Shown here piece by piece: positions 1-41,268 of a stretch of 41,268 bases of DNA (the first letter of the stretch is position 1; each line of letters starts with the position of its first letter). The notes under the pieces are model-generated. The model was not told where the DNA came from. It saw nothing but the letters and a program-made list of their open reading frames with translations, and did no database searches. The stretch is from Gemmatimonadaceae bacterium (GTDB lineage: Bacteria; Gemmatimonadota; Gemmatimonadetes; Gemmatimonadales; Gemmatimonadaceae). The stretch covers positions 1 to 41,268 of the forward strand of contig JABFYH010000166.1 in the NCBI GenBank assembly GCA_013361335.1, in the 5' to 3' direction. A program made the translations under genes and the position numbers.

Positions 1-384
1 ACGGGCGCTGCGCCCGCCGCCGGCGCGGCGGCGGCGGCCCCGGCCACCGGCACCACCCATGAAGTGAAGATGATCGGCGACGCGACGGGCTATAAGTTCG
101 AGCCCGCCAACATCACCATCAAGTCGGGCGACGCGGTCAAGTACGTCATGACCTCGGGCGGCCCGCACAACGTGTCGTTCCAGAACGTCACCGACGCGGC
201 CGTGAAGGCGCAGCTCGACGCGAACATGCCCGGCCAGCACATGGGCGAGCTGTCGAGCCCGATGGTCATGCAGCCCAACGAGGCGTACGTCGTGTCGTTC
301 GCCAAGATCCCGGCCGGCAAGTACGACTACATCTGCGTGCCGCACGCCGCGATGAACATGAAGGGCACCGTCACGGTTCAGTAG
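1..384 (+). CDS. Cupredoxin (plastocyanin/azurin-like), 5'-truncated
   Basis: The reading frame is open from base 1, so the N-terminus lies outside the window. The first ~20 visible codons encode an Ala/Pro/Gly/Thr linker, as is common between a signal or lipoprotein anchor and a cupredoxin domain. The domain follows and carries the type 1 copper ligands in order: a His in the GGPHNVSF stretch, then Cys, His and Met in a Y-I-C-V-P-H-x5-M-K-G arrangement near the C-terminus, ending in a GTVTVQ strand. The family carries electrons in the periplasm or at the outer face of the membrane; the redox partner cannot be told from here. A long hairpin follows the stop codon, so this is the end of its transcript. 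Confidence 0.9.
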   Translation, partial: TGAAPAAGAAAAAPATGTTHEVKMIGDATGYKFEPANITIKSGDAVKYVMTSGGPHNVSFQNVTDAAVKAQLDANMPGQHMGELSSPMVMQPNEAYVVSFAKIPAGKYDYICVPHAAMNMKGTVTVQ

Positions 385-419
385 TCGCAGCCTCGCAGGA
401 GTACGACAGTCGGTGCACG

Positions 420-462
420 GCATGGCGGGGTGGATGCTGCAATGGCATCCACCCCGTCATGC
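420..462 (+). terminator. Long hairpin after the cupredoxin gene
   Basis: An 18-bp stem (420-437 with 445-462, one G-U pair) closes a 7-base loop, 35 bases past the stop codon. No U-tract follows, so termination is inferred from position and stem strength. The remaining bases up to 586 show nothing else I can support. Confidence 0.6.
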
Positions 463-586
463 ATGCCGACCAGCGCGCCGCCCGCCGATCGATGCCTTCG
501 CGGCCGTGGCCCATCCCGTGCGCTAGCGACGGCGCCCACACGCGGTCCGGAGAACCGCCTCTCGTGAGTCACGTCCCAACCACCGC

Positions 587-2344
587 ATGAGCCCGCGCCG
601 CCGTCCAGCCCGCCGGCGTGCCAGCCCACCCTCGCCCTCCCGGGCGGCGTGGATGACCGCGCGTGCGCGCAATGCTCTGCGCCGCCCGGTCTTCATCGGC
701 GCGGTGAGCGTCCTGACCTTCGTGGCTTCCCTCGTGGCGCTCATCGTGGTGCCGCAGCAGGCCAAGCGGGCGGCGAACGCCATCCGCCCCGCCGCCGCCG
801 CCCGCCCGGACACCCTCCCGACCGTCACCTCGCTGCGGACCGCCGAACGAGAGGTGGCCGCCGCCGACTCGGCCATCGTCGCGACCCGAACGCAGCTCAC
901 GCAACTGATCGCCGCCACGGCGGCGGCCGCCGCCGCCGACACGACTGCCGGTGGCGTGGCCATCAGCGCCGGCGTGCGCAGCCAGCGCGACTCGCTCACC
1001 GCCCAGATCGACCGGCTGGACAGCCTGCTGGCGCGCGCCGACAATGCGCCGCTGCTCGGCTCCTATCGCGCGCTGGCCGAGGCGCCGGCGATGCGTGCCG
1101 AGCCGCAGGTGAAGCAGCTCCTGGATTCCCTCACCGAGATCGAGCGGGAGCGGGAGAGCTATAACGCCGTCGGCGGTGTCGATCCGGTGTTCGTCGCACT
1201 CACGGCCCGCGCCAACGAGCTCGGACGGAACATCCAGGCGCTCGGCGTCGCCCGCCGTGGCCTGATGAAGCGCGAGCTCGCCACGCTCTCGCCGCCTTCG
1301 CCGACTGCGACCGCCCTCGCGTCGCGCCCGCTGCCCGACACCATGCAGGCCATCTTCCGGCGCGACACGGCGCGGACGGTGGCGACCGAGGTGGCCAACC
1401 GGCTCGCCCGTGAGCGGGCGGAGCTCCAGGCGCTGGACGTCCGCGAGGAGCGCGCTCGCGAGCTCGCCAACGTGGGAGCGTCACCGCCGGCGATGCTCGC
1501 CGCGGCGCTGGTGTTCGGCGCGATGCTGGGCTTCGGCGTCGCCCTGTTCGACGAAGTCCGGCGCCCGCGTGTGGCGGACGCGTACGAGATCGAGCGCGCG
1601 ACGGGCACCCGCGTGCTCGGCGTGATCCGGCCCCTCCCTCCTTCACCGGAGCGCGGGCGCCGCGCCGCCGACCGGAATGGCCCACCACATCTGGACCCGG
1701 GAGCGGACGGCCATCAGCTCATCTATCTCGCCATCGCGACGGCGGGCACCGAAGTGGTGATGCTCACCGTGGTGGGAGACAACCCATCCGTCTCGGCGAT
1801 CGTGGCGGTCAACTTCGCCGCCATCGCGGCGCAGGAAGCGCGGGCCACGCTCCTCATCGACACCGAAGCCGAGGATACCGTGGAGACGATGCTCCGTCTC
1901 CGCCCGAACCCGGGCGTGCTCGGGATGATCGAGGGCAAGGCGAGCTGGCCGGAGGCGATCCGTCCCGCGCGCACGGGACGGGATCGCACGATCGACGTCG
2001 TCTCGAGCGGACACGGCACGCTGCCGCTCGAGGAGCTGAAGGGGCTGCTGCAGCGCGACATCGCGCGGCTCTCGCGCCGCTACGATGCGCTCGTGCTCGT
2101 GAGCGCTCCCGACCAGGTCAGCATGGGGCTGCCGACGGCGCTTCCGATCCCCGACGTGATCTACTGCGCGCGCACCGGCCAGACCCCGGTCGCGGAGCTC
2201 AAGAAGACGCTCGAGGAGATCCAACAGGCCGGCTGCCGCGTGCGCGGCGTTGTGCTGTGGGATGCGCCCGACCCCGCCCTGCTCGAGCAGCAGGCCGCAC
2301 CCGCCGCTCCGCCACCGAAACGCGAGCCCGCCACCGTCGGCTGA
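587..2344 (+). CDS. Wzz/BY-kinase-like polysaccharide co-polymerase with degenerate kinase domain
   Basis: A 585-residue protein laid out like the Wzz-CpsD/BY-kinase class that controls chain length and export of surface polysaccharide. Residues 1-33 are basic and cytoplasmic. TM1 is about 35-57. Residues ~80-295 are a periplasmic, largely helical/coiled-coil region. TM2 is about 301-321 and leads into the usual cytosolic FDEVRRPRV segment. A Rossmann/ParA-like domain (about 388-560) keeps the Walker A' strand LLIDTE (422-427), but where the P-loop should be (about 394-404) the sequence is VVGDNPSVSAI, with no G-K-S/T. The C-terminus has no tyrosine cluster. It is therefore probably a non-catalytic co-polymerase. 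No glycosyltransferase or Wzx/Wzy gene is adjacent. ATG at 653 is an alternative start; neither has a clear Shine-Dalgarno. Confidence 0.75.
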   Translation: MSPRRRPARRRASPPSPSRAAWMTARARNALRRPVFIGAVSVLTFVASLVALIVVPQQAKRAANAIRPAAAARPDTLPTVTSLRTAEREVAAADSAIVATRTQLTQLIAATAAAAAADTTAGGVAISAGVRSQRDSLTAQIDRLDSLLARADNAPLLGSYRALAEAPAMRAEPQVKQLLDSLTEIERERESYNAVGGVDPVFVALTARANELGRNIQALGVARRGLMKRELATLSPPSPTATALASRPLPDTMQAIFRRDTARTVATEVANRLARERAELQALDVREERARELANVGASPPAMLAAALVFGAMLGFGVALFDEVRRPRVADAYEIERATGTRVLGVIRPLPPSPERGRRAADRNGPPHLDPGADGHQLIYLAIATAGTEVVMLTVVGDNPSVSAIVAVNFAAIAAQEARATLLIDTEAEDTVETMLRLRPNPGVLGMIEGKASWPEAIRPARTGRDRTIDVVSSGHGTLPLEELKGLLQRDIARLSRRYDALVLVSAPDQVSMGLPTALPIPDVIYCARTGQTPVAELKKTLEEIQQAGCRVRGVVLWDAPDPALLEQQAAPAAPPPKREPATVG

Positions 2345-2359
2345 GCCGGCGGCGCTGCA

Positions 2360-3055
2360 TCATCGCAGGGCGCCACGCAGAACGATCCCGACGTCGGCGA
2401 TGGCGCCATGCGTGATCGGCAGCGCACGCCAGTCGTCGGGTGGGAGGGACTCGAGCAGCCGTCCGGCGGCGGTTCCCCCTGCCCAGCCGCTGAACGCGGG
2501 CAGCACGACGAGGCGCGCGCCCAACAACACGCAGGGGAAGCGAGCGGACGCACCCGTCTCGTCGCGCACGGTGATCCGGGGATGAAGATGTCCGCAGATC
2601 GTCCACCGCACCGGAGTCGTGCGCGGCGGTACGTGAACGACATCGACATCAGCGATCCGCAGCGGGCTCTCGGCCTCGCGGCCCACGAGCGCGCCGCCGC
2701 GGTCGTGATTGCCGAGCACCACATCGAGCGCGACGTCCGACGGAAACGAATCGGCGAGCGCCGCGAGCTCCGCCCGCTCGAGGTCGTCCATGTCACGCGT
2801 GGAATGGCGAAGATCACCGGCCACGACCACCCGGGTGACCGAAAGCGCGTGCGCCATCGCCGCCAGCCGAGCCCCGACGTCGGCGCCCCGCTCCGTGGTC
2901 GGCAGATAGCCGCCGCGGCGGCGCGCGGCGAGATCGTAGCCGACATGCACGTCGGCCACGACGAGCGCACCGGCATCGGGCAGCCACGCCGCGCCGTCTC
3001 CCGTCACGCGCAGCCCGGGCGTGACCTCCAGCCAGCGACGCATCGTGTCCGTCAT
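2360..3055 (-). CDS. pdeM: Ligase-associated metallophosphoesterase (PdeM type)
   Basis: A 231-residue calcineurin-like phosphoesterase with the complete two-metal motif set: D35-x-H37 (VVADVHVGY), G-D81 (VVAGDLRHS), G-N116-H117-D118 and a late C-G-H-L-H. In the known ligase-associated cassette this subunit is a Mn-dependent phosphodiesterase/endonuclease thought to process DNA ends. Its start overlaps the helicase stop by 4 bp (3052-3055), so it is the last cistron of the minus-strand repair operon and probably translationally coupled. It converges on the Wzz-like gene with only 15 bp between the two stop codons. The family assignment is firm because of both motifs and context; the exact substrate is inferred. 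Confidence 0.92.
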   Translation of the reverse strand: MTDTMRRWLEVTPGLRVTGDGAAWLPDAGALVVADVHVGYDLAARRRGGYLPTTERGADVGARLAAMAHALSVTRVVVAGDLRHSTRDMDDLERAELAALADSFPSDVALDVVLGNHDRGGALVGREAESPLRIADVDVVHVPPRTTPVRWTICGHLHPRITVRDETGASARFPCVLLGARLVVLPAFSGWAGGTAAGRLLESLPPDDWRALPITHGAIADVGIVLRGALR

Positions 3056-5709
3056 GCCGGTGTCGTCGCCAGGTCGAGGACGCTCGCATCGTCGTCTGCC
3101 GGCTCAGCCGACGCTCCGGCAGCCACGCCGCTTGCCGCCACGGCTCGCTCCCAGAGGCGACGCAGGAAGGCGTCGCGCTCCTCGAGCAGCATCGAGTCGG
3201 TGGTGCCGGCGGAGATCAGACGGAACAGAAATGGTGGAGGCCCGTCGAGGTCGCGCAGCGACATCCGCATCGCGGCACGCTCGAGCCACCGTTCGGCGGT
3301 GGGAAGGTCGAGATCGTCCTCCAGCACGGTGCGATAGGTTTCGCGCACGAGGGGAAAGTCCGGACGCTCGCGCTCGAGCACCGTCCAGATGCGTCGCGCG
3401 TTCATCTGCATCGCGCCGATGAACTTCGCGCGACCGTGATAGTTCTTCACGAGCATCAGCCCCACCGCGGCCACGGCACGGAAGCGCCGCCCCCAGAGAT
3501 CGGAGCGCGCCACGGCGGCACGTACGTCGTCGCGCACGCCGTGCGGGTCGAACAATCGAGCCAGGCTCGCGTCGTCCCATGCGGCGCGACGCGGCACGCG
3601 CAGCGCGAACGCCTGGTCGTCCACCATCAGCCCCACACTTCCCTTGCCCAACCGATACGTCACGGCCCGGGCGAGCGCTTCGTTCGCGCGGCGTCCGAGC
3701 GGGCTCGTCACCGCATGCACGAGCACGCGCTCGTCGTCCGGATCGACCCACCGCTCGACGACGATCTCGTCGGGGTCGGGAATCGCGGAGAGCGCCTGCT
3801 GCGTCGCGACGTACGCCGCGAGCGCAGCCGCATCGGCCGCACCCAGGTCGTAGCGCTGCGCCAGGACGGCGGCGACGGCCTCCGCGCCGCCGACGAGCAG
3901 GACGTCGCGGAGCTGGGCGCGAAGCACGCCGACCCCCCACGCCACGCCGGCGGTAGCCGGCAGGATCTCCGACGCCCACCGCGGCACGGTCGGCCGCCCC
4001 GCCGCGGGAGCGACGAACGCGGTCATCCCCTGCGCGTACATGAACGCCCACACCCGCCCGCCGAGGAGGAACCGATCACCGGGCTTGAGCTGCTCGAGGA
4101 AGTCCTCCTCCACGGTGCCGATCGGTGTCGTGCTGCCACGCGGCTTGATTCGGATCGACGCGCCCCCCGCGATCGTCCCGACGTTCTGATAGAAGATCGT
4201 CGCCACGCTGCGGCCGCGCGCTTCGAAGGTGCCCGCCTCGCGCACGAGCTTCGCATAGACGCGCCGCTCTTCCATCGCCTCGCTCGCATCGGACAGGTAG
4301 TCCAGCACGGCGTCGAAGTCGGCGCGGGTGAGCGTGGCGTACGGGGCGGCGCGCCGCACCACGGCAAACGCGTCGTCGTCGTGCCATCTGGCTACCGCCG
4401 CCATGCCGACGAGCTGCTGCGCCAGCACGTCGAGCGGCGCCTGCGGCACCCGCACCGGATCGAGCTCGCCGGCGCGGCAGCGATCGGCCACGACGAGACA
4501 CTCCAGCAGATCGTCGACCCCCGTCCCGATGAACCGCCCACGCGGATGCCGGTCGATGCGATGCCCCGACCGCCCGATGCGCTGCAACGCCCGCGTCACG
4601 TCGCGCGGCGAGCCCACGAGCAGCACCTCGTCCACGGTGCCGATGTCGATGCCCAGCTCGAGCGACGTCGAGGTGACGACGGCGCGCAACGCGCCGGCGC
4701 GCAGGCGCTCCTCGACGTCGAGTCGCTCCTCGCGCGCGAGCGAGGAATGGTGCGCCGCGATGTCCGCGTCGTCGAAGCGGTCGCGCAGGCGGTGCGCCAG
4801 GCGCTCCGTGGCACCGCGCGTGTTGGTGAAGACGAGCGTCGTCCGTTCCGTGCTCACGCGTTCGGCTACCGCCCGGGTCACCGCCCGCTGCACCCGCTGC
4901 GGGTTCGGCACGACCTCCCCGGCCAACGCTGCCTCCACCGCGAACACCGCGTCGCGCGGCGCGCGCCAGGCCACGAGCCTGGGCGTGCGGTCCATCCCGC
5001 ACAGCCAGCGCGCCACTACATCGAGCGGGGCGACGGTCGCCGACAGCCCCACGCGAACCGGATCCGTTTCGGCGGCGGCTGCGAGTCGCTCGAGCGAGAG
5101 CGCGAGGTGGACGCCCCGCTTGCCGCCGGCCAGCGCGTGCACCTCGTCGACGATCACCCAGCGCACGCGCCGGAAATGCGGCACCATCGAAGGCGTGGAG
5201 AGCAGGATCGCCAACGACTCCGGGGTCGTGACGAGGACGTGTGGAGGGCGCGCGATCAGTCGGCGGCGCTCGGTCGGCGTCGTGTCACCCGTGCGCTGCG
5301 CGACGCGGATCGGTGGCTCGCGTTCCTCGGCCGCGGCGACCTCGGTCGCGGTATCGACGCGGCGGCAGATCTCGGCGAGCGGCCCCTCGAGGTTGCGCTG
5401 GACGTCGGCGCCGAGTGCGCGCAGCGGCGAGACATAGACCGCTTGAATGCCCGCCCCCAGCGTGCCCGCTTCGTGTGCCGCGACCAGCTCGGAGAGGACG
5501 GCGAGAAAGGCCGCCAGCGTCTTCCCCGTTCCGGTGGGCGCGGAGATCAGCACGTGCTCACCGCCGTGGATGGCCGGAATGGCCGCCGCCTGTGGCGGTG
5601 TGAGCGTGCCGAAGGTGTCGGTCACCCATCCGCGCACCGATGGCGTGAGCAGCGCGAGCGCCCGCCGCGCCGCCGCGGCCGACGCCGGCCCTCGGGTGGG
5701 CCGGCTCAT
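3052..5709 (-). CDS. Ligase-associated DEXH-box helicase (Lhr-Core type)
   Basis: An 885-residue superfamily 2 helicase of the Lhr-Core class. Visible motifs are a Q-motif region (TPPQAAAIPAI), Walker A SAPTGTGKT (56-64), Walker B DEVH (178-181), motif III SAT (213-215), and motif VI QRIGRSGHR, followed by the winged-helix and Lhr-specific C-terminal regions. Lhr-Core enzymes are ATP-dependent 3'-to-5' translocases that unwind DNA and RNA:DNA hybrids. Length suits the ligase-associated subgroup, which lacks the large C-terminal extension of full-length Lhr. It sits 7 bp downstream of the ligase and overlaps pdeM by 4 bp, so all four repair proteins are likely made from one mRNA. Confidence 0.95.
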   Translation of the reverse strand: MSRPTRGPASAAAARRALALLTPSVRGWVTDTFGTLTPPQAAAIPAIHGGEHVLISAPTGTGKTLAAFLAVLSELVAAHEAGTLGAGIQAVYVSPLRALGADVQRNLEGPLAEICRRVDTATEVAAAEEREPPIRVAQRTGDTTPTERRRLIARPPHVLVTTPESLAILLSTPSMVPHFRRVRWVIVDEVHALAGGKRGVHLALSLERLAAAAETDPVRVGLSATVAPLDVVARWLCGMDRTPRLVAWRAPRDAVFAVEAALAGEVVPNPQRVQRAVTRAVAERVSTERTTLVFTNTRGATERLAHRLRDRFDDADIAAHHSSLAREERLDVEERLRAGALRAVVTSTSLELGIDIGTVDEVLLVGSPRDVTRALQRIGRSGHRIDRHPRGRFIGTGVDDLLECLVVADRCRAGELDPVRVPQAPLDVLAQQLVGMAAVARWHDDDAFAVVRRAAPYATLTRADFDAVLDYLSDASEAMEERRVYAKLVREAGTFEARGRSVATIFYQNVGTIAGGASIRIKPRGSTTPIGTVEEDFLEQLKPGDRFLLGGRVWAFMYAQGMTAFVAPAAGRPTVPRWASEILPATAGVAWGVGVLRAQLRDVLLVGGAEAVAAVLAQRYDLGAADAAALAAYVATQQALSAIPDPDEIVVERWVDPDDERVLVHAVTSPLGRRANEALARAVTYRLGKGSVGLMVDDQAFALRVPRRAAWDDASLARLFDPHGVRDDVRAAVARSDLWGRRFRAVAAVGLMLVKNYHGRAKFIGAMQMNARRIWTVLERERPDFPLVRETYRTVLEDDLDLPTAERWLERAAMRMSLRDLDGPPPFLFRLISAGTTDSMLLEERDAFLRRLWERAVAASGVAAGASAEPADDDASVLDLATTPA

Positions 5710-5716
5710 GCGACGG

Positions 5717-7369
5717 TCACCCGTCGCCCGCCAGCTCGCGCACGCGCTGCAACGTGTCGATCTCGCTCGGCGGTTTGTCGTCGCGGACGCGGACGATGCG
5801 CGGGAAGCGCAGCGCGTACCCCGCCTTGTGGCGCGCCGACTTCTGCACGATGTCGAACGTGACTTCGAGCACGATCTCGGGACGCACGGCGCGGTACCGG
5901 CCGAACTGCTGGGTGGTGATCGCCTTGAAGCGTTCGGTCAGTGCCGCGATCTCGACGTCGGTGAGCCCGTTGTACGCCTTGCCGACGTTGAGCAGCGTGT
6001 TGTCCGACTCCGATGCCCGGACGGCGAAGGTGTAGTCGGATAGCACGCCGTTGCGGCGACCGTGGCCGCGCTCCACTCCGGTGACCACGACGTCGAGTGT
6101 CGCCAGCGCGCGCTTGAGCTTGATCCAGGTCTTGCCTCGGCGTCCCGGCGTGTAGGGCGACGCGGGATCCTTGACGATGATCCCTTCGTTGCCGTTCGCG
6201 CGCGCCGAGTCGAAGGCGGCGTCGATCTCCTCCGCGGTCGAGATCGAGCGATAGGGCGCGACGTGCGCGCCATCCGAATGCCACGGCAGCGACTCCAGCA
6301 GCGCCCGGCGATCTCGCCAGCCGTTCGCGATCACCAGAAGGGAGCTCGCCGCCAGGATGTCGTACGCGACGAAGGCCGCGGGGATGTCGGCCATCATCGC
6401 CGCCGAGGGCTCCTTCCGGCCAAGCCGGCGCTGCAGCGTGGCGAAGGGCCTGGCGCGGCGCCGGTCCGTCGGGTCGACCGCGAGCAGCTCGCCGTCCAGC
6501 ACCAGCCCGCGCCCGAGCCCGCCCAAAGCGGCCACGACGTCGGGATAGCCCTGCGTGATCTCATCGAGCGTGCGTGAATAGAGGCGCACCTCGTCCCCGT
6601 CGACGTGCGCCTGGACGCGGATCCCGTCGTACTTGTCCTCCACGACGAACGGCGCCGGCATGACCGCGACGATCTCCGCCGCCGTGGGAAGCGGCTGGGC
6701 GAGCATGAACCCAAGCGGATGGAACAGGGCCAGCGTCGCCTCGGCGAGCGCGTCGCGCCGAGCCAGCACCGCCACTTCACCCACGTCACCACGCAACAGG
6801 TTCGCGTGGCGCACGGCGCCGAGCGTACGGCCGAAGGCGCGCGCGACCGCCTCCTCGACCTGGGCCTCCTTGAGCCCGATGCGCAGCTCCCCCGCCACCA
6901 GCTTGGCGAAGTAGCGCGCCTCGTCCGCGCCCAGGGCGCCGAGCGTGTCGCGAACGATCGTGCGTCGCATGCCGGTGCCGCGCACCGCCGACAGCGACGC
7001 GAACTGCGCCGCCATCCACTCGAGGCTCTGCTGCCCCGACGGCCGGCCGGCGAGGACGTCGCCCACCATGTCGCCGAGGTCCCCATGCCGCGTGTATGCC
7101 GCCGCCAGCGCTTCTTCGTCCGCCCCGGTCAGCTCCGCCAACGCGCTCCAGAGGATCGAGCCGCCGACGTTGATCGTGCGTTGGTCGTGCCGTGGAAAGA
7201 CGATCCCGGAGAAGAAGTGCGCCGCCACCATCAGCGACGCGTCATCGAGCGTCGGGAGATACCCCTCGAGGACGGCGAGCTTCTCGAGCCGCTTGGTCGT
7301 GGCGCGAATGCGATCGGCCGCGACGACCCAGCGCGCGAAGCGGTCGGCAGAGTGCTCGACGCCGCTCAT
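5717..7369 (-). CDS. ATP-dependent DNA ligase of the Lhr/Exo/MPE repair cassette
   Basis: A 550-residue ATP-dependent DNA ligase. An N-terminal helical DNA-binding domain (about 1-220) precedes the nucleotidyltransferase domain, where motif I is EDKYDGIR with the adenylated lysine at K246. Motif III (LDGELLAVD), motif IV (EGIIVKDP) and motif V (TWIKLKR) follow, then an OB-fold region. It seals nicks with ATP, which distinguishes it from the essential NAD-dependent LigA. The start overlaps the stop of the exonuclease gene by 4 bp (ATGA), the usual sign of translational coupling. It is unrelated in layout to the second ATP ligase at 34959-36023, which is LigD-like. Confidence 0.95.
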   Translation of the reverse strand: MSGVEHSADRFARWVVAADRIRATTKRLEKLAVLEGYLPTLDDASLMVAAHFFSGIVFPRHDQRTINVGGSILWSALAELTGADEEALAAAYTRHGDLGDMVGDVLAGRPSGQQSLEWMAAQFASLSAVRGTGMRRTIVRDTLGALGADEARYFAKLVAGELRIGLKEAQVEEAVARAFGRTLGAVRHANLLRGDVGEVAVLARRDALAEATLALFHPLGFMLAQPLPTAAEIVAVMPAPFVVEDKYDGIRVQAHVDGDEVRLYSRTLDEITQGYPDVVAALGGLGRGLVLDGELLAVDPTDRRRARPFATLQRRLGRKEPSAAMMADIPAAFVAYDILAASSLLVIANGWRDRRALLESLPWHSDGAHVAPYRSISTAEEIDAAFDSARANGNEGIIVKDPASPYTPGRRGKTWIKLKRALATLDVVVTGVERGHGRRNGVLSDYTFAVRASESDNTLLNVGKAYNGLTDVEIAALTERFKAITTQQFGRYRAVRPEIVLEVTFDIVQKSARHKAGYALRFPRIVRVRDDKPPSEIDTLQRVRELAGDG

Positions 7370-8436
7370 CGCAGATCCAGCGACCTCTGATCCGGAATGG
7401 CCACGGGCCTCGCCGCCGCGGGGTCGCCTTCGTCGTCGTCACAGAAATCCTGCGGATGTGCCGCGAGGTGGCGAGCGGGCAACCCCTGCTCGCGTAGCCG
7501 GTCGGCGAACCGCTCCGGCCCATGCACGGTGTAGATCCGGCGCGCGCCGGACTCGCGCGCCGTTCGCACCAGCTCCGGATAGTCCGCGTGATCCGACAAC
7601 GGCAGCACGAGGTCGATGCCCTTGTAGATGTTGTGGGCGCCCGGATGATACGCCCATCCGGTGAGGTAGCAGATGCGCTTCTTCGGCAGCCCCTGCACCA
7701 TCGCCGTCTTCCGCGTGGACGGCGTCGTGAGCAGCACCCGCCGGCCGACCTCGCCCCGTTTGTACGACATCCAGATCCCCGGGCCGGGAAAGGGATGACC
7801 GAGCTCCACATGGAGTCGGCAGAGGTTCGCGATGGCGCCGTGGAGCACGACGTCGTAGCCGAAGCCGGTGAGATGATGCAGCGCCTCCTGCCCCTTGCCC
7901 AGCGCATAGGCGAGAACGACCGGCGTGGAGTCCTCGCGCAACGCGGCCTCGACGAAGTCGTGCAACTGGTGCAGGAGCAGCTCGTCGGGCGGGAACGCGT
8001 ACCGCGGCTCGCCGAAGGTGCATTCCATGACCAGCTCGTCACACCGCGGAATATGGCTCGGTGGCGTGAGCGGGTTCGGGCGCAGCTTGTAGTCGCCGGT
8101 GTACACGAGCGTGCCGCGGTCGGTGCGCACCTCGATCATCGCCGCGCCCAGGCAGTGCGCCGCCGAATGCAGCACGACGTCCGCCTCGCCCACGCGCGTC
8201 GGTGTGTCGTACGGGATCACGAAGGCGTCGCGAGGGCCGCGTCGAGCCGTATGCAGCGTCGCCGTCTCGGGCGTGCACACGATCCGCTCGGCCCGCGAGC
8301 AGTGATCGGCGTGCGCGTGCGACACGAACACCGAGCCCGGCGCCCAGCGGGCGTCCAGGTACAGCTGCGCGGCCGGCACGAACAGCCCGTGCGGCGTGGC
8401 CTGCAGCAGGGAGTCCGTCGGGGTGGGCTCGAGGGG
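7366..8436 (-). CDS. Ligase-associated exonuclease (metallo-beta-lactamase/SNM1-like)
   Basis: A metallo-beta-lactamase-fold nuclease of the CPSF73/SNM1 (beta-CASP-like) group, with the metal motif H-A-H-A-D-H at residues 40-45 and further His/Asp ligands in VLHSAAHCLGAAMI and VYTGDYKL. The start used is the ATG that gives 356 residues beginning MPLEPTP; an in-frame TTG at 8469 would add 11 residues. Neither has a convincing ribosome-binding site. This is the first of the four canonical cassette genes and would trim DNA ends before ligation, a role inferred from family and operon. Ten bases or fewer separate the TTG from the stop of the YdeI-family gene upstream. Confidence 0.92.
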   Translation of the reverse strand, partial: PLEPTPTDSLLQATPHGLFVPAAQLYLDARWAPGSVFVSHAHADHCSRAERIVCTPETATLHTARRGPRDAFVIPYDTPTRVGEADVVLHSAAHCLGAAMIEVRTDRGTLVYTGDYKLRPNPLTPPSHIPRCDELVMECTFGEPRYAFPPDELLLHQLHDFVEAALREDSTPVVLAYALGKGQEALHHLTGFGYDVVLHGAIANLCRLHVELGHPFPGPGIWMSYKRGEVGRRVLLTTPSTRKTAMVQGLPKKRICYLTGWAYHPGAHNIYKGIDLVLPLSDHADYPELVRTARESGARRIYTVHGPERFADRLREQGLPARHLAAHPQDFCDDDEGDPAAARPVAIPDQRSLDLR

Positions 8437-8478
8437 CATCGGGCGCTGGACAGACACATTCCGGGCCAACGCGACCGC

Positions 8479-9066
8479 CTACCGTTTCCGGGGGCTCACC
8501 GTGTACGGGAGCCGCTCCCCACGCGCCGAGCACTCGATCAGCGTGGTCAGACGCCGCTCGCGGGTCTCCGGCCGCTTGGCGCTCGTCACGTAGTGCGTCG
8601 CCTGCTTGCGGTAGCCGGGCGGCTGCGCCTGGAAGAATGTCCATGCCCGTCGCGAGCGCTTGAACCGGCGCTCCATCTCGGCGTCGAACGCCACCGGGTG
8701 ATTCCGCTCGAAGACGTAGATGCCGGACTTCTCGGGATCGCGCCGCTCCCAGGCGGCCAGGCCGGCGGGCATCATGCGCCCTGCCTGCAGGAGCGCCGCC
8801 ACCTTGGCCACGTTGACGTTGCTCCAGATGCTGCCCGGCCGGCGTGGGGTAAACCGAATGGTATAGCTGTCCTCGTCCAGCGATCGCCGCACGCCGTCGA
8901 TCCACCCGTAGCAAAGCGCCTCGTCCACCGACTCCGGCCAGGTCATGCTCGGCTTTCCCGACCCCTTCTTGTGGAACCCGACCAGCAGCTCCGGCGCGCG
9001 GTCGTGGTGGGCATCGAGCCAGGCCCGGAAGGCGGCGGGGGTGGCGAAGAAACGAGGAGCGCTCAT
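8479..9066 (-). CDS. YdeI/OmpD-associated family protein
   Basis: A 195-residue member of the YdeI/OmpD-associated family, recognised by the N-terminal pattern FFATPAAFRAWLDAHH, the ELLVGFHKKGSGKPSMTW stretch, ALCYGWIDGVRR, and FTPRRPGSIWS. The C-terminal third is basic. Molecular function is not established for the family; links to bacteriocin or peptide resistance are reported for some members. It is co-directional with the repair cassette and ends just before it, so it may be its first cistron. There is no Shine-Dalgarno. A TAATTT hexamer (minus strand, 9073-9078) ends 6 bases before the ATG, which fits leaderless transcription from that start. Confidence 0.85.
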   Translation of the reverse strand: MSAPRFFATPAAFRAWLDAHHDRAPELLVGFHKKGSGKPSMTWPESVDEALCYGWIDGVRRSLDEDSYTIRFTPRRPGSIWSNVNVAKVAALLQAGRMMPAGLAAWERRDPEKSGIYVFERNHPVAFDAEMERRFKRSRRAWTFFQAQPPGYRKQATHYVTSAKRPETRERRLTTLIECSARGERLPYTVSPRKR

Positions 9067-9078
9067 GCGCCGAAATTA
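9047..9078 (-). promoter_or_regulatory. -10-like TAATTT for the YdeI/repair operon (leaderless candidate)
   Basis: On the minus strand the hexamer TAATTT (9078 to 9073) is followed by six bases and then the ATG at 9066. Transcription would begin at or next to the start codon. No good -35 is visible. The span ends in coding sequence of the gene; only 9067-9078 is regulatory. Confidence 0.4.
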
Positions 9079-9146
9079 CCGCCGCCGTCTCGGCGGTGGC
9101 CAGACGATCGGTGATTCCCCGACTGCCCGCCGCCGACCTCTACGAC

Positions 9147-9152
9147 TAGCCT
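9147..9152 (+). promoter_or_regulatory. -10-like TAGCCT ahead of the 9160 gene
   Basis: TAGCCT ends 7 bases before the ATG at 9160 and no Shine-Dalgarno is present. This is the same geometry as the divergent YdeI-family gene. The -10 match is weak by itself. Confidence 0.3.
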
Positions 9153-9159
9153 TGGGCGC

Positions 9160-9597
9160 ATGGATTTCATGTGGGCGGATACGCTCCTCGCGGCCGAGCG
9201 CGCGCACGTCCTTCGCCTCCTCCTCTGGGGCGGCGGGAGCACCCTCGTCGGGACGGCGCTGCTCGCCTGGTTGCACATCGGCCGGCGCCGCTCGGCCCTC
9301 CTCGAGCAGTTCGGGCTGCAGACGGCCGCATGGGGAGCGGCCGAGCTGGTCTTTGCCGCGATCTCGCGCGCATCGCTGGTACCGCGTGATCTCGCGGCGG
9401 CCACGCGGCTCGACCGCCTGCTCTGGCTGGAGCTCGGCCTCGACGCGGGCTACCTCCTCGTCGGGCTCACGCTCGTGGCGTCGGGCTGGGCGCTCGGCCG
9501 GCGCCTCGGCATGGTCGGCGCCGGGCTCGCCGTCGCCGTCCAGGGCGTGGCGCTCGCCCTCCTCCACCTGCTCCTCGCCGGACAGATCTCGCGGTGA
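9160..9597 (+). CDS. Small integral membrane protein of unknown function
   Basis: A 145-residue protein with four predicted membrane helices: about 18-38, 50-68 (amphipathic-hydrophobic), 86-106 and 112-140. Short polar loops contain Arg-rich turns ([14 protein letters not shown]). I do not recognise a characterised family. It stands alone: the upstream neighbour is divergent and a hairpin follows the stop. The ATG is supported by the hydrophobic N-terminus and by a -10-like hexamer 7 bases upstream. A transport, quinone or envelope role cannot be distinguished from sequence. Confidence 0.7.
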   Translation: MDFMWADTLLAAERAHVLRLLLWGGGSTLVGTALLAWLHIGRRRSALLEQFGLQTAAWGAAELVFAAISRASLVPRDLAAATRLDRLLWLELGLDAGYLLVGLTLVASGWALGRRLGMVGAGLAVAVQGVALALLHLLLAGQISR

Positions 9598-9631
9598 TGC
9601 GCCGGCGCGCTGCTGCCGATCCTCTCCGTAT

Positions 9632-9648
9632 GCGCCGTGCGACGGCGC
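9632..9648 (+). terminator. Hairpin between membrane protein and HD hydrolase genes
   Basis: A 7-bp GC stem (9632-9638 with 9642-9648) with a 3-base loop is followed by GCTGTATCTTT. It could end the upstream transcript. The TATCTT at 9653-9658 just after it could be the -10 of the next gene. Confidence 0.4.
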
Positions 9649-9705
9649 GCTGTATCTTTCGTCCTCCCCGACCGCTTTGGTGATCCTCCGCAGGATCGAG
9701 ACGTG

Positions 9706-10329
9706 ATGACGACGCGCGGCTACTCCGATCGGATCAATCATGCCTTCGCCTTCGCGGCGAAGCACCACGACCGGCAGGTGCGCAAGGGGACGCGCCTCCC
9801 GTACCTCACGCATCCGGCGAACGTCGCCGTGATCCTCACGCGGTACGGGCAGGACGAGCAGACGGTCGTTGCGGGAATCCTGCACGACGTGATCGAGGAC
9901 TGTGTCCGGGACGGCTATACCCGCGACGTGCTCGAGCAGCGCATCGGCGACAAGTTCGGCGGTGCGGTGCTCGACACCGTGCTCGCCGTGACGGAGCGCC
10001 AGGTGGACGAGGAAGGGATCGAGCTCTCGAGCGAAGAGCGGAAGGACGACTACCTCGCCCGGCTCGCCGCCGCCTCCGAGCGGGCGCGGTGGGTGTGTGC
10101 GGCGGACAAGATCCACAACGGCAGCTCCATCGCGGCCGACCTCAAGCGCACCCTCGATCCGGACACCGTGTGGTCCCGCTTCAGCGCCGGCCGCGTGGGT
10201 ACGGTGCGCTGGTACCGCCGCGTCTACGAACGGCTGCGCGAGCTCGGCTTCGACGCGCCGATCATGGCGGAGCTTCGCGACGTGGCCGAGGAGCTCGAGC
10301 AGCTCGGCGCCGGCGCGCCGACGCGCTAG
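9706..10329 (+). CDS. HD-domain hydrolase, RelA/SpoT-Mesh1-like
   Basis: A 207-residue single-domain HD protein resembling the hydrolase half of SpoT and stand-alone Mesh1 enzymes. The pattern H-x-x-Q-x-R-K-G (HHDRQVRKG), THPANVA, the catalytic H-D pair in ILHDVIED, and late A-D-K-I-H-N all fit. Such enzymes remove the 3'-pyrophosphate of (p)ppGpp and, in some cases, NADPH phosphate. No synthetase or TGS/ACT domain is present. I take the start at 9706 because AGGATCGAG precedes it and the homologous region starts there; an in-frame start at 9637 would fall inside the preceding hairpin. The gene converges on ispG with a 16-bp gap. Confidence 0.85.
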   Translation: MTTRGYSDRINHAFAFAAKHHDRQVRKGTRLPYLTHPANVAVILTRYGQDEQTVVAGILHDVIEDCVRDGYTRDVLEQRIGDKFGGAVLDTVLAVTERQVDEEGIELSSEERKDDYLARLAAASERARWVCAADKIHNGSSIAADLKRTLDPDTVWSRFSAGRVGTVRWYRRVYERLRELGFDAPIMAELRDVAEELEQLGAGAPTR

Positions 10330-10345
10330 CTGCCGACGGTCGCGG

Positions 10346-11584
10346 TCAGCCCGCCGCGCCTACCAGCGCCGGCGCCGGATATGTCCGTGCGACGTACTCC
10401 TCGAGGATCACGAGGAACTCCTGCACGATCCGGTCGCCCTTGAGCGTCGTGAAGAGCTTGCCGTCGACGTACACCGGCGCCTTGGGCTCCTCGAAGGTGC
10501 CCGGCAGCGAGATGCCGAGGTTCGCATGCTTCGATTCGCCGGGACCGTTCACGACACATCCCATCACCGCCACGTGCATCGTCTCGACGCCGGGGTGCGT
10601 CTGCTTCCAGACGGGCATCTGCTCGCGGAGGTAGGTCTGGATGTCCTCCGCCATGTGCTGGAAGAAGCTCGACGTCGTGCGGCCGCATCCGGGGCATGCC
10701 GTCACCTGCGGCGCGAAGCTGCGCAGGCCGAGCGATTGCAGGATCTGCTGTGCGACCAGCACCTCCTCCGTTCGATCGCCGTTCGGTTTCGGGGTCAGCG
10801 AGACGCGGATCGTGTCGCCGATCCCCTTGGCCAGCAGGATCGAGAGTGCGGCGGCGCTGGCCACCTGCCCCTTCATGCCCATCCCCGCCTCGGTGAGCCC
10901 GAGGTGCAGCGGGTAGTCGCAGCGCGCGGCGAGGCGCTCGTAGACCTCCACGAGATCCGGCACGTGCGACACCTTGGCCGAGATCAGGATCCGGTCATGG
11001 CCGAGCCCCGTCTCCTCGGCCAGCTCGGCAGAGCGGAGGGCGGAGGCGAGCATGGCCTCCATGTAGACGTCCTTCGCCGTGCGGGGCGAGCCGGCGCGGG
11101 CGTTCTCGTCCATCATCTGCGTGAGCAGATCCTGATCGAGCGAACCCCAGTTCACGCCGATGCGCACCGGCTTGCCATGCTCGACCGCGAGCTGCACGAT
11201 CGTGCGAAAGTTCTCGTCGCGCCGCTTGCCGCCCACGTTCCCCGGGTTGATGCGGTACTTCGCGAGCGCGCGCGCACAGGCCGGGTACTTGGCGAGCAGC
11301 AGGTGCCCGTTGTAGTGGAAGTCGCCGACGATCGGCACCGTGACGCCCTGATCCGCCAGCCGTGCGACGATCTCGGGCACCGCAGCGGCGGCCTCGTCGT
11401 TGTTGACCGTGACGCGCACGATCTGCGAGCCCGCCGTCGCCAGCGCGGCCACCTGTGCCGCCGTGGCCGCCGCGTCGGCGGTGTCCGTGTTCGTCATGGA
11501 CTGCACGACGACCGGATGCGCCGATCCCACGGGAACGGTGCCGACGAGCGCGGTGACGGTGGCTCTGCGAGGGGCGAAGGACAC
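10346..11584 (-). CDS. ispG: 4-hydroxy-3-methylbut-2-enyl diphosphate synthase (IspG/GcpE)
   Basis: IspG converts MEcPP to HMBPP in the MEP isoprenoid pathway using a [4Fe-4S] cluster and reduced flavodoxin or ferredoxin. The protein shows the family opening [16 protein letters not shown] followed by [11 protein letters not shown], the TIM-barrel segments ([28 protein letters not shown]), and the C-terminal cluster region with Cys in ACPGCG and [11 protein letters not shown]. The GTG at 11584 gives 412 residues, normal for the short bacterial form. A longer open frame to 11797 would run into the divergent gene and lacks family similarity. A TAGATT -10-like hexamer lies 32 bases upstream and abuts a 12-bp palindrome. 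No Shine-Dalgarno is visible. Confidence 0.93.
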
Positions 11585-11615
11585 GGGACGACGGGTCAGG
11601 GTCGGAGACCCATGA

Positions 11616-11634
11616 AATCTAAGGGAACGTTCCC
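11616..11634 (-). promoter_or_regulatory. ispG promoter -10 with abutting palindrome GGGAACGTTCCC
   Basis: On the minus strand a perfect 12-bp palindrome (11623-11634) is separated by one base from TAGATT (11621 to 11616). If TAGATT is the -10, the palindrome fills the spacer and would be an operator acting on ispG. No recognisable -35 is present, which would suit activator-dependent or repressed control. Confidence 0.45.
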
Positions 11635-11718
11635 CGTGCAGTGAGCGGGACGGCGGCGTAACTTCTGCCTCTGGGGCGAGGCCCCACCCCTGCACCACTC
11701 TGCACGGAGAGACGACCG

Positions 11719-12183
11719 ATGGATGACGATCTGCCGCGAGACGACGCCGCTGCCCGACGAGACCCGGCGGACCGGACCCCGCCACCCGGCGAGCCACGAC
11801 GGCCGCGGAAACGGCGCTGGGGCGTGATCCTGTTCGGCGTCTTCGTCATCCTCCCCATCCTGCTCATCGCGCTCTGGACGACGATCGCCCTCAACTGGAG
11901 CTACTCCAAGGGAGAACGCGCCGGCTACGTGCAGAAGTTCTCGCAGAAGGGGTGGATCTGTAAGACGTGGGAGGGCGAGATCGCGATGGTGAACATGCCC
12001 GGTCAGGCGCAGGAGAAGTTCGCGTTCAGCGTGCGCAGCGACAGCGTCGCGCACGAGATCACGCGACACATGGGTGGGCGGGTGTCGATCACCTACGAGC
12101 AGCATCCGGGCATCCCCCTGCGCTGCTTCGGCGATACGGACTATTTCGTGACCGGGGTGACGCCGGTGGCCGCCACGCCGTAG
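11719..12183 (+). CDS. Single-pass membrane protein, unknown function
   Basis: A 154-residue protein. Residues 1-33 are Asp/Pro/Arg-rich, ending in the basic RRPRKRRW. One membrane helix follows (about 34-58, [21 protein letters not shown]). The ~95-residue outer domain has [14 protein letters not shown], two cysteines (WICKTWEGE and LRCFGD) that could form a disulfide, and a beta-rich tail. The helix-then-YSxGERAGY arrangement recurs in uncharacterised proteins of Bacteroidota-like genomes, as far as I recall. GGAGAG sits about 7 bases before the ATG and TAACTT at 11659-11664 is a possible -10. No function can be assigned. Confidence 0.75.
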
Positions 12184-12237
12184 CCCTCCCGGGCGGTCGT
12201 ACGCCCCGGGCGGGATGCGCACGCTTCGGCGGCACTA

Positions 12238-12266
12238 TTGACCGTTCTTTTAGGGCTTGCTACGTT
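12238..12266 (+). promoter_or_regulatory. Promoter of the first cold-shock gene
   Basis: TTGACC (12238-12243), a 17-base spacer, and TACGTT (12261-12266) preceded by an extended -10 TG. Transcription would start near 12273, leaving a 5' leader of about 130 bases before the start codon, as is usual for cold-shock mRNAs. Confidence 0.65.
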
Positions 12267-12401
12267 AGCGCCTGCCGAGCCGGCAACGAGCGAGCGCGGC
12301 AGGCAGTGCGTGGCGGGACATCGGTGAGCCCGCGGGTCAGACAATTGTCTGGGTACGGCATGTTCCGCTCCCTGGACAATCAGTTTCCTCAGGAGTGGTA
12401 C

Positions 12402-12608
12402 ATGCGTACGAAGGGCAAGGTGAAGTGGTTCAACGACGCGAAGGGGTTCGGCTTCATCACCCCGGACAGCGGTGAGAAAGACTGCTTCGTGCACTACAGC
12501 GCGATCCAGGGCAACGGCTTCAAGTCGCTGGCCGAGGGAGACGCTGTGGAGTTCGACATCGTGCAGGGAGCGAAGGGTCCCGCGGCGGAGAACGTCACCA
12601 AGGCGTGA
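12402..12608 (+). CDS. Cold-shock protein (CspA family)
   Basis: A 68-residue single cold-shock domain with both nucleic-acid-binding motifs: RNP1 as KGFGFI (in [11 protein letters not shown]) and RNP2 as DCFVHYSAI. CspA proteins bind single-stranded RNA and DNA and act as RNA chaperones. An AGGAG about 8 bases upstream supports the ATG. The gene has its own promoter with a long leader and a strong terminator, so it is monocistronic. RNP2 has Tyr (FVHYS) where the second copy at 34636 has Phe (FVHFS). The two proteins share the run [11 protein letters not shown], so they are close paralogues. Confidence 0.95.
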
Positions 12609-12623
12609 TGCGCCTGGTCGTCA

Positions 12624-12658
12624 ATGGGGCGAGCGGTCCGTCGGACCGCTCGCCCCAT
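12624..12658 (+). terminator. Terminator of the first cold-shock gene
   Basis: A perfect 17-bp stem (12624-12640 with 12642-12658) is followed by TTTTCATTTT. It is the clearest intrinsic terminator in the window and the only one with a good U-tract. It may also serve the convergent minus-strand gene, whose stop codon is at 12661. Confidence 0.85.
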
Positions 12659-12660
12659 TT

Positions 12661-13050
12661 TCATTTTGCGCGCGAGCGGTAGCGCGTCGGCGGGCCGCGT
12701 CGCGGAGTGGGGGCCGATTCGAGTGCCTCGCGCAGGCGACGCTCGACCGCCCGCTCGAGGAGCGCCCGGTCGAGCGCGAGGTGGACGGCGCCACGCTGGA
12801 TGATGGCAGCGCCGTCGCCGTCGAGCAGCTCTCGGGCGAGCGGCAGCGCGTCCCGAACGCTCAGCCCCAGCACGGCGTGGAGCTCTCGCGTGAGGGCGAG
12901 GTGGAGGAGGGTCGGGCGGGGGATGCGCCGTGCCACGCCACGTCGCGCAGCCGCGACGCCGGGGACGTCGTGCTGGGAGAGGACGTTGTCGGTCCACTTG
13001 ATCGGCGCGTCGATGGCAAGTGATGTGACGGCAACGTCATAAAAGCGCAC
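12661..13050 (-). CDS. Small putative DNA-binding protein (HTH-like), unknown family
   Basis: A 129-residue protein. Residues ~10-45 (SLAIDAPIKWTDNVLSQ...ARRGVARRIPR) read as a small helix-turn-helix followed by a basic wing; ~46-75 (LLHLALTRELHAVLGLSVRDALPLA) are hydrophobic helices; the tail is Arg-rich. It could be a small repressor or an antitoxin-like regulator; this is inference. The GTG start at 13050 is supported by AGGA seven bases upstream. That ribosome-binding site lies inside the right half of a perfect palindrome (13057-13074), and a second copy lies 49 bp further up. This suggests autoregulation. No partner toxin is adjacent. Confidence 0.6.
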   Translation of the reverse strand: MRFYDVAVTSLAIDAPIKWTDNVLSQHDVPGVAAARRGVARRIPRPTLLHLALTRELHAVLGLSVRDALPLARELLDGDGAAIIQRGAVHLALDRALLERAVERRLREALESAPTPRRGPPTRYRSRAK

Positions 13051-13056
13051 GCTATA

Positions 13057-13074
13057 TTCCTAAATAAGTAGGAA
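13057..13074. promoter_or_regulatory. Palindromic operator 1, TTCCTA-N6-TAGGAA
   Basis: A perfect dyad (13057-13062 with 13069-13074) in an AT-rich island. On the minus strand it includes the AGGA ribosome-binding site of the 129-residue gene, so a bound protein would block its expression. Confidence 0.6.
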
Positions 13075-13106
13075 AATGCCCGTCTTCCAGGGCGATACCC
13101 AGTTGC

Positions 13107-13122
13107 TCCTAATTTAATAGGA
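13107..13122. promoter_or_regulatory. Palindromic operator 2, TCCTA-N6-TAGGA
   Basis: A second perfect dyad with the same half-site and same 6-base spacer as operator 1. Centres are 49 bp apart. It lies between the small regulator and the outer-membrane gene at 13320, so it could affect either. Confidence 0.6.
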
Positions 13123-13319
13123 CAAGTCGGGTCCCGCCAGACGCACTGAAACCGCCTGAGCGACCGCCGTACGCCCACGCCGAGCGTCGCCGCTTGGCGG
13201 ACCAATCGACGGCTGCACTGGTGCCGTTGCCGCCCATGAATCGTCAAACCGCAAAGACCTGCGGGGGCGACCAGGCCGCACCTGCCACCGCGCATCCCAA
13301 CTTCAGAGGAACCCCCGAC

Positions 13320-13829
13320 ATGACCAGACGAATTCTCGCCGCGCTCGCCGCAACCCTGCTCGCGGTGGCCCCCGCCACGCTGCACGCCCAGTCGTTCAGC
13401 CTCGCCGGCGGGCTCGCCATGCCCACCAGCGCCTTCGGTGACGCCGAGCAGTCCGGCTACAATGGCACGATCGGTCTCAACTTCGGCGCGCCGCTCCTCC
13501 CCGTCGGGGCGCGTCTCGAAGGCAGCATCAACGGCTTCAACCACAAGAACAACCTCAGCGGCGACACGCGCGTCCTGAGCGCGACCGCGAACGCGACCGT
13601 CGGGCTGGGAATGCCCTACCTCATCGGCGGCCTCGGGTACTACAACGCGCGCGTCACGGTGGGGTCGCTGGGCGAGGCCACGAAGAGCGGGGCCGGCTTC
13701 AACATCGGCGCCGGCCTTACCTTCCCGCTGCCCGCGCTCAGCCCCTACGTCGAGGTGCGCTACCACCAGATGACGGGCGACGCGAGCGACGTCAAGTTCA
13801 CGCCCATCACCTTCGGCATCAAATTCTGA
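13320..13829 (+). CDS. Small outer-membrane beta-barrel protein
   Basis: A 169-residue protein with a clear signal peptide (MTRRILAALAATLLAVAPATLHAQ, cleavage after Ala in HA-Q). The mature part alternates polar and hydrophobic residues in about eight strands, and ends with a C-terminal Phe (FGIKF), the usual barrel-assembly signal. It resembles the generic outer-membrane beta-barrel (OmpA/OmpW-like) group; the ligand or role is unknown. The ATG at 13320 is preceded by AGAGGA, which favours it over an in-frame ATG at 13194 that would place non-signal sequence first. A strong hairpin follows the stop. Confidence 0.85.
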   Translation: MTRRILAALAATLLAVAPATLHAQSFSLAGGLAMPTSAFGDAEQSGYNGTIGLNFGAPLLPVGARLEGSINGFNHKNNLSGDTRVLSATANATVGLGMPYLIGGLGYYNARVTVGSLGEATKSGAGFNIGAGLTFPLPALSPYVEVRYHQMTGDASDVKFTPITFGIKF

Positions 13830-13845
13830 TCGGTCTCGAATGAGC

Positions 13846-13878
13846 ACGGGGGCGGACGCATGACGCGTCCGCCCCCGT
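13846..13878. terminator. Bidirectional hairpin between outer-membrane gene and hrpB
   Basis: A perfect 14-bp stem (13846-13859 with 13865-13878), 5-base loop, between two convergent stop codons (13829 plus, 13886 minus). It can serve both genes. No U-tract. Confidence 0.7.
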
Positions 13879-13885
13879 CGCGTTG

Positions 13886-16405
13886 CTACCCTCGTGGCTT
13901 CGCCCGCCGCGTCGGCGCCGCCGCCAGTGGATCGTCCGGCCACTCGTGCTTGGGATACCGGCCGCGCAGATCCTTGCGCACGTCGAAGTACGACGAGCGC
14001 CAGAAGCCGGCGAGATCGCGAGTCACCTGCACGGGACGTCGCGCCGGCGAGAGGAGGTGAAGGGTCAGCGGAACCGCCCCACCCGCCACGCGGGGCGTGT
14101 CCGCCAACCCGAACAGCTCCTGCAGCCGCACCGCCAGCACAGGGGCGGCCGGATCGGCGTAATCGACGGCGATGCGCGACCCGGTCGGAACGGTGACATG
14201 CGTCGGCGCGAGCAGGTCGAGTGCGCGGCGCTGCTCCCAGGTGAGCAGGTCGAGCACCATCGCCCCCGGATCGAGCCGCTCCACCTCGGCGCGTGTGCGC
14301 AGCCCGAGCAGCCGTGGAAGCAGCCACGCTTCCAGGGAATCCCGCAGCGCGACGTCGCCGACATCCGGCCACGCATCGTCCCATCGATGCAGAAACGCCA
14401 GGCGCTCGCGCAGCCGTTGCGCCGCGCCGTTCCACTGCACCGCCACCCCGTCGCCCCGCGCAATGGCGGCAAGCAGCACGCGCGCCACGCGTTCGTCGTC
14501 GGGCGCGCGCGCGGGCACCTCACGCAGCACGATCGCGCCAAGCCGCTCCCGAAGCAGCGCGCGCACCGCGCCCGCGGACGCGTCCCATTCCACGATCTCC
14601 TCCCGAACGATCTGAGCGCCGAACAGCTCGTCGACCTCCCCGCGGGTGAGCGGCGCGCCCAGATAGACGCGGGACTGTGGCGCGCGGCCGTCGAGATCGG
14701 CGATCGCCAGAAAGCCCGCGCCGGTGAGCGTACCGCCATCGTCGAGCGCGGCGCCCAGCCCGTTGCGCATGAGAAACCGTTCTCCCGATCCGGCGCGGCG
14801 CTGGGCGACACGATCCGGATAGGCGAGCGCGACGAGACGGCCGACGGCGTCCTCGTCGATCCGCTCGGCATCCGCCACGCCGAGCTGCTCGCGCCAGGCG
14901 CGCGCCTGCTCTCGCACACGCCGCATGGCATCGCGATCGATCTCGTGATGCTCGGAGGATCGACCATGCTCCGCCACGAGCCCGACCCGCAGCCGCAGAT
15001 CGGCCTCCCGGAGCACGGCGTCGCGGCGCACGACGTCGCGCTCCTGCAGCAACGCGGCGACGACACAGGCGGTCGATCCGAGCCCCATCGCGCGCCCACG
15101 CAACAGCATGTGCCCGAGCCGTGGGTGCGCACCGAGCGCCGCCATCTCTCGACCATGCGCGGTGAGGTGATCGGCGTCATCCAGCGCATCGAGCTGGCGC
15201 AGCAGCTCGCGGGCCTGATTGAGCCCGCCCTTCGGAGGTGAGTCGAGCCAGCGGAGCTCACCGGGATCGCGCACGCCGGCGATCGCGAGATCGAGCGCCA
15301 GCGATGCGAGGTCGGTCTCCAGAATCTCGGGCGTCGCGCGCTGCAGCAGGCCGGCCTGGTCCTCCTGCGCCCACAGCCGGTAACAGATACCGGGCGCGGT
15401 GCGCCCGGCACGCCCGCATCGCTGCTCGGACGACGTCCGCGAAACCCGCACCGTCTCGAGGCGCGTCATCCCGCTGCGCGGCGAGAACCGCGGGACGCGA
15501 GCGAAGCCGCCATCCACCACGATACGAACGCCGTCGATGGTCAGGCTCGTTTCCGCGATCGACGTCGCGAGCACGACCTTGCGCTGGCCCGGCGGGGCAG
15601 GGGTGATGGCCGCATCCTGCGCCGCCGATGGCAGGTCACCGTACAACGGATGCAGCCGCACGTCGCGAGCCAGGGACCCATCGTCGAGCAACGCAAGCGC
15701 TCGCCGGATCTCCGCCGCACCCGGCAGGAACGCGAGCACGCTTCCGTCGTCGTGCGCCAGCGCCTGGCGGACTACCGCGGCCACCGCGGCATCGGCCCGC
15801 TGCCCATCGCGTCGCCCGACGTATCGCACCTCGACCGGATGCGCGCGGCCCGCGCTCGTGATCACTGGCGCTCCATCCAACAACGTCGACACCGCCGCAC
15901 CGTCGAGCGTCGCCGACATCACGAGGATGCGCAGATCGGGCCGCAGTACCTCCTGCGCCTGCAGCGCGAGCGCGAGGCCGAGGTCGGCCTGCACGCTCCG
16001 CTCGTGGAACTCATCGAACACGAGCAGACCGACGTCGTCCAACGACGGGTCGGACTGGAGCATGCGCGTGAGCACTCCCTCCGTCACCACCTCGATCCGG
16101 GTGCGCGCCGACACACGCGTCTCGCCCCGCACGCGAAATCCGACCGTGCCGCCGACTGCGTCGCCGACGATGGACGCCATGCGCCGCGCCGCGGCGCGGG
16201 CGGCGAGCCGGCGCGGCTCAAGCATCACCACCCGCTGAGCGGCGAGCCAGGTCGCGTTCATCAGGACGAGGGGCACCCGCGTCGTCTTGCCCGCGCCGGG
16301 CGGCGCCTGCAGCACCACCGCCCGCCGATCAGCGAGCGCAGCCCCGAGCGACGACAGCACGTCATCGATCGGAAGGGGCGCGCCGAGCCGGCTGGAAAAC
16401 TCCAT
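13886..16405 (-). CDS. hrpB: ATP-dependent helicase HrpB
   Basis: An 839-residue DEAH-box (DExH) helicase. Walker A is QAPPGAGKTT (33-42), Walker B is DEFH (131-134), motif III is SAT (164-166), followed by ATSIAETSLTIDGV and motif VI QRCGRAGR. The HA2 and C-terminal HrpB domains follow, ending in the typical TRDLAGFW...YFDVRKDLRGRYPKHEWPDDPL segment. Length and this C-terminus identify HrpB rather than HrpA. The cellular role is poorly defined; it is not essential in most bacteria. TAGATT ends 6 bases before the ATG on the minus strand and no Shine-Dalgarno is visible, so the mRNA may be leaderless. Confidence 0.95.
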   Translation of the reverse strand: MEFSSRLGAPLPIDDVLSSLGAALADRRAVVLQAPPGAGKTTRVPLVLMNATWLAAQRVVMLEPRRLAARAAARRMASIVGDAVGGTVGFRVRGETRVSARTRIEVVTEGVLTRMLQSDPSLDDVGLLVFDEFHERSVQADLGLALALQAQEVLRPDLRILVMSATLDGAAVSTLLDGAPVITSAGRAHPVEVRYVGRRDGQRADAAVAAVVRQALAHDDGSVLAFLPGAAEIRRALALLDDGSLARDVRLHPLYGDLPSAAQDAAITPAPPGQRKVVLATSIAETSLTIDGVRIVVDGGFARVPRFSPRSGMTRLETVRVSRTSSEQRCGRAGRTAPGICYRLWAQEDQAGLLQRATPEILETDLASLALDLAIAGVRDPGELRWLDSPPKGGLNQARELLRQLDALDDADHLTAHGREMAALGAHPRLGHMLLRGRAMGLGSTACVVAALLQERDVVRRDAVLREADLRLRVGLVAEHGRSSEHHEIDRDAMRRVREQARAWREQLGVADAERIDEDAVGRLVALAYPDRVAQRRAGSGERFLMRNGLGAALDDGGTLTGAGFLAIADLDGRAPQSRVYLGAPLTRGEVDELFGAQIVREEIVEWDASAGAVRALLRERLGAIVLREVPARAPDDERVARVLLAAIARGDGVAVQWNGAAQRLRERLAFLHRWDDAWPDVGDVALRDSLEAWLLPRLLGLRTRAEVERLDPGAMVLDLLTWEQRRALDLLAPTHVTVPTGSRIAVDYADPAAPVLAVRLQELFGLADTPRVAGGAVPLTLHLLSPARRPVQVTRDLAGFWRSSYFDVRKDLRGRYPKHEWPDDPLAAAPTRRAKPRG

Positions 16406-16411
16406 GCACGA

Positions 16412-16417
16412 AATCTA
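16412..16417 (-). promoter_or_regulatory. -10-like TAGATT of hrpB (leaderless candidate)
   Basis: TAGATT read on the minus strand (16417 to 16412), then TCGTGC, then the ATG at 16405. The gap of six bases puts the expected transcription start at the start codon. Confidence 0.45.
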
Positions 16418-16461
16418 TCACCGCCTGTTCGACCGCCCCGCACTCCACCAGATTATCCAGC

Positions 16462-16671
16462 ATGGCGAAGCTGGAGTTCTTCCGCAGCACGGACATCTCC
16501 ACGCACTGCGATCAGTGCGGCGGACGCGTGGACCTCATCAAGGGCGGAGTCTGCGTGCGGTGCCGGCGCATCCTCTGCTATTCCCATCTCCACGGCTCCT
16601 TCCTGCGCCGCCTGCTCACCGACCTCGGGGCGGAGACGGTCTGCGTCGCGTGTCGCGCTCGTGGACGCTGA
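16462..16671 (+). CDS. Small zinc-ribbon protein
   Basis: A 69-residue protein with four metal-ligand pairs: C16-x2-C19, C31-x2-C34, C39 with H42/H44, and C61-x2-C64. The order suggests two zinc sites, cross-braced or consecutive. Between them lies a basic stretch (VRCRRIL and RRLLTDLG). It may bind nucleic acid or act as a small adaptor; no specific family is recognised. It is the first gene of a packed plus-strand run: its end overlaps the TrpF-like start by 11 bp. It is divergent from hrpB with 56 bp between start codons and lacks a Shine-Dalgarno. Confidence 0.75.
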   Translation: MAKLEFFRSTDISTHCDQCGGRVDLIKGGVCVRCRRILCYSHLHGSFLRRLLTDLGAETVCVACRARGR

Positions 16672-17368
16672 CGCACGCACGACGCTCCTGAACCGCGGCG
16701 GCGCGCTGCGGGTGAAGGTCTGCTGCATCGCCTCCACCGAAGAGGCCGACCTCGCCCTCGCTGCGGGGGCGCACGCGCTCGGCCTGGTCTCCGCGATGCC
16801 GAGCGGGCCCGGTCCGATTCCCGAGTCGGACATCTCGGCGATCGTGCGGCACGTCGGCACTCGTGCCGCCACGGTGCTGCTCACCTCGCGCCAGGACGCG
16901 CTCGGCATCGGCGATCAGCTCGATCGCATCGGCCCCGCCGTCGTGCAGCTCGTGGACGAGCTGCCGACATCGGAGTACACGACGCTTCGTGCGGCGCATC
17001 CGTCGGTGGCGATCATGCAGGTCATTCATGTCCGCGGCCCGGCGTCGGTCGCGGAGGCGATCCGTGTCGCCCCGTTCGTGGATGCGATCCTGCTCGATTC
17101 AGGCAATCCCACGGCCGCGGTGAAGGAGCTCGGCGGAACGGGTCGCGTGCACGACTGGGCGGTGAGCCGCGCGATTCGCGACGCCGTCCCCGTCCCGGTG
17201 TTCCTTGCGGGCGGCCTTCGTGCGAGCAATGTTGCCGGCGCGATCGACGCGGTGCGACCATTCGGCGTCGACGTGTGCAGCGGGGTTCGCGACGGCGGAC
17301 ATCTGGACAGCGAGGCCGTCCACGCCTTCATTCACGCAACAAACGGCAACCGGTTCCTGAATAGCTGA
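16661..17368 (+). CDS. TrpF-like (phosphoribosylanthranilate isomerase family) protein
   Basis: A 235-residue TIM barrel of the PRAI family. The catalytic general base Cys is kept at C21 in VKVCCIAS, although the normal C-G-I is C-C-I here. An Asp in AILLDSGN corresponds to the catalytic acid. The phosphate-binding part GGTGRVHDW and FLAGGLRASNV are present, and the barrel ends with VDVCSGVRDGG. The usual active-site loop with SPR is replaced by SAMPSGPGP. PRAI catalyses the third committed step of tryptophan synthesis, but no other trp gene is here, so a different isomerase role is possible. Start GTG 16661 is uncertain (GTG 16712 is an alternative). Its stop overlaps the DUF411 start (TGATG). 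Confidence 0.75.
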   Translation: MDADARTTLLNRGGALRVKVCCIASTEEADLALAAGAHALGLVSAMPSGPGPIPESDISAIVRHVGTRAATVLLTSRQDALGIGDQLDRIGPAVVQLVDELPTSEYTTLRAAHPSVAIMQVIHVRGPASVAEAIRVAPFVDAILLDSGNPTAAVKELGGTGRVHDWAVSRAIRDAVPVPVFLAGGLRASNVAGAIDAVRPFGVDVCSGVRDGGHLDSEAVHAFIHATNGNRFLNS

Positions 17369-17850
17369 TGCCTCACGATTCGATGAACGATCCGATCAAC
17401 CGCCGGACGATGCTGGCCGCGCTGCTGAAAGCCGGTGCCCTCGTCGCCGGGCTGCCCACGCTCGCGCGCGCCGAGGCGTCGAGCATCACGGTCTACAAGG
17501 ATCCGAGCTGTGGCTGCTGCACCAAGTGGGTGGAGCACCTCCGTGCCGCCGGGCTCAAGCCGGTCGTGCACGACCGCAACGACATGGATGCGTTGAAGGA
17601 CAGCCTGGGCGTCCCGTCCGCGCTGCGCGCCTGTCACACGGCGGTGGCGGGGAAGTACGTCATCGAGGGCCATGTTCCCGCGGCGGACCTCACCCGACTG
17701 TTGGCGACGAAGCCGAAAGGCGTGCTCGGGCTCGCCGTGCCGGACATGCCCGCCGGTTCGCCGGGGATGGAGATGTCGGGACGCCGCGACGCCTACGACG
17801 TCGTCGCGTTTTCCGCCAACGGCAAGACGTCGGTGTTCGCGCGGCACTGA
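17368..17850 (+). CDS. DUF411 metal-binding protein, exported
   Basis: A 160-residue protein of the DUF411 family, seen as ITVYKDPSCGCCTKWVEHLRAAG (C48, C50, C51), then LRACHTAVAGKYVIEGHVPA and PKGVLGLAVPDMPAGSPGMEM. The thioredoxin-like family is associated with copper handling in other bacteria. The N-terminus has R12-R13 followed by a hydrophobic run to ARA, which resembles a Tat signal, so the protein is probably periplasmic. It overlaps both neighbours by single bases (TGATG junctions), so the four genes 16462-18626 are likely one transcript. A link to the cupredoxin at 1-384 is tempting but unproven. Confidence 0.88.
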   Translation: MPHDSMNDPINRRTMLAALLKAGALVAGLPTLARAEASSITVYKDPSCGCCTKWVEHLRAAGLKPVVHDRNDMDALKDSLGVPSALRACHTAVAGKYVIEGHVPAADLTRLLATKPKGVLGLAVPDMPAGSPGMEMSGRRDAYDVVAFSANGKTSVFARH

Positions 17851-18626
17851 TGTCTCGCGTGCCGCGCCGCTGGAGCCTCGCCGCCGCCGCGCTGGCTGCG
17901 CTCGGCGGGCCACCCGCGGTCGTCGGCGCGCAGCAACAGACGACCGAGCCGCCGACGACCATGGCACGACCGTTCCGCGTCGGTGAGCAGCTGAGGTATC
18001 AGGTGAGGTACGGCCGCATTCCCGTGGGCCATGCCACCATGAGCGTCGTCGGCGTGGAGGACGTGCGCGGGCGCCCGTCGTATCACGTCACTTTCGCGAT
18101 CGACGGTGGGTTGTCCGGGCTGCAGGTGCACGACCGCTACGAGAGCTGGCTGGACACGGCGACGCTTGCCTCGCGGCGGCATGTGCAGGAGATTCGCGAA
18201 GTCCGATATCGGCGCTCGACGCGATACGAGATCTATCCGGAAGAGCAGCGGTATCGGGAGAACGACGAGGATTCGCTCCGAACGAGTGTGGCGTTGCCGC
18301 TGGACGAAGGGTCGTTCGTGTACTTCATGAGGACAGTGCGCGTCCCCGTCGGCCAGACGCGCGAGTTCCACCAGTACTTCAAGCCCGATCGGAACCCGGT
18401 CGTCATCCGGGCACTCCGGCGCGACACGGTCGAGGTGCCGTCCGGGCGGTACCCGACCGTCGTCGTGCGGCCGCAGATCCCGGCGCGCGGCATCTTCGCG
18501 GAAGGGGGCGAGGCCGAGCTCTGGTTCAGCGACGACGCCGAGCGCGTGCTCGTGCAGCTGAAGACGAAGTTCGCCGGCTTCTCGCTCTCCCTGCTGCTCG
18601 TCGAGTTCCGGCCCGGCCCACCGTAG
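17850..18626 (+). CDS. DUF3108 domain exported protein
   Basis: A 258-residue protein with an N-terminal signal peptide (basic RVPRRW, then a hydrophobic Ala/Leu run, cleavage near VGA-QQ). The mature part matches the DUF3108 pattern: FRVGEQLRYQVRYGRIPVG near the start, a DRYESWLD strand, DEGSFVYFMRT, and a late AELWFSDDAERVLVQLKTK. The fold is beta-rich and resembles LolA-like lipid-binding proteins, but no function is established. The ATG at 17850 overlaps the DUF411 stop codon. It ends 15 bp before the convergent argH stop. Confidence 0.85.
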   Translation: MSRVPRRWSLAAAALAALGGPPAVVGAQQQTTEPPTTMARPFRVGEQLRYQVRYGRIPVGHATMSVVGVEDVRGRPSYHVTFAIDGGLSGLQVHDRYESWLDTATLASRRHVQEIREVRYRRSTRYEIYPEEQRYRENDEDSLRTSVALPLDEGSFVYFMRTVRVPVGQTREFHQYFKPDRNPVVIRALRRDTVEVPSGRYPTVVVRPQIPARGIFAEGGEAELWFSDDAERVLVQLKTKFAGFSLSLLLVEFRPGPP

Positions 18627-18641
18627 CGTCCGACCCCCGGC

Positions 18642-20084
18642 CTACACCGCCGCGTTCGACGAGCGTGGCGTCGGCGGCGGGAGCAGCGCGGTGCGCGCTG
18701 CCTCGAGCTGGACGCGCACCGCCTCCGGGCCCGTCCCCCCCTCGACCTCGCGCTGCGCCACGGACCGCGCCGCCCCGAGCGCCTCCACGACGTCCTCGGC
18801 GAAGCGCGGATGCGCCGCGCTGAACGACGCGAAGGGCAGGGCATGCATCTCCACCCCGCTCGCCTCGCTCTCGCGGACCAGCGCCCCCACCGCCTTGTGC
18901 GCCTCGCGGAAGGTGGCGCCGCGACGCACGAGATAATCGGCGAGATCGGTCGCCATCATCGTGCTCGAGAGCGCCGCCGCCATGCGTTCGGGGCGGAAGC
19001 GGCACTCCGACAGCGCGCCGGCGGTGGCCGGCAGCACGAGCAGCAGCGTATCCGTCGCGTCGAACAGGTAGCGCTTGTCGTCCTGCAGATCCTTGTTGTA
19101 GCTCGACGGCAGCCCCTTGAGCGTCGCGAGCAGGGCGGTGAGATCGCCGAGCATGCGCGCGGCGGAGCCCCGCGCCAGCTCGAGCGCGTCGGGATTGCGT
19201 TTCTGCGGCATCATGCTGGAGCCGCTCGTGTACCCCTCGCCGAACTGCACGAAGCCGAACTCGCTCGAGCCGTAGATGATGAGGTCCTCGGCGAGCCGAG
19301 ACAGGTGCGTGCCGATCATCGTCGCCGTGAAGAGCACCTCGGCGATGAAGTCCCGGTCGCTCACCGCGTCGATCGAGTTGGGGGAGAGGGCGTCGAAGCC
19401 GAGGGTGCCCTGCAGCAGCACGCGCGAGATGGGATAGGCGCAGCCGGCGACGGCACCCGAGCCGAGTGGCAGCACGGCGGCGGACTTCGCCGCCGCGCGC
19501 AGGCGCGCCCGATCGCGCTCGAGCGGCCAGAAATGCGCGAGCAGCCAATGCGCCGCCGACACCGGGATGGCCCGCTGCAGGTGGGTGTAGGACGGCATGA
19601 GCACCGTCTGCAGCGACTCCGCCTGCTCGAGCAGCGCCCCCTGGAGCATCCGCGTCGCGTGGTCGAGCCGCTGGCAGAGGTCCATCGTCCAGAGCCGGGT
19701 CGCGGTCGCCACCTGGTCGTTGCGGCTGCGTCCCGTGTGCAGCTTGCTCGCGACGTCACCGACTTCATCGTGCAGCAGACGGTCGATCAGGGTGTGCACG
19801 TCCTCGTCCGATGCGAGAGGCTGTTCGCCGGCGGCCAGGCGCGCCGCGACACCGTCGAGCCCACGCTCGATCGCCTTGCTCTCGTCCAGGGTGAGGACGT
19901 TGGCGCCCCAGAGGGCGACCGCCCACGCCTTGGAGAGGCGGATGTCGTATGGCCACAGACGGAAGTCGACGCCGATGGAGTTGTTCAGCGCATCGAACTC
20001 CGGCGTCGGGCCGGCGCCGAAGCGCCCGCCCCAGAGCTTGTGCGACTTCGTGTCCGGCGCGGGCGGATCGATCGTCGTCGGCAT
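18642..20084 (-). CDS. argH: Argininosuccinate lyase
   Basis: The 480-residue protein splits argininosuccinate into arginine and fumarate, the last step of arginine synthesis. Superfamily signatures are all present: HTGRSRND (116-123), YTHLQ (166-170) and the catalytic-loop signature GSSMMPQKRNPD (288-299). The N-terminus LWGGRF is typical of ArgH. The start is supported by AGGAGG about 7 bases upstream. argG lies 23 bp upstream on the same strand, so the two are co-transcribed from the argG promoter. The C-terminus has a ~20-residue Pro/Ser tail, slightly longer than usual. Confidence 0.97.
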   Translation of the reverse strand: MPTTIDPPAPDTKSHKLWGGRFGAGPTPEFDALNNSIGVDFRLWPYDIRLSKAWAVALWGANVLTLDESKAIERGLDGVAARLAAGEQPLASDEDVHTLIDRLLHDEVGDVASKLHTGRSRNDQVATATRLWTMDLCQRLDHATRMLQGALLEQAESLQTVLMPSYTHLQRAIPVSAAHWLLAHFWPLERDRARLRAAAKSAAVLPLGSGAVAGCAYPISRVLLQGTLGFDALSPNSIDAVSDRDFIAEVLFTATMIGTHLSRLAEDLIIYGSSEFGFVQFGEGYTSGSSMMPQKRNPDALELARGSAARMLGDLTALLATLKGLPSSYNKDLQDDKRYLFDATDTLLLVLPATAGALSECRFRPERMAAALSSTMMATDLADYLVRRGATFREAHKAVGALVRESEASGVEMHALPFASFSAAHPRFAEDVVEALGAARSVAQREVEGGTGPEAVRVQLEAARTALLPPPTPRSSNAAV

Positions 20085-20107
20085 CGTCGGATCCTCCTCG
20101 GGTGTGT

Positions 20108-21385
20108 TCAGACGCCCGCGAGCTCGCCCGCCGGCTTCGGTGCCGGCGCGGGTTCGGCCGGCGTGCCCGCGGCTTGCGCCGCGGCCAGCTCCTGATCCTT
20201 GATGGCGCGCACGCGCGCCGGCAGCGCGAACAGGCGAATGAACCCGGCGGCGTCGCTCTGCTGGTAGACGTCGTCCTCGCCGAAGGTGACGAACCGCTCG
20301 TCGTACAGGGCGTGCTCGCTCTGCCGCCCGACGACCTGGACGGCCCCCTTGTACAGTCGGAGCGTCACGGTGCCGGTGATGCGCTCCTGTGTGACGTCGA
20401 CGAAGGCATCGTACGCTTCACGCTCCGTCGTCCACCACCGTCCCTCGTAGACGAGATCGGCGTACCGGGGCGCGATGAGGTCCTTCGCCGCGAGCGTCTT
20501 GCGGTCGAGCACGAGCTGCTCCAGCTCGGAGTGCGCGGCGTAGAGCAGGGTCCCGCCCGGGGTCTCGTACACGCCGCGCGACTTCATGCCCACCATGCGG
20601 TCTTCCACGAGATCGATCCGTCCGACGCCGTGCCGCGCCCCGATCGCGTTGAGGGCGGAGACGAGCGCGAAGGGGGACAGTCGCTCGCCGTTCACCGACA
20701 CCGGCGTTCCGCGCTCGAAACCGATCACCACGTCCTCCGGCTGGTCGGGCGCCTGCATCGGGTCGGTGGTCAGCACGAACATGTCCGGCTTGGGCGCCGA
20801 GTTCGGGTCCTCGAGGTTGCCCCCCTCGTGAGAGAGATGCCAAAGATTGGCATCTCTTGAATAGATCTTCTCCTTCGTCGCGGCGATGGGAATGCCCTTC
20901 GCCGTCGCGTAGTCGATCGCGTCCTCGCGGCTGCGGATGTCCCACTCGCGCCACGGCGCGATGACGGGCAGCTCGGGCGCGAGGGTGGCGAAGGTCATCT
21001 CGAAGCGCACCTGGTCGTTCCCCTTGCCCGTGCACCCGTGCGCGAGCGCGTCGGCGCCGACGCGGTGCGCGACCTCGACCTGCCGCTTGGCGATGAGCGG
21101 CCGGGCCATGGCGGTGCCGAGGAGATACTTGCGGTTGTAGACGGCACCGGCGCGGAGGGTGGGGAAGATGAAGTCGCGCACGAACTCCTCGCGCAGATCC
21201 TCGATGTAGCACTCTTCGGCACCGGAGGCCAACGCCTTCTCGCGCACGCCGCGCAGCTCGTCGGCACCCTGTCCGATGTCGGCCGCCACACAGATGACCC
21301 GGGCGTCATAGTGCTCGCGCAGCCAGGGCACGATGATCGAAGTGTCGAGTCCGCCGGAGTAGGCGAGGACGATGGTGCGGGTCAT
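20108..21385 (-). CDS. argG: Argininosuccinate synthase
   Basis: The 425-residue protein joins citrulline and aspartate with ATP hydrolysis to AMP. The N-type ATP pyrophosphatase P-loop is YSGGLDTS (9-16). Further family segments are [31 protein letters not shown] and [14 protein letters not shown]. An Ala/Pro-rich tail of about 25 residues follows the conserved core. AGGAG sits 6 bases before the ATG. The upstream region contains a good promoter overlapped by two ARG-box-like sites. argH follows 23 bp downstream. Confidence 0.97.
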
Positions 21386-21394
21386 GGACGCTCC

Positions 21395-21450
21395 TGAATG
21401 AATTTATACAGAGACGATGCATATTTACTCACGACAACACGGGCCGTCAA
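21395..21450 (-). promoter_or_regulatory. argG promoter with two ARG boxes
   Basis: On the minus strand: -35 TTGACG (21450 to 21445), 17-base spacer, -10 TAAATA (21427 to 21422). ARG-box-like sites TGAATGAATTTATACA (plus-strand 21395-21410) and TGCATATTTACTCA (21418-21431) are centred 22 bp apart. The second covers the -10, the first the start region. ArgR hexamers usually bind such pairs about 21 bp apart, so this is a repression operator. Confidence 0.75.
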
Positions 21451-21486
21451 GTATCCGCTGGCCGGCCGTCGGGATCGCGACGTCGC

Positions 21487-21948
21487 TCAGCTCTCACCGG
21501 CGAGCTCGAGCAACCGCGTGGTCAGCGTCTGTCGGGCGGCCGCGGATCGCGTGACGATCAGGATCGTGTCGTCCCCGGCGATGGTGCCGAGCACCTCCTC
21601 GAACTCCTCCTGATCGATCGCCTCGGCAATCGGCTGGGCGCCGCTGCGGACCGTGCTGAGGACGATCAGCTCGCCGACCCCGTCGATCTTCGAGAACAAT
21701 TGGGGCAAGAGGTTGCCCAGCAATGGCTTGTCCTCATCGTCCGCCAATGACTCCGGGCGGACGTACCGCCCGCCGTCCTCGGTCGAGACCCGGGCGAGGC
21801 CGAGGTCCCGCAGGTCACGCGACAGGGTCGCCTGGGTGACGTCCATCCCCCGGGCCAGCAGCAGCTGCCGGAGCTCTTCCTGGCTCCCCACGACATGGGT
21901 CGCCACGAGGTCGAGGATAGCCGCCTGCCGCGCGTGCTTCTTCGTCAT
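21487..21948 (-). CDS. argR: Arginine repressor ArgR
   Basis: A 153-residue regulator. The N-terminal winged helix (about 5-70) has the ArgR pattern EELRQLLLARGMDVTQATLSRDLRDLGLARV, with the Ser-Arg of the recognition helix. The C-terminal arginine-binding and hexamerisation domain has the run IAGDDTILIVTRS, where the Asp pair that binds arginine is expected in the GDD. ArgR bound to arginine represses biosynthesis genes. The ATG at 21948 has GGAGG 4 bases upstream; GTG 21951 is possible but too close to it. It lies between argG and argC and is divergent from argC, which places it under the same ARG palindrome. Confidence 0.95.
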   Translation of the reverse strand: MTKKHARQAAILDLVATHVVGSQEELRQLLLARGMDVTQATLSRDLRDLGLARVSTEDGGRYVRPESLADDEDKPLLGNLLPQLFSKIDGVGELIVLSTVRSGAQPIAEAIDQEEFEEVLGTIAGDDTILIVTRSAAARQTLTTRLLELAGES

Positions 21949-22005
21949 CACTCCTCCGGAGGGTGGCCCAGTCTAGCACCGGCGGGACGCCGCGGGAAGC
22001 GCCCA

Positions 22006-22055
22006 TTGACCTCGGTATAATGCATGATTATGCATTATAGCGTGAATACCATTCC
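22006..22055. promoter_or_regulatory. argR/argC intergenic ARG operator and promoter
   Basis: A perfect palindrome with 9-bp arms and a 4-base centre (22017-22025 with 22030-22038) matches the ARG box layout TGCAT-N4-ATGCA. A weaker half site pair TGAAT/ATTCC (22043-22055) follows, centres about 22 bp apart. TATAAT occurs on both strands in the palindrome (22016-22021 plus; 22039-22034 minus), and TTGACC is at 22006-22011. The site overlaps the argC start codon. Confidence 0.75.
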
Positions 22056-23028
22056 GGTGGGAGTCCTCGGGGCCAGCGGCTACGCGGGCCGAGAGATCTG
22101 CGCCCTCGTCGCGCGCCATCCACGGTTCTCGCTCGCCTTTGCCACGGCGAACGAGCAGCGCGGGCAGCGGGTGCGCATCGGAGGCCGCGAGATCACCTTC
22201 GCTGCCCCCGACGACGTCAGCCTCGCCGATGCGGCGGTCGTGTTCAGCGCACTCCCGCATGGTGCATCGCTGCCCTGGGTGGAACGGTCTGCCGCCGCCG
22301 GCGCGCGGGTGGTCGATCTCTCGAGCGACCTCAGACCGGGCCACGGTGGCGTGGCGTCGGACGAGCTGGTGGCCGTCCCTTATGGTATGCCGGAGCTTGG
22401 CGCGTCGACACGCGCGGCGATCCGGGCGGCGTCGATCGTCGCCAATCCGGGCTGCTATCCGACCTCCATCCTGCTCGCGCTCGCCCCGCTCCAGGCGGCG
22501 GGTCTGATCCCCGCCGGCGCGACCATCGTCGCCAATGCCGCGAGCGGGGTGAGCGGCGCGGGCAACTCGCCGAAGCGCGAGCTGCTGTTCGCCGAGGTCG
22601 CCGATGATTATCGCGCGTACGGCGTGGGCAACACCCACCGCCATCTCCACGAGATGCGCGCCACCCTGAAGACGATGGGCGGCGACGCCGATCTCGTCTT
22701 CACCCCGCATCTCCTGCCGGTCGCGCGCGGCATTCTCGCCACGATCACCCTGCCCCTCGTCGAACCGCTCGACGATCCGGTCGGGTTCTTCCGCCACGCG
22801 TATGCGGGGGAGCCCTTCGTCGAGATCGCCGATGAGCAGCCGACGCTGCGCGAGGTGATCCATCGCAACGTCGTGCGTGTCTCGGCGGTCATGCTCGGCG
22901 GCACGCGCCAACCGACGCTGCTCGTCACGTCGGCCATCGACAACCTGGTGAAGGGCGCGGCTGGCCAGGCCGTGCAGAACGCCAACCTGATGTGCGGCAT
23001 CGACGAATGCGCGGGACTGCCGGCATGA
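22030..23028 (+). CDS. argC: N-acetyl-gamma-glutamyl-phosphate reductase
   Basis: NADPH-dependent reductase of the third arginine step. The N-terminal Rossmann motif is VGVLGASGYAGRE (11-23). The catalytic Cys is C142 in VANPGCYPTS. Later family parts are FTPHLLPVARGILATI and VKGAAGQAVQNANLMCG near the C-terminus. Length is ~332 residues, normal. Possible starts are ATG 22024, ATG 22030 and GTG 22042; no Shine-Dalgarno precedes any. I chose 22030 because TATAAT ends 8 bases before it, so a leaderless mRNA would start there. The stop overlaps the argB start (ATGA). Confidence 0.93.
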   Translation: MHYSVNTIPVGVLGASGYAGREICALVARHPRFSLAFATANEQRGQRVRIGGREITFAAPDDVSLADAAVVFSALPHGASLPWVERSAAAGARVVDLSSDLRPGHGGVASDELVAVPYGMPELGASTRAAIRAASIVANPGCYPTSILLALAPLQAAGLIPAGATIVANAASGVSGAGNSPKRELLFAEVADDYRAYGVGNTHRHLHEMRATLKTMGGDADLVFTPHLLPVARGILATITLPLVEPLDDPVGFFRHAYAGEPFVEIADEQPTLREVIHRNVVRVSAVMLGGTRQPTLLVTSAIDNLVKGAAGQAVQNANLMCGIDECAGLPA

Positions 23029-23801
23029 CCGGCGCCACGCGCGTCATCAAGGTCGGTGGTCGTCCGCAGCTCGATCCGGCGCTGGCGACCACCCTGGCCG
23101 CAGCCCATCGCGCGACACCCGGCTCGCTCGTCGTCGTGCACGGCGGCGGCGACGAGGTGAGCACACTCCAGCGGCTGCATGGCGTGGTCGCGCAGTTCAG
23201 CGGGGGCCGTCGCGTCACCAGCGCGCTCGATCTCGACATCATCCGCATGGCACTCTCCGGCTCGGCGAACAAGCGGCTGGTGGCGGCGCTGAACGACGCC
23301 GGTATCCAGGCGCTCGGCCTGTCCGGCGAGGATGCCGGGCTGCTCCTCGCGACGCCGGTGGACCCCGCCCACTACGGCTTCGTCGGCACGCCCTCGCAGG
23401 TCAACGTCGCGCTGCTGAGGCACCTCCTCACCGGCGGGTACCTGCCCGTGCTCTCGCCGGTGAGCCGGAGTGATGACCGCACGACGGGCGTCACGCTGAA
23501 CGTCAATGGCGACGACGCGGCGGCCGCCATCGCCGTGGCGTTGGCGGCCGACGAGCTGCTGCTGGTGTCTGACGTGGAAGGCGTGCGCGTACGTGGTGCG
23601 GCCGTGAGTCGGCTCGACGCCGACGAGGCGCACCAGCTGGTCGAGGACGGAACCGCCGCCGGCGGCATGGCGGCAAAGCTCCAGGCGGCGCTCGCCGCGC
23701 TGGAGGGTGGTGTGGGGCGGGTGAGAATCTCCGACATCGCCGCGATCGGGGCGTCCGATCGCGGCACGGTACTGACGCGAGTAGGGAGCGCATGCGCATG
23801 A
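23025..23801 (+). CDS. argB: Acetylglutamate kinase-like protein (amino acid kinase family)
   Basis: A 258-residue amino-acid kinase. The phosphate-binding Lys is in VIKVGG (K9), the substrate Gly-rich loop is VVHGGGDEV, and later segments are SGGRRVTSALDLDIIRMALSG, LNVNGDDAAAAIAVALAADELLLVSDVEGV and GGMAAKLQAAL. It phosphorylates N-acetylglutamate in the second arginine step. The sequence is closer in style to the LysZ/succinyl-type branch than to the classic long ArgB, so the acyl group cannot be called from sequence; with argA, argC and argD next door and no LysW in view, acetyl-arginine synthesis is most likely. It overlaps argC by 4 bp. Confidence 0.88.
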   Translation: MTGATRVIKVGGRPQLDPALATTLAAAHRATPGSLVVVHGGGDEVSTLQRLHGVVAQFSGGRRVTSALDLDIIRMALSGSANKRLVAALNDAGIQALGLSGEDAGLLLATPVDPAHYGFVGTPSQVNVALLRHLLTGGYLPVLSPVSRSDDRTTGVTLNVNGDDAAAAIAVALAADELLLVSDVEGVRVRGAAVSRLDADEAHQLVEDGTAAGGMAAKLQAALAALEGGVGRVRISDIAAIGASDRGTVLTRVGSACA

Positions 23802-25039
23802 CGGCACCGACGATGACTTCCGTGAATCAGGCGACCACCGATTCGGCGCACGAAGCGCAGCCCGGCAGCGCCGGCCAGCCCGTCTCGATGGAGAGCCCGA
23901 TCGTGGGCACGTACAAGCGCGCGCCGGTGGAGTTCGTGCGTGGCAGCGGCGTGCAGCTCTTCGACGCCGAGGGGCGCGGCTATCTCGATTTCGTGAGCGG
24001 CATCGCCGTGAATGCGCTCGGCTACGACGACGCAGGGTTGAAGGCCGCCCTGCACGCCGCGGCCGAGGGGCTCGTGCACACGTCGAACCTCTACAGCACC
24101 TCGCCAGGCGAGCGGCTCGCCGCGGCCCTCGTGGCGAAGTCCTTCGCCGACAAGGTGTTCTTCTGCAACTCCGGCGCGGAGGCCAACGAGGGGGCGTTCA
24201 AGTTCGCGCGGCGCTGGGCGCGCACGAAGGGCGACGCGAAGCACGAGATCGTCGCCCTGCGTGGCGCGTTTCACGGACGGCTCTTCGGCACCCTCGCGGC
24301 GACGGATCGGCCGGCGTACCGGCTGCCCTTTCGTCCGCTCACGCCGGGCGTCTCGATCTTCGAGCGCGACCTGGCCGAGCTCGATGCCGCGCTGAGCGAA
24401 GACACGGTCGCCGCGCTGATCGTCGAGCCGGTGCAGGGGGAGGGCGGTGTTCGCGTGCTCGACCCCGGCTTCCTGCGCGAGCTGCGCGCCGTGACGACGT
24501 CGCGCAACATCGCGATGATCCTCGACGAGATCCAGTGTGGCCTCGGCCGCACGGGGACCCTGTTCGCGTACGAGCGCGCGGGGATCGAGCCCGACCTCAT
24601 GACGCTGGCCAAGCCGCTCGCCGGCGGACTGCCGATGGGCGCCATCCTCATGACCCGCGCGATCGCCGACGCGATCAAGCCGGGCGATCATGGCACGACC
24701 TTCGGCGGCGGACCGTTCGTCGCCTCGGTCGCGCTGCACGTGCTCGAGCGCCTGTCCGACCCCGCGCTGCTGAAGCACGTGACCGAGGTGGGCGCCTGGT
24801 TCGGCCACGAGCTGCAGGAGCTCGCGCGACGGACCGGCCGCATCCGTCAGGTGCGCGGGGCAGGGCTGATGTGGGGGATGGACGTCATGGGCACGGCGGC
24901 GCACGTCGTGAGCGAGTCGCTCACGCGCGGCCTCCTCGTCTGTTCGGCCGGCGACTACACCGTGCGCCTGCTGCCTCCGCTCGTGGCGACGCGCGAGGAG
25001 CTGGGCCGCGGGCTGGCGATCCTCGAGGAGGTCCTCTGA
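23792..25039 (+). CDS. argD: Acetylornithine aminotransferase
   Basis: A 415-residue class III PLP aminotransferase. Markers are the cofactor-phosphate region FFCNSGAEANEGAFKFAR, the cofactor-binding Asp at D245 (ILDEIQCGLGRTG) and the Schiff-base Lys at K274 in TLAKPLAGGLPMGA. It transfers an amino group from glutamate to N-acetylglutamate semialdehyde. The N-terminal ~30 residues are Ser/Ala/Gln-rich and not family-conserved, so the true start may be a later ATG (M8 or M33). The start shown overlaps argB by 10 bp and the stop overlaps argA (TGATG). Confidence 0.94.
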   Translation: MRMTAPTMTSVNQATTDSAHEAQPGSAGQPVSMESPIVGTYKRAPVEFVRGSGVQLFDAEGRGYLDFVSGIAVNALGYDDAGLKAALHAAAEGLVHTSNLYSTSPGERLAAALVAKSFADKVFFCNSGAEANEGAFKFARRWARTKGDAKHEIVALRGAFHGRLFGTLAATDRPAYRLPFRPLTPGVSIFERDLAELDAALSEDTVAALIVEPVQGEGGVRVLDPGFLRELRAVTTSRNIAMILDEIQCGLGRTGTLFAYERAGIEPDLMTLAKPLAGGLPMGAILMTRAIADAIKPGDHGTTFGGGPFVASVALHVLERLSDPALLKHVTEVGAWFGHELQELARRTGRIRQVRGAGLMWGMDVMGTAAHVVSESLTRGLLVCSAGDYTVRLLPPLVATREELGRGLAILEEVL

Positions 25040-25539
25040 TGGCCCCTGACCTGGTCGTCCGTCGCGCGCGTCCCGGCGACGCGCCGGCGATCTCGCGGCT
25101 GAACAACACCTTCGCGAACGAGGGTCAGATGCTCGTGCGCAGCCCCGAGGTGATCGCGCTGGCGATCGACGACTACGTCGTGGTGCAGGTCGCGCGCGGC
25201 GAGCTGCTCGCCTGCGGCGCGCTCAAGGAGTACTCGCCGAGCGTGGCGGAGGTCGCGGCCATTGCCGTGTCCCGGGATGCGCACGGTCAGGGGCTCGGCC
25301 GCACGATCGTCGGCGCCGTCGAGGCGCTCGCTCGCAAGCGGGGGATCTTCGACGTGTTCGCGCTCACCCTCCAGCCGGAGTTCTTCGCGGCCGTGGGCTA
25401 CCAGCGCGTGGATCGGGCCCGGTATCCCGAGAAGATCCGGCGTGATTGCCTGGGCTGTGCACGGCGCTTCGCGTGCAACGAGATCTGTTTCGCCAAGAAT
25501 CTGCTGGCGGACCAGACGGCGGTGCCGCTGGCGGCCTGA
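25039..25539 (+). CDS. argA: Short-form N-acetylglutamate synthase (GNAT family)
   Basis: A 166-residue GNAT protein resembling the short N-acetylglutamate synthase of actinobacteria (Rv2747 type). It shows VVRRARPGDAPAI, ACGALKEYSPSVAEVAAIAV, the acetyl-CoA loop Q-G-L-G-R (HGQGLGRTI) and VFALTLQPEFFAAVGYQRV. The C-terminus carries four cysteines, C137-x2-C140-x5-C146-x3-C150, a pattern that recurs in this subgroup and may bind metal. It would make N-acetylglutamate to prime the pathway, and its place at the end of argCBD supports that. Start ATG overlaps the argD stop. Confidence 0.82.
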   Translation: MAPDLVVRRARPGDAPAISRLNNTFANEGQMLVRSPEVIALAIDDYVVVQVARGELLACGALKEYSPSVAEVAAIAVSRDAHGQGLGRTIVGAVEALARKRGIFDVFALTLQPEFFAAVGYQRVDRARYPEKIRRDCLGCARRFACNEICFAKNLLADQTAVPLAA

Positions 25540-25609
25540 TCGCGCCGCCGGCGTGCGTCGGCCCGTTAGATTGTCGACACACGCCACCGTCTCCTGAGCC
25601 ACGACATCG

Positions 25610-27208
25610 ATGCGCCGCCTCGTCCTGTCGGTCCTCGCGTTCACCGCCGCGCCGGGCTTGCTCCCCGCCCAGTACACCAGGTCAGCGGCGGACCGGCCGC
25701 GCCTCGTCGTCTTTCTCACCGTCGACCAGTTCAGGCCCGACTACCTCGACCGGTGGGCGCCGCAGCTCACCGGCGGGCTCGCGCGCCTGTCGCAGCATGG
25801 TGCGTTCTTCACGAACGCCTTTCAGGATCACGGCGTGACCGAGACGGCTCCCGGCCACTCCGTCACCATGTCCGGCCGCTTTCCCCGCTCCACGGGGATC
25901 GTGCGCAACACGGCCGGCGTGGAGGACCCACAGTCGCCGCTGCTCACGTCGCGCGACGCCCCGGCGTCGCCCTACCGGTTCCGCGGCTCCGTGCTCATCG
26001 ACTGGATCCGCACGCGCGACGCGCGGGCGCGCGCGCTGTCCATCTCTCGCAAGGATCGCGGCGCGATCCTGCCGCTGGGCCGCGCGAAGCAGAACGTCTT
26101 CTGGTATGCGACGTCGAACGGGGAGTTCACGACGAGCCGCTACTACGCCGACACCCTGCCCACCTGGATCAAGCGAGTGAACGGCCGGCGAGTCCCACAG
26201 CGGCTCGCCGGGCAGCAGTGGACCCTGCTTCTGCCGGCGGCGGAGTATCGTGAGCCGGATGACGTGCCGTTCGAGAACAATGGGCGGGACTTCACCTTCC
26301 CGCACACCATGCCCACGGACTCCGTAGGCGCCGCCGCCGAGCTTCCGACGACGCCCTGGATGGATCAGCTCACGCTCGACGCGGCGCTCGAGGGGTTGCA
26401 GGCGCTGCAGCTCGGCCGCGGCCCACAGACGGACGTCGTTGCCATCTCGCTGTCGGCGACCGACTACATCGGACATCGCTACGGGCCGGACTCACGCGAG
26501 CAGCACGACAACGTCCTGCGCCTCGATCGCGCGCTCGGCGCCTTCATCGATTCGCTGTACAAGCTGCGCGACTCGAGCACGATCGTGTTCGCCCTCACGG
26601 CCGATCATGGGGTGACGCCATTTCCCGAGCTCGTGGCGCAACGCACCCACCGGCCGGCGCCGCCACGGTTCGACATGCGGCCGGCGTTCGCGTCGCTCGT
26701 GACGGAGCTGCGGCAGGCTGGCGTCGATACCACCGCGATCACGCGCGACGGTCCGTTCATCTTCGCCGACCGCACCGTGTTCAGGAGTGCCGGCGTGGAT
26801 CCGGACCCGATCCTGCGCCGTCTCGCCCAGCGCCTGCGGGCCCTGCCATCCATCGCCCGGGTAGAGCGGGTGCGGGATCTGGCCGGCAAGGACACCGTCC
26901 ATGACGCCGTCACGCGCCGGTGGCTGCACATGATTCCCGCCGACGTGCCGATCGAATACGTCGTCACGGCGCGGGAAGGCACCTATCCTGTCGGCGCGAC
27001 GATCGCCGAGCACGGTGCGCCGTACGACGAGGATGCGCACGTGCCGGTGATCTTCTACGGGCCCTGGTTTCGCGCCGCCCGCATCGCGGACCGGGCCCTC
27101 GTGGTCGACATGGCGCCGACGCTCGCCGAGGTCGTCGGGGTCCCGCCCACCGAGCGTCTCGACGGCCATGTGCTCCGGCAGGCGCTCGTCTCTCCACCGC
27201 GCCGCTGA
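25610..27208 (+). CDS. PafA-type alkaline phosphatase / phosphodiesterase superfamily, exported
   Basis: A 532-residue alkaline phosphatase superfamily enzyme. The signal peptide is about 1-20 (ending LLPA-Q). PafA landmarks occur at the same numbering: metal-binding D39 in TVDQ, nucleophile T79 in TETAPGHS, N100 in IVRN, and the K148-x-R150 pair in SRKDRGAI. Later metal ligands are TADHG and HGAPYDEDAHVP. Such enzymes release phosphate from periplasmic phosphomonoesters without the calcium or high-phosphate limits of PhoA. TAGATT at 25567-25572 is a possible -10. The Smr-domain gene begins 2 bp after the stop codon, so an operon through MarC is likely. Confidence 0.9.
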   Translation: MRRLVLSVLAFTAAPGLLPAQYTRSAADRPRLVVFLTVDQFRPDYLDRWAPQLTGGLARLSQHGAFFTNAFQDHGVTETAPGHSVTMSGRFPRSTGIVRNTAGVEDPQSPLLTSRDAPASPYRFRGSVLIDWIRTRDARARALSISRKDRGAILPLGRAKQNVFWYATSNGEFTTSRYYADTLPTWIKRVNGRRVPQRLAGQQWTLLLPAAEYREPDDVPFENNGRDFTFPHTMPTDSVGAAAELPTTPWMDQLTLDAALEGLQALQLGRGPQTDVVAISLSATDYIGHRYGPDSREQHDNVLRLDRALGAFIDSLYKLRDSSTIVFALTADHGVTPFPELVAQRTHRPAPPRFDMRPAFASLVTELRQAGVDTTAITRDGPFIFADRTVFRSAGVDPDPILRRLAQRLRALPSIARVERVRDLAGKDTVHDAVTRRWLHMIPADVPIEYVVTAREGTYPVGATIAEHGAPYDEDAHVPVIFYGPWFRAARIADRALVVDMAPTLAEVVGVPPTERLDGHVLRQALVSPPRR

Positions 27209-27210
27209 GC

Positions 27211-27822
27211 ATGGCATCGCGGCGGGTGTCCGGTCTCGCGGGGCTGCAGCAGGCCTTCGACGAAGTCCGCTTCGGCGGGGCGCGCACCCTCAACCTGCGC
27301 GGCACCCTTCCCACCGCCAGCGAAGCGGCCGCACGGCTCGAGCAATGGCTGCGACAGCACCAGGTGCAGCAGTCCGGCGAGGTGCTGGTGATCACCGGTC
27401 GCGGCAACAACAGCGAGGGCGGCATCGCCGTCGTCCGCGAGACGAGCATCCGCGTCTTCCACGAGCTGCGGCGGAAGGGGGTGGTCGACGCCTTCGTCGA
27501 GCACACGGCGGGATCGTTCGTCGTGACCCTCGCCCCGATGAGGGCGCTGCTCGAGGCCACCGGGCGTCGGCGTGAACAGACACCACCGCCGACGCCCGCC
27601 ACCCCGCCCACGCTCGATGCGCTGACCGACGAGACTCGACAGCTCCTCCGCATCCTCGCCGAGCGATCGCTGGATGCGCTCGGGGTGCGAGATCGCGATC
27701 CGTTCGTGGCAGGAGAGATGCTGCGCCTGTTCGGCTCCCTCGCGTCCACCGTTCCTGCGGGGCCGGACCGGGAGCGACGCCTTCGGACCGCGATCCGCTC
27801 CGCGATGACCGAGTACGACTAG
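27211..27822 (+). CDS. Smr-domain protein with altered catalytic motif
   Basis: A 203-residue protein whose residues ~25-115 form a Smr (MutS2 C-terminal type) domain: LNLRG at the first strand, VLVITGRGNNSEGG in the second, and FVVTLAP near the end. The usual first motif is L-D-L-H-G, in which the His is important for nuclease function; here it is L-N-L-R-G, so nuclease activity may be lost. TGRG is kept. Pro/Thr-rich linker (~122-140) leads to a helical C-terminal region of unknown role. Start ATG lies 2 bp after the phosphatase stop, and the MarC-type gene starts immediately after this gene. Confidence 0.8.
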   Translation: MASRRVSGLAGLQQAFDEVRFGGARTLNLRGTLPTASEAAARLEQWLRQHQVQQSGEVLVITGRGNNSEGGIAVVRETSIRVFHELRRKGVVDAFVEHTAGSFVVTLAPMRALLEATGRRREQTPPPTPATPPTLDALTDETRQLLRILAERSLDALGVRDRDPFVAGEMLRLFGSLASTVPAGPDRERRLRTAIRSAMTEYD

Positions 27823-28449
27823 GTGCAGACCTATCTCCAGTTCGCGCTGATCACCTTCACCTCGGTCCTCTTCATCGTGGACCCGATCGCGGTGGTGCCG
27901 ACGTATTTGGTGATCACCCAGGGGCAGTCCCAGGCGCAGCGCCGCGTGACCGCGAGTCGGGCGTGCATCGCGGCGGTGCTGCTGCTCGTCACCTTCGCCG
28001 CGATGGGCCGCGCGATCTTCGAGCTGTTCGGCATCACGCTGCCCGCCTTCCGCATCGCCGGCGGGCTGATTCTCTGGCTCGTCGCGATGGACATGCTGCG
28101 CGGCAATCGGTCCACCCAGGAGGGAACGGCGGAGATCACCGAGGCGACGGTGAAGGACGACGTCGCGATCACGCCGCTCGCCATGCCGATGCTCGCCGGG
28201 CCCGGCGCCATCTCCACCGTCATGGTGCTCTCGGGCCAGGCCCGCACCATGCCGCAGAACGTCGTCGTCTACGGCTCCATCCTGCTGGCCCTGTTCATCT
28301 CATGGGTCACCCTCCGCGCCGCCGAAGGGCTCGTGCTGCGCATCGGCCAGACCGGGATTCGCGTGCTGACACGCCTCATGGGCCTCCTGCTGGCCGCGAT
28401 CGCCGTGCAGTTCGTGATCACTGGCGTGCGCGAGGCGGCGGGGTTGTGA
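27823..28449 (+). CDS. MarC family integral membrane protein
   Basis: A 208-residue membrane protein with six predicted helices. It matches MarC/UPF0056: FIVDPIAVVPTYLVIT near the N-terminus, FRIAGGLILWLVAMDML, VAITPLAMPMLAGPGAISTVMVL, and a last helix with LLLAAIAVQFVITGV. The family's transport function is not settled (older claims of multiple antibiotic resistance were not borne out; neutral amino acid transport is proposed for some). GTG start is the base right after the Smr stop codon. Confidence 0.92.
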   Translation: MQTYLQFALITFTSVLFIVDPIAVVPTYLVITQGQSQAQRRVTASRACIAAVLLLVTFAAMGRAIFELFGITLPAFRIAGGLILWLVAMDMLRGNRSTQEGTAEITEATVKDDVAITPLAMPMLAGPGAISTVMVLSGQARTMPQNVVVYGSILLALFISWVTLRAAEGLVLRIGQTGIRVLTRLMGLLLAAIAVQFVITGVREAAGL

Positions 28450-28529
28450 CTGGTCGCTGCAACGCACGAGGCGCGGCGACCGCCGCGCGTCAGCTCCCGT
28501 CGGTCGTCCCTTCCACCACCGGAACACTC

Positions 28530-30662
28530 ATGCTGCGTCGTCCGTCTCTCGCGCTCCTCCCCATTCTTCTCGCGTTCGCCGGCAGCACGCCCCTCGACGC
28601 GCAGCAGAACGCCACCACACTTCCCGGCTACACCGCGTCCTCGAGCGCGGCCGAGCGTGCGGTGGAAGCACAGGCGATCGCACGTCCGAGCGCCGCCCGT
28701 GCCCGCGAGCTGTCCCGCGCCCTCTCGGCCGAGACGCACGTGTCCGGCACGCCGGCACAGGCGCGAACGCGCGACTACGTGATCGCGCAGATGCGCGCGA
28801 TGGGACTCGAGACCGAAGTGCGGCAGTACGACGTGTTCATCCCGCACCCGACGTCGGTGCAGCTCTGGCGCGTGGCGCCGCGTCCGCGCCAGATCACCCT
28901 CGCCGAACCGGCGGTGGCCGGCGACCCGACGTCGGCGCTCGCGCAGTATCTCACCGTGAACGGGTACAGCGGCCAGGGCGACGTCACCGGCGAGGTCGTC
29001 TACGTCAACTACGGGCTGATCGAGGACTACGCGCAGCTCGACTCGCTCGGCGTCTCCGTGCGCGGGAAGATCGCCGTCGCGCGGTACGGCCGGTCGTTTC
29101 GCGGGATCAAGGCGCGCGAGGCGGAGAAGCACGGGGCCGTCGCGTTGCTCATCTACAGCGATCCACAGGACGACGGGTACGTGCGCGGCGACGTCTATCC
29201 CAACGGGCCCATGCGCAACCGCACCGGCGTGCAGCGCGGCAGCGTGATGAACGGCGCCGGCGATCCGGCGACGCCCGGCTACGCGAGCAAGGCCGGTGCG
29301 CCGCGCCTGGCCGAGAGCCGGATGGACATCCCCCATATCCCGGTCGTTCCCATCTCCTACGGCAACGCCGGCGAGCTGCTCGACGAACTGCGCGGCCGCG
29401 ACGTGCCGCAGGGGTGGCAGGGTGGCCTCCCCTTCCGCTATCACGCCGGACCGGGTCCGGTGCGGGCGCGCGTCCGCGTGACGGACGACCGTGCGACTCG
29501 TGGAACGAAGCCGATCTACGACACCTTCGGCATCGTGCGCGGCAGCGAGCGTCCGGACGAGCTGGTGATCGTGGGCGGCCATCGCGACGCGTGGGGTCCG
29601 GGGGCTGCGGACAATGTGAGCGGCACGGTGAGCGTGCTCGAGGCGGCGCGCGCCGTAGCCGAAGCGGTGAAGGCGGGGCATCGGCCGAAGCGCACGATTC
29701 TGTTCGCCACCTGGGACGCGGAGGAGTGGGGGCTCATCGGTTCGTCCGAGTACGTCGAGGACGACTCGCTGCGCCTCCTCCGCGGTGGCGTCGCCTACTT
29801 CAACCAGGATGTCGCGGCGCAGGGGTCGCGATTCGGCGGCGGCGGCTCGCCGTCGATGCGTCCGGCGCTCCGCGACGTCGCGCGGCAGGTGCCCGACCCG
29901 AGCGGCAAGGGCAGCGTGTACGCCGAATGGCGGCGCACCTCCGCGGTCGCGGACACCGCCGAGCCGGCGATGGGCGACCCCGGCGGCGGCTCCGACTTCG
30001 CCGGCTTCTACAACCACCTCGGCGTGCCCATCGCCGAATGGGGCTTCGGCGGAGCAGGGGGCGTGTACCACTCGCAGTACGACGACTTCGCCTGGATGTC
30101 CCGCTTCGGCGACAGCAGCTTCGCCTACCATGCCGCGGCGGCGCGCATCGCCGCGGCGATGGTGCTGCGCTTCGCGAACGCCGAGATCCTCCCGTACGAC
30201 TACGTGGAGTTCGCGCGCACGATGCAGCGATATCTCCCCGCGCTGGATCGCGCGCTGGCCGCAAAGCGGTGGAGTGCCTCGTCGGCCGCGCTGCGCGACG
30301 CGATCGCAGCGATGGAGACGGAAGCCGTCGGCTTCACGGCCGCGCGTGACCGCGTGCTCGCGAGCGGGACGCCGGCGCCCGATCGTCTCGCCGCGGTGAA
30401 CGCCGCGCTGCTCGGCGTCGAACGTGCCCTCGTGCGGCCCGAAGGGCTTCGCACGCGTCCCTGGTATCGCAACCTCATCTACGTAGCCGACGTGGACAAC
30501 GGCTACGCGAACATGGTCTTCCCATCGGTGAACGAGGCACTGCGCGCGAACGACGAACGCCTCACCGGCACCGAGATCGCGGACCTCGCGACGCGCTTCG
30601 CCGGCGCGACGCGGGCGCTCGCGTCGGCGCGTGCCGCGCTCGGCGAAGCACCATCGCGTTGA
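28530..30662 (+). CDS. Exported M28 peptidase (glutamate carboxypeptidase II-like)
   Basis: A 710-residue zinc peptidase like human GCPII/transferrin receptor. Residues 1-25 are a signal peptide (PLDA-QQ). A PA domain (about 150-290) interrupts the peptidase fold. Zinc ligands and catalytic residues are visible: H351-x-D353 (GGHRDAWGPG), bridging D361 (AADNVSG), the E398-E399 pair in WDAEEWG, an Asp in GGGSDFAGF and a His in VYHSQYDDF. The C-terminal helical dimerisation domain follows. It likely trims peptides or folyl/N-acylated dipeptides in the periplasm. ATG 28530 has a weak Shine-Dalgarno (CCGGAA). Confidence 0.92.
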   Translation: MLRRPSLALLPILLAFAGSTPLDAQQNATTLPGYTASSSAAERAVEAQAIARPSAARARELSRALSAETHVSGTPAQARTRDYVIAQMRAMGLETEVRQYDVFIPHPTSVQLWRVAPRPRQITLAEPAVAGDPTSALAQYLTVNGYSGQGDVTGEVVYVNYGLIEDYAQLDSLGVSVRGKIAVARYGRSFRGIKAREAEKHGAVALLIYSDPQDDGYVRGDVYPNGPMRNRTGVQRGSVMNGAGDPATPGYASKAGAPRLAESRMDIPHIPVVPISYGNAGELLDELRGRDVPQGWQGGLPFRYHAGPGPVRARVRVTDDRATRGTKPIYDTFGIVRGSERPDELVIVGGHRDAWGPGAADNVSGTVSVLEAARAVAEAVKAGHRPKRTILFATWDAEEWGLIGSSEYVEDDSLRLLRGGVAYFNQDVAAQGSRFGGGGSPSMRPALRDVARQVPDPSGKGSVYAEWRRTSAVADTAEPAMGDPGGGSDFAGFYNHLGVPIAEWGFGGAGGVYHSQYDDFAWMSRFGDSSFAYHAAAARIAAAMVLRFANAEILPYDYVEFARTMQRYLPALDRALAAKRWSASSAALRDAIAAMETEAVGFTAARDRVLASGTPAPDRLAAVNAALLGVERALVRPEGLRTRPWYRNLIYVADVDNGYANMVFPSVNEALRANDERLTGTEIADLATRFAGATRALASARAALGEAPSR

Positions 30663-30677
30663 CGACGGCCGCCTGAC

Positions 30678-30707
30678 GCTCAGTCGCGGCGGTCGCTGCG
30701 GCTGAGC
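30678..30707 (+). terminator. Candidate hairpin after the M28 peptidase
   Basis: A 10-bp stem with one G-U pair (30678-30687 with 30698-30707), 15 bases past the stop. No U-tract. Further on, TATTGCG occurs twice (30771 and 30790) just upstream of the regulator gene. Confidence 0.4.
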
Positions 30708-30812
30708 CCGCACGGACGAATCGTAGCGCACGTGCGGGCGAAGCGACCCGTGCCGATCCATGGGCCCGCCTATTGCGAAGCCGCGAACGTATTGCGGGCT
30801 TGGAGGTTAGAG

Positions 30813-31562
30813 GTGGCGCAGCGAAGCGAGGCGAACGGCGCGACGATTCCGCGTCTGTCGCTCACCCAGCGGTTGGCGGTTCAGGACTACGCCGCGCGTG
30901 CGAGTTGGCCGGCCGGATTCCAGATCTACGAGCGGGGCGCCAGCGCGGACGGCGTGTTCGTCGTGGTGCGTGGGCGCGTGGTGCTTCGCAGTCGTGTGCG
31001 CGCCGGCCGCGGATTCGTCCCGTGGGTGGCGACTCCCGGCGAGACGTTCGGCGCGGAGGGACTCTCGCCCAACGGCTGCTACGCCACCGATGCGCGCGCA
31101 GACGAGGAGACGGAGACGCTGTTCCTCAGCACGAGCAAGCTGCGCGCGTTCATTCGTGAACAGCCGGCCCATGCGCTCGCCGTCATCGGTCAGGTGATGG
31201 GCGAGCGTACCGTGCTGCTCGACAAGCTGCGCGAGCTGACGACGCTCTCGGTGGAACAGCGTCTCGTGGCCGCCCTGCGCCGCATGGCGGCGAACGACTG
31301 CTTCGCCGCCAGCGACGGGCGCATCGAGCTGTGCAGCTCGCGCTATCGTCTGCTCTGCGAGTTCGTCGGCGCAACACGCGAATCCGTGTCGTTGGTGCTG
31401 GGGCGTCTGAGCGGCGAGGGGCTGGTGGAGCGGTGCGGCAGCACGCTCTACGTCACGCCCTCGGCCCGCCTGTTCGAGCGCCTCGACGACGCCGGCAGCC
31501 CCGACGACGTCGTGCTCGTCGGGGGGCTCGCCGACGCGGACGTGGCGCCGGCGCTCCAGTAG
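30813..31562 (+). CDS. Crp/Fnr family transcriptional regulator
   Basis: A 249-residue regulator with an N-terminal cyclic-nucleotide-binding-like jelly roll (about 20-125, including FQIYERGASADGVFVVVRGRVVLRS) and a C-terminal winged helix whose recognition part reads LLCEFVGATRESVSLVLGRLSGEGLVER. It lacks the FNR N-terminal Cys cluster, and the phosphate cassette of cAMP-binding CRP is not evident, so the effector is unknown. I chose GTG 30813 over GTG 30732 because GGAGG lies six bases before it, an ideal ribosome-binding site. It has an unusually long tail after the wing. Confidence 0.88.
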   Translation: MAQRSEANGATIPRLSLTQRLAVQDYAARASWPAGFQIYERGASADGVFVVVRGRVVLRSRVRAGRGFVPWVATPGETFGAEGLSPNGCYATDARADEETETLFLSTSKLRAFIREQPAHALAVIGQVMGERTVLLDKLRELTTLSVEQRLVAALRRMAANDCFAASDGRIELCSSRYRLLCEFVGATRESVSLVLGRLSGEGLVERCGSTLYVTPSARLFERLDDAGSPDDVVLVGGLADADVAPALQ

Positions 31563-31617
31563 CAGCGGTATCGGGCAGCAGACGCGCCGCCGTCCGCGGC
31601 GCGCCGTCCGCCGTCGG

Positions 31618-31623
31618 TATATT
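31618..31623 (+). promoter_or_regulatory. -10-like TATATT before small ORF and hydrolase
   Basis: TATATT followed by GCGG lies 22 bases before a small open frame (31646). No -35 is visible. It is the only promoter-like element between the Crp-type regulator and the hydrolase. Confidence 0.35.
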
Positions 31624-31645
31624 GCGGCACGCCCGCCAGCCTCGC

Positions 31646-31729
31646 ATGCCGACCCTGCCCGCACCTCACCGTCTTTCCACTCGCATCGCCGACGTCCCGC
31701 GACGGATCCTCGTCGGCGTGCGCCATTGA
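31646..31729 (+). CDS. Possible 27-residue leader or small protein
   Basis: A 28-codon frame (MPTLPAPHRLSTRIADVPRR... ending VRH) whose TGA overlaps the ATG of the hydrolase as TGATG. It is basic and hydrophilic, with no membrane helix. The position suggests translational coupling. There is no clear ribosome-binding site, so it may be chance. Confidence 0.3.
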   Translation: MPTLPAPHRLSTRIADVPRRILVGVRH

Positions 31730-32601
31730 TGCTCGGCTGGCTGGTGTTGCCGGCGCTCGCCGGTGTCGGCGCGGTCTGGCGTCGTCTCGCGTCGCGGCGG
31801 ATCGAGGCTCGCTACGCCGAGCGCACCACCCTCGCGGCGGACGGCGTCGTCCCCGGCGCGGCGTCGTTCACGCTGACGGGCACCAATGGGCGCGCACTGC
31901 TGCTGCTGCACGGTTCGGGCGACTCTCCGCAGACGCTCCGCTATCTCGGCGAGCGACTCAACGCCGCCGGCTTCACCGTGCATGCGCCGCTGCTGCCCGG
32001 GCATGGGCGATCGCCGCGCGACTTCGCGCAGGTGACCGCGGTGGCGTACCTGGCGGCGGCGCGCGCCGCGCTCGACACGCTGCGGGCGCGTCACGGGTGG
32101 ATCGGCGTGGCAGGGCTGTCGATGGGTGGGGCGCTGGCCACACAGCTGGCCGCGGAGGCGGCGGACGTGCGAGTGCTCGTGCTCATGGCGCCGTATCTCG
32201 CCGCGACGCCGCAGGTCGCGTGGGCCACCCGCACCGCGCCGGTCTGGGGGCTGGTGCAGCCGTACGTGGACGCGCGCGGCGGCCTTTCCGTGCACGACCC
32301 GGTGGCGCGGGCTGCCAGCTATGCGTACGGCGTCGTGGCGCCCCGGGCGCTGCGCGCGCTGCTGGAGACGGCGGCGAAGGGGCGCGCCGCGCTCGCGCAG
32401 GTGACGGTGCCGACGCTGGTCATCCATTCGCGCGCCGACAACCGCATTCCCGAGGCGACGGTGACGGAGACGATGGCGACACTCCGTGCACCCACCGAGC
32501 GACACTGGGTCACCGGGTGTGGGCACGTCATCACGGTGGATTACTGCAAGGACACCGTGGCGAACCTGGTGCTGGCCTTTCTCGCGCGCCACGCCGGCTG
32601 A
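31729..32601 (+). CDS. Alpha/beta hydrolase (carboxylesterase/lysophospholipase-like)
   Basis: A 290-residue hydrolase. Residues 1-18 are a hydrophobic segment that could be a membrane anchor. The oxyanion region is LLLHGSGDS, the nucleophile elbow is G-L-S131-M-G, the acid is in HSRADNRIP and the catalytic His in GCGHVITVD. These resemble the est30/monoacylglycerol-lipase group of serine esterases. Substrate unknown. ATG 31729 overlaps the preceding TGA; a TTG one codon earlier is less likely. A 14-bp palindrome (32602-32615) begins at the stop codon and may help terminate transcription. The next gene is convergent. Confidence 0.88.
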   Translation: MLGWLVLPALAGVGAVWRRLASRRIEARYAERTTLAADGVVPGAASFTLTGTNGRALLLLHGSGDSPQTLRYLGERLNAAGFTVHAPLLPGHGRSPRDFAQVTAVAYLAAARAALDTLRARHGWIGVAGLSMGGALATQLAAEAADVRVLVLMAPYLAATPQVAWATRTAPVWGLVQPYVDARGGLSVHDPVARAASYAYGVVAPRALRALLETAAKGRAALAQVTVPTLVIHSRADNRIPEATVTETMATLRAPTERHWVTGCGHVITVDYCKDTVANLVLAFLARHAG

Positions 32602-32653
32602 GCGACCGCGGTCGCCTCGCGCCGGCGGGCGCGCAAGAAGGGCCGGCGGTCGG

Positions 32654-33106
32654 TCAGCCGGTGACGCGGTCGATGAGACTCTCGCCGACTTCCTTCACCG
32701 CTTCGAAGCCCGACACGGCGGCGTTCTGCGCCTGTTCGGCGACGCCCGACGCGACGCGCTTCACGCGCGTTCCCAGCCCCTGCGAGCGGCTCTGCGACCC
32801 GCCGCCGCTCGACGACTTCGCCGTGCGCCGCGTGCTGCGCTTGGCGCCGCCCTTCTTCGCGCCACCCCGCTTCGCGCCGCCGCGCTTGGCACCACCACGC
32901 TTGGCGCCACCACGCTTCATCGTCGAGCCGCCACGCTTCGCGGACGACCGCTTCGCGCCGCCCTTCTTGGCGCCGCCGCGCCGTGCCGATCCCTTCTTCG
33001 CGCCGCGCTTCGCGCTCTTCTTCGCGCCGGAGCGCTTCGCCGTCGACCCGCGACGTGCGCTCTTCTTGCCCGCGCGCTTCGTCCCGCGCTTCTTCTTCAT
33101 TGCCAT
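32654..33106 (-). CDS. Histone-H1-like basic repeat protein
   Basis: A 150-residue strongly basic protein. Residues 1-95 are Lys/Arg/Gly/Ala/Ser only, with five perfect or near-perfect KRGGA units (64-88) and looser copies on both sides. Residues ~108-150 form a non-repetitive amphipathic helical tail (VKRVASGVAEQAQNAAVSGF). The composition resembles histone H1-like and AlgP-type DNA-binding tails. It probably coats nucleic acid; this is inference. AGGAGA sits 7 bases before the ATG. The gene stands alone. The N-terminal extension of the LigD polymerase gene (36010) has a similar Lys/Ser/Arg-rich composition. Confidence 0.8.
   Translation of the reverse strand: MAMKKKRGTKRAGKKSARRGSTAKRSGAKKSAKRGAKKGSARRGGAKKGGAKRSSAKRGGSTMKRGGAKRGGAKRGGAKRGGAKKGGAKRSTRRTAKSSSGGGSQSRSQGLGTRVKRVASGVAEQAQNAAVSGFEAVKEVGESLIDRVTG
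32843..32917 (-). repeat. 15-bp tandem repeat encoding KRGGA units
   Basis: Five tandem 15-base units in the basic protein gene, nearly identical in DNA as well as protein. Such a tract can change copy number by slippage in steps that keep the frame. Confidence 0.7.
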
Positions 33107-33305
33107 CGCTGCGTCTCCTCTGCCAGATAGTGGCTATCGGTGCTGCGCGAATCGGGTGTCCCTTGCGCAAGTTTCGGGCGCACCATCGCACCCACGGACT
33201 TGCTGCCGCTCCATCACGTCATCATCCGCGCACGTCGCCGCGAGTGCGCACGCCGCAAAGATGGCGCGGCGCGGCCGCCTCGGCCAGCAGCAGCACGCGC
33301 GTCGA

Positions 33306-34043
33306 TCAGGGCGGCCAGGGGGATTTCCGGGAATACGGCCGGCCGAACACCGCCTCGAGCTGCTCGCGCGGCTCCGCCGTCCGGACGACGACGTCGAGCG
33401 AATCCGCGAGGACCAGCACGCGGGAGAAATCGCGGTAGCGGGCGTACGAGTGGAAGAAGCCCAGGGGGCCCGGGCGGGTCAGACGGCCGAGCAGGATGTC
33501 GGCGATCGCGATGTAGTGGAAGGCGTAGAAGGCATTCAGCGTCCGGAAGCGCGGGAGATCGCTCTCGATGATGCCGCGCGGCAGCGACCCGTGCTTCCCC
33601 CACTGCACGTCGACGGCGGGGGTCCCCTGCCACGGGGTGTGCAGCGTTTTGCCGTGCCAGTACGTCCATAGGTCAGTCGGAGCCCCGCTCGCGTCGTAGC
33701 CCACCCACACGACCTCCTCGTCGGTGGGCACGGTGAAGGGGATCCAGGAGCCGTGCACGTCGTCCTTCCAGAGCAGGTGATAGGCGATGATCGGCCGGGT
33801 GGGATGGACGACGGCGACGGCGCGCTCGAGGGGGAACCACTCGTCGCGCTGAAGGTATAGGAATGGTGCGAGTCGGCGTGCGAGCCGGGCCAGACTGTCC
33901 GTGGGCGCGAGCGCCCCGGCCACGACGACGGGACGCGGTGGAATGTGGGCGTGCGGGCCGCACGCACACGCCAGACCGAGTCCCGCCAGGGCGGCGCGGC
34001 GCAGATTAGATCGCAAGACGATGCCCCACTGTGCTTTAGGCAC
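33306..34043 (-). CDS. Exported protein of unknown function
   Basis: A 245-residue protein. The N-terminus (basic LRSNLRR, then AALAGLGLACACG) looks like an export signal with a possible but imperfect lipobox around the Cys pair. The rest is rich in aromatic residues: FLYLQRDEWFPLE, AYHLLWKDDVHGSWIPF, LWTYWHGKTLHTPW, and a conserved-looking His/Trp set that could suggest metal or carbohydrate binding. I do not recognise the family. Start GTG 34043 is uncertain; a TTG at about 34016 would still leave a signal. The 199 bases between this gene and 33106 hold the promoter region of the basic-repeat gene and a 5-3-5 dyad (33126-33138). Confidence 0.65.
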   Translation of the reverse strand: MPKAQWGIVLRSNLRRAALAGLGLACACGPHAHIPPRPVVVAGALAPTDSLARLARRLAPFLYLQRDEWFPLERAVAVVHPTRPIIAYHLLWKDDVHGSWIPFTVPTDEEVVWVGYDASGAPTDLWTYWHGKTLHTPWQGTPAVDVQWGKHGSLPRGIIESDLPRFRTLNAFYAFHYIAIADILLGRLTRPGPLGFFHSYARYRDFSRVLVLADSLDVVVRTAEPREQLEAVFGRPYSRKSPWPP

Positions 34044-34121
34044 TTTGGTGGTTACTATTCGTCAAAAGGGCGGCCCGGCGCCACTTCCCCGGGCAGGATG
34101 TGAAATTCAATTGGAGGGCCA

Positions 34122-34331
34122 ATGCGCAAGCCGCGTCCGGCTACGTATAACCCAGTGCAAGCGCTCCACCTGATCGCGAACGACCGCAACGGATCGCCGC
34201 TCAGCTGCCCATCCTGTTCCGGGCAGATCGAGCGAACCCCCGACGACTTCCCACCCCCGCCGCGCTCGCAGGTGACCCTGCAGTGCCGGGAGTGCGGCCG
34301 GCTCGCCCGGTACATCGCCGGCGCCGCCTAG
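34122..34331 (+). CDS. Small zinc-ribbon protein
   Basis: A 69-residue protein with one four-Cys site: C29-x2-C32 (LSCPSCSGQ) and C55-x2-C58 (LQCRECGRL), separated by a Pro-rich loop (DDFPPPPRS). This is the shape of a single zinc ribbon. GGAGG precedes the ATG by four bases. It is divergent from the unknown exported protein and is followed by a strong hairpin. No specific family is recognised; it differs from the zinc protein at 16462 in the number of sites. Confidence 0.75.
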   Translation: MRKPRPATYNPVQALHLIANDRNGSPLSCPSCSGQIERTPDDFPPPPRSQVTLQCRECGRLARYIAGAA

Positions 34332-34409
34332 ACACCGCAGCCGACCACCTCGATCTCCGTACCACCGGTCGCGCTACCAGCGTCAGCAGTGATCAGACAC
34401 CACCATGCG

Positions 34410-34440
34410 CGAAACGGGGCCGATTCGAGGCCCCGTTTCG
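34410..34440 (+). terminator. Hairpin after the small zinc-ribbon gene
   Basis: A perfect 12-bp stem (34410-34421 with 34429-34440) and 7-base loop, 78 bases past the stop. No U-tract. The rest of the gap to 34635 (about 195 bases) must contain the promoter and leader of the second cold-shock gene, but no clear -35/-10 pair is visible. Confidence 0.65.
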
Positions 34441-34635
34441 CATTCCCTCACCCCTGGGCTGAGGGACGCAAGTGCTCCTGTGCACAAAACTTGCCCGATT
34501 GAGCCATACGTCCCGCTCCGAGCGCAGCGACGCGACGGGGCATCATATGGATCACGTGGGACGAGCGGAGCGACCGCAGGACGGCCACTTCCTCGCACTC
34601 GGGATCAGGCTCAGCTCTGGTAAGAGGTACGGTTC

Positions 34636-34845
34636 ATGGCACGCATCAACGGCACGGTGAAGTGGTTCAACGACGCGAAGGGATTCGGCTTCATCTCGCG
34701 GGAAGGTGGCCCCGATGTCTTCGTGCACTTCAGCGCCATCCAGGGGAACGGCTTCAAGTCTCTCGCCGAAGGAGACAGGGTCGAGTTCGAGATCGTCCAG
34801 GGACAGAAGGGTCCCCAGGCGGCCGATGTGACCAAGACGAGCTGA
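34636..34845 (+). CDS. Cold-shock protein (CspA family), second copy
   Basis: A 69-residue cold-shock domain protein with RNP1 KGFGFIS and RNP2 DVFVHFSAI. The core is closely related to the copy at 12402 and differs chiefly at the N-terminus (ARINGT) and at the C-terminus. AGAGG lies 8 bases before the ATG. Its region upstream differs from that of the first copy, so the two are probably under different control. A 30-base perfect palindrome follows the stop. Confidence 0.95.
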
Positions 34846-34864
34846 TCGCGCTGCTCATCTCCAC

Positions 34865-34894
34865 GGCGCCCCGGAGCTGCAGCTCCGGGGCGCC
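34865..34894 (+). terminator. Terminator of the second cold-shock gene
   Basis: A perfect 30-base palindrome (15-bp arms) centred at 34879/34880. It begins 19 bases past the stop and is followed by a short TTT run. In RNA it would fold as a hairpin with a small open loop. Confidence 0.75.
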
Positions 34895-34958
34895 GACGCG
34901 TTTCTGCCGTGCTGCGCCACGGCCGAGTCGGGCATTCGTTTTGCCCCCTCGCCAGGAC

Positions 34959-36023
34959 GTGTCCACCACGCGTTCGAGCCTGCCGGAGCCGATGTACGCC
35001 ACGCTGGGGCACGAGCTGCCGCGCGGCCCCGATTGGGTCTTCGAGCCGAAGTACGACGGCATGCGCGTGATCGCCGACGTGACGACGCGGCAGGTCCGCC
35101 TCGTCACGCGGAACGGCAAGGACAAGAGCACCCAGTTTCCCGAGGTGGTGCTCGCGCTGCGCGAGCTCGCACGCCGCGCGCGCCGCAGCCTGGTGCTCGA
35201 CGGTGAGATCGTGGCGCGCGCGCCCCGCCGCCGCCGCGCCGCGACACCCGTGACGTCGGCGGGGAGCGAGTTCCAACAGCTCCAGGGGCGCATGCACCTC
35301 AAGGATCCCGACGAGATCGTGCGCCTGGCCGTCGAAGCGCCCACCACGCTCGTCGTGTTCGACATGCTGCGGGACGGGCGCACCACGATGCTGACGTCGC
35401 CGTGGACGGCGCGCCGCGCACGCCTCGACGCGCTGTTCGCGCAGGCCGGTGACCCCGACGACGCGACGCTCCGGCTCAGCGATGCCACCGCGCGCGGCGC
35501 GGCCATGCTCACGCGCGCCCGCCGCGCCGGCTGGGAGGGGATCATCGCCAAGCGGACGGACGCTCGCTATCTCCCCGGCGCCCGGGCCGACAGCTGGCTC
35601 AAGCTCAAGCTCCTCTATCGTGCCGAGTTCGTGGTGGGCGGATTTACCGAGCCGCGGAACTCGCGCCAGCACATCGGCGCGCTGCTGCTCGGCGCATACG
35701 ACAAGCACGGGGATTTCGTCTACGTGGGTCATACCGGTGGCGGCTTCACCCGCGAGGGGCTCGCCGCGATGCATGAGCGACTCGCGAAGCTCGAGCGTCG
35801 CACCGCACCCTTCGTCGTCGCGCCGCGCACCAACGAACAGGCACACTGGGTGGCGCCGAAGGTGGTGGTCGAGGTGAAGTTCGCCGAGTGGACCAAGGAG
35901 CGCCTCCTGCGGCAGCCGATCTTCCTGGGCGTGCGGGACGACAAGGCCGCCCGCGACGTGACCATCGAAGGGGTGAGCCTGCAGCGCTGGGGGACGGGGG
36001 AGATGACGAATGACGCCGCGTAA
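34959..36023 (+). CDS. LigD-like ATP-dependent DNA ligase (ligase domain only)
   Basis: A ligase domain of the LigD family as a stand-alone 354-residue protein. Motif I is EPKYDGMR with the adenylated lysine at K31. Motif III is LVLDGEIVA, motif IV is GWEGIIAKR, motif V is SWLKLKLL, and the OB fold follows (VVVEVKFAEWT, LRQPIFLGVRDDK). It lacks the phosphoesterase and polymerase modules. The start is GTG 34959; ATG 34992 is possible but would cut into the family N-terminus. It overlaps the polymerase gene by 14 bp. No Ku gene is in the window. A short Arg-rich insert (RAPRRRRAATP, about 87-97) is unusual. Confidence 0.9.
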   Translation: MSTTRSSLPEPMYATLGHELPRGPDWVFEPKYDGMRVIADVTTRQVRLVTRNGKDKSTQFPEVVLALRELARRARRSLVLDGEIVARAPRRRRAATPVTSAGSEFQQLQGRMHLKDPDEIVRLAVEAPTTLVVFDMLRDGRTTMLTSPWTARRARLDALFAQAGDPDDATLRLSDATARGAAMLTRARRAGWEGIIAKRTDARYLPGARADSWLKLKLLYRAEFVVGGFTEPRNSRQHIGALLLGAYDKHGDFVYVGHTGGGFTREGLAAMHERLAKLERRTAPFVVAPRTNEQAHWVAPKVVVEVKFAEWTKERLLRQPIFLGVRDDKAARDVTIEGVSLQRWGTGEMTNDAA

Positions 36024-37239
36024 GTCACCGGCCACGCGCACGCGGAGGCCGAGCCGGACGTCGACGCGTAATCGCGCGGGCAAATCCTCGGCAAAAAAAA
36101 CCTCCGCGAAATCCTCGCGCGCGTCGACTGCAGGATCATCGCGAACCAGCACGGCGAAGCCGGCGCGGAAGTCGGCGTCGCCGTCCACGCGGCGCGCCCG
36201 CGCTCCCAACGCCGCCGAGGTCGAGGCGCAGCTCGACGCACTCGAACGTGGTCCGGGCGAAGGCGAGCTCGATCTGGGGCGCGGCGTGTCGCTTCACGTG
36301 TCCAGCCTGTCGAAGCTCTACTTCCCCGATGCCGGGGTGACGAAGGGGGCATTGATGCGCTACTACGCGCGCGTCTCCCCCATGCTCCTGCCGCAGATCG
36401 CCGGACGCCCGCTGATCCTCAAGCGCTATCCCGAGGGCGCCGGTGGGCCGATGTTCTTCCAGCAGGATGCCGGCCCGCACGTGCCCGACGTGGTGCAGAC
36501 GGCGATGGTGTCCACGGTGGACAAGGGGAACCGCGCGCGGATCATCGGCGGTGATCTCGCGACGCTGCTCTACACCGTGCAGCTCGGCGCGATCGAGGTG
36601 CATCCCTGGCTCTCACGAATTCCCGACATCGACTCGGCGGACCGCTGCCTGATCGATCTCGATCCTGGCGACGACGTGCCGTTCTCGGCCGTGGTGTCGC
36701 TGGCGCGCGAAGTGCGGCGAATCGTCGAAGGGTGCGGGCTGTCGGGGGCGGTGAAGACGTCGGGCTCGAGTGGCGTCCATCTCGTGATCGCGTTGCCGGC
36801 GCGAACCTCGTACGACGTGTCGGCGCAGCTCGCGATGGGGATTGCGCGAGTGGCGGCGGCCACGTGGCCCGATGTGGCGACGGTGGAGCGCTCGATCGGT
36901 GCGCGCCCGCCGGGCACGATCTACGTGGACGCGATGCAGAACGCGCGTGGCAAGAGCGCGGCGAGCGCGTACAGCGTGCGGGCGAAGGCCGGCGCGCCGG
37001 TGTCCGCGCCGCTGGCGGCGGACGAGCTCACGGCGCGGCTGCGGCTGGACGCCTTCACCGTGAAGACGATGCCGGCACGCGTGGCTCGGGTGGGTGATCT
37101 GTACGGACAGGCGTTGGCGGAGCGCCCTACGACGGCTCGAGGGCTGGCGCGCGCGCTTCAGGTGCTGGATGCGACGCTGGCGGCGATGCGGCCACGCCGC
37201 GGACGGAAACGCAGTAAACGCGGAGGGGCAGGTGCTTGA
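36010..37239 (+). CDS. LigD-like primase-polymerase domain protein
   Basis: A 409-residue protein with the LigD polymerase (archaeo-eukaryotic primase-like) domain at about 85-385. Metal-binding D216-x-D218 sits in LIDLDPGDD, the template-binding HPW occurs in IEVHPWLS, the nucleotide-site signature is TSGSSGVHL, and the family C-terminal segments are RARVARVGDLYGQAL. LigD polymerase adds (ribo)nucleotides during end joining. Residues 1-70 are low complexity, rich in Lys/Ser/Arg/Thr, and could bind DNA. The order ligase then polymerase, as two genes, is a split form of LigD. The next gene overlaps by 8 bp and is coupled. Confidence 0.9.
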   Translation: MTPRKSPATRTRRPSRTSTRNRAGKSSAKKTSAKSSRASTAGSSRTSTAKPARKSASPSTRRARAPNAAEVEAQLDALERGPGEGELDLGRGVSLHVSSLSKLYFPDAGVTKGALMRYYARVSPMLLPQIAGRPLILKRYPEGAGGPMFFQQDAGPHVPDVVQTAMVSTVDKGNRARIIGGDLATLLYTVQLGAIEVHPWLSRIPDIDSADRCLIDLDPGDDVPFSAVVSLAREVRRIVEGCGLSGAVKTSGSSGVHLVIALPARTSYDVSAQLAMGIARVAAATWPDVATVERSIGARPPGTIYVDAMQNARGKSAASAYSVRAKAGAPVSAPLAADELTARLRLDAFTVKTMPARVARVGDLYGQALAERPTTARGLARALQVLDATLAAMRPRRGRKRSKRGGAGA

Positions 37240-37564
37240 CTCACACTATCAGGACATCGGCCGCCAGCAGTCTGGCGTGGGCGAGGCGCTCTACGCCCGA
37301 TCGATGCCCGGCGGCGGGTACGTACGCGTGGAGCTGGTCGTGAGCGATCGCGGGGACGTCGGCAGCGAACGCCGGCGGGGGCGGGTCGTCATCGAGCCGC
37401 GAGACCCCTCGCCGCGGCGCGACGATGCGGCGCCGCTCGTGGTGGAGGAGGTGGAGGGCGACGACGAGGACGCGGTGGTCGCCGAGTGCTTCCGGATCGC
37501 GCGGGACAACGCGGCGATCGCTCGCCGGGTGCTGCGGCGGCGGTCCGATCTGCGGGCCGACTAG
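37232..37564 (+). CDS. Small protein of unknown function, coupled to LigD polymerase
   Basis: A 110-residue acidic/Arg-rich protein. An N-terminal half has YVRVELVVSDRGDVG and RRGRVVIEPRD strands; an acidic patch (VVEEVEGDDEDAV) precedes a helix with FRIARDNAAIARRVLRR. GTG 37232 is chosen because GGAGG lies five bases upstream and the frame overlaps the polymerase stop by 8 bp. The context suggests co-expression with the ligase/polymerase pair; the function is unknown. Confidence 0.6.
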   Translation: MLDSHYQDIGRQQSGVGEALYARSMPGGGYVRVELVVSDRGDVGSERRRGRVVIEPRDPSPRRDDAAPLVVEEVEGDDEDAVVAECFRIARDNAAIARRVLRRRSDLRAD

Positions 37565-37573
37565 GCGGAGCGG

Positions 37574-37882
37574 TCAGCCGCCGGCGGCGCGGAGGGGCAT
37601 CTCGATCTGTCGGGGCTCGCCCGTGCGCTCGTCGGCCGGCGAGGCGGCGTCGGGGCGGGCGGCGGCGGGTCGGGCGCCGAGCAGATGCAGGGTCTGGTGG
37701 TAGAAGTGGAGGGTCTGGACGGGGGCGCGAAAGCTTTCGGGGCCGGCCCGGGCAATGGCGTAGCCTTCCTCGCGCACGCGGCGAGGCAGCGCCCGGGCGA
37801 GGGGGTGTCGGAGAAGCCGGCGGATCTCAGTGCCGTTGCGCGCGAGCAGCGCCGCGCACAACCCGTCCAGGTAATCGAGCAT
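37574..37882 (-). CDS. Small protein of unknown function
   Basis: A 102-residue protein. Residues 1-65 are helical and aromatic (LDYLDGLCAALLARN, FRAPVQTLHFYHQTLHLLGA); the tail is Pro/Ala-rich and probably disordered. It converges on the gene at 37232-37564 with nine bases between stop codons. A plausible promoter lies at 37909-37938. Not recognised. Confidence 0.55.
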   Translation of the reverse strand: MLDYLDGLCAALLARNGTEIRRLLRHPLARALPRRVREEGYAIARAGPESFRAPVQTLHFYHQTLHLLGARPAAARPDAASPADERTGEPRQIEMPLRAAGG

Positions 37883-37908
37883 GGGCGCCCCGGGGATTGG
37901 ACCTAAAG

Positions 37909-37938
37909 AACATATTGCGAATAATGTACCAGGCGCAA
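37909..37938 (-). promoter_or_regulatory. Promoter candidate for the 102-residue gene
   Basis: Minus strand TTGCGC (37938 to 37933), 18-base spacer, TATGTT (37914 to 37909). The start codon at 37882 would have a leader of about 20 bases. Confidence 0.45.
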
Positions 37939-37977
37939 GAGTAGGCGCGGCCGTGCCTCCTCCTGCCCGATAAGGAA

Positions 37978-38025
37978 GCGCGTTTCACGCGCCCCGCCCC
38001 ATAAGGCGCGAGCGCAGCCCGCGCC
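37978..38025 (-). terminator. Tandem hairpins after the NrtR-like gene
   Basis: Two short GC stems lie just past the stop codon of the minus-strand regulator: 38005-38010 with 38020-38025, followed on the minus strand by TTAT, and 37978-37982 with 37988-37992. Position suggests termination. Confidence 0.45.
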
Positions 38026-38031
38026 GGCCCG

Positions 38032-38727
38032 CTACTCCGTGAATAGGTCGAAGCGCACCCCGCGTCGCGCGCCACGGCGCTTTCTCGGGGCGAAGCGGAA
38101 GAGCTGCGCCGGCCGGCCTCGACCCTCGCTCCGCCATTCATCCGTCGGCTCCACGAGATAGCTCGCCTGCAGGGCGCGACGGAAGCTGGCCTTGTGCAGG
38201 CGGCGGCCGAGCAGGAGCTCGTAGACGCTCTGGAGATCCGTCAGGGTGAAGGTCGGCGGGAGGAGGCGGAACGCGAGCGGCGACTGGTCCACGCGCTGGC
38301 GGGCGACCGCCGCCGCGCGCTCGACCACGGCGCGATGGCGCGGCGCGAGCGGGGGGAGCCCGTCGAGCGGGAACCAGCCGCTGTCGGGGCTGGACGCCTC
38401 CACGCCCGCCGGCACGAGGGCGACGATGCCGATCGACACATCCGCGTCGCCAGGATGGCGCTTGGCGTCGCTGAACGCGCCTACCTGCTCGAAGAAGGCC
38501 GGCGCCTCACCCAGAACAGCCTCGGCGATGCGCGCGGCTGCGTCCTCGAGCCCTTCGTCCGCTTGCGGCGCGTCCCAGGGGAGGGTCCATCGCTCACGCG
38601 CACCGGCCGGCGCGCGCACGAGGAGCACGGCGAGCGCCTCCGCCCGCGGAGAGAGCACCACGACGTCCACGGCGAGCGTCGTCCGGCGGACGGCCGATTT
38701 CATCGGGACGGCGGGGCGCTCGCGCAT
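38032..38727 (-). CDS. NrtR-like regulator (degenerate Nudix plus winged helix)
   Basis: A 231-residue protein with a Nudix-like N-terminal domain (about 12-150) and a C-terminal winged helix (about 155-205: FTLTDLQSVYELLLGRRLHKASFRRAL). This is the NrtR architecture, which controls NAD or pentose metabolism genes in response to ADP-ribose-type ligands. The Nudix box is degenerate: GLEDAAARIAEAVLGEAP lacks the R-E-x-x-E-E residues, so it is a sensor, not an enzyme. The extended tail is Arg-rich (RKRRGARRGVR). The start at 38727 sits 7 bases after a -10-like hexamer; no Shine-Dalgarno is present. An inverted repeat overlaps this promoter. No NAD genes are nearby. Confidence 0.82.
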   Translation of the reverse strand: MRERPAVPMKSAVRRTTLAVDVVVLSPRAEALAVLLVRAPAGARERWTLPWDAPQADEGLEDAAARIAEAVLGEAPAFFEQVGAFSDAKRHPGDADVSIGIVALVPAGVEASSPDSGWFPLDGLPPLAPRHRAVVERAAAVARQRVDQSPLAFRLLPPTFTLTDLQSVYELLLGRRLHKASFRRALQASYLVEPTDEWRSEGRGRPAQLFRFAPRKRRGARRGVRFDLFTE

Positions 38728-38734
38728 GACGCGC

Positions 38735-38764
38735 GAATTAGTAACAAAAAGCCACTAATGTCAA
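38735..38764 (-). promoter_or_regulatory. Promoter and operator of the NrtR-like gene
   Basis: Minus strand: perfect -35 TTGACA (38764 to 38759), 18-base spacer, TAATTC (38740 to 38735); the start codon begins 7 bases later. An inverted repeat ATTAGT-N11-ACTAAT (38737-38742 with 38754-38759) spans the spacer. This is an expected layout for autorepression. A GTTACTATT half-site-like copy lies further upstream (about 38793-38801). Confidence 0.6.
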
Positions 38765-38864
38765 GGGCGCACCTCGCCCGCCACAGGCGCCAATAGTAAC
38801 ACTCTGCTCAAAAATGGGCGCCGACGTGGTGGACGGGTGATATACCCGTTTCAGGATGCCGAGT

Positions 38865-38900
38865 CAACGGACACCGCGCGACGCGGCGCGGTGTCCGTTG
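38865..38900. terminator. Strong hairpin downstream of the GH3 gene
   Basis: A perfect 15-bp stem (38865-38879 with 38886-38900) with a 6-base loop, 24 bases past the stop codon of the minus-strand GH3 gene. No U-tract. Confidence 0.65.
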
Positions 38901-38924
38901 TCGATCTCCTGATGGTGTCGGCGT

Positions 38925-40931
38925 TTACGGCGTCGACGCCGTCGGTGGCGGCGTCGGAAGCACATCGCGCCGCAAACCCGCACCATAGGCGGCCACTGCC
39001 GGAATGGTGATCGGGAGCTGGCCGGTGATCGGCGCGGTGCCGAGCAGCGCGCGCGCGGCGGCGCGCTGCGACACCGGCAGGCTGCCCCAGGCCACGAGGT
39101 AGGCGCCGGTCGCCGGCAGCTCGGAGGCGATGTAGGGGTTCGAGAAGGTGGCGAGGATCACCTTCGTGCCACCCTTCTGCAGCCCGTCGATCAACGACGC
39201 CATGCCTTCCGGCGCCGCGAGCTTTGCGGTGGAGGAGCTCGCACCGAAGTACGACGACACGATGGCGACATCCGCGCCCTGCGCCGCGCGCAGCGCATTC
39301 TCCACCGACGCCGGGAAGAGCGCGGGCTGCGGGCTGGCCACGTACGTCCCTCCGGCGACCGCCGCGCCGGCGCCGGCACCGGAGGCGGCGCCATAGAGCG
39401 ACTCGGGGGACAGCGTCAGGGTGCGCAGCGCGGGGAAGGCGCGCGCCAGCTCGCCATTGAAGGCGCCGCCCGCGCCCAGATCGACTTTGGGCGCGATCGT
39501 GATGCTCACGACGCGCGCCGTGCGCGGCAGGCGGCCGAGCGGCACGAGACCGAGCGAATCCTTCACCAGCGTGATGGCCCGCTCCGCGGCGAGACGCGCC
39601 GCCGCCTGGTTCGCGCTGTCGCCGACGACTGCGCGCAGCGCCTGCACGTCCACGAGCCGCTGGCGATCGAGGCCGAGCTCGTGCTTCGCCGCCAGCAGCT
39701 TCCGCACCGAGGCGTCGATGCGAGACTCGGGGAAGCGTCCACTCCGCACGCCATCCACCACGGCCTCGATCGCGCCCACGTTGTCGGTGGGCATCAACAG
39801 CACGTCGGCACCGGCAAGCACCGCGCGCTGCGTCACCTCACCCATCGACATCTTCCCCAGCACGCCGTTCATGTCGAGCGCGTCGGTGACGACGAGCCCG
39901 CGGAAGCCGATGTCGCCGCGTAGCAGATCGGTCATGATCCGCGGATTCAGCGTGGCGGGCAGCGGTGATGTGTCGAGCGCCGGGATGAGACCGTGGAAGG
40001 TCATCACACCGCGGACGCCGGCGTTCACGGCGGCGCGGAAGGGCACCAGCTCGACGCTGTCGATGTGCGCGCGCGACGCATCCACGCGCGCCAGCTCGAG
40101 ATGCGAGTTCTGCTCGGTGTCGCCGTGTCCGGGGAAATGCTTCGCCGTGGCGAGCATCCCGTTGTCCTGGATCCCGCGCACCAGCGCCGCGCCGAGCGAG
40201 GCGACGAGCTGGGGATTCTCGCCGAAGGAGCGGATCGAGATGACCGGGTTCTTCGGATTGTTGTTGACGTCGACGACCGGCGCGAAGGCCATGTGAATGC
40301 CAAGGGCTCGCCCCTCGAGGGCGGTCGCGCGTCCCATGGCGTAGGCGAGGGCGGTATCGCGAGTGGCGCCGATCCCCATCTCGTACGGAAAGCTCGTGGC
40401 GCCGCCGAGGTCGATCCCGTTGGGGAGGAAGTACCCGCCGCGCGCACGGAAGGCGGCACCGGTCTCCAGATCCGCCCCGACGAGCAGTGGCAGGGCGCTG
40501 GAGCGCTGCAGCGCATTCAGCTTGGCGGCAATTTCGGTGGGCGACCCGACTGAGATGATGATGCCACCGAGATGCTGATCACGGACGAGGCCCTGAATGC
40601 GGCGGAAGTTCGCGTCGTCGTCGGCGGTGTAGTCGCCGAGGACCCAGGGCCACACCATCTGGGCGGCCTTGTCGCGGAGCGAGAGGGTGGCGAGGACGGA
40701 ATCGGCCCACCGGAGATCCGCTGCCGCATCGGGCGCGGTGGCCCGCCGCACCGGCGCGGGCTCGGCGCTGGAGACGACGGTCGTGCCGCTGGTGGGCACG
40801 GGAGCGCCGGCGGCGGAGCCGGCACCGGCGCCGCCGGCACAGCCGGCCACGACGACGCCCCACACGAGCCCGCCGAGGACTCGTGCACGGCGGATCCCGC
40901 CGTGCGTGGCGACTCCAGGGCCAGCTACCAT
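38925..40931 (-). CDS. GH3 beta-N-acetylhexosaminidase-like lipoprotein (NagZ-like)
   Basis: A 668-residue glycoside hydrolase family 3 protein. The lipobox is V-A-G-C31, so it is probably a lipoprotein anchored in the outer or inner membrane. The barrel carries the NagZ signature KHFPGHG (264-270), then DTEQNSH with N275 and H277, and the nucleophile D350 in VVTDALDMNG. A second GH3 domain fills 450-668, as in two-domain NagZ of Firmicutes. In that family the Asp-His dyad of the signature provides the acid/base; here the Asp is Asn. It may act in muropeptide turnover. ATG 40931 overlaps the YggX-like gene by 7 bp. A long Gly/Ala/Ser linker follows the Cys. Confidence 0.88.
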   Translation of the reverse strand: MVAGPGVATHGGIRRARVLGGLVWGVVVAGCAGGAGAGSAAGAPVPTSGTTVVSSAEPAPVRRATAPDAAADLRWADSVLATLSLRDKAAQMVWPWVLGDYTADDDANFRRIQGLVRDQHLGGIIISVGSPTEIAAKLNALQRSSALPLLVGADLETGAAFRARGGYFLPNGIDLGGATSFPYEMGIGATRDTALAYAMGRATALEGRALGIHMAFAPVVDVNNNPKNPVISIRSFGENPQLVASLGAALVRGIQDNGMLATAKHFPGHGDTEQNSHLELARVDASRAHIDSVELVPFRAAVNAGVRGVMTFHGLIPALDTSPLPATLNPRIMTDLLRGDIGFRGLVVTDALDMNGVLGKMSMGEVTQRAVLAGADVLLMPTDNVGAIEAVVDGVRSGRFPESRIDASVRKLLAAKHELGLDRQRLVDVQALRAVVGDSANQAAARLAAERAITLVKDSLGLVPLGRLPRTARVVSITIAPKVDLGAGGAFNGELARAFPALRTLTLSPESLYGAASGAGAGAAVAGGTYVASPQPALFPASVENALRAAQGADVAIVSSYFGASSSTAKLAAPEGMASLIDGLQKGGTKVILATFSNPYIASELPATGAYLVAWGSLPVSQRAAARALLGTAPITGQLPITIPAVAAYGAGLRRDVLPTPPPTASTP

Positions 40932-41206
40932 GCGATCGTCCCCTGTTTAGTGGTATCGACCTCTTCCTCTCCCCCCTTCTTGAACAGGAAGGCTTCCATG
41001 TTCTTGGTGAGGAAGCTTCGTGCCTGCGGATCCATCACGTTGAGCCCGTAATGGTTGATGAGCATGGTCTGCTGCTTGAGCCAGAGGCCCCAGCAGTCCT
41101 GGCAGATCTCGTTGAGCACCCGTGTGCCGATGGCGCCGGGAAAGGGCATGCGCTCGAATCCGGCGCGTGTCTGGCCGCAACGGACGCAGGTGACGGTGGC
41201 GGGCAC
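40925..41206 (-). CDS. YggX-like Fe(II)-trafficking / oxidative damage protein
   Basis: A 93-residue YggX-family protein. The core matches LPG-GxxGxRIxNEIxxxxWxxW: here FPGAIGTRVLNEICQDCWGLWLKQQTMLINHYGLNVMDP. Unlike E. coli YggX, which has one key Cys, it has two CxxC pairs (C7/C10 and C35/C38) that could hold a metal. YggX helps protect Fe-S clusters from oxidative damage. GTG 41206 is chosen because GAGG lies six bases upstream; a TTG at 41212 is possible. TAGATT on the minus strand (41241 to 41236) is a plausible -10. The GH3 gene overlaps its end, so the two are coupled. The last bases to 41268 show nothing else. Confidence 0.85.
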   Translation of the reverse strand: MPATVTCVRCGQTRAGFERMPFPGAIGTRVLNEICQDCWGLWLKQQTMLINHYGLNVMDPQARSFLTKNMEAFLFKKGGEEEVDTTKQGTIAW

Positions 41207-41268
41207 TGACAACCTCGGGGTATGAGTCCTTCCTGAATCTAAGCCCCCGAGGGGAGGCCGTGAACCGT

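Follow-up and report, generated by a model that had tools for sequence, protein, structure and literature searches.

What acts on two matching palindromes that lie beside a small gene in a 41,268-nucleotide stretch of Gemmatimonadaceae DNA (the window)? A sequence-only reading of the locus had proposed that the palindromes and a neighboring 129-residue "HTH-like" protein form an undescribed regulator family with its own operator, and it had suggested structure prediction and a search of related genomes as checks. Our analysis, which covered both, points to a small regulator that likely represses its own gene. The central features are as follows.

12661-13050, minus strand: gene for the predicted 129-amino-acid (aa) MerR-like winged-helix regulator, with a GTG start at 13050, homologues, and an AlphaFold2 (AF2) model of pLDDT 89.5
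13057-13074, no strand assigned: proximal dyad TTCCTA-AATAAG-TAGGAA (TTCCTA-N6-TAGGAA), a putative operator conserved upstream of homologues
13107-13122, no strand assigned: distal dyad TCCTA-ATTTAA-TAGGA (TCCTA-N6-TAGGA), a putative second operator, with a second copy in six genera
13058-13061, minus strand: AGGA, the likely ribosome-binding site, within the proximal dyad and 7 nt before the start codon

We confirmed both dyads in the sequence, with 49 bp between their centers. Of all 80-bp stretches in the window, the one that contains both has the lowest GC content (0.42), in agreement with their description as part of an AT-rich island. As also proposed, the proximal dyad covers the likely ribosome-binding site of the regulator, since its AGGA arm ends 7 nt before the GTG start. 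The exact motif TCCTAN6TAGGA occurs at only two places in the 3.75-Mb genome, namely the proximal and distal dyads, and relatives conserve them; however, when up to two mismatches were allowed in the window alone, four dyads were found compared to 2.2 expected, an unremarkable count. The case for the dyads is strong because of the two exact copies and, above all, because of their conservation in relatives. A search of Rfam found no RNA family at the dyads.

We take the 129-aa gene to be real, given homologues in at least 14 Gemmatimonadaceae genera. No family in Pfam, NCBIfam, or PHROGs accounts for the protein, and a PDB sequence search gave no convincing relative, its top entries being designed repeat proteins and alignments in which no stretch passed. 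PHROGs matches to head-tail connectors (best, 0.0025) were treated as noise. Pfam HTH_17 matched 7 of 77 family members (best, 6e-5), and MerR_1 also matched weakly in some. The AF2 monomer model, based on an alignment of 77 sequences (A3; pLDDT 89.5, pTM 0.80), has helices at residues 6-12, 17-26, 45-61, and 65-77, a beta hairpin at 82-93, and a C-terminal helix at 95-112. A single 18-residue C-terminal helix thus comes after the hairpin, and the model shows no sensor domain. With Foldseek, the top solved match was CvkR, followed by MerR-family regulators, with modest E values starting from 7e-3. By this model, which supports the label "HTH-like," the protein is a MerR-like winged helix of modest similarity, rather than a fold lacking a DNA-binding surface.

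Residues G38, R41, R118, G119, and P121 are invariant across the 77 sequences, R120 is present in at least 90%, and nearly all share the C-terminal tail RRGRPP. The window copy has RRGPPT in its tail (12661-12720), in which the arginine of the GRP core is missing; as the window derives from a metagenome-assembled genome (MAG), this may be a real change or an assembly error. The basic RGRP core expected of an AT-hook protein is nearly invariant in relatives and absent from the window copy.

Homologues were found in all 10 genomes of the window's genus and in 27 of 99 relatives, spanning 14 genera, all Gemmatimonadaceae. When 395 genomes of the phylum were searched with a profile, full-length matches were confined to the same family; 61 genomes sampled from the class gave the same result, and the named relatives found with the closer alignment were all Gemmatimonadetes or Gemmatimonadaceae (Gemmatimonadota) MAGs. 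The gene is mostly single-copy and syntenic, in the usual order argH - regulator - cspA (convergent) - ispG; across 78 homologue loci, cspA was a neighbor in 74 and ispG in 72. The neighborhood in the window includes the following.

12402-12608, plus strand: cspA, the convergent neighbor downstream of the regulator (Pfam CSD, 4.6e-32), present in 74 of the 78 homologue loci
12623-12659, no strand assigned: terminator-like hairpin, seen in the sequence between the convergent regulator and cspA
13320-13829, plus strand: divergent outer-membrane-like protein, present in 28 of the 78 homologue loci, with no Pfam match

At 12300-12657, mostly over the cspA coding region, Rfam gave a match to the cspA thermoregulator whose 66 bits fall below the threshold of 78. 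The possibility that the regulator replaces the arginine repressor was rejected because an ArgR-like protein is encoded in the window at 21487-21951. A phage or plasmid origin was also set aside, as queries with one or a few sequences matched nothing among phages, plasmids, or viral contigs.

In most homologues the dyad occupies the same position. Its general form upstream of homologues is WWTCCT-N8-AGGAWW, with a fixed width, and it typically ends 1-8 nt before the start codon. Strong dyads, those scoring at least 9 out of 10, occurred in 63% of the 78 homologue promoters compared to 0.8% of dinucleotide shuffles. At the same loci, approximately 10 kb of regulator promoter held 62 strong sites, while 862 kb of flanking sequence held 11, and the 267 regions examined upstream of cspA, ispG, argH, and g154 had no such site. 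A search that assumed no consensus found palindromes in excess solely where the spacer was even and the center fixed; with an N6 spacer, at least 7 of 9 positions matched in 60% of cases, compared to 9% in shuffles. A second copy of the dyad is present in six genera (g1, g2, g10, g14, g30, and g35), 28, 36, or 45-49 bp further upstream. The paired dyads are spaced near half-integral helical turns, unlike the classical looping arrangement. Among the g1 genomes, G004, G005, G006, and G008 have a degraded proximal dyad. Absence from the libraries, a conserved dyad, and a winged-helix model together support the proposed undescribed regulator family, which, though unnamed in the searched libraries, gains a testable candidate operator.

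The half-sites vary more than the geometry. Palindromes of equal width but different sequence are TATCCG-N8-CGGATA (G334), AATTTC-N6-GAAATT (G308), and TTATTCCC-N6-GGGGATAA (G259), and clade g13 has kept the protein with no clear canonical dyad. Such equal geometry with differing half-sites in related genera is a natural experiment that could show how the specificity of a winged helix changes. The predicted recognition helix is encoded as follows.

12973-13002, beginning at 12999-13002, minus strand: codons of the predicted recognition helix (residues 17-26, a helix in the AF2 secondary structure)

Within this helix, K18, R26, N22, and D21 are among the residues most associated with the TATCCT dyad (Fisher test), an association that comes from related sequences, with too few phylogenetically independent pairs to confirm it. 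By the Fisher test it is suggestive of co-evolution between the recognition helix and the half-site.

Two further observations concern the operator region of relatives. In most of the g13 loci L066, L067, L072, L120, L123, L126, and L127, the place of the dyad is taken by a conserved stretch resembling GAGTTTTGTTTATAATC, possibly a changed operator. The L087 promoter (G308) and L089 (G269) contain long palindromes that are close to perfect, CAAATAATTTC-GATATT-GAAATTATTTG; these include no ribosome-binding site and occupy the position held by the TATCCT dyad elsewhere.

A dyad over a ribosome-binding site could also act in the mRNA, where a proximal hairpin would hide the site and serve in translational control or as a thermosensor. 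The AGGA of the ribosome-binding site does form one arm of the proximal dyad, and the predicted hairpins reach -7.7 kcal/mol in the window and -14.5 (z, -4.1) in G027. However, the window hairpin is unexceptional (z, -1.35), and folding is poor in other homologues (L125, z +0.62; L111, z -1.12). Right arms of the form AGGTTA, which break the stem, recur in several genera. The distal dyad shares the consensus without carrying a ribosome-binding site, and the G308 palindrome has none either. The dyad of clade g19 lies directly against a TATAAT box, so that a transcript start would fall inside the dyad. Because stems are broken, several homologues fold poorly, and palindromes occur without a ribosome-binding site, the RNA hairpin is weakened as an explanation, and we consider it very improbable.

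The position of the dyads relative to predicted promoters is that expected of DNA operators for a repressor. Promoter-like scores of at least 8 were obtained in 44% of loci compared to 14% of shuffles. Where -10-like boxes are visible, in several relatives, they abut or overlap the outermost dyad, and in clade g19 TATAAT is directly followed by the single dyad. The region in the window itself yielded no clear sigma-70 promoter.

The mechanism that we infer is one in which the small MerR-like winged-helix protein would repress its own gene. A homodimer would bind each dyad, with a consensus half-site of WATCCT or WTTCCT and 8 bases between the cores, and the basic RGRP tail may contact the A/T-rich flanks. 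In lineages with two dyads, the distal one would sit at the -10 element or transcription start, while the proximal one would cover the ribosome-binding site immediately ahead of the start codon. The bound protein would block RNA polymerase and in this way keep its own level low and constant. We regard a lineage-specific autorepressor of this kind as likely; its operators, one or two in number, would lie over the promoter start and the ribosome-binding site.

The intergenic region that holds the dyads is common to the regulator and the divergent gene at 13320-13829, and the main target could instead be this outer-membrane-like gene, or argH. In 28 of the 78 loci the dyads do lie between the regulator and the divergent gene. 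They are close to the start codon of the regulator, however, not to that of the neighbor, and they persist in genera without the divergent neighbor, e.g., g2 and g19. A main target other than the regulator itself thus appears very improbable.

Sites elsewhere in the genomes also point to autorepression. In 60 genomes, WWTCCTN8AGGAWW matched at the regulator's own locus and at scattered other places; many of the latter have G/C-rich spacers, and their rate did not differ clearly from that in genomes without the regulator gene. With an extended site (A/T flanks required, up to two mismatches allowed), the regulator's own gene had a site in 22 of 22 genomes, and the only extras across these genomes were two weak sites, both in G022. 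A wider regulon was rejected as a candidate, given that in both scans, of 60 and of 22 genomes, whatever appeared besides the own-locus sites was compatible with chance. Since the extended site occurs almost solely at the regulator's own gene, no regulon with a strong site was found in the scanned genomes; this result covers strong sites, and weaker ones may exist. A core, single-copy regulator with strong sites almost only at its own promoter raises the question of why it is kept.

A rival reading is that the protein is a global binder of A/T-rich DNA, a silencer resembling Lsr2 or H-NS, for which the dyads are merely the strongest, autoregulatory sites. The absence of a dedicated regulon in the genome scans, the high-GC genome, and the conserved basic RGRP tail, as in AT-hooks, are consistent with this. 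On the other hand, the site geometry is strict, the predicted fold is a winged helix and not that of Lsr2 or H-NS, and the window copy lacks the arginine of the GRP core. We consider a global silencer very improbable and retain the dedicated autorepressor as the preferred reading.

The closest solved fold, CvkR (PDB 7xn2), is a MerR-type repressor of type V-K CRISPR-associated transposons (PMC9938897). CvkR is a small winged-helix homodimer that binds a palindrome, and altering the spacer length nearly abolishes binding; it represses cas12k and tnsB, with the site AnnACATnATGTnnT (PMC9938897). The structural match to the regulator has a probability of 1.00, an E value of 7e-3, and a TM score of 0.52, but identity is 17% over aligned columns, and CvkR sits in transposons whereas the regulator occupies a core chromosomal locus. 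Classical MerR proteins (CueR, NmlR, and BmrR) share the N-terminal winged-helix fold and palindromic sites. Unlike them, the regulator has no visible sensor domain, and while the classical MerR operator lies between -35 and -10 with a spacer of 19 nt or more, the regulator dyads, in loci with visible -10-like boxes, lie at or after these predicted elements and over the ribosome-binding site.

A relation to antitoxin-like proteins emerged within Gemmatimonadales. The profile also recovered proteins of 165-200 aa (loci L140-L156) that contain the whole regulator domain and RGRP tail, and hhalign matched the two groups at 99% (E, 3.5e-18). Both share the winged helix, beta hairpin, helix, and RGRP tail, and most of the longer, antitoxin-like proteins bear an extra C-terminal domain (YGVD...SPAERL). 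Each of the 14 adjoins a toxin-like gene, which is nucleotidyltransferase-like and matches DUF2204, DUF6036, and AbiEii weakly. They are patchily distributed, and the window genome gave no match to this family. A structure model of the antitoxin-like relative had only moderate confidence (pLDDT 76) and no solved match. At L140-L156 (e.g., L140:4007-5082), the winged-helix, RGRP, and YGVD/SPAERL protein is followed by an overlapping nucleotidyltransferase; this is apparently an undescribed AbiE-like pair.

The type IV AbiE antitoxins AbiEi and Rv2827c are small winged-helix proteins that repress their own promoters via repeated inverted repeats (PMC7319586). AbiEi is a monomer with a C-terminal antitoxin domain, a toxin partner, and 23-bp repeats 3 bp apart (PMC7319586). 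The regulator is similar in having inverted repeats in its own promoter and a relative that adjoins a nucleotidyltransferase. In contrast, its gene is solitary, each site is itself palindromic, with sites 28-49 bp apart, and the protein ends after the RGRP tail, without the C-terminal antitoxin domain. No nucleotidyltransferase toxin is adjacent; the downstream neighbor is the convergent cspA in 74 of 78 loci. By analogy, the solitary family would resemble an AbiEi-type autorepressor in action but falls outside AbiEi proper. The regulator and the autoregulatory half of an AbiE-like antitoxin probably have a common ancestor, but the regulator stands alone here, without a toxin.

Winged-helix autorepressors are a known kind; what is new here is the family, its paired palindromes over the predicted start and ribosome-binding site, its apparently self-only targets, and its link to antitoxin-like proteins, through which it may connect free-standing autorepressors with toxin-antitoxin systems. 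More tentatively, and on balance we think it rather unlikely, the regulator could be a vertically inherited, solitary protein that has common ancestry with a toxin-antitoxin autorepressor and has its own gene as its sole specific target. If this is true, it must serve the cell in some way other than through a regulon, for example by acting against related toxin-antitoxin elements that enter the cell or by shaping A/T-rich DNA.

Genus g19 contains fused or shortened forms of the antitoxin-like pair (L142:5018-5665, L145, and L147), in which the antitoxin-like part runs into a nucleotidyltransferase fragment.
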